Part shown: positions 1 to 23,101 of the stretch, in pieces | How the letters are laid out: each line of letters begins with the position of its first letter | Numbering within the stretch: the first letter of the stretch is position 1 | Origin: a virus | Direction: 5' to 3' (one strand) | Virus record (IMG/VR): IMGVR_UViG_3300047316_000273 | Span: 1-23,101 of that record | Length of the DNA stretch: 23,101 nt | Position numbers and translations under genes: made by a program | Notes under the pieces: model-generated | The model's database searches: none | What the model was told of the DNA's origin: nothing | The model's input: the letters and a program-made list of their open reading frames with translations, nothing else

Positions 1-850
1 CGCCGGGCTGAGCCGTCGGGAGCCACGCATCCATGCCCGCAACGCAAGTGCGCACCGGGCTCGCGTTGTCCTGTCGATCGCCACGAGCGAAAACCGAATC
101 CAGGACCGCGACCGCAACGCCACCGAGGGAGTTGATGTTCGCGTTCAGGGCGAGGGTCTTCGTCGAATAGTTGATGCCCAGAACGGTCAGAAACCCGCCG
201 GCCCCCTTCAGCGCGCCCGACGACTCGGTCAGCGCGAACTGAATGTCCATGTTCTTTTCGAACAGGTACATATCCTCGAGGTCCTGAATGACGAGGTTCG
301 CGGTCGCGACGTTGGTTGACGCATCGACAACGCCAATCTTGCCGAAGCCCGCCCGATACACCTTCGTGCAGAAGGAGTGCATCGTCGCGTCCATGATTCC
401 GTCGACCTGGAGAACCATGTCGTCGTAGAACGTGCCGAGCTTGTCGCCAGCGGTCGCCAGCAACAGGCCGTCAATGGTCGCGCGGCCATAGTCGCGGAAC
501 CACGTCAACGTCGGCTGCGCAACGCTGGTAAAGCCAAACGTCGCGTCCTCCGACTTGGCCTTGACGACGCTGAACGTCGCAGAACGAGCCGGCGAGTTAC
601 CGATGCGCATGGGATAGGCAACGTTCTTGCCCGTCCATGCGACTTTCTTGATCATCGCGCCAAGCGGGCCCTTGGACCAGCCGACCGCGCCGAGAAAGTT
701 GTTGTCGTAACGAATCTTGAGAGCGCCGACGAGGTTGTTGAACGAACCCCCGACGGTGGCGAGCGTGCCGAACCCGAGCGCCCCGGCGAGCGAATCGAGC
801 GCCGCGCCCGCGATGAGCAGCAGCAGAATGAAACCGAGAACATGGGACAT
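1..850 (-). CDS. Phage major capsid protein (partial, C-terminus beyond window)
   Basis: The frame is open from an ATG at 850 to the window edge, giving 283 residues without a stop. GGAG lies 7 bases before the ATG. After a hydrophobic N-terminus (about residues 4-30) comes a region typical of phage capsid subunits: an 'NNLVGALKIRYDNNF' stretch, 'GPLGAMIKK', then 'VAYPMRIGN' and later 'YDDMVLQVDGIMD'. These resemble capsid proteins that start with a short arm, then 'xPLxxMI', then a beta-rich core. Position directly downstream of the scaffold-like gene and a small head-region gene supports the call. The protein would assemble the icosahedral head. The hydrophobic N-terminal helix is unusual for a capsid subunit and may be an arm or a cleaved delta-like domain. 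Family assignment is from pattern and context only. Confidence 0.72.
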   Translation of the reverse strand, partial: MSHVLGFILLLLIAGAALDSLAGALGFGTLATVGGSFNNLVGALKIRYDNNFLGAVGWSKGPLGAMIKKVAWTGKNVAYPMRIGNSPARSATFSVVKAKSEDATFGFTSVAQPTLTWFRDYGRATIDGLLLATAGDKLGTFYDDMVLQVDGIMDATMHSFCTKVYRAGFGKIGVVDASTNVATANLVIQDLEDMYLFEKNMDIQFALTESSGALKGAGGFLTVLGINYSTKTLALNANINSLGGVAVAVLDSVFARGDRQDNASPVRTCVAGMDAWLPTAQPG

Positions 851-980
851 GACGAGACTCCGTTGGGAAAGGGGTGGACGAACCACCTGCTTTCGCGCTT
901 TCAGAGTTTCGTCTTCGGTTTCGTCGTGTGCGCTACTACAGGACCAATCTAGAATGCACTTACCAGGCCGATTGGCAAAC

Positions 981-1136
981 CTATTTCAGGCCATCATGGA
1001 ATGATTGCTTCTTCTTTCCGTGCCGTTGCTCCGAATAAGCAATTGCTACTGCCTGCTTAATTGGTCGGCCTGCGTTGCGTTCGGTAGCAACGTTCTGGGA
1101 GAATGCGGCCTTTGATTTACCCGGATTCAGCGGCAT
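981..1136 (-). CDS. Small conserved-type phage protein (51 aa) between scaffold and capsid genes
   Basis: A 51-codon frame starts at ATG 1136, four bases after the scaffold stop, and ends with TAG at 981-983. The peptide begins MPLNPGKSKAAF and contains 'AGRPIKQAVAIAY' followed by a Lys-rich tail. This matches, from memory, a widespread class of tiny phage proteins of the form 'M-x-L-x-x-GKS...S-x-N...E-x-x-AG(K/R)P-x-KQAVAIA'. Their function is unknown; they often sit in virion or head modules. The codons are normal for the window and the gene fills most of what would otherwise be a 290-base gap. It lies in the same operon as the scaffold and capsid genes. The region from 851 to 980 holds no gene I can support. 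Confidence 0.72.
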   Translation of the reverse strand: MPLNPGKSKAAFSQNVATERNAGRPIKQAVAIAYSEQRHGKKKQSFHDGLK

Positions 1137-1140
1137 TGCG

Positions 1141-2289
1141 TTACCTCAGGTTGAATCGCCTCTTGAGCTCGATGTCGAGCGCGTCGCGGTCGCGGGGCAA
1201 TGGCTTGGGCCGCGCATCTGGGCGGGCCGCGGGGCGGCGCAGGGATGGCGGACGGGGCGGGGCTGGCGGTTCGCGCCTGGTCGTTCCGCCGTTCTTGGCT
1301 GCGATGGCCTCCGTGATTGCCGAATGGTCTGCGATGAGCTTGTCCTCGAGCACCTCGGCTGCCGCCTTGAGGTATGCCTTCTGCTTGCCGGTCGGCGAGC
1401 CGGCTTTGGTCCATTCGGCTTCGGCCAGGCCGCCGATCCATTCGGCCGCGGTCAGCGGAGCGCCGGTCTTTTCGTCATGATCGACGATGACGCCGCTTTT
1501 CATGGCGGCATGCACCACCGGCACCGATTCAATCGCCTGCGTGGCCGTGACGACGCGGCCCATGTTCTCCTGACGCTGCAGGCGGCTGATTTCCTTGTCT
1601 CGGGTGTCTCGGTCCTTTTTCAGGGCCTCGATGTCCGCATCGCGCTGCGCCTCTCGCTTCTGCTCGGGCGTCAGCTCCTCGGGCGGCTTGCCCTCCTTGC
1701 CGGCGATGAGCGATTCCAGCGCGTCGTCGCGGCGCATCCCGCGCATGGCCAGGAGCTCGCCGAGACTGGCATTCTTGAGCTTGCCTTCGAGTTCTTCGCG
1801 CCGGCTACGCTCCGCGATCAGATTCGTCTCGATGGCGCGCGTCTGCTGCTCACGCTCGAGGGCCGCTAGCGCCGCGCGGCGCCGTTCACTTCCGGTGAGC
1901 TTGGGCGCCTCTTCTTCGGCATCCGTGCCCTCGGTGGCCGCCGTTGCTTCGTCGCCTTCGGCCGTGTTGGCATCGAGATGGACGTCAGGGTCTCCCTCGG
2001 CATCGGTGCCGGCGACATTGACGTTGGTCTTCTTGCCCTTGACGGGCCGGCCGACTCCTTCGACGCTGGTCCCCTCGAGGCCCAGGCGCTGGTCGCCGGT
2101 AGGCATCCCGCCGCCGTCTTCAGCGTCGTAGTCATTCCAGGCGAGGGCTACGGGCTCAGTCTCGGCGCTGTCCTCGGCAAAGTTGGGAATGCCCTGCTTC
2201 GGTGCCGGCTTCGCGGCGACTGGCGTTGGCGCGGGTTCTGCCTTGGCAGGCGGCGGCGCGGGGGCTGGTTCTGAACTTCGGTTGGCCAT
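1141..2289 (-). CDS. Putative capsid scaffolding protein
   Basis: This 382-residue protein has a low-complexity Pro/Ala-rich N-terminus (about 1-35), an acidic Gly/Asp/Glu region (about 36-130), and then a long charged helical region rich in Glu, Arg and Lys (about 130-250), probably a coiled coil. The C-terminus is basic and Pro/Arg-rich. No catalytic motif is visible. Acidic, helical, disordered proteins lying between the portal and the major capsid gene are typically internal scaffolds that guide procapsid assembly and then leave. A basic C-terminal tail that could contact the capsid shell fits P22-type scaffolds. It lies 30 bases after the portal stop and 4 bases before the 51-aa gene. 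The ribosome site before ATG 2289 is a weak GAGAG. Function is inferred from position and composition. Confidence 0.68.
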   Translation of the reverse strand: MANRSSEPAPAPPPAKAEPAPTPVAAKPAPKQGIPNFAEDSAETEPVALAWNDYDAEDGGGMPTGDQRLGLEGTSVEGVGRPVKGKKTNVNVAGTDAEGDPDVHLDANTAEGDEATAATEGTDAEEEAPKLTGSERRRAALAALEREQQTRAIETNLIAERSRREELEGKLKNASLGELLAMRGMRRDDALESLIAGKEGKPPEELTPEQKREAQRDADIEALKKDRDTRDKEISRLQRQENMGRVVTATQAIESVPVVHAAMKSGVIVDHDEKTGAPLTAAEWIGGLAEAEWTKAGSPTGKQKAYLKAAAEVLEDKLIADHSAITEAIAAKNGGTTRREPPAPPRPPSLRRPAARPDARPKPLPRDRDALDIELKRRFNLR

Positions 2290-2319
2290 GTGTTCTCTCT
2301 TTCGTCGTTGGGTTGCGTC

Positions 2320-4215
2320 TTACTGAACGGGACCTTGCGGCGGCGGCACCGGCGGCGCGCCGGTGGGCATCGGCGTGGCTTGCGGGACCGGCGACGTCGG
2401 CAATGGAGCGCCAGGCGGCGGCGCAGGAGGGCCGGGGAGCATCTGCTGAGCTACGCCCGGCGCAAGCTTCGTCGGGTCGATGGCGTCGATCAGCTTCGAG
2501 AGCAGCGCCATGTGGCCGATTGGATAGTTCGCCTTGCTCGACCAGGCCAACAAGTAGCGTTGCCGCGCGTAGTTGAACAGCGTCTCCGCGTTCAGGTACG
2601 GCGGCGGCGTGTTGTACTTCCCTTCTTCGAGGATGTCGTCAACGATCGATTCCATCGCATACTGCGGCGCGAGCTGCAGATCGATAATCGGCGACAGGTC
2701 GGGCACGTCGGCCGCGCGCATGGCGTCTTCACGCGTGAGCCAACCTTTATCGATCAGGAAGTTCGCGCGCTCGAGACGACCGGCGACCGTGGCGCCGAAG
2801 ATGCTCGACGGGTAGACGCGAATTTCCTCGTCATAATCCTTGTTTCCCTCGTCCATCGGGAACGCGATTTCCGAGTAAGAACCGCGACGAATGGCGCGGT
2901 ACTTGACCTCGGAGGCGCGGCCGTCCCGAATCAGGTCGCCCGTGAGTCGATTCCACCACTCAGTGGTTTCGACGACAGTTCCCTCCCAGAGCTGCGAGAG
3001 CAGCGCTAGGCGGTCCTGCTGCAGCTCGGTCGATTCCTGGATGGCGACGGCTGCCGTGAGCCCGGCGGGCTTGACGCCAGCGGCAATCTGCGGCGACACG
3101 CCAAGCGTCTCATAGCCGAGGCCCTTGAGGTGCTCGACGTATTGATACCACTCGGGCGAGACGGCCGTTATGGGCGCGAACACTGGCGCAGTGTTCTTGA
3201 ACCTGACAATCTGGATGTCAGAATTCGTGACCTTTGTCGGCGCCGTCTCGTTTTCCTGCAGTCCGATCAACTGCATGGCCGACTTTTGGTGTGTCTCGCG
3301 GATGCGCTGATAGGAGTCGTTCAGCTCCAGCTGCAGATCGACCAGCTTTGCCACCGCGCCCACGCCCCACATTCCGATCTGACCCTCATCGAATGTGCGC
3401 AGAATCAGCGGCCAGCCGTCATACTTCCATTCGCGGTCGCTGCCCTCGACGACGTGATTGCCGCAAATCAGGATGGTTCGACCCTGTGGACCACGCTTCC
3501 ATGCATGAACAATCCGCACCTGACTGCGCGGCATCGAGCCGCCGTAGACGATTCCCGACGGCGAACCAAGGGACGACTCCTTGAGCTGGTCGAGCGGAAT
3601 GCGGTACATCTCGGACGCCTGCTCGATGGGCAGGTAGGTCACGTGATACGCGCAATCAGGCTTGCGATACCGAGACTCCACCTCGTCGAAGAGAAACTCC
3701 CACTCGGGATAGCGCGCGACAGTCACCTCATCGGCCGAGTCATCGACCTTCAGCACACCGCCGTCGCCGATGAGGAGGTCCCGAAACATCAGGGACGCTT
3801 CTTCCTGATATTTGTTCTTGTGCGCCCACGCGTCCGAGATGTCGGTTTTGTCGCGAGCTGCGCGGTTCACGCGATAGTCGCCGCCATTGGGCAGGAATTG
3901 CGCGCGCGGGCGAAACGAACAGATGCGATTGCGAATCGCGTTTACGATCGCATAGCAGATGTTGAAAGTGATGTCCTCGGAGTTCCAGAGCGGGTTCCGC
4001 TCGTAGCCGGACATCGAGAGCTGATACAGGTCACCCAGCGGGCGCCCCATGTAGAGCTCGGTATAAAACAGGATGTCGTTGCGCCGGGCCATCTCGAGCT
4101 GAGTGCGCTCGAGGTGATCGACGGCGGCCTGCAACGACTTGGCGACCGGCGACGAATCGACCGTATCGCCGCCCTTTGGCTCCTGAAACCATGCCTCGGG
4201 AGACGTCCCGGGCAA
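2320..4215 (-). CDS. Phage portal protein
   Basis: A 631-residue protein lies between the terminase block and the scaffold. It has the general look of large portal proteins: 'RNDILFYTELYMGRPLGDLY' near residues 45-64, 'ITFNICYAIVNAIRNRI' near 82-98, and an alternating beta/alpha body with 'YPEWEFLFDE' and 'WPLILRTFDEGQIGMWGVG'. The C-terminal 45 residues are almost all Pro, Gly and Ala, a disordered tail. Portal forms the dodecameric ring through which terminase pumps DNA. The likely start is TTG at 4215, because the first in-frame ATG lies about 42 residues later and would remove conserved-looking sequence. The ribosome site is poor (GAGG only two bases upstream). The frame is also open further upstream, so CTG 4236, overlapping the preceding stop, is an alternative. 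Confidence 0.85.
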   Translation of the reverse strand: MPGTSPEAWFQEPKGGDTVDSSPVAKSLQAAVDHLERTQLEMARRNDILFYTELYMGRPLGDLYQLSMSGYERNPLWNSEDITFNICYAIVNAIRNRICSFRPRAQFLPNGGDYRVNRAARDKTDISDAWAHKNKYQEEASLMFRDLLIGDGGVLKVDDSADEVTVARYPEWEFLFDEVESRYRKPDCAYHVTYLPIEQASEMYRIPLDQLKESSLGSPSGIVYGGSMPRSQVRIVHAWKRGPQGRTILICGNHVVEGSDREWKYDGWPLILRTFDEGQIGMWGVGAVAKLVDLQLELNDSYQRIRETHQKSAMQLIGLQENETAPTKVTNSDIQIVRFKNTAPVFAPITAVSPEWYQYVEHLKGLGYETLGVSPQIAAGVKPAGLTAAVAIQESTELQQDRLALLSQLWEGTVVETTEWWNRLTGDLIRDGRASEVKYRAIRRGSYSEIAFPMDEGNKDYDEEIRVYPSSIFGATVAGRLERANFLIDKGWLTREDAMRAADVPDLSPIIDLQLAPQYAMESIVDDILEEGKYNTPPPYLNAETLFNYARQRYLLAWSSKANYPIGHMALLSKLIDAIDPTKLAPGVAQQMLPGPPAPPPGAPLPTSPVPQATPMPTGAPPVPPPQGPVQ

Positions 4216-4232
4216 GTCCTCATTTGGATAGC

Positions 4233-4532
4233 TCAGTTCAGCGGAGACACGCTTTCCGGCTGTGGCCGCGTCGTTTCATCTTCGTCGGGCGTCGAGAGCC
4301 CGAGGGCAATCTCACGCTCTGCGATCCGTTCCTCAAGTAGGCGATGCATCAGATTCGCAACCCGATTCAAGTACGGCCCGGCATACTCGGCGAACCAGCG
4401 CTCCGGGTCGGGCCGAATCAGGTCACGCGCGCGCAGGCGAGCGCCAGCCTTGCGGGCGACGCGGTAGATTGCGACGGTGCGCTCCCAGGCGTCGACATCG
4501 GTTGGCGCGATGCCGCGATAGGTGTCACTCAT
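4233..4532 (-). CDS. Small head-region protein of unknown function (99 aa)
   Basis: The gene sits between the 112-aa gene and the portal. I chose ATG 4532 because it overlaps the upstream stop (ATGAGTGA) and lies downstream of an AAGGG element. Two earlier in-frame ATGs at 4562 and 4559 lie deep inside the upstream gene. The product is charged and largely helical, with 'DVDAWERTVAIYRVARKAGA' near the N-terminus and 'LNRVANLMHRLLEERIAERE' before an acidic, Pro-rich tail. No membrane segment, Cys motif or known fold is recognised. Position between the large terminase and portal genes suggests a packaging or head accessory factor, but this is inference from order only. Confidence 0.6.
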   Translation of the reverse strand: MSDTYRGIAPTDVDAWERTVAIYRVARKAGARLRARDLIRPDPERWFAEYAGPYLNRVANLMHRLLEERIAEREIALGLSTPDEDETTRPQPESVSPLN

Positions 4533-4863
4533 CGACTTCGCGCCCTTCGTCTTCGCCATCATCGCGAACCGCTGGCGCCGAGCCCATCCACTCGCGCGGC
4601 CAGGGAGGCAGATAGCCGAAAGCGCGCATGGTCACGCCGAGATTTCTTTCGCGGGTGTGAGTGCCCGCAGGAGCACCGACGCGGCCAAATGTGATTGACT
4701 TGACCGCTGAGTCGCAGCCTTCCAAAGGATCGTCAACATCAGAGAGCGATCGAGCCGCGGAAGGTCTGGCAAGGAGGCCAAGTAGCGGATTCGGCGCAAT
4801 CTCGTCGATGACGACGAACTCACTGATTCCTCTGCCTGTTGCGTCCCGCGAAGTATCCGCCAT
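4525..4863 (-). CDS. Small protein overlapping terminase 3' end (112 aa, unknown)
   Basis: This frame starts at ATG 4863, inside the last 44 bases of the terminase gene, with AAAGG about 8 bases upstream, and ends overlapping the next start by 8 bases. The N-terminus 'SEFVVIDEIAPNPLLGLL' and the C-terminal 'GYLPPWPREWMGSAP' have ordinary coding composition, and the tail is strongly acidic. No domain is recognised. The double overlap with terminase and the following gene supports a real, translationally coupled gene. Because the N-terminal 15 residues are dual-coding with terminase, the start could be later. Function is unknown; a role in the packaging module is suggested only by its neighbours. 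Confidence 0.55.
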   Translation of the reverse strand: MADTSRDATGRGISEFVVIDEIAPNPLLGLLARPSAARSLSDVDDPLEGCDSAVKSITFGRVGAPAGTHTRERNLGVTMRAFGYLPPWPREWMGSAPAVRDDGEDEGREVDE

Positions 4864-6244
4864 GTGCTTGCCTTTGCTCTTCGAGATTGTTTAGGTATTC
4901 GTCCATCGGGTCAAGTAGGACCTTAGGTTTTGCAACCGGCAACTCGCGCAACATGTCGCGCGCCTTGCGCCAAGAATAGAGCCACGCGTCGCCGAGGTCT
5001 GAATGGTCGGCATTTTCCGCTAGCTTGCCGGGCTTCTTCCAGCGCACACGCTTGGCCTCACGAATCATCGGCGAACCCTTTTCGACGAAGGTCTTACCCG
5101 TGCGCAGGTCGGTATTGAGCCACTCGATGTACTGGACCTTCTCTTTCTTGTCGGCCTCCATCCAGTGGATATCGGGCGCATCGACGCGAAACGTCTCGAT
5201 GGTCTTGCGCGTTGCGTGACCGGCTGGGTCGTAGACGACGCTCGGGAGCTTGCCGTCCTGACCTGGATACTGCGGCGCGAGCTTGCGGACGCGCGCAAAT
5301 AGTTGGTGATTGTTCTGCTTGCTCAGGCCCTCGCAATAGCGCAGCACGCTGAACTGCCGATGCGTCTCGACGCCCGTTGCGGCTATCGCGTCCATGTCAT
5401 TCCAGCCGAGGTCAAGCCCGAGGACGTGGGCATAGTAGTCACGTGGCGCGATTTCAATGATGGCTTCTTCGGGAATGAAGTAAACCAGCGCGTCTGGATC
5501 CACGATCCACTGGCCGAGCCACTCTCTACGATAAGTAACCGAGTCTTCCGTAAGAGCGTACATCGCTCTCGCCTCGGCCAAGCCATCGCGACCAGCACGC
5601 ACGTAGAACGGGTTTTGGTTGACCGTCCAGTGGTGGTCGTTCGACCACTCAGGAGAATGGCAACAATCGAAGAAGAACCCGTCCGCGACCTCAGACGGTG
5701 TCCCAGTCGCATAGACCTGGCCTCGGTAGTCGAGGGTCGTCGGCATGATCGCCGCTTTGGCCAGCTTCGCAAACCACTCGGGCGCGAGCTGTGCCTCATC
5801 GATCCAAACGAGCCGAAACTTACGACCGCGAGCCCGTTCGGCGTCTTTGCGCGTGTTGAAGCCGAGAACTTCGATCTTGGACGTGCCCCACGACCAACAT
5901 CGCTCAGTCCAGCGTTCACGCAGTCCGAGCTCATAGGCTAGGTTGTACTCCCGGAGGTCTTCCCAGACGATGTCGACGCCTTGCTCATCACTGGGCGCGA
6001 AGTAGCAGATACCGGCCGGTCCACCTTTCCGCAACACACGCAGGCTCTTCCCGAGGAACGTTGTAGTTTTTCCGGCACGCCGACCAGGATCGGCTGCCAC
6101 CAGTGGTCGCACGTCGTCTCGGAGGCTGCATTGTTCGGGCCCAAGGAGCTCTTGGAACGCTTTCCAACCCGGCGGCTCATGTGTTTCCTGCGCCTTCAGG
6201 ACGCGAACCGCGAGCTCCAAAATCCGCGGGTCCGGGGCGCGCAT
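4820..6244 (-). CDS. terL: Phage terminase large subunit (ATPase/nuclease)
   Basis: This 474-residue protein carries the full set of terminase motifs. A Walker A-like 'DPGRRAGKTT' lies at residues 52-61, Walker B 'LVWIDEAQ' at 145-152, and the coupling motif 'YATGTP' at 178-183. The C-terminal RNase H-like nuclease is marked by 'LGLDLGWND' (Asp near 278), 'VVYDPAG' (Asp near 340) and 'DHSDLGDAW' near 427-436. The ATPase drives DNA into the procapsid through the portal, and the nuclease cuts the concatemer. Length is normal for the family. ATG 6244 directly abuts the stop of the acetyltransferase-like gene (TGA then ATG), implying coupled translation. No standard small terminase gene is adjacent; the best candidate lies at 7988-8413. 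Confidence 0.95.
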   Translation of the reverse strand: MRAPDPRILELAVRVLKAQETHEPPGWKAFQELLGPEQCSLRDDVRPLVAADPGRRAGKTTTFLGKSLRVLRKGGPAGICYFAPSDEQGVDIVWEDLREYNLAYELGLRERWTERCWSWGTSKIEVLGFNTRKDAERARGRKFRLVWIDEAQLAPEWFAKLAKAAIMPTTLDYRGQVYATGTPSEVADGFFFDCCHSPEWSNDHHWTVNQNPFYVRAGRDGLAEARAMYALTEDSVTYRREWLGQWIVDPDALVYFIPEEAIIEIAPRDYYAHVLGLDLGWNDMDAIAATGVETHRQFSVLRYCEGLSKQNNHQLFARVRKLAPQYPGQDGKLPSVVYDPAGHATRKTIETFRVDAPDIHWMEADKKEKVQYIEWLNTDLRTGKTFVEKGSPMIREAKRVRWKKPGKLAENADHSDLGDAWLYSWRKARDMLRELPVAKPKVLLDPMDEYLNNLEEQRQAHGGYFAGRNRQRNQ

Positions 6245-6637
6245 TCAAGCGACGGCCTCCCACTTGATCCCATGGCAATCGGCCCAGCGTCTCCAGCACG
6301 GCGTGGGCTGTAACACCTTTAGTTCCTCGCGCGGCCATTCCTTGAGCAGCTGCAACCCGAATCCCTGGCCGCGTAGTCCAGCCTTCACGTAGACCATCGC
6401 CAGCGTGCGCGGGTCGCGCCAGACAGCGAAGCCGACCAGCACGCCGCCTGTCTCGGCAACAGCAACACGCCCGCTCTCGAGCCACTCGTCCACCATCGGG
6501 CCGCATTTGGCTTCCCAGCCGCGCCAGGTCACGCCGTCGCGACGCGGCCAACGCACTTTGAGCGTCGTCTCGCGCACGAATTGGGATTCACCTCGAGCGC
6601 GACCGAGCGGGCGGATGACGACGGCGAGGTCATTCAC
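6245..6637 (-). CDS. GNAT-family acetyltransferase-like protein
   Basis: I start this gene at GTG 6637, which overlaps the upstream stop as GTGA. The frame stays open to a TTG at 6694, but the GTG start puts the first GNAT strand 'LAVVIRPLG' at the N-terminus. The 130-residue product shows 'VAVAETGGVLVGFAVWRD', then the acetyl-CoA pyrophosphate loop 'VYVKAGLRGQGFGLQLLKE' (R/Q-x-x-G-x-G/A type), the central signature of GNAT N-acyltransferases. The C-terminus is short and ends 'WADCHGIKWEAVA'. The substrate is unknown. GNAT-like proteins are often found next to phage packaging genes. The gene abuts terminase with no gap. Confidence 0.75.
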   Translation of the reverse strand: MNDLAVVIRPLGRARGESQFVRETTLKVRWPRRDGVTWRGWEAKCGPMVDEWLESGRVAVAETGGVLVGFAVWRDPRTLAMVYVKAGLRGQGFGLQLLKEWPREELKVLQPTPCWRRWADCHGIKWEAVA

Positions 6638-6906
6638 CGACGCACCCAGCGCAGCACAGAGCCCCAACTCGAGCCGACGACGCGCCCAAACCAACGCAAC
6701 GGCGCAAACAGCCGTGACAGCGCCTCTCGCCTGCGCTGCGCCTTATCCAGCTTCGCAAGGAACAGCCGTTCAACGCGCGCCATCTCGACCAGGAGACGTC
6801 CGCGCTCCGTCTGCGACTGACTGACCCAATCGCGCTTGACGTCGGCCCACGAGCGTCCCATACGCTGTGCGTAGGTCTGCAGCGTCTGGCGCGCGCCCGG
6901 CGTCAT
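6634..6906 (-). CDS. Small basic helical protein (90 aa, unknown)
   Basis: ATG 6906 overlaps the upstream TGA by the ATGA arrangement, and the stop overlaps the GNAT start as GTGA, so the gene sits in an unbroken coupled chain. The product is basic and helical. It begins MTPGARQTLQTYAQRMGR, has 'WADVKRDWVSQSQTERGRLLVEMARVE' in the middle (each piece is charged and amphipathic), and ends in an Arg/Trp-rich tail. A DNA-binding or packaging accessory role would fit the charge and position just upstream of terminase, but no fold is recognised. A longer form from an upstream start at 6939 is possible but lacks the overlap logic. Confidence 0.6.
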   Translation of the reverse strand: MTPGARQTLQTYAQRMGRSWADVKRDWVSQSQTERGRLLVEMARVERLFLAKLDKAQRRREALSRLFAPLRWFGRVVGSSWGSVLRWVRR

Positions 6907-7112
6907 CGCGACAGGTCCGCCAGAATCTCTGCAGCACAACGCAGTAGGGTCGCGGCGCGCGTAGAGGGACGCGGGTAGTCGGTCGGGCGATTGCGCGCGT
7001 CTTTGAGTACCTCGACGGCCAGAAGCGCGAGACGGGTAGCCTCGGTCAGTGTGGAATCGATTTCATCGAGGCCTGACTGCTTTCGGTCAGGATCGCAGGA
7101 CGCGCAGCTCAT
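6903..7112 (-). CDS. Small helical protein (69 aa, unknown)
   Basis: The frame is bounded by an ATGA overlap at each end (7109-7112 and 6903-6906). The N-terminus 'MSCASCDPDRKQSG' holds a Cys-x2-Cys pair, followed by a helical Ala/Leu-rich body 'LTEATRLALLAVEVLKDARN' and 'AATLLRCAAEILADLSR'. Nothing here identifies a family. The isolated CxxC could bind metal only with a partner chain. Expression with terminase and portal is likely because the frames are chained. Confidence 0.6.
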   Translation of the reverse strand: MSCASCDPDRKQSGLDEIDSTLTEATRLALLAVEVLKDARNRPTDYPRPSTRAATLLRCAAEILADLSR

Positions 7113-7303
7113 TCGTCCACCAACAGGCTGATCGCCGCCGCCAGATAGCCCGCGGCCATCTTCAGCTCGCCCGCGTCAATCGCCTTCGTCGCGTCGAGCA
7201 TCGCCATCTTGGCCCCCGCCTTCCGCGCGTCATTGAAGCTGGGTGCGTGCGGGTTCGTTGCGGCGTGGCGGTCGTACTGGGCCTCAGTCATGCGTTTCGA
7301 CAT
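7109..7303 (-). CDS. Small protein at head of packaging operon (64 aa, unknown)
   Basis: ATG 7303 is chosen over the longer frame starting at 7444 because a perfect GGAGG lies 8 bases upstream, and because codon use before 7303 looks non-coding. The product starts MSKRMTEAQYDRHAATN and ends with an amphipathic helix 'ELKMAAGYLAAAISLLVDE'. No domain is recognised. It is the first minus-strand gene after the opposite-strand lipoprotein, so a promoter may lie in 7304-7435. I see only a weak candidate there (TTGAAA near 7353 with TACACA about 16 bases downstream on the minus strand). Confidence 0.65.
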   Translation of the reverse strand: MSKRMTEAQYDRHAATNPHAPSFNDARKAGAKMAMLDATKAIDAGELKMAAGYLAAAISLLVDE

Positions 7304-7435
7304 CGTTTCGTCCTCCTGACTCGTCCAGTGTGTAGTCAGGGCCACGCAGCTTTCAAACCGAATTGAAGCTTTTGAAACCATCGAATTCGCATGACACGGT
7401 TGACAGCGGACCGTCGCATGTGCACCATGACGTGC

Positions 7436-7828
7436 ATGCGCCACCTACTCCCCGCCCTGTGCCTGTTCGCCGCCGCCTGCGGTACTACGCCGACCGCCGA
7501 GACTGCCTCAGAGGCGAACGTCTCGCTGCTCGGGTCCTGGTCGATTCACATGACCCCAACCGACCGCGTGGTGACGACGATTCCGCCGCCCTGCGATGGC
7601 TCGATGACGGTCACGCAGGATGACGCCGCGGGCGTGAATGGCACATGGTCATGTGGCGCCGGCATCGGTTCGCTCGGGGGCTTTCGCGTTCACGAGAGCG
7701 GCGGCGCCTGGATTGGCTTCGCTACGCCCTCGACCATCACGGGAGCGCCTGACTCGTGGCTGCGCGCGTGGGTTCAGATTGCATCGGCATCGACCCTGAG
7801 CGGCGATGATCTGACAGCCTCGAGATAG
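7436..7828 (+). CDS. Secreted lipoprotein, opposite-strand moron candidate
   Basis: This is the only well-supported plus-strand gene between the left edge and 20 kb. From ATG 7436 the protein begins MRHLLPALCLFAAAC, a short signal peptide with a lipobox-like AAAC, so the Cys at residue 15 would be lipidated after cleavage by signal peptidase II. The mature 116 residues are Gly/Ser/Thr-rich and predicted mostly beta: 'SLLGSWSIHM', 'CDGSMTVTQDDAAG', 'GTWSCGAGIG', 'GGFRVHESGGAWIGF'. Two further Cys residues could form a disulfide. Third-codon GC is high, so the frame is coding. No ribosome site is evident before 7436 or before 7391, an upstream in-frame ATG. Isolated reversed lipoprotein genes in phages often act in lysogeny, for example in superinfection exclusion or host-surface change. 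That role is inferred. Confidence 0.75.
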   Translation: MRHLLPALCLFAAACGTTPTAETASEANVSLLGSWSIHMTPTDRVVTTIPPPCDGSMTVTQDDAAGVNGTWSCGAGIGSLGGFRVHESGGAWIGFATPSTITGAPDSWLRAWVQIASASTLSGDDLTASR

Positions 7829-7987
7829 AGGGCACAGGAGTGGCAGTCCGGAGTATCCGGTCACTGTCACGTATTCAATTTCCCCTCGGTCAAGCATCAG
7901 AGCGATTGCAGCAACCGGGCACAGGAGACGCGCTGCCACTCGCGTCGGCCGCTCCCGGCGTCACAGCTCACAGGCTGGGTACGCTCG

Positions 7988-8413
7988 TCACTTCGAAGGT
8001 GCATCTCCGTTGGTCGGCTTCACATCGATCACATCGCTGCGCTTGCGAGCTTCGCGCTCGGCGAGCTCGAGCATTTCGGCTAGACGCTTCTCGACGGCTT
8101 TCTCAATCTGCTCGTCGTTGCGAACAGGGCCGATAAGACGGTCGAGCCACATCGCCATGTATTGCGGCTTGGCGTCCAGTGTGGAGACAAGTTCATCATC
8201 GGTTCCCTTGAGATACTTCACCTCTCCGAAAGCCAAAGCCTTGAGACGCACGAACGTTTCGCGCATCTCATCGACCGTCGCGAACTCGTTTTGCAGCATC
8301 TTTTCGATGCGCCTACGTCGCGTCTGACGGCTCGGGAACTTGCGGGAAAGTTCGTCCTTAGTTGATCCGGTCAGTGACGTCTCGAAAGCTCCGGTCTTCG
8401 GGTCGTACTCCAT
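7988..8413 (-). CDS. Helical DNA-binding-like protein, possible small terminase
   Basis: A 141-residue charged helical protein starts at ATG 8413 with AGGA 7 bases upstream. Basic residues cluster near the N-terminus ('KFPSRQTRRRRIEKMLQ', residues about 26-42), followed by 'MRETFVRLKALAFGEVKYL' and a C-terminal helix 'EKRLAEMLELAEREARKRS'. Small terminase subunits combine an N-terminal DNA-binding segment, a helical oligomerisation core and a variable tail, and this product is of similar size. It is the last minus-strand gene before the lipoprotein, about 1.7 kb upstream of terminase. The assignment is an inference. A regulator or other DNA-binding protein is equally possible. Confidence 0.55.
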   Translation of the reverse strand: MEYDPKTGAFETSLTGSTKDELSRKFPSRQTRRRRIEKMLQNEFATVDEMRETFVRLKALAFGEVKYLKGTDDELVSTLDAKPQYMAMWLDRLIGPVRNDEQIEKAVEKRLAEMLELAEREARKRSDVIDVKPTNGDAPSK

Positions 8414-8430
8414 GCTCCAATCCTAGCTGA

Positions 8431-9006
8431 TTATGCCGCTCGCCTGCGCAACCGTTCGCCAATCGCAGCACGGCGCTTCTGGCACGTCATGGCGTTGTGC
8501 CCTTGCGCGGCACAGAACGAGCAGTGATGCGTCTGGCTCTTTTTCTTCGGCACGTAGATGCTCTTGACCCAGCCGCTTGCCGGGCAAAACGACGCGCGGT
8601 GCCCAACGGCCCCGCACCCTCGGCAGGTGGGTGGACCAAGTTTTACCTCGCCCTTCGCAGCCAGCGCGGCCTGGTAAGCGTTACGCCGCGCCATCGACAT
8701 CAGGGCCCGCGTTTCGGATGAACGCGTCTTGAGCGCGGACGGCGCGATTGGCGTGCGCACTTGCAGCCGCTCCCAGTCCTCGACGGCTTCGGCCTCGGTC
8801 TCACGGCACGGACCTTGGTACACCTGGCCGTGGTCGATGAACCGATAGGCGTAACGCACGATTCGGCCGCTCGAGACCTTTGCGACGTGCTTGCCTGTCT
8901 TCGGTCCGCACTGGTCATCGGGCGGGACAAGCTCTCGAATCAGCCGGCGCGCTTGTCGGCGCGAAATGATCTTGTGCTCTTGCCCGTCGTCGGTAATGAG
9001 TTTCAT
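8431..9006 (-). CDS. Protein with two CCHC zinc knuckles
   Basis: ATG 9006 overlaps the upstream stop (ATGA), and GGAGG lies about 8 bases upstream; the longer frame to 9336 is out-of-frame shadow of other genes. The 191-residue product has an N-terminal region with 'HKIISRRQARRLIREL' and 'GRIVRYAYRFIDHGQVYQG' and a basic middle. It then carries two exact C-x2-C-x4-H-x4-C motifs: C128, C131, H136, C141 and C162, C165, H170, C175. The tail is Arg-rich. Such knuckles bind zinc and single-stranded nucleic acid in retroviral Gag and eukaryotic CNBP-type proteins and are uncommon in bacteria and phages. A single-stranded DNA or RNA binding role is a reasonable inference. It neighbours the replication-initiator-like gene and the putative small terminase. 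Confidence 0.8.
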   Translation of the reverse strand: MKLITDDGQEHKIISRRQARRLIRELVPPDDQCGPKTGKHVAKVSSGRIVRYAYRFIDHGQVYQGPCRETEAEAVEDWERLQVRTPIAPSALKTRSSETRALMSMARRNAYQAALAAKGEVKLGPPTCRGCGAVGHRASFCPASGWVKSIYVPKKKSQTHHCSFCAAQGHNAMTCQKRRAAIGERLRRRAA

Positions 9007-9164
9007 CCTCTCGCCTCCTTCGCTTCCGCCTCTCGTTTCGCCTTGTTCGCCTCGAGTTCGTCCCGCATCGCCTGGCCGAGTAGCGCGCGCAGGGCCATCA
9101 CGTATTCGCTGGCCTTTCGCGCGCGTTCCCGGGCCTGCTGGGCGGTGAGCTTTGGATCGGTCAT
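9003..9164 (-). CDS. Small charged helical protein (53 aa)
   Basis: The frame uses ATG 9164, overlapping the preceding stop (ATGA), and ends overlapping the zinc-knuckle start. The product, MTDPKLTAQQARERARKASE followed by a run of Ala, Glu, Lys and Arg, should be almost wholly alpha-helical and may form a coiled coil. Function is unknown. Chained overlaps on both sides make a real gene likely in spite of its size. Confidence 0.62.
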   Translation of the reverse strand: MTDPKLTAQQARERARKASEYVMALRALLGQAMRDELEANKAKREAEAKEARG

Positions 9165-9640
9165 GGCTTGATCTCGCCAAAGATGACTTCCCACCGCGTG
9201 CGGGCAACGCCGCCAGTGCCAATCGGGTCTCGTATAGCCTTGAGTTCGCCCTGTGTGCAGTCAGCCCAGGACCCGCGCGGCTCGAGCTCCGCGCTTCTGA
9301 CGAATCCGGCGCCCCTGAGCGACGCTCCACTTTCACCAGCCTGCGAATAGGTCACTATGCGGTGGTATCCGAGGGCCTTCGCAGCTGCGCGCGCCGCACC
9401 GTAAAGCATGCCATTCGCCATTGACGCCCCATCCGTGCACGTCCTGTTTATCTCGAGTGTCAGGCCGTCATCGAGCAAACGCGCCACCGGCCTACCGCAA
9501 ATTGCAACGCCGCGGATTCCCGTCTCATCGGCGACGGCAAGAGAGAACTTGTGCCCACGGCACGGCTTGTTGTGCCGATGATGGTGAGCCACAAATTCGT
9601 TAGCTCGCTTCAGCGTCACCGGGATCACGCGTAATGTCAT
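9161..9640 (-). CDS. XF1762-family (GNAT-like) phage protein
   Basis: The 159-residue product matches the pattern I know for XF1762-family proteins of phages and prophages: an N-terminal 'VTLKRANEFVAHHHRHNKP', then 'GHKFSLAVAD', 'VAICGRPVARLLDDG', 'LEINRTCTDG', 'MLYGAARAAAKALGYHRI' and 'SGASLRGAGF'. The order of strands and the 'GASLRGAGF' helix resemble the acyl-CoA N-acyltransferase fold, so it may be an atypical acetyltransferase; the substrate is unknown. ATG 9640 overlaps the upstream stop (ATGA), with GGGAG 8 bases upstream. The C-terminal 'DPIGTGG...RTRWEV' segment is echoed in the protein at 11775-12191. Confidence 0.82.
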   Translation of the reverse strand: MTLRVIPVTLKRANEFVAHHHRHNKPCRGHKFSLAVADETGIRGVAICGRPVARLLDDGLTLEINRTCTDGASMANGMLYGAARAAAKALGYHRIVTYSQAGESGASLRGAGFVRSAELEPRGSWADCTQGELKAIRDPIGTGGVARTRWEVIFGEIKP

Positions 9641-10545
9641 GTTCCTACTCCCGCGTCTCGTTCCTTGTTTCGCCTGAACTCCTCACCCTGCGCCAAACGC
9701 TCCCGTTCGAGCTGTGCGGCGTCTTTGGCGGCTCGCTGGCCCATCGCCTCGGCAATCGCGACCGGAGGCCCTGAGGGGCGCGCAGCGCGCACTGGTGCCG
9801 GTCTGCCATTGATCTTCGGTTGCCCAGGCAACCAACCCTGCGTATGGCCGCGACCATTAAGCCATGACGAGAGGTCTTGAACGAAACCGTCTATCGGCCT
9901 TTGGGATAGCAGATAAGCTCGCCAATTGGCTTGCACAGCCACCCATGAAGGCTTACCGACCTTCTTCCATGCTTTGGCTGCGGCGAACTTCCCGCCTCGG
10001 CGGCCGGTCTTCTCCCAGATGATCTCGAACTCGCCGGGATAATCGACCGAACCCGCCGACGCAGTCGGCAAGATATCCGGTTCTTTCTTTGTCTGTGTCT
10101 GCGTCTTGAGCTGAGTCTGAGTGTCGTTACAGGCGCTACCGTCCGCTACGGGGCGTGACGAAGCGTTACTAAGCGTTACTTTGTGTGACTCCCTAAAGCG
10201 TTGCTGGCGAACCGCGGCACGTTCGCGCCTGTCCTCGGCCGAGAGCTGCTGCGAATACTTCTCGTGGTTGATAAGACGCCAGCCGCCGTCGATCACCTCG
10301 AGCCGGCGCCCGTCGGCCTCCTTGGTCCTAGAATCCGGGTCGGGCGACAGGAATGCCTCGAGCGCGGCTTCGCACTGCTCGCGCGTCACTCCCGCGAACT
10401 TGGCTAGGCCAGGCACCGAGGCTTGCACCTCGCCGTGCCGGTCCGCCATCGCGAGCATGGTGATCCAAACGACCTTGGTTGCTAGCGGCAACTCCCAGAC
10501 GGTGGACGCCAGAATCGAACCGAACAGTTTAGTGTAGCCGCTCAC
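9637..10545 (-). CDS. Phage replication initiator-like protein (winged helix N-terminus)
   Basis: GTG 10545 overlaps the upstream stop (GTGA). The first 100 residues, 'YTKLFGSILASTVWELPLAT', 'VVWITMLAMADRHGEVQAS', 'LAKFAGVTREQCEAALEAF' and 'RRLEVIDGGWRLINHEKY', are the familiar winged-helix domain of lambda O-like and DnaD-like phage replication proteins. A polar linker rich in Gln and Thr follows ('TQTQLKTQTQTKKE', about residues 142-156). Then comes a second domain around 'FEIIWEKTGRRGGKFAAAKA' and 'WVAVQANWRAYLL', often seen in such proteins. The tail is basic and charged. It probably binds the replication origin or loads helicase. No separate helicase or helicase loader is seen in the window. 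An origin inside or beside this gene is possible, but no clear iterons were found. Confidence 0.75.
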   Translation of the reverse strand: MSGYTKLFGSILASTVWELPLATKVVWITMLAMADRHGEVQASVPGLAKFAGVTREQCEAALEAFLSPDPDSRTKEADGRRLEVIDGGWRLINHEKYSQQLSAEDRRERAAVRQQRFRESHKVTLSNASSRPVADGSACNDTQTQLKTQTQTKKEPDILPTASAGSVDYPGEFEIIWEKTGRRGGKFAAAKAWKKVGKPSWVAVQANWRAYLLSQRPIDGFVQDLSSWLNGRGHTQGWLPGQPKINGRPAPVRAARPSGPPVAIAEAMGQRAAKDAAQLERERLAQGEEFRRNKERDAGVGT

Positions 10546-11105
10546 CGGCGCGCGCTCCGGGCGATGCTGAGTAGGAGGTCGCGGAACTCGGGCGGCGTCT
10601 TACTCCTGTCGCCTTGACGATCCCATAGCGAACCGGTCAGGGGGCCGGCGCCGCTCGGTCCCCAGCGCAATTCAGGCGGCTCATCGCCAACGACATAGAG
10701 CCACGTCGGCTTGTTTGCAGGGTGGCCGTAATGCCCCTGTTCGACGTAGCACGTCCAACCGTCGTCGCCGTCCTTGGCCCAGCCCTGCGCCGGCGGAATT
10801 GGTAGTCCGAACGTCGCCCAGGCGCCCGACTTCGCCGGATGCTCGAGGATGCCGCCAAAGCGGCGTACACACGCCAAGGCAAACGAAAAGCAGCCGTTGT
10901 CTGCGCCGAAGACACCGCGCTTCGGGTCTCCCGCCGGCCGGCATCCATGCCACTGCACCCCCCACCGCTCGCACGGCGGATGCGCCACGACCGGCCACGG
11001 CCCCGCGTACAGCCGCGCATCCCGCGCTTCATCCCACGGGTCAACGCCGTCGAGGCCGAAGTAGCAGCCGCCCTTGGCAACGAACAAAGCCGCAACGGTT
11101 GTCAT
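10542..11105 (-). CDS. DNA cytosine methyltransferase-like phage protein (degenerate motifs)
   Basis: The 187-residue protein belongs to a recognisable phage type with 'VVAHPPCERWG' (residues 39-49), 'VRRFGGILEHPAKSGAW' (80-96), 'GHYGHPANKPTWLYVVG' (124-140) and 'KTPPEFRDLLLSIA' near the end. The order of these blocks resembles motifs IV (PC), VI (ENV) and VIII (QxRxR) of C5 cytosine methyltransferases. Here motif VI reads E-H-P and motif VIII lacks the Arg residues, and no clear SAM-binding F-x-G-x-G motif is present at the N-terminus. The fold may be retained with a changed or lost activity. ATG 11105 overlaps the upstream stop. DNA modification or protection from host restriction is a tentative role. 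Confidence 0.6.
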   Translation of the reverse strand: MTTVAALFVAKGGCYFGLDGVDPWDEARDARLYAGPWPVVAHPPCERWGVQWHGCRPAGDPKRGVFGADNGCFSFALACVRRFGGILEHPAKSGAWATFGLPIPPAQGWAKDGDDGWTCYVEQGHYGHPANKPTWLYVVGDEPPELRWGPSGAGPLTGSLWDRQGDRSKTPPEFRDLLLSIARSARR

Positions 11106-11308
11106 CGCTCCCTAAACTCCGCCAGCTCGCCAACCCACATCGCCGCCGTAACAACCCCGCCCACAACGACCCCGCCAATCGCCGCAGTGCCCAACGCGAG
11201 CGAATACACGCCGACGACGATGCAGCCGATTGCGAGTTCGGCTGAGTCGTACACGAAACCGCCGGGGCCGCGGGTTAGGAGCTTGTCGCGCAGGGCCTCG
11301 AAGATCAC
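11102..11308 (-). CDS. Small membrane protein (68 aa)
   Basis: Bounded by GTGA at the start (GTG 11308) and ATGA at the end. After a short polar N-terminus (MIFEALRDKLLTRGPGG) a hydrophobic stretch of about 35 residues follows, rich in Val, Gly, Ala and Ile ('LAIGCIVVGVYSLALG', 'AAIGGVVVGGVVTAAMW'). It is long enough for two membrane spans, and the C-terminus is short and charged. A holin-like or membrane-modifying role cannot be excluded, but no lysis genes are adjacent, so I leave it unassigned. Confidence 0.62.
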   Translation of the reverse strand: MIFEALRDKLLTRGPGGFVYDSAELAIGCIVVGVYSLALGTAAIGGVVVGGVVTAAMWVGELAEFRER

Positions 11309-11778
11309 AGCCCCAACCCTTCCCGGCGTTCCTTATCCGAGTTCCGACCGGGCGGAGCCAGGAGCGCTTCGCCGGTCAGGCCGCGATCGATTCGCGCATA
11401 CATGCTATTGCGATGGATTCCTACGATCTCCGCCCACTCGCCTATGCACTTTGTATCGGAGCCAATGGTCACGTAACGATTGCTGGAGCGATTCCGATTC
11501 TGCGCGGCATAGGTGGCCCATACGCAGTTGCCAGGATCATAGTTGCCCTTACTGTTCACGCGTTCGAGGGTGTGACGTGGGGTAGGCTTCGGACCCATGT
11601 CAGATAGGAAAGTTTCGAAGCAGTCCCACCGCGTGCAAAACGTGATTCCGGCTCCGCCGTATATTGACCACTTTTTGATATTGGGGTTACGGCAACGATC
11701 GCGAGCCGCGCGCCAGGATGAATACTCCGGTGACATCCATCCGCCGCTTCGGGTATGTCCATGTCTTTTCTTTCTCAT
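11305..11778 (-). CDS. HNH-like homing-type endonuclease
   Basis: The 157-residue protein has a well-known phage pattern: 'YSSWRAARDRCRNP' (19-32), 'YGGAGITFCTRWDCFETFL' (40-58), 'HTLERVNSKGNYDPGNCVWA' (69-88) and 'AAQNRNRSSNR' (91-101). His69, Asn75, Asn84 and the Asn-rich block fit a beta-beta-alpha HNH nuclease core. A C-terminal helix-turn-helix-like stretch 'IGEWAEIVGIHRNSMYARI' (112-130) would give DNA specificity, as in NUMOD-type modules. Such free-standing enzymes spread by cutting cognate sites. The last 11 residues closely match the end of the upstream gene. ATG 11778 overlaps the upstream stop. Confidence 0.8.
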   Translation of the reverse strand: MRKKRHGHTRSGGWMSPEYSSWRAARDRCRNPNIKKWSIYGGAGITFCTRWDCFETFLSDMGPKPTPRHTLERVNSKGNYDPGNCVWATYAAQNRNRSSNRYVTIGSDTKCIGEWAEIVGIHRNSMYARIDRGLTGEALLAPPGRNSDKERREGLGL

Positions 11779-12191
11779 AAGCCGAGAGCCTCTCTTCGTT
11801 CCTTGTCGTTCGACCAGGCCAATTGCACGTCCGACGGATAGAACATGAACGGCGGTCCATCGACGTATAGCCGCGTGCGTCCGCCGGTGCCGAATGGGTC
11901 AGTCCGAATCACCTCGCGAACGGCGCGTAAATCGACGTCGTAACCGGCCAGGTCACATGCTGTTTTGTAATCCAGGATTGCGTCTTCTTTGAGCTTGATT
12001 TTGTCGCCTACGCGAACGGTCGTTGGCAACGACTCGCGTTCCAGTACGTCAACGACGTGCGATGGGCCGCCAATGTCCGTATGCGCCGTCGCGTGGCGTT
12101 TAGCATCCGACTTGAGCGCGATTTCGTCGCGCTGGAAGAGACAGCCGCGATGGGTGCATTTGATCCACCAGCTCGATTTGCCCTTACCCAT
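11775..12191 (-). CDS. Putative C2H2 zinc-binding protein (138 aa, unknown)
   Basis: ATG 12191 is preferred because it overlaps the upstream TAA by 8 bases; an upstream start at 12233 would lie mostly within the previous gene. Near the N-terminus is 'WWIKCTHRGCLFQRDE' followed by 'KRHATAH', giving C12-x4-C17-x15-H33-x3-H37, a C2H2-type zinc-binding arrangement. The middle has 'TVRVGDKIKLKEDAILD', beta-like, and 'DPFGTGGRTRLYVDGPPFMF'. The C-terminus ends 'NDKERREALGL', nearly repeated at the end of the adjacent HNH protein. Function is unknown. Nucleic-acid binding is possible from the finger. Confidence 0.65.
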   Translation of the reverse strand: MGKGKSSWWIKCTHRGCLFQRDEIALKSDAKRHATAHTDIGGPSHVVDVLERESLPTTVRVGDKIKLKEDAILDYKTACDLAGYDVDLRAVREVIRTDPFGTGGRTRLYVDGPPFMFYPSDVQLAWSNDKERREALGL

Positions 12192-12447
12192 GGCCCGCCT
12201 CGATGTCATCCGCGCACAGCTCCAATTGCTCACGGACCTCGCGCGAGATTTGGCCCATGAGGTGACGGCGCGCGACCCAGTCCCGGAGTTCTTTCGTCAC
12301 CGACGGCTTTTCGGCGACCGCTTCGCTCGCAGATTCGGCGCAGTAGGCGTCCGCGCACTCTTGGCAATAGGCGGTTTCGTTCTCGTTGAAGTCTCGATCG
12401 CAGCCAGAGCAGCCAAGGGTCGGAACTTCCACTGTGACCGTCTTCAC
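12184..12447 (-). CDS. Zinc-ribbon small protein (87 aa)
   Basis: GTG 12447 overlaps the upstream stop (GTGA). An N-terminal beta strand 'KTVTVEVPTLG' leads into C13-x2-C16, then C28-x2-C31 and C36, a zinc-ribbon or treble-clef pattern. A Glu/Ala linker and a helical C-terminal part follow ('VTKELRDWVARRHLMGQI', 'REVREQLELCADDIE'). No enzyme motif is seen. Such minimal zinc fingers in phage early regions often bind host RNA polymerase or nucleic acid; here that is speculation. Confidence 0.65.
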   Translation of the reverse strand: MKTVTVEVPTLGCSGCDRDFNENETAYCQECADAYCAESASEAVAEKPSVTKELRDWVARRHLMGQISREVREQLELCADDIEAGHG

Positions 12448-12740
12448 GCCGCTCTCCGCGCGTTCCGCTCACGGATGGCCATGACCAGGGAGCGTGTCTT
12501 CGTCTCGCATTCGACCTGGACCACGGCCCGGGCCAGGGGGGACTGGGCCGCGGTAGCGCCGGCCGCCATGGTCGCCGCGACGAGCTCGGCCGCCTGGCGT
12601 TTTGTCAGGCCGCAGGTCAGAGCCGCCTGGAACACCTTGGCGGCCGTCCCGTCGACCTTTCTGGAACGCACCCCTGCGACCTGTGGGGAAATGGGCGAAC
12701 CAACTTTATAATTGGTAAAGCACTTGCGCGATGTGGCCAT
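12444..12740 (-). CDS. Small Ala-rich helical protein, first gene of the mid operon (98 aa)
   Basis: ATG 12740 has GGAGG 8 bases upstream, and the longer frame to 12788 lacks a comparable ribosome site. The product starts MATSRKCFTNYKVGSPISP and contains 'AAKVFQAALTCGLTKRQAAE' and 'LVAATMAAGATAAQSPLARA', with a helix-turn-helix flavour around 'GLTKRQAAELVAA', then a basic tail. It may bind DNA. It starts the run of coupled genes that extends to 7988, so a promoter probably lies in 12741-13036; I see no strong match there. Confidence 0.62.
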   Translation of the reverse strand: MATSRKCFTNYKVGSPISPQVAGVRSRKVDGTAAKVFQAALTCGLTKRQAAELVAATMAAGATAAQSPLARAVVQVECETKTRSLVMAIRERNARRAA

Positions 12741-12799
12741 AGAACCTACCTCCGTCCAACAACGACCCAAGGAGACGGCGCGCTGCAACCCTGAAACAT

Positions 12800-12862
12800 C
12801 CCCCGATGAGCAGCGAGGAGCGCGCGGCCGCCTTCTTCGATCGTCGTGAAACTCATCGGGGG
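12800..12862. repeat. 11-bp inverted repeat near integrase 3' side
   Basis: CCCCCGATGAG at 12800-12810 is exactly complementary in reverse to CTCATCGGGGG at 12852-12862, with a 41-base spacer. The left arm contains the ATG of the doubtful plus-strand frame. The pair could be a protein-binding site, part of the attachment region, or an RNA hairpin. It lies 60-120 bases upstream of the first mid-operon gene on the minus strand. Confidence 0.55.
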
Positions 12863-13018
12863 TATTGTCCAGTTTGCACGACGTTCGAATGCTTGCAAGT
12901 GGGAATTTCGCTTACAGTTGATACGAGAGAGCTATGGCGGCGGCTCCATAGTGTAACCGCTTGGAAACGCACGCATGTTCAGTATTGCGACCAGCAAAAA
13001 ATCGTACTAGCGGGTTGA
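12806..13018 (+). CDS. Doubtful plus-strand small ORF (70 aa)
   Basis: The frame begins MSSEERAAAFFDRRETHRGY and has a CPVC pair. It lacks a ribosome site, and codon use changes midway from GC-rich to AT-rich third positions. Its first 57 bases include both arms of an 11-bp inverted repeat, so part of the frame may simply be non-coding control sequence between the mid operon and the integrase. I list it because it is the only open frame here and it faces away from the mid operon. Confidence 0.25.
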   Translation: MSSEERAAAFFDRRETHRGYCPVCTTFECLQVGISLTVDTRELWRRLHSVTAWKRTHVQYCDQQKIVLAG

Positions 13019-13036
13019 CGGCCAGTACAAGAATGG

Positions 13037-14002
13037 CTAGCGGCGCGTGCGATCGCGCTCGATGCCGCGCTCAAAAGTCTCACGAGCAGAGCTTAGATCG
13101 GTCGGCCTCGAGGCGACGTAATCGGCCGTCTGCTGAAGGTTCGCGTGACCTAGAATCTGCTGTAGTACCTCGATGCGCACGCCGCGCTCGACGGCCCGGG
13201 TGGCATAGCCTCGACGGCCAGAGTGCAGCGGTACGCGCTTCTCCCCGGCGGCGGGCTTGAGTTCGGCGCGTTCGGCGAGCCCGCGCCAGATCATAGACAT
13301 CCAGTTGCGCGAGTAGGCGCCCCCCGTGCGCGGAGAACGCAGCACAAGAGGCGAGCGGATGTCTCGAGGCAGGGCGTCGATAGAAGCAAGCAGGCGGCGC
13401 GTGATGGGCACAGAGCGCGCCCTACGACTCTTGGTGATGGCTGCGGGCAGGTTGATCTGCAGCCTCGCCCGGTCCACCCAGGAGTGCTCGAGTAGGCGTA
13501 TCTCGGAATTCCTCAGCCCGGCATCGTTCGCCGCCAAGATGATGAACGTGTCCCGCGCCAGGTCCGACTCAAACAGGAGGTGTTCGACGTCTTCCTCGGT
13601 CGTGGCGCTCTCCCTGTGCTTCTTGGCCTTGAGTCTCTTCGCCTCGCACAGCTGGGGCACCGCGGGATACATCCCCTCGCGTTTCCCCCAGCGCACCATT
13701 GCGAGCAGGCAGGCCAGGACGGAGTTCAGCGAGGTCGCCGCCAAGTCGCTGCGCTCGACGCGGTAGGCGGTCCAGTCGGCGACCATAAGGGAGGCCACGT
13801 CACGCGAGCCCCAGCGCTTGATCAGCGGTCGCAGTAGGTGCGCGGACGTCACCCAGCCGGGACGATGCTGCTGTGATATCTCGCACGTCCTGTAGAGCTC
13901 GGCGACGGTGATAGACGGGCGCGTCGGCGCAATGCGCTCGGACAGCTCCGTTATGAGTCGTGCCTGCGCCGCTAGAAGCGCGCGCAGCTCTGCGTCGTCC
14001 AC
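13037..14002 (-). CDS. int: Tyrosine recombinase (phage integrase)
   Basis: The 321-residue protein has an N-terminal SAM-like core-binding domain (about 30-125: 'ITVAELYRTCEIS', 'LIKRWGSRDVASL', 'LAATSLNSVLACLLAMVRWG') and a C-terminal catalytic domain. Catalytic residues are visible: Arg164 in 'AGLRNSEIRLL', Lys191 in 'ITKSRRARSVPI', His260 and Arg263 in 'LHSGRRGYATRAV', His286 in 'ILGHANLQQ' and the nucleophile Tyr295 in 'TADYVAS'. The set is complete, so the enzyme is probably active in integrating or excising the phage. The start is GTG 14002 with only a weak G-rich site upstream. It follows the repeat-rich region at 14003-14298, which may hold attP or operators. No excisionase is recognised. 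Confidence 0.93.
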   Translation of the reverse strand: MDDAELRALLAAQARLITELSERIAPTRPSITVAELYRTCEISQQHRPGWVTSAHLLRPLIKRWGSRDVASLMVADWTAYRVERSDLAATSLNSVLACLLAMVRWGKREGMYPAVPQLCEAKRLKAKKHRESATTEEDVEHLLFESDLARDTFIILAANDAGLRNSEIRLLEHSWVDRARLQINLPAAITKSRRARSVPITRRLLASIDALPRDIRSPLVLRSPRTGGAYSRNWMSMIWRGLAERAELKPAAGEKRVPLHSGRRGYATRAVERGVRIEVLQQILGHANLQQTADYVASRPTDLSSARETFERGIERDRTRR

Positions 14003-14040
14003 CTGGCCACCCCCGGGGCTTCAGCGTCGCCAAAGCCGAG

Positions 14041-14245
14041 CCGTGAACTGTCGCGCCAATCTTCTGGCGCGTCTTGGTAGTTGTGTGTGCCCTTACGTCG
14101 GCCTAGCAAATGTCAGCTAGCGCAATGCACCAACGACACAGGTTTCGAATGTGCGATGACCGCGGTGTCAGTCCCGACGGTGACGCGTGCTTCGAAACCG
14201 TATGGGGCGTCGGTTACGGTTTCGGTCACTGCGTCTTGACGCAAT
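14041..14245. promoter_or_regulatory. Repeat-dense control region upstream of integrase
   Basis: Several dyads crowd this stretch. CGCGCCA/TGGCGCG forms a hairpin at 14052-14071. CTAGC/GCTAG lies at 14103-14120. GGTTTCGAA (14141-14149) pairs with TTCGAAACC (14191-14199). CGAAACCGTA (14193-14202) pairs with TACGGTTTCG (14215-14224). TGCGTC-TT-GACGCA lies at 14230-14243. The middle arm can pair with either neighbour. Arrays like this are expected for integrase arm sites, attP, or operators of the integrase promoter. Apart from one doubtful 44-codon frame, 14003-14298 holds no gene. Confidence 0.6.
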
Positions 14246-14302
14246 GTTCACCAACAATTCGCGAAAGAAATCGCCGCTCGCACGTTCAATGACGGGCGTC
14301 AC
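14168..14302 (-). CDS. Doubtful 44-aa ORF after the 61-aa gene
   Basis: GTG 14302 overlaps the preceding stop as GTGA, the junction type used throughout this operon, and the frame runs 44 codons. The start MTPVIERASGDFFRELLVNI looks protein-like. The second half is an Arg-rich run encoded by the inverted repeats at 14191-14243, so it may be fortuitous. It could be a short DNA-binding peptide such as an excisionase-like factor next to the integrase, but no family signature supports that. Confidence 0.3.
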   Translation of the reverse strand: MTPVIERASGDFFRELLVNIASRRSDRNRNRRPIRFRSTRHRRD

Positions 14303-14484
14303 GGTTCGTCGGGCGCATCGAGGCGACGCAGGCCCAAGTCATCGTCGTAGAGCCAGGGGCGGCCGTCGGTGTCCAGATAGGCAATGACAATGATGTGCGG
14401 CGCTGGCGTGGGCGTCTTGCCCGCCGGTTTCCACCCTGGCTTCGGGATGGAGATCAAGCGCTGGTCGATGAATCGCGGTTTCAT
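14299..14484 (-). CDS. Small protein of unknown function (61 aa)
   Basis: ATG 14484 overlaps the upstream stop (ATGA), with AAGGAG 9 bases upstream. The peptide has 'MKPRFIDQRLISIPKPGWKP', then 'APHIIVIAYLDTDGRPWLYD' and an acidic tail, which suggests a compact beta protein. No family is recognised. It is the last well-supported gene of the early operon before the integrase control region. Confidence 0.62.
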   Translation of the reverse strand: MKPRFIDQRLISIPKPGWKPAGKTPTPAPHIIVIAYLDTDGRPWLYDDDLGLRRLDAPDEP

Positions 14485-14795
14485 CGCGCCAGCTCCTTCG
14501 CGCGCGTGACGGGCTTGGCGTCGAGGAGAGGATTGATAACGCGGTATAGTTCTCCCGACTCGGCGCACGATTTAGCGACGCAATCAGACCCACATTCCTG
14601 CTCAGGAACGGCCTCCCATGCTGTCTCTGTTTCGAGGACCCCGTTAGGACTCTCGGTATCCATCTCCTTCAGGGAAAGCAAGAGATAACGATGGTGCTTG
14701 GTGCACCAGCCGCAGCCTAGTATCCAAACGACATCGCCCGCCCGTAACGATGCGAACGACGTCACCAACTCGCATTCCTCGCCGTTGATCTTCAT
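14481..14795 (-). CDS. Cys-containing protein of unknown function (104 aa)
   Basis: ATGA overlaps join it to both neighbours. The N-terminal half is beta-like: 'MKINGEECELVTSFASLRAG' and 'DVVWILGCGWCTKHHRYLLL', with C-x2-C followed by H-H, a possible metal site. A second Cys group, 'EQECGSDCVAKSCAESG', lies near residue 70. The motif 'LRAGDVVWI' is typical of small beta-barrel folds. Function is unknown. Confidence 0.62.
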   Translation of the reverse strand: MKINGEECELVTSFASLRAGDVVWILGCGWCTKHHRYLLLSLKEMDTESPNGVLETETAWEAVPEQECGSDCVAKSCAESGELYRVINPLLDAKPVTRAKELAR

Positions 14796-15031
14796 CGCTT
14801 CCTACTCCTCACTTCCTGAATCCACGTCGCCGCTTCGGCCTCGCGTTCGGCCCGCGCTTTGTCGCGTGCCTTGTCGCGCGGTTCTGCGATGTGCCGGCCG
14901 GGACCTTCGAAAGCGCGTCGTCTAGCCTCCTTCACATCCTTGGCATGCGTTGGCGATACGCGCCGCTTTGCTTCCATGATCTTGAGGGCCGTGAGCGCAG
15001 CGGCGCCGAGGGTTGAATTGGGGTCGCGCAT
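14792..15031 (-). CDS. Small charged helical protein (79 aa)
   Basis: ATG 15031 is preceded by a near-perfect AGGAGG 5-6 bases upstream, one of the strongest ribosome sites in the window. It follows 11 bases after the tRNA-like element on the same strand. The protein begins MRDPNSTLGAAALTALKIME and continues with a highly charged helix containing a 'DKARDKARAEREAEAATW' pattern. No family is recognised. Confidence 0.65.
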   Translation of the reverse strand: MRDPNSTLGAAALTALKIMEAKRRVSPTHAKDVKEARRRAFEGPGRHIAEPRDKARDKARAEREAEAATWIQEVRSRKR

Positions 15032-15042
15032 GGTTCCTCCTG

Positions 15043-15155
15043 TCGGCGTGTCGGGATTCGAACCCGAAACCCAGGTCGCTTACTGGACGTCTCCAGCCGC
15101 AGATTCCCGGGAGCCTGATCAATGGCCGCGGTTGTCCATTACCGCTCCCACGCCG
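15043..15155 (-). tRNA. tRNA-like gene, 113 nt, anticodon not assignable
   Basis: On the minus strand a 7-bp acceptor stem (CGGCGTG/CACGCCG) closes a canonical T-arm: stem TCGGG, loop TTCGAAT, stem CCCGA, then one unpaired A at the discriminator position. CCA is not encoded. The 5' part can form a D-arm-like hairpin (GCGG/CCGC with GG in the loop), offset by one base. CTGGA/TCCAG would make a long variable arm. No 7-base loop with U33 and a purine at 37 sits on a good 5-bp anticodon stem. At 113 nt it is longer than class II tRNAs (about 85-95). It may be a divergent, decaying, or tRNA-mimicking element. Confidence 0.55.
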
Positions 15156-15159
15156 AATA

Positions 15160-15174
15160 GCCGGCGTAGCCGGC
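15160..15174. repeat. GC hairpin between the DUF669-like gene and the tRNA-like gene
   Basis: GCCGGC-GTA-GCCGGC forms a 6-bp stem with a 3-base loop, 8 bases after the stop at 15182. There is no T-run, so it is not a standard Rho-independent terminator. It could protect or delimit the processed RNA upstream of the tRNA-like element. Confidence 0.5.
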
Positions 15175-15181
15175 GGGGTGA

Positions 15182-15625
15182 CTAGAAGCCGAGCCGTTGA
15201 TCTTCTGAGTTCAGGTCGAACCCGGCAGGATGAGACTTCTTCATCTCGGCCGAGAGCTTCTTCAGGTCGGCGACCGACATGCGGTTTTCGGCCTTCACGC
15301 CGTAGGTTGCCGGGTTGACGAATGCGATCTTTTGCCGGCGGACGCCTTTGTACTCCTCGGTCTTGACCGTTACGCGGCAACGCCCGTGCGGCTCCTGTTC
15401 GTTGAACAGGTCCAGGTCTTCGCCCGAGAAACCAAGCGCGTGGCAGGCGTCCACCGTGCGATCGTACGCTGCGGCAGAAAGCCACCCGGTCCACTCCATG
15501 ACGCTGCCATCCTCGATTTCAAACATCATGACAGCGGCGGGCTTCTGGTCGTTTCCCAGCCTTCCCCACTGAATCCACTCGCTGCCGCTCTTGATCAGCT
15601 TCGCTTTGTAATCGCCGTCGTTCAT
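15182..15625 (-). CDS. DUF669-like phage protein, probable ssDNA-binding
   Basis: ATG 15625 has GAGGAGG about 9 bases upstream; the frame extends upstream to 15754 but overlaps the annealase gene. The 147-residue product has the pattern of small phage proteins placed next to recombination genes: 'KAKLIKSGSEWIQWGRL', 'AVMMFEIEDGSVMEWTGWL', 'AAYDRTVDACHALGFSGEDL', 'RCRVTVKTEEYKGVRRQKI' and 'AFVNPATYG'. This layout resembles DUF669-type proteins, which are thought to bind single-stranded DNA through an OB-like fold. A lone acidic tail, common in SSBs, is only weakly present. It follows the exonuclease/annealase stop by 2 bases, and together they look like a recombination set. Confidence 0.7.
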   Translation of the reverse strand: MNDGDYKAKLIKSGSEWIQWGRLGNDQKPAAVMMFEIEDGSVMEWTGWLSAAAYDRTVDACHALGFSGEDLDLFNEQEPHGRCRVTVKTEEYKGVRRQKIAFVNPATYGVKAENRMSVADLKKLSAEMKKSHPAGFDLNSEDQRLGF

Positions 15626-15627
15626 GT

Positions 15628-17148
15628 TCAGTCCTCCTCGCGGTCGGTCAGCTCCTCGCGGGCGTAGAGCCCGAGAGTCGCCGACGGGTAAACCATGCGC
15701 ACGAGCTGCACCATCGCAGTCTTGCGCAACATCTCCTTGCGTCGCTTGTCCCACTGCCCTCGGTCGTCCCTCTTGCCTGGTCCCGGCGGCGGAGCGGGTT
15801 CGGCAGCTGCAATGCCCGCTGCTACCGCGTCATCGATCGAATACGTGAACGTCTCCGGCTGCGGGTGCTTCGCGTGCTTCGTCTCCCACGTCGCCTCAGT
15901 CATGCTCGACGACACGCGGCGCAGGTAGACGCAATCGGGGTGCTTCTCGGCGAGCACTTGAATCGTGTTCGCGGCCAGCGACGGCTTGCCGCTGATGACA
16001 TGGAACATGTCCAGGCTCGTGAGCACCGGAAAGCCCATCTCCTTGCCGCGGATCATGGTTGCGAGGATGGCCTCGGGATTGCCGAACTTCGTGTAGAGCC
16101 GGCTGTTCATCATCGCCTTGGCCAGCCAGTACGCATCGGCGACGCTGTTTGGCTGCAATGCCGGGTTCGGCGCCGGCACCGCGAGAGCCTTGGTATCGTT
16201 CGACGCCGCCGGCTTTGGCATATCGACCAGTTCGCCGATGGCTACGGTTTGCGGCTCCGACTCGGGCGCAATGTGCGTTGTCTCGGCCTTCACGCCGAAA
16301 ACCTTCTCTGCCGCAATGACGCTACTTGGTACGTCTTCCACGGGTGGCTCCTCCAGTTTGACGATGGGTTTCACGGAACGACCGCTGTACAGGTCGTCGA
16401 AGTTGATCGGGACGTCTCGGCGCAGCTCAATCAGCTTGCGCGTGGTTGCATAGTCGAAGCCCTGGAGCGCCGCCGTCATTGCCGGCGTGAACTGCTTCTC
16501 CTCGAGTGCCTTGACGATGCCGGCCCAGTCGCCATTGGTCTGCAGCATCGCTGTGGCGCGCTTCTCGCCGACGCCCTGACAGCCCTTGATGTTGTCCGAT
16601 GCGTCGCCCACGAGGGCCAGCCAGTCGCCCAGTTGCGACATCTTCACGCCGAACTTGGCTTCGGCTTCGAGCTCGGACCACACCGACCAGTCGTGCGTGC
16701 GCAGCTGCTTCACGCCGGGCCGCAGAAGCTGCATCAGGTCCTTATCGGCGCTGCAGATGGCGACGGGGTGCCCACGGCGGATCGCTTCCTCGCACGCGGT
16801 CGCAATGACGTCGTCGGCCTCGAAGCCCTCCGACTCCCAAAGCAGGTAACCGTCCGCGCGCAGGCGCTCCTTGACCCGGTCAAGCGTGTCGTAGAAGTCG
16901 TTGCCGAGCTTCTCCCGCTGCGCCTTGTACGTCGGGACAAGGTCTTTCCTCCAGCTCTTGCGCGAGTCGAGGCAGATGGCCGTCAGTGCGTTGGGGTCTT
17001 TCTTCGCGCACCGGGTGACGGCGTCGAGCGTGGCGCTGAATGCGACCGATAGCGGCCCGTTTTCGTTAGCTCTCCAAGCGGGATGGAACAGCGACGAAAG
17101 GTCTATCAGCACCACGCGCTGCTTCGTTTCGACGGCTGCGGCGGTCAT
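15628..17148 (-). CDS. Fused FEN-type 5'-3' exonuclease and RecT-like annealing protein
   Basis: A single uninterrupted 506-residue frame starts at ATG 17148, overlapping the upstream stop (ATGA) with AAAGGA 9 bases upstream. Residues 10-255 are a PolA/T5-type flap exonuclease: 'VVLIDLSSLFH' (Asp16), 'LDSRKSWRKDLVPTYKAQR' (60-78), 'FEADDVIATACEEA' (109-122), 'SADKDLMQLL' (133-142), and the helix-hairpin-helix 'GDASDNIKGCQGVGEKRA' (181-198). A Pro/Val/Glu linker spans about 260-335. Residues 336-500 match phage RecT-like annealing proteins: 'AYWLAKAMMNS', 'PEAILATMIRGKEMGFPVL', 'FHVISGKPSLAANTIQVLA', 'ATWETK', 'YSIDDAVAAGI', 'EMLRKTAMVQLVRMVYPS'. Exonuclease resection and strand annealing would be coupled in one chain, normally two proteins. 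All catalytic acids appear intact. Confidence 0.85.
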   Translation of the reverse strand: MTAAAVETKQRVVLIDLSSLFHPAWRANENGPLSVAFSATLDAVTRCAKKDPNALTAICLDSRKSWRKDLVPTYKAQREKLGNDFYDTLDRVKERLRADGYLLWESEGFEADDVIATACEEAIRRGHPVAICSADKDLMQLLRPGVKQLRTHDWSVWSELEAEAKFGVKMSQLGDWLALVGDASDNIKGCQGVGEKRATAMLQTNGDWAGIVKALEEKQFTPAMTAALQGFDYATTRKLIELRRDVPINFDDLYSGRSVKPIVKLEEPPVEDVPSSVIAAEKVFGVKAETTHIAPESEPQTVAIGELVDMPKPAASNDTKALAVPAPNPALQPNSVADAYWLAKAMMNSRLYTKFGNPEAILATMIRGKEMGFPVLTSLDMFHVISGKPSLAANTIQVLAEKHPDCVYLRRVSSSMTEATWETKHAKHPQPETFTYSIDDAVAAGIAAAEPAPPPGPGKRDDRGQWDKRRKEMLRKTAMVQLVRMVYPSATLGLYAREELTDREED

Positions 17149-17534
17149 TTTCCAGTCCTTTGCTTTTCGATCAGTCCAGCGATATCGGGCGGCGTCCATC
17201 CCTCGGGCTTCGCTATTTTGGCGAGTCCCGGGATTCGCACCTTGGCCATGTTGGCGTCCGTAATGGCCTGAAACAGTGGCGCAGCGTCGATGCCGAGCCG
17301 AACGAGACCGCCGAGGGCATAGAACAGGTCGTCCAGGTAGCCGTCGGCCAGGTCCGCAATGTTCCTGCGCCGAATCGCCGTCTCGATTTCGCTGTGCTCG
17401 CTGTCCATCCATTCGAGCCGCAACGTGTGCTCGTCCCAATCAACTTGATCCTCGGTCAGCGGCGTTGACGGTTGCGGGCCGAAGAACTTTTCTTGAAACG
17501 CGCGGACTAGGGCTTGTGCGTCGGAGATGGTCAT
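17145..17534 (-). CDS. MazG-like NTP pyrophosphohydrolase
   Basis: The 129-residue product starts at ATG 17534, which shares its A with the TAA of the preceding gene. It has the all-alpha MazG/HisE-type pattern: 'LVRAFQEKF' near residue 10, 'EWMDSEHSEIETAI' (E41, E46, E49) and 'DLADGYLDDLFYALGGL' (D64, D68), the acidic residues that bind Mg2+ and nucleotide triphosphates. The C-terminal helix with 'DANMAKV' and 'PEGWTPPDI' is also common in phage MazG-like proteins. It would hydrolyse (d)NTPs or an alarmone-type nucleotide to the monophosphate. Co-translation with the exonuclease/annealase suggests a DNA metabolism role. Confidence 0.8.
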   Translation of the reverse strand: MTISDAQALVRAFQEKFFGPQPSTPLTEDQVDWDEHTLRLEWMDSEHSEIETAIRRRNIADLADGYLDDLFYALGGLVRLGIDAAPLFQAITDANMAKVRIPGLAKIAKPEGWTPPDIAGLIEKQRTGK

Positions 17535-17737
17535 TACCAGAACTTTCGAATGAAGTGATAAGCAACCCAAACGATTCCGGCCACAATGCCGACGTTGAAC
17601 ATGATGACTAACGGCGCAGTTATGGCCGCAATACCGAACACCGTTCTCTGCCGGCGCTCAATATTGCGGTGAATCTCGCGCATGTTCATCATTGGAGCAT
17701 CCTTGAATGGGTCATGGTTTTTGAATAGCATTTTCAT
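17534..17737 (-). CDS. Small membrane protein (67 aa)
   Basis: ATG 17737 overlaps the upstream stop (ATGA); a second ATG at 17731 has a better-spaced AAAGGA and could be the true start. The N-terminal half is basic ('NMREIHRNIERRQRTV'), and the second half is one or two hydrophobic spans ('FGIAAITAPLVIMFNVG', 'IVAGIVWVAYHFI') ending in a Lys. The N-terminus is probably cytoplasmic. Function is unknown. Confidence 0.62.
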   Translation of the reverse strand: MKMLFKNHDPFKDAPMMNMREIHRNIERRQRTVFGIAAITAPLVIMFNVGIVAGIVWVAYHFIRKFW

Positions 17738-17862
17738 CCTTTCGTCATTTCAACCAAGTGCCGCCAACAGAAATCCCGCCATCTCGAAATCAGCGCGCCG
17801 AATCCGCAACGAATGAGCTTGATGGGCCGCGGGTCGCGATTGCGAATTGTGGGGCAGTTCAC
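17734..17862 (-). CDS. Tiny ORF chained by overlaps (42 aa)
   Basis: GTG 17862 overlaps the previous stop as GTGA, and the stop at 17734-17736 overlaps the next start as ATGA. The frame fills an otherwise empty 120-base gap exactly. The peptide, MNCPTIRNRDPRPIKLIRCG followed by a Trp/Cys/Arg-rich tail, is basic. Two junctions of the same type as in neighbouring genes argue it is translated. Function is unknown. Confidence 0.5.
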   Translation of the reverse strand: MNCPTIRNRDPRPIKLIRCGFGALISRWRDFCWRHLVEMTKG

Positions 17863-18257
17863 GGCTTCACCCCATCGCGCCACATGAGCCGGCGCGCGAG
17901 CCGATTGCGCAATGCTTCGACACTGTCCCCGTCGTGATATCGGCAGGCCGATGGGTCATCGGGGTATCGGTTCACCGGCGCTGCGTCGCAGAGCTTGCAG
18001 CCTTGGCGCTTCCCGCCGATCACCCCCTTGGCGTACCGATCGCGGCGCGCGAAGATCAGGCGCATGGCCGCAGCGCGATAGGCGTTTCCGCGCCCCTGCA
18101 TGTGACGAACCCGGATACGCCGCACCGTCTCGAAGTAGGTTCCATCTTCGTCGCCGACGAATTCCTGGCCGTCGTACTCCCACTCAATACGCCAGGACGT
18201 ACGGACGACTTTCGTCACCTTCACGCGCGAAGGTGACCCAATCGGAGCCTTTGTCAT
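17859..18257 (-). CDS. Protein of unknown function with Cys/His cluster (132 aa)
   Basis: ATG 18257 overlaps the upstream stop (ATGA); the frame is open further upstream to 18527 but only as shadow of two other genes. The product has a beta-rich start ('SRVKVTKVVRTSWRIEWEY', 'GQEFVGDEDGTYFETVRRI'), a basic middle ('RLIFARRDRYAKG'), and a possible metal site in 'GCKLCDAAPVNRY' and 'SACRYHDGD'. The C-terminus is Arg-rich. No family is recognised. Confidence 0.6.
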   Translation of the reverse strand: MTKAPIGSPSRVKVTKVVRTSWRIEWEYDGQEFVGDEDGTYFETVRRIRVRHMQGRGNAYRAAAMRLIFARRDRYAKGVIGGKRQGCKLCDAAPVNRYPDDPSACRYHDGDSVEALRNRLARRLMWRDGVKP

Positions 18258-18475
18258 CGCCCCACCAAATGACTCAGCTCCCACGCAACCTTGCCGTACC
18301 ACCCCGCGACGCCAGCCAGGACCAGCGACACCAGGAACGCCGTGCCGATCGAAACCAGCGCGATGCGACCGGCGCGATTGAGGATGTGGTGCACGTCCAT
18401 GTGGTGCGACCAGCACATCCCAATCGCCGAGCGCGAGCACCAGAAGCAACGGCGCCGCATGAACCAGCCGATCAT
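18254..18475 (-). CDS. Small membrane protein with Cys/His-rich N-terminus (73 aa)
   Basis: It is bounded by ATGA overlaps on both sides. The first 30 residues carry C10-x2-C13, C21, H24, H25, H29 and H30, a dense set of potential metal ligands. A single strong hydrophobic span follows ('RIALVSIGTAFLVSLVLAGV'), then a short tail. The arrangement suggests a metal-binding head at the membrane. Function is unknown. Confidence 0.6.
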   Translation of the reverse strand: MIGWFMRRRCFWCSRSAIGMCWSHHMDVHHILNRAGRIALVSIGTAFLVSLVLAGVAGWYGKVAWELSHLVGR

Positions 18476-18777
18476 TGCTGCACCTCGAATTTGAACGGCC
18501 CGAACCGATCATTGAGCCAGAACTCACCCGTCGTTCGATCGACCCTAGAGACGAAGTCGCCGACGCGCGGCGAGCCGTTCTCGCGCTTCAGTTCCTTGAT
18601 GACGTGGGACATGGCAGCCGAGCAGGTGTCTGCCGTCGCGGGCTGAACAATCTCGGCCATTGCGTGTGCGTAGCCGTCGGTGGCTACGATCTTCGCCGTC
18701 CCGTCGTTCATCGTGAGCAGCCATGCCTCGACGCCGCCGGGCAGGTACTTGTCTGGCATCTTCTTCGGGAGTCTCAC
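18472..18777 (-). CDS. Protein of unknown function (101 aa)
   Basis: I use GTG 18777, which overlaps the stop of the newly found zinc-ribbon gene as GTGA; the longer frame to 19071 upstream is a shadow with very Arg-rich, non-coding composition. The product starts MRLPKKMPDKYLPGGVEAWL. It has 'DGTAKIVATDGYAHAMAEIV', 'AAMSHVIKELKRENGSPRVG' and 'GEFWLNDRFGPFKFEVQQ', consistent with a mixed alpha/beta domain. No family is recognised. Confidence 0.58.
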   Translation of the reverse strand: MRLPKKMPDKYLPGGVEAWLLTMNDGTAKIVATDGYAHAMAEIVQPATADTCSAAMSHVIKELKRENGSPRVGDFVSRVDRTTGEFWLNDRFGPFKFEVQQ

Positions 18778-18941
18778 GTTCGCACCACCGCTCGCGACCC
18801 GTTGCACTTGTCGCAGACCTCGCCGCTCTCGTACCTCAGCTCCTCGTCGCACTCGGTACACCGTGGTGGTCGCGGATCGCACCCGTCGCAGCTGCAGCCG
18901 TAGCCGTGCTGCAACTCGTACCACTCGTCCCAGCCGCTCAC
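18774..18941 (-). CDS. Double zinc-ribbon mini-protein (55 aa)
   Basis: This short frame starts at GTG 18941, overlapping the upstream stop as GTGA, and ends overlapping the next start as GTGA. It encodes MSGWDEWYELQHGYGCSCDG followed by a dense Cys pattern: C16, C18, C21, then C28-x2-C31 and C43-x2-C46. The last two pairs form a classic zinc ribbon ('RCTECDEELRYESGEVCDKC'). The protein probably binds one or two zinc ions. Its role is unknown. Confidence 0.68.
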   Translation of the reverse strand: MSGWDEWYELQHGYGCSCDGCDPRPPRCTECDEELRYESGEVCDKCNGSRAVVRT

Positions 18942-19276
18942 GACGCCCCCAGTGCGCCAAGCGCCTTGAGCGCCCGTTCGGCATAGCGGCTAGCAGTGCG
19001 CGGCGCGCCAGCCCGCGCCGCCGACAAACACGCCTGCGTCGCCTGTATCGCGCGGCGCCTGCGGTCCTCAAGGTCCAGGATGGTCGCCTCCATCAGGGCG
19101 CGATCGAAGAAGTCCGAATCAATCGGCTTGCCAGGGGCCTTCGTCGCTTCGAACTCGCGCGCTTCCCGTGAGCCTGGCGCGATGTACGACTCACAGGACG
19201 ACTCGGGCATCGCATGCAGGACACAGGTGATGCCGCAGCGTGCGCAGAAGGGATTGTGACGGGGTTTCGAGTTCAT
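18938..19276 (-). CDS. Protein of unknown function with N-terminal Cys cluster (112 aa)
   Basis: ATG 19276 has GAGG about 8 bases upstream; an alternative ATG lies at 19288. The N-terminus, 'MNSKPRHNPFCARCGITCVL' and then 'HAMPESSCESY', could bind a metal through C11-x2-C14, C18 and nearby residues. The remainder is helical with 'PIDSDFFDRALMEATILDLE' and Ala/Arg-rich helices. No family is recognised. It lies 56 bases after the hairpin that follows the 60-aa gene, so its transcription may be attenuated. Confidence 0.58.
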   Translation of the reverse strand: MNSKPRHNPFCARCGITCVLHAMPESSCESYIAPGSREAREFEATKAPGKPIDSDFFDRALMEATILDLEDRRRRAIQATQACLSAARAGAPRTASRYAERALKALGALGAS

Positions 19277-19309
19277 TGTTGGCCTCATCAGGCGCCGAGT
19301 TACGGCGCG

Positions 19310-19332
19310 ACCGGCCGAAGCCGGTTTCGGCC
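19310..19332 (-). terminator. Competing hairpins, possible attenuator or RNA processing site
   Basis: Immediately after the TAA at 19333, minus-strand RNA can form GGCCGAA/TTCGGCC (19332-19326 with 19319-19313, 6-base loop). Alternatively it can form ACCGGC/GCCGGT closed by a UUCG tetraloop (19325-19310). The two share bases and exclude each other. There is no T-run, so standard Rho-independent termination is unlikely. It may attenuate or stabilise the first early transcript. Confidence 0.4.
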
Positions 19333-19515
19333 TTACGCAGCCTTGATCTCGACCGGCGTACCCAGCGCGGTCATGCGTGCCGCGCACATCTCCGCGATGG
19401 CCGTGCGCGAGTCGCCGAGAGCGCGAAACTCGGCCATGTCCATCTTGCGGCCCGGGCCGCCGTCGAACTCGCCCTCGAAGTACGCCTTGATCGCCGAAAC
19501 ACTGTTCATCTCCAT
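19333..19515 (-). CDS. First gene of leftward early operon (60 aa)
   Basis: ATG 19515 has GGAGG 5-6 bases upstream and lies about 12 bases from the start predicted for the operator-overlapped promoter; ATGs at 19527 and 19509 are alternatives with poorer sites. The product is a small helical protein, MEMNSVSAIKAYFEGEFDGG and then 'MDMAEFRALGDSRTAIAEMC'. Sitting directly under the operator it could be a cro-like or anti-repressor-type factor or simply the first early protein. No HTH is evident. Confidence 0.6.
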   Translation of the reverse strand: MEMNSVSAIKAYFEGEFDGGPGRKMDMAEFRALGDSRTAIAEMCAARMTALGTPVEIKAA

Positions 19516-19528
19516 CGAAGCCTCCATA

Positions 19529-19579
19529 AGTGAACACTAGCAACTGTTCACACCGCTAGCAAGCGGAAAAGTGAACACT
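19529..19579. promoter_or_regulatory. Left operator cluster (three TGTTCAC/GTGAACA sites)
   Basis: AGTGAACACT at 19529-19538, ACTGTTCACA around 19544-19552, and AGTGAACACT at 19570-19579. The first two form GTGAACA-8-TGTTCAC, a perfect 7-bp dyad. The third is a direct repeat of the first. They overlap the putative early promoter and lie just downstream of the regulator gene. Confidence 0.7.
19534..19562 (-). promoter_or_regulatory. Probable leftward early promoter
   Basis: On the minus strand TTGCTA (19562-19557) and TAGTGT (19539-19534) are separated by 17 bases, a fair sigma-70-type -35/-10 pair. Transcription would begin near 19527, placing a GGAGG site and ATG 19515 at the start of the message. 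Operator sites overlap both elements, so the HTH regulator would block it. Confidence 0.5.
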
Positions 19580-19590
19580 CGCCACTTTTC

Positions 19591-20037
19591 TTAGGAGAGA
19601 CCGCCCGGCCAGTGCTTCGAGTCGGCCGGCCAGCCGGTCAGCTCTTCGATCTCTTCGGCCCGGTCACGCGGAATAGGCCGCGGGTTATCGGCTCGGCGCT
19701 GCATGGAAAGCAGAGACACGCTACACTTCAGCCGCTTGGCCAGACTGCGCAGCGTGAACCCCTTAGGCTTGACCGACCTGATAACCTCGATGAATGGGTC
19801 AGCCGACCGGCCTTTACTGATGGCGATGCGAGATTCGAGTTGCATCTGTTCACTACGAGTGTTAACACTTGAACGGTGAACAGGCAAGCGATGTTCTTCC
19901 GCGACCGCCTCGAAAAGCTCGGCCTGCGCCTTGAGCAAAGCCTCCAGCGCAGCATCTTCGGCCTTCAGCATCGCGGCGGCTTTGTCGCGACGGGCAGTGG
20001 CGCGGGCAACCTCTTTATCGAGCGGACGACGGGGCAC
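19591..20037 (-). CDS. HTH regulator (phage repressor candidate)
   Basis: The frame starts at GTG 20037 and encodes 148 residues. Residues 8-50 form a charged Ala-rich helix, probably a coiled coil for dimerisation ('KAAAMLKAEDAALEALLKAQ'). Residues 92-115 are a helix-turn-helix: 'GFTLRSLAKRLKCSVSLLSM'. After it comes 'ADNPRPIPRDRAEEIEELTG' and 'WPADSKHWP', a pattern typical of XRE-type phage regulators. No ribosome site precedes the GTG. An internal ATG at 19845, directly beside the right operator, could give an 84-residue form with only the DNA-binding part. Operator clusters bracket this half, so autoregulation and control of both flanking operons is likely. No protease (LexA-like) domain is present. 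Confidence 0.75.
   Translation of the reverse strand: MPRRPLDKEVARATARRDKAAAMLKAEDAALEALLKAQAELFEAVAEEHRLPVHRSSVNTRSEQMQLESRIAISKGRSADPFIEVIRSVKPKGFTLRSLAKRLKCSVSLLSMQRRADNPRPIPRDRAEEIEELTGWPADSKHWPGGLS
19847..19882. promoter_or_regulatory. Right operator cluster inside the regulator gene
   Basis: TGTTCAC (19847-19853), the perfect 12-bp palindrome AGTGTTAACACT (19858-19869), and GTGAACA (19876-19882) make a symmetric 36-bp block that uses the same heptamer as the left operator. It sits within codons 52-64 of the regulator. It may control a rightward promoter for the plus-strand operon (a weak TTGAAC at 19868 is present) or a promoter for a short regulator form. Confidence 0.65.
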
Positions 20038-20051
20038 GTCGGGAAGGTAGC

Positions 20052-20573
20052 ATGATCAGCCTGGACGCGATGCCGATACAGCTAGGAAGCCGAGAGGAGT
20101 TCGCCTGGGTGAGCCCGGAGGATTGGCTTCTCGTTAATACGTGCGGCTGGCGACGCCGCATAAGCGGCCTTCGGGTCTACGCCGCCAGCCACCATCGCCG
20201 CTGCGGCCATGGACGCCACGAAGGCGACCTGCATCGTTTTGTCGGTGCTCTTATGGGTATGTCCGGCGCTCGCATCATGGATCATCGCGACGGCAATGGC
20301 CTGAACAATACCAGGCAGAATCTTCGCTCCGCCACCAGGGCGCAAAACAACTCCAATCGAAGACCCAATCTATCAAACCGTGTCGGCCTTAAGGGCGTTA
20401 GGCGCTGTGGCCTTAGGTTTCTGGCTCAGATAACAGTCTCAAAAAGGAATCGCTATCTAGGCCTTTTTGTTACGGCCGAAGCAGCTGCCAGGGTTTACGA
20501 CGCATGGGCCAAAGCCGCGTTCGGCGAGTTCGCATGGATCAACTACCCGGAGGGAATCAATGGACAAGGTTAA
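20052..20573 (+). CDS. HNH endonuclease with AP2 DNA-binding domain
   Basis: ATG 20052 has GGGAAGG upstream and lies just 14 bases from the divergent regulator start. The 173-residue protein shows an N-terminal segment, then an HNH core with 'LHRFVGALMG' (60-69), 'MDHRDGNGLNNTRQNLRSAT' (76-95) and 'AQNNSNR' (97-103). A C-terminal AP2-like domain follows: 'VGLKGVRRCGLRFLAQITVS' (111-130), 'YLGLFVTAEAAARVYDAWA' and 'FGEFAWINYP'. Asp77/His78 and the Asn series supply the active site. HNH-AP2 proteins are typical homing endonucleases of phages. It starts the plus-strand operon. Confidence 0.88.
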   Translation: MISLDAMPIQLGSREEFAWVSPEDWLLVNTCGWRRRISGLRVYAASHHRRCGHGRHEGDLHRFVGALMGMSGARIMDHRDGNGLNNTRQNLRSATRAQNNSNRRPNLSNRVGLKGVRRCGLRFLAQITVSKRNRYLGLFVTAEAAARVYDAWAKAAFGEFAWINYPEGINGQG

Positions 20574-21213
20574 TGACGTCCCCGCAGCCGCCCCGCTCGC
20601 GGCCGACAGGACGAAGTGCCGTTGGTACTGCGGTATGACGATGAACGCCATTTATGAGGACGACCGCCAGGTAATCCTGGGCGAGAAGTTCCATGCTTAC
20701 GATCCGCGCACGAACGCCGACCAGCGTTGGTGCTCTGCCGCCTGCCGTGACGCCCGCCTCCCTCCCCTCGCGGCGCAGTCGGCCGAGACCGCTCATGATG
20801 AATGTTGCGAACCTGGATGTTCTACTAGCTGCCCGGCGCGTAAGCCCGCCCCGCAACCCGCCCCGGCGTGCGCGCATGGATGCAGTGACACACAGGCGAA
20901 CACGGCGTGCCCGACGCACGGCAAGCCCGCCCCGGCGAAGCCTATGCAGCTCCCGCCACAGCGCACCGATTGCGCTGACTGCGGAGGCCCACATGCGGCA
21001 GCGGCGTGTCCTGGACGTCCTGCGGTCCCGTCGTGCATGCGCCCAGGCCTCGGATACGTCGAATGCGACGGCATCGTCAACGGCGGTCTCTGTGAGTCGC
21101 ACGCGATGCTGTCGCGGATGTCGGTCGGCAAGCCTGCACGCGTTGAAGGACTGCGCCGACTCGGTCACATCGCCGGCATGCACGACGACGACCTAATTGG
21201 AGGTGCGCGGTGA
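20560..21213 (+). CDS. Cys-rich zinc-binding protein (217 aa)
   Basis: ATG 20560 lies inside the HNH 3' end with GGAGGG 7 bases upstream; the longer frame from 20467 is shadow. An N-terminal metal-binding domain has C20-x3-C24 and 'WCSAACR' (C58, C62), the treble-clef pattern often written CxxC...YCSxxC. A Pro/Ala/Cys-rich low-complexity middle follows, with many Cys pairs ('DECCEPGCSTSCPARK', 'CAHGCSD'). The C-terminus contains 'ECDGIVNGGLCESHA', which resembles 'CVDGGLCGYVRRAH' in the next protein. It probably binds several zinc ions; function is unknown. Confidence 0.68.
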   Translation: MDKVNDVPAAAPLAADRTKCRWYCGMTMNAIYEDDRQVILGEKFHAYDPRTNADQRWCSAACRDARLPPLAAQSAETAHDECCEPGCSTSCPARKPAPQPAPACAHGCSDTQANTACPTHGKPAPAKPMQLPPQRTDCADCGGPHAAAACPGRPAVPSCMRPGLGYVECDGIVNGGLCESHAMLSRMSVGKPARVEGLRRLGHIAGMHDDDLIGGAR

Positions 21214-21761
21214 GCGACAACGACGTTTGCGGCAAGCCGCTGTGCCGTCAGATTCGACGGGCGCACGTCTGGACGAATCACACCATCGCCCACGCCTTCG
21301 TCGAACCCGTCCCCGCGCCCCAACCGCCAGCCGACGCGACGAGTCCTAACGACAAATGCGCCGGGACATGTGTCGACGGCGGTCTCTGTGGCTACGTCAG
21401 GCGCGCTCACGGGAAGGAGCTGGGACAAATCGGTCATCGCTTCGTCGAGCCCAAGCCAGACGACCCACCCGTCACGGGCGATGGGGATGCGGCTGAGTTA
21501 GATCGACTGGTTGAGGATGCGGTCATGTCGATGAACGTGAGGCCATATCATTCGACAAGGCAGGCGATGGACAATCTCGCATACGAAGCCTACGCCGCCG
21601 GTATCGCCCGAGGGCGCGCTCTCGGGGCGAGGGAAGAAAGGGCCGACATCATCCGCGATGCACATGAGTCGCACTGCTATTGCTGCCCGGGACGGCCGAG
21701 GTGTCCAATCTGCGAATTCGCCGACGCCATCGCCCGTCGCGCAGGGAGGGGAACGCCATGA
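21210..21761 (+). CDS. Protein with repeated Cys/His modules (183 aa)
   Basis: GTG 21210 overlaps the previous stop (GTGA). Two related modules open the protein: C7, C12, H19, H24 with 'HAFVEP' at 28-33, and C50, C54, C60, H67 with 'HRFVEP' at 76-81. A helical region with 'DRLVEDAVMSMNVRPYHSTR' and 'AGIARGRALGAREERADIIR' follows, then a last Cys cluster 'HCYCCPGRPRCPICEF'. Each module looks like a small zinc finger. Function is unknown. Sharing the module with the next gene implies duplication. Confidence 0.66.
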   Translation: MSDNDVCGKPLCRQIRRAHVWTNHTIAHAFVEPVPAPQPPADATSPNDKCAGTCVDGGLCGYVRRAHGKELGQIGHRFVEPKPDDPPVTGDGDAAELDRLVEDAVMSMNVRPYHSTRQAMDNLAYEAYAAGIARGRALGAREERADIIRDAHESHCYCCPGRPRCPICEFADAIARRAGRGTP

Positions 21762-23041
21762 ACGATGCGAAGATCAACGCACTGGCCGAGGAATGGTCAG
21801 AGCGAAGCATTGAAGTGGGAGACGGCATAACGACGCAGCGAAGGATTCGCGCTGCCCTTCGCGAACTAGCCTACGACCACGACACGGAGATACTGGCGCT
21901 GCGCCGTCTCGTCGAGGAAGCGAAGGGCGAACGGGACCGGCTCAAGTCACTGCTGGAGTTTTCGGCAGGGCTACTGAAGGCCAAAGGTACCGAAATCGAC
22001 CGGCTCAAGGGCGAGCTGGCCGAGGCGCGGCGGCTGCTGATGACTGCGCCGCTTAACGTTCATGCCGATAGCTTACTTGCGTGGATGAAGGCGCGCACAA
22101 AGCATCTCGCCGCCCCGCCAGCCGAGCAGGTGCAGCCGACGAAACGCGAGTTGGACGTTTGCGCACGTCCAAATTGCAGGCAACCTCGGCACTGCGACAT
22201 CCACGACCCCGAACGGGGCAGTCACATGTTTCTTGAGCCGAAGGTCGCAACCGAGGATTGCGACACGTGCATCGGTCCCGGCGAGTTGTGCGACGAGCAC
22301 GAGGAGGAAGAGGACCGCGAAGAGGCAGCCGAGCAGGCGCAGGGGGAGGGGGCGCTCACGCTCGAAATGCTAGACGAGGCTCTACGGGATCATATCAACG
22401 ATGAATATGACCGATCGACCGCGCTCGCCAAGCGGGTGGAGGGGCACGAATTCGAAGCCGACGCGCACGGCATACGCGAGTCGATTGACGCGCTAGAGGG
22501 CAGGCTGCGCGATTTCGTTGTGGCCGAAGTGCGGCGCGCTATGTCGCCGCCTTCGTTCGGCCTGACCAAGGAGCAATTCAAGCCGCCCGTGCCCACGCAT
22601 GCGTTCGTTGTACCGACAGGCCAGACGTCGGGTTATCTGCTCTGCGCGTCCGAGGGCTGCGGCAAGAGGTCTGTCGATTCTGTTCATTCGATATCCGCAG
22701 CACCATCCCCGCCCGAGGCCACCGGGCCTGGACATGCGTTTCACTGTCTCTGGTATCAGCAGGGCAAGCACAAAGAGGGACCCTGTGACGACAATTGCCC
22801 ATGTTGGGTATGCGGCTACTTGCGTGGTCGTCACACCGTCCCCTGTTCTAACCGGGAGGCTTCTATGTCGCCCGCTCTCGAAAACCCCACGGAAAAAAAG
22901 CAACCGCCGGTCACTGGGCATGCGTTCGTGCGCGACCTCGACGGCAGATGTGATAAGCGGCGCGGTGACTACTATCGATGCGGAGAAAAGGCCGACGACC
23001 CCATCCACGCCGTCCCGCCCATCACGGAGGGGCGCAAGTGA
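21758..23041 (+). CDS. Large repeated Cys/His-module protein with coiled coil (427 aa)
   Basis: ATG 21758 overlaps the previous stop (ATGA) with GGAGGGG about 7 bases upstream. Residues 40-95 form a coiled coil ('DRLKSLLEFSAGLLKAKGTE'). Five Cys/His modules follow: C135, C140, C146, H149, then H156-M-F; C168, C171, C178, H181; H281-A-F, C296, C301, H310; H326-A-F, C330, C343, C347, C349, C352, H359; and H388-A-F, C398, C408, H417 ('CGEKADDPIHAV'). Similar single modules occur in small phage proteins. A second helical region (200-262) separates the modules. It may be a multivalent zinc scaffold; function is unknown. Confidence 0.68.
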   Translation: MNDAKINALAEEWSERSIEVGDGITTQRRIRAALRELAYDHDTEILALRRLVEEAKGERDRLKSLLEFSAGLLKAKGTEIDRLKGELAEARRLLMTAPLNVHADSLLAWMKARTKHLAAPPAEQVQPTKRELDVCARPNCRQPRHCDIHDPERGSHMFLEPKVATEDCDTCIGPGELCDEHEEEEDREEAAEQAQGEGALTLEMLDEALRDHINDEYDRSTALAKRVEGHEFEADAHGIRESIDALEGRLRDFVVAEVRRAMSPPSFGLTKEQFKPPVPTHAFVVPTGQTSGYLLCASEGCGKRSVDSVHSISAAPSPPEATGPGHAFHCLWYQQGKHKEGPCDDNCPCWVCGYLRGRHTVPCSNREASMSPALENPTEKKQPPVTGHAFVRDLDGRCDKRRGDYYRCGEKADDPIHAVPPITEGRK

Positions 23042-23101
23042 TGTTCGCGTCGGTCTGCTACGCCTGGCATCTCGATAATGGCTGGAACGTCGTCCATGTT
23101 G
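23041..23101 (+). CDS. Start of next plus-strand gene (partial)
   Basis: ATG 23041 overlaps the previous stop (TGATG), with GGAGGGG about 9 bases upstream. Only 20 residues, MFASVCYAWHLDNGWNVVHV, are visible before the window ends, too few to assign a family. Confidence 0.55.
   Translation, partial: MFASVCYAWHLDNGWNVVHV

What the first reader, a model, noticed from the sequence alone, without database searches (positions are those of the whole stretch)
15628..17148. Single-chain 5'-3' exonuclease plus RecT-like annealase
One unbroken 506-codon frame carries all FEN/PolA-type exonuclease motifs (EADD, SADKD, GDASDN...GVGEK) and then a RecT-like annealing domain joined by a 75-residue linker. 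In lambda Red and RecET the nuclease and annealase are separate proteins, and the nuclease is YqaJ- or RecE-type, not FEN-type. A fusion would hand resected strands directly to the annealer. A MazG-like enzyme and a DUF669-like ssDNA-binding candidate flank it.
Basis: partly seen in the sequence, partly recalled or inferred. Interest (0 to 1): 0.82.

Follow-up and report, generated by a model that had tools for sequence, protein, structure and literature searches.

The report
One-protein phage recombinase: exonuclease plus annealase
A group of uncultured phages has welded two enzymes that other phages make separately, a DNA-end-chewing nuclease and a strand-annealing protein, into one chain; this looks like a natural all-in-one DNA recombination machine that no paper found here describes.

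Summary
It is not a sequencing artefact. I found ten further complete non-identical proteins with the same domain order (28-55% identical, plus one 91% pair) and one fragment, in viral contigs and in a phage contig binned to a Myxococcota MAG; one is intact across the ends of a circular 48-kb phage genome. Exonuclease halves and annealase halves each form one clade (99/99 and 99/95 support), so one old fusion explains them. FEN metal-ligand carboxylates and the equivalent of Redbeta's near-universal Trp143 are conserved. The fusions stop where the annealing core ends: they lack the 75-288-residue tail that nearly all unfused relatives carry, the part which in Redbeta docks the separate exonuclease and SSB. 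The nearest unfused relatives sit beside PD-(D/E)XK nucleases; the fusion contigs have none detectable. Best reading: a single-chain 'SynExo' recombinase. Activity is untested. New variant of a known kind.

The parts
15628..17148 (-). Whole fusion gene, 506 aa, FEN-type 5'-3' exonuclease + linker + RecT/Redbeta core
   Evidence: Open frame; Pfam/PHROG; identical copy elsewhere; family of fusions
16396..17115 (-). 5'-3' exonuclease domain (residues 12-251): PF02739 + PF01367; closest solved folds ExoIX/Xni, plant plastid exonuclease, T5 FEN, Taq
16810..16821 (-). EADD (E110-D113), metal ligands
   Evidence: Conserved in 11 of 11 complete fusions (one has EAED)
16738..16752 (-). SADKD (133-137), metal ligands D135, D137
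   Evidence: D135 and D137 invariant in 12 of 12
16591..16608 (-). GDASDN (181-186), metal ligands D182, D185, followed by the helix-hairpin-helix stretch GCQGVGEK
   Evidence: D182 and D185 invariant in 12 of 12
16159..16374 (-). Linker, residues 259-330, predicted disordered, rich in Pro/Ala/Glu/Ser
   Evidence: pLDDT<50; 65-194 residues in the relatives measured, unconserved in sequence
15637..16158 (-). RecT/Redbeta annealing core, residues 331-504; the protein ends with it
   Evidence: PHROG 4171, PF03837; PDB profile match to Redbeta177 7ujl; BFVD structural matches to RecT models
15751..15753 (-). W466, aligned with Redbeta W143, which PMC9512822 calls almost universally conserved in annealases
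   Evidence: (invariant column)
17145..17534 (-). MazG-like nucleotide pyrophosphohydrolase gene directly upstream; its stop overlaps the fusion's start (ATGA)
   Evidence: PF01503 and PHROG 671; coordinates, same junction visible
15182..15625 (-).
   Evidence: No Pfam or PHROG match

Best explanation
A single-chain phage recombinase that works like lambda Exo + Redbeta or RecE + RecT. The N-terminal FEN-type nuclease chews the 5' strand of double-stranded DNA ends (T5 exonuclease, a FEN homologue, is used this way in Gibson assembly); the flexible linker keeps the RecT core next to the 3' strand as it is exposed; RecT cores oligomerise on it and anneal it to complementary phage DNA. Because the nuclease is tethered, the C-terminal docking domain by which Redbeta-type proteins recruit their exonuclease became unnecessary and was lost, and the usual PD-(D/E)XK partner gene was dropped. 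SHOWN here by computation: the fused architecture, its conservation, intact catalytic residues, the annealing core, single origin of both halves, absence of the tail, no second detectable Red-type nuclease or RecT. INFERRED: enzyme activities, direction of handover, that the tail was lost rather than never present, role in phage replication/recombination.
For: Domains and motifs; model with two well-predicted domains and a disordered linker; nuclease fold equals ExoIX, T5 FEN, Taq (Z 21-29); RecT core matches Redbeta177 at its most conserved motif including W143. Ten other complete fusions plus a fragment. Nine acidic ligands and the Y-K-x-x-R of the arch conserved in all complete members, one E-for-D swap. 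Both halves monophyletic: RecT tree 99/95, exonuclease tree 99/99 next to PolA exonucleases, so the halves have stayed together while diverging to 28-30% identity. Tail after the core 0-10 residues in 12 fusions against 75-288 in 29 of 31 unfused relatives; that region in Redbeta (178-261) binds lambda Exo and SSB, and residues 1-177 suffice for annealing (PMC9512822; PMC5052646; PMC9772228). Nearest unfused relatives L127 and L169 have a nuclease gene right after recT, PD-(D/E)XK/DUF2800 by Pfam in L127 and its homologue by phmmer in L169; Gordonia phages have RecE/Cas4-type. No YqaJ, PDDEXK_1 or PHROG-69 in 12 fusion-carrying virus records, and no RecT outside the fusion. dN/dS about 0.1 in exonuclease and linker and low in RecT between L028 and L108.
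Against: No biochemistry. FEN-family phage enzymes also remove RNA primers and flaps, so end resection is not the only possible job. Redbeta without its tail anneals but does not recombine in E. coli (PMC5052646), so the tether must replace more than exonuclease docking. Most virus records are fragments, so absence of other nucleases is not proof. Two unfused relatives (L044, L082) also have short tails.
Confidence: 0.7

Rival explanations
1. Anneal first, trim second: RecT pairs single strands at the fork or at a break, and the tethered FEN removes the 5' flaps or RNA primers left at the joint so that ligase can seal it. The fusion is then a replication or joint-maturation enzyme and resection is done by another (host) nuclease.
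For: FEN fold and the closest solved relatives are flap/primer-removing enzymes; the exonuclease half is nearest to PolA, whose 5' nuclease does flap and primer removal; in an early Red model joints are resolved by a 5'-3' exonuclease or the flap activity of Pol I (PMC7496540).
Against: The family appears to replace, rather than join, the resecting PD-(D/E)XK partner found beside the nearest unfused relatives.
Confidence: 0.2
2. Two independent functions on one chain for co-expression only (primer removal plus annealing), with no direct handover; possibly separated by proteolysis or internal translation starts in the linker.
For: Linker unconserved and disordered; several members have start codons with a Shine-Dalgarno-like sequence in the linker.
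Against: Internal starts lie at different places and not all members have one with a ribosome-site-like sequence, e.g. L110 has none; absence of the docking tail goes with the fused clade.
Confidence: 0.08
3. Artefact: frameshift, chimeric assembly or chance read-through joining two genes.
For: None found.
Against: Identical copy in another assembly; many independent members with the same domain order, open in all, one across a circular genome's ends after counting the 127-bp terminal repeat once; single-clade trees for both halves.
Confidence: 0.01

Closest known systems
Lambda Red (lambda Exo + Redbeta) and RecE/RecT 'SynExo' two-component recombinases
   Same: A 5'-3' exonuclease together with a RecT/Redbeta annealase; same annealing core with the W143 equivalent.
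   Different: There two genes and two chains held together through the annealase's C-terminal domain; nuclease is YqaJ/RecE (PD-(D/E)XK) type. Here one chain, FEN-type nuclease, no C-terminal docking domain.
PolA/FEN 5' nucleases (Taq and M. smegmatis Pol I, E. coli ExoIX, T5 FEN D15, T4 RNase H)
   Same: Fold, catalytic carboxylates, arch and helix-hairpin-helix.
   Different: Those are alone or fused to a DNA polymerase; none in the sets searched is fused to an annealase (0 of 1212 matching phage records and 0 of 289 matching plasmid records cover 80% of the protein).
UniProt A0A6J5MUB0, 'PIN_53EXO domain containing protein', uncultured Caudovirales phage (462 aa)
   Same: Full-length structural match to the fusion model, E=7e-40, 30% identity over 509 alignment columns: an existing public entry that appears to have the same layout.
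   Different: Named for its nuclease half only; not studied further here.
Unfused RecT of L127 and L169 (Gemmatimonadota MAG) with PD-(D/E)XK/DUF2800 neighbour
   Same: Nearest unfused RecT cores in the tree, with weak support for the exact sister relation.
   Different: Separate recT and nuclease genes, different nuclease fold, long RecT tail.

Membership tests
PolA/FEN 5'-3' exonuclease (PF02739 + PF01367) | Both Pfam domains above curated cut-off | tested here: met
   93.7 bits (cut-off 34.3) and 59.2 bits (cut-off 40); both found in 11 of 11 family members
PolA/FEN 5'-3' exonuclease (PF02739 + PF01367) | Full set of metal-binding carboxylates and arch Y-K-x-x-R | tested here: met
   D16, D61, E110, D112, D113, D135, D137, D182, D185, Y74, K75, R78; conserved in all complete members, one D112E. 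Role of the residues from established knowledge of Pol I/T5 FEN
PolA/FEN 5'-3' exonuclease (PF02739 + PF01367) | Fold | tested here: met
   Model residues 9-267 match ExoIX, T5 FEN, Taq at Z 21-29, rmsd 1.9-2.8
PolA/FEN 5'-3' exonuclease (PF02739 + PF01367) | Metal-dependent nuclease activity | not testable with these tools
   Needs purified protein
RecT/Redbeta annealases | Sequence profile match | tested here: met
   PF03837 30.3 bits (cut-off 24), PHROG 4171 over residues 335-504; PF03837 in 9 of 11 members at E<=0.01
RecT/Redbeta annealases | Near-universal Trp (Redbeta W143) and motif 6 | tested here: met
   W466 invariant in the family and aligned to W143 of 7ujl
RecT/Redbeta annealases | Redbeta/LiRecT fold of the core | tested here: inconclusive
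   Predicted beta-hairpin and long helix, BFVD matches annotated RecT (E about 7e-10); PDB re-ranking was filled by the nuclease domain, core alone not modelled
RecT/Redbeta annealases | C-terminal partner-binding region (usual, not required for annealing itself per PMC9512822) | tested here: not met
   0-10 residues after the core in 12 fusions
RecT/Redbeta annealases | ssDNA annealing activity | not testable with these tools
   Needs purified protein
SynExo two-component recombinase (lambda Red, RecET) | Separate exonuclease and annealase polypeptides | tested here: not met
   Single chain: works like one, is not a standard member
SynExo two-component recombinase (lambda Red, RecET) | PD-(D/E)XK-type nuclease | tested here: not met
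   FEN-type instead; PF09588, PF12705, PHROG 69 not detected in 12 records, most of them fragments

The most novel reading that the evidence does not exclude
A natural one-gene dsDNA recombination machine: a single old fusion replaced the PD-(D/E)XK exonuclease by a PolA-like FEN nuclease, made the annealase's docking domain dispensable, and gave a recombinase that does not depend on recruiting a matched partner (perhaps not on host SSB either), resecting, annealing and also trimming flaps on one chain, like an enzyme-level Gibson assembly.
Probability: 0.4. Interest if true: 0.78.

Novelty: new variant of a known kind. Interest (0 to 1): 0.64.

Why it matters
How lambda Exo and Redbeta work as a complex is still described as open (PMC7496540): trimeric nuclease, oligomeric annealase, unclear loading. 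A chain in which the two are covalently joined, with the docking tail gone, makes the loading model directly testable: cut the linker, vary it, kill one half. It also offers a one-gene, partner-independent candidate for dsDNA recombineering in bacteria where lambda Red works poorly, and suggests that the nuclease partner of RecT can be exchanged across unrelated folds. A matching UniProt entry exists but only its nuclease half is named.

Tried and rejected
Single-sequence AlphaFold gave a poor model (mean pLDDT 42); the 11-sequence alignment fixed it. The first C-terminal alignment was too divergent to scan with; one degenerate pattern had too few fixed bases, another mostly gave chance hits plus one RecT. 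A Methylorubrum plasmid hit covering residues 2-322 looked like a second fusion but is a full-length PolA. Plasmid and phage collections hold no detectable fusion. L029/L114 first looked like an unfused RecT with a long N-terminal extension; joining the contig's ends with the 127-bp repeat counted once gives one 737-codon frame holding both domains. A 'conserved neighbourhood' idea was rejected: neighbours are not shared across the family beyond close pairs, and the window's terminase is not shared with most others. The DUF669 reading of the downstream ORF was rejected. The VIA-align list held no RecT chains because the nuclease domain filled it; that is no evidence about the fold. Literature searches found no report of a natural exonuclease-annealase fusion, but only open-licence papers are held, and the 2002 classification of annealing proteins was not available.

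Full report
OBSERVATION. The interval 15628-17148 holds one open frame on the minus strand, ATG at 17148 to stop at 15628, 506 aa. Read on the plus strand the interval is not a gene of this kind. Its start overlaps the stop of the upstream gene (ATGA), and the next ORF starts three bases beyond its stop codon, so it sits in a compact operon. The record is a 23-kb IMG/VR virus contig with a terminase large subunit, an integrase and a replication-initiation gene.

DOMAINS. Pfam gives 5_3_exonuc_N (1.3e-26), 5_3_exonuc (5.8e-16) and RecT (3.9e-7, above cut-off); PHROG gives an exonuclease family over 7-256 and a RecT-like annealing family over 335-504. With a family alignment AlphaFold predicts two well-ordered parts, 10-255 and about 331-498, and a disordered link 259-330. 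The first part is the FEN fold: ExoIX, T5 FEN and Taq at Z 21-29. The second part is matched at sequence level by solved Redbeta177 (7ujl, E=1.1e-4 with the family profile), the alignment placing W466 on Redbeta W143, which the authors of that structure call almost universally conserved (PMC9512822). BFVD structure matches include RecT-annotated models.

IT IS A FAMILY, NOT AN ACCIDENT. The identical protein occurs in another contig and its first 185 residues in a third. Scans with annealase alignments brought more. Screening all loci for both domains in one frame gave complete fusions L168, L028, L108 (91% identical to L028), L030, L110, L111, L112, L113 and L117, a fragment L116, and L114, whose contig breaks inside the gene. 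The L114 contig ends share a 127-bp repeat; counting it once yields one 737-codon frame with both domains, so that phage genome is probably circular and the gene intact. Apart from the close pair, pairwise identities run from 28 to 55%. L168 comes from a Myxococcota MAG, but its contig is a phage with terminase, head, tail-sheath and endolysin genes, so the host is known by binning only. One genome of 284 in that phylum (the same MAG) had a fusion; the other six RecT hits were unfused.

ONE ORIGIN. In a tree of 43 annealing cores the 12 fusions are one side of a branch, 99/95 support. In a tree of 27 nuclease domains the 11 complete fusions are one side, 99/99, next to PolA-type nucleases. Both halves thus share one history: an old fusion kept through deep divergence. 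The phages are diverse: neighbours are not conserved beyond close pairs and the window's terminase is not found in most of the others.

CONSTRAINT. Nine carboxylates expected for FEN metal binding, and Y74, K75, R78, are kept in every complete member, with one D-to-E change in L110. Between L028 and L108 dN/dS is about 0.1 in exonuclease and linker and lower in RecT, where synonymous change is near saturation.

WHAT IS MISSING. After the annealing core the fusions have 0-10 residues; 29 of 31 unfused relatives have 75-288. In Redbeta, residues 1-177 suffice to anneal, and 178-261 serve protein contacts with lambda Exo and SSB (PMC9512822; PMC9772228); mutations there hurt dsDNA recombination, which the authors relate to the nuclease contact (PMC5052646). 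The nearest unfused cores, L127 and L169, are followed by a nuclease gene (PD-(D/E)XK/DUF2800 by Pfam in L127, its homologue in L169); support for exactly these two as sisters is weak (80/47). In the 12 fusion-carrying virus records no YqaJ, PDDEXK_1 or PHROG-69 nuclease is detectable, and RecT matches occur only in the fusion itself. Fragments limit this negative.

MECHANISM. The simplest account is a single-chain SynExo: FEN-type resection of 5' strands, immediate capture of the 3' strand by tethered RecT cores, annealing to homologous phage DNA. That FEN-type enzymes can resect ends for annealing is everyday practice with T5 exonuclease (PMC6974442). The main rival is anneal-then-trim at flaps or primers. 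Both may hold; enzymology decides.

NOVELTY. No paper found in the held library describes such a natural fusion; a survey describes recT next to separate YqaJ or DUF3799 nucleases (PMC8093625). A public UniProt entry, A0A6J5MUB0, matches the model over its full length but is named for the nuclease only. I therefore call it a new variant of a known kind, with the caution that closed-access literature was not searched.

Noticed in passing
9161-9640 (-): 159-aa protein matches PHROG 1384, Mom-like DNA modification protein, E=7.6e-32: this phage may modify its own DNA.
   Followed up: no
L108 5050-6483 versus L109 5053-6486: Two phages share about 90-98% identical exonuclease and linker DNA, but identity falls from the start of RecT and the downstream flanks are unrelated: mosaic exchange around or inside the fusion gene.
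   Followed up: partly
L030 2210-2866 (-) and 2970-3740 (-): A RuvC-like resolvase (PF02075, 2.4e-8) and an N4/N6 DNA methylase lie beside this fusion, on the other strand.
   Followed up: no
L177/L178 (G012 contig ends): 127-bp direct terminal repeat in a 48.4-kb contig: probably a complete circular or circularly permuted phage genome.
   Followed up: yes
20052-20573 (+): HNH endonuclease (PHROG 99, 2.4e-26) on the opposite strand; a relative lies a little upstream of the fusion in L168.
   Followed up: no
L168 6534-6995 (+): 153-aa ORF that begins at the fusion's stop in L168 reads by eye like an OB-fold/SSB protein, but no Pfam or convincing PHROG match supports it.
   Followed up: partly
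8431-9336 (-): Weak zinc-knuckle match (zf-CCHC_6, E=0.003, below cut-off) in the C-terminal part of this ORF.
   Followed up: no
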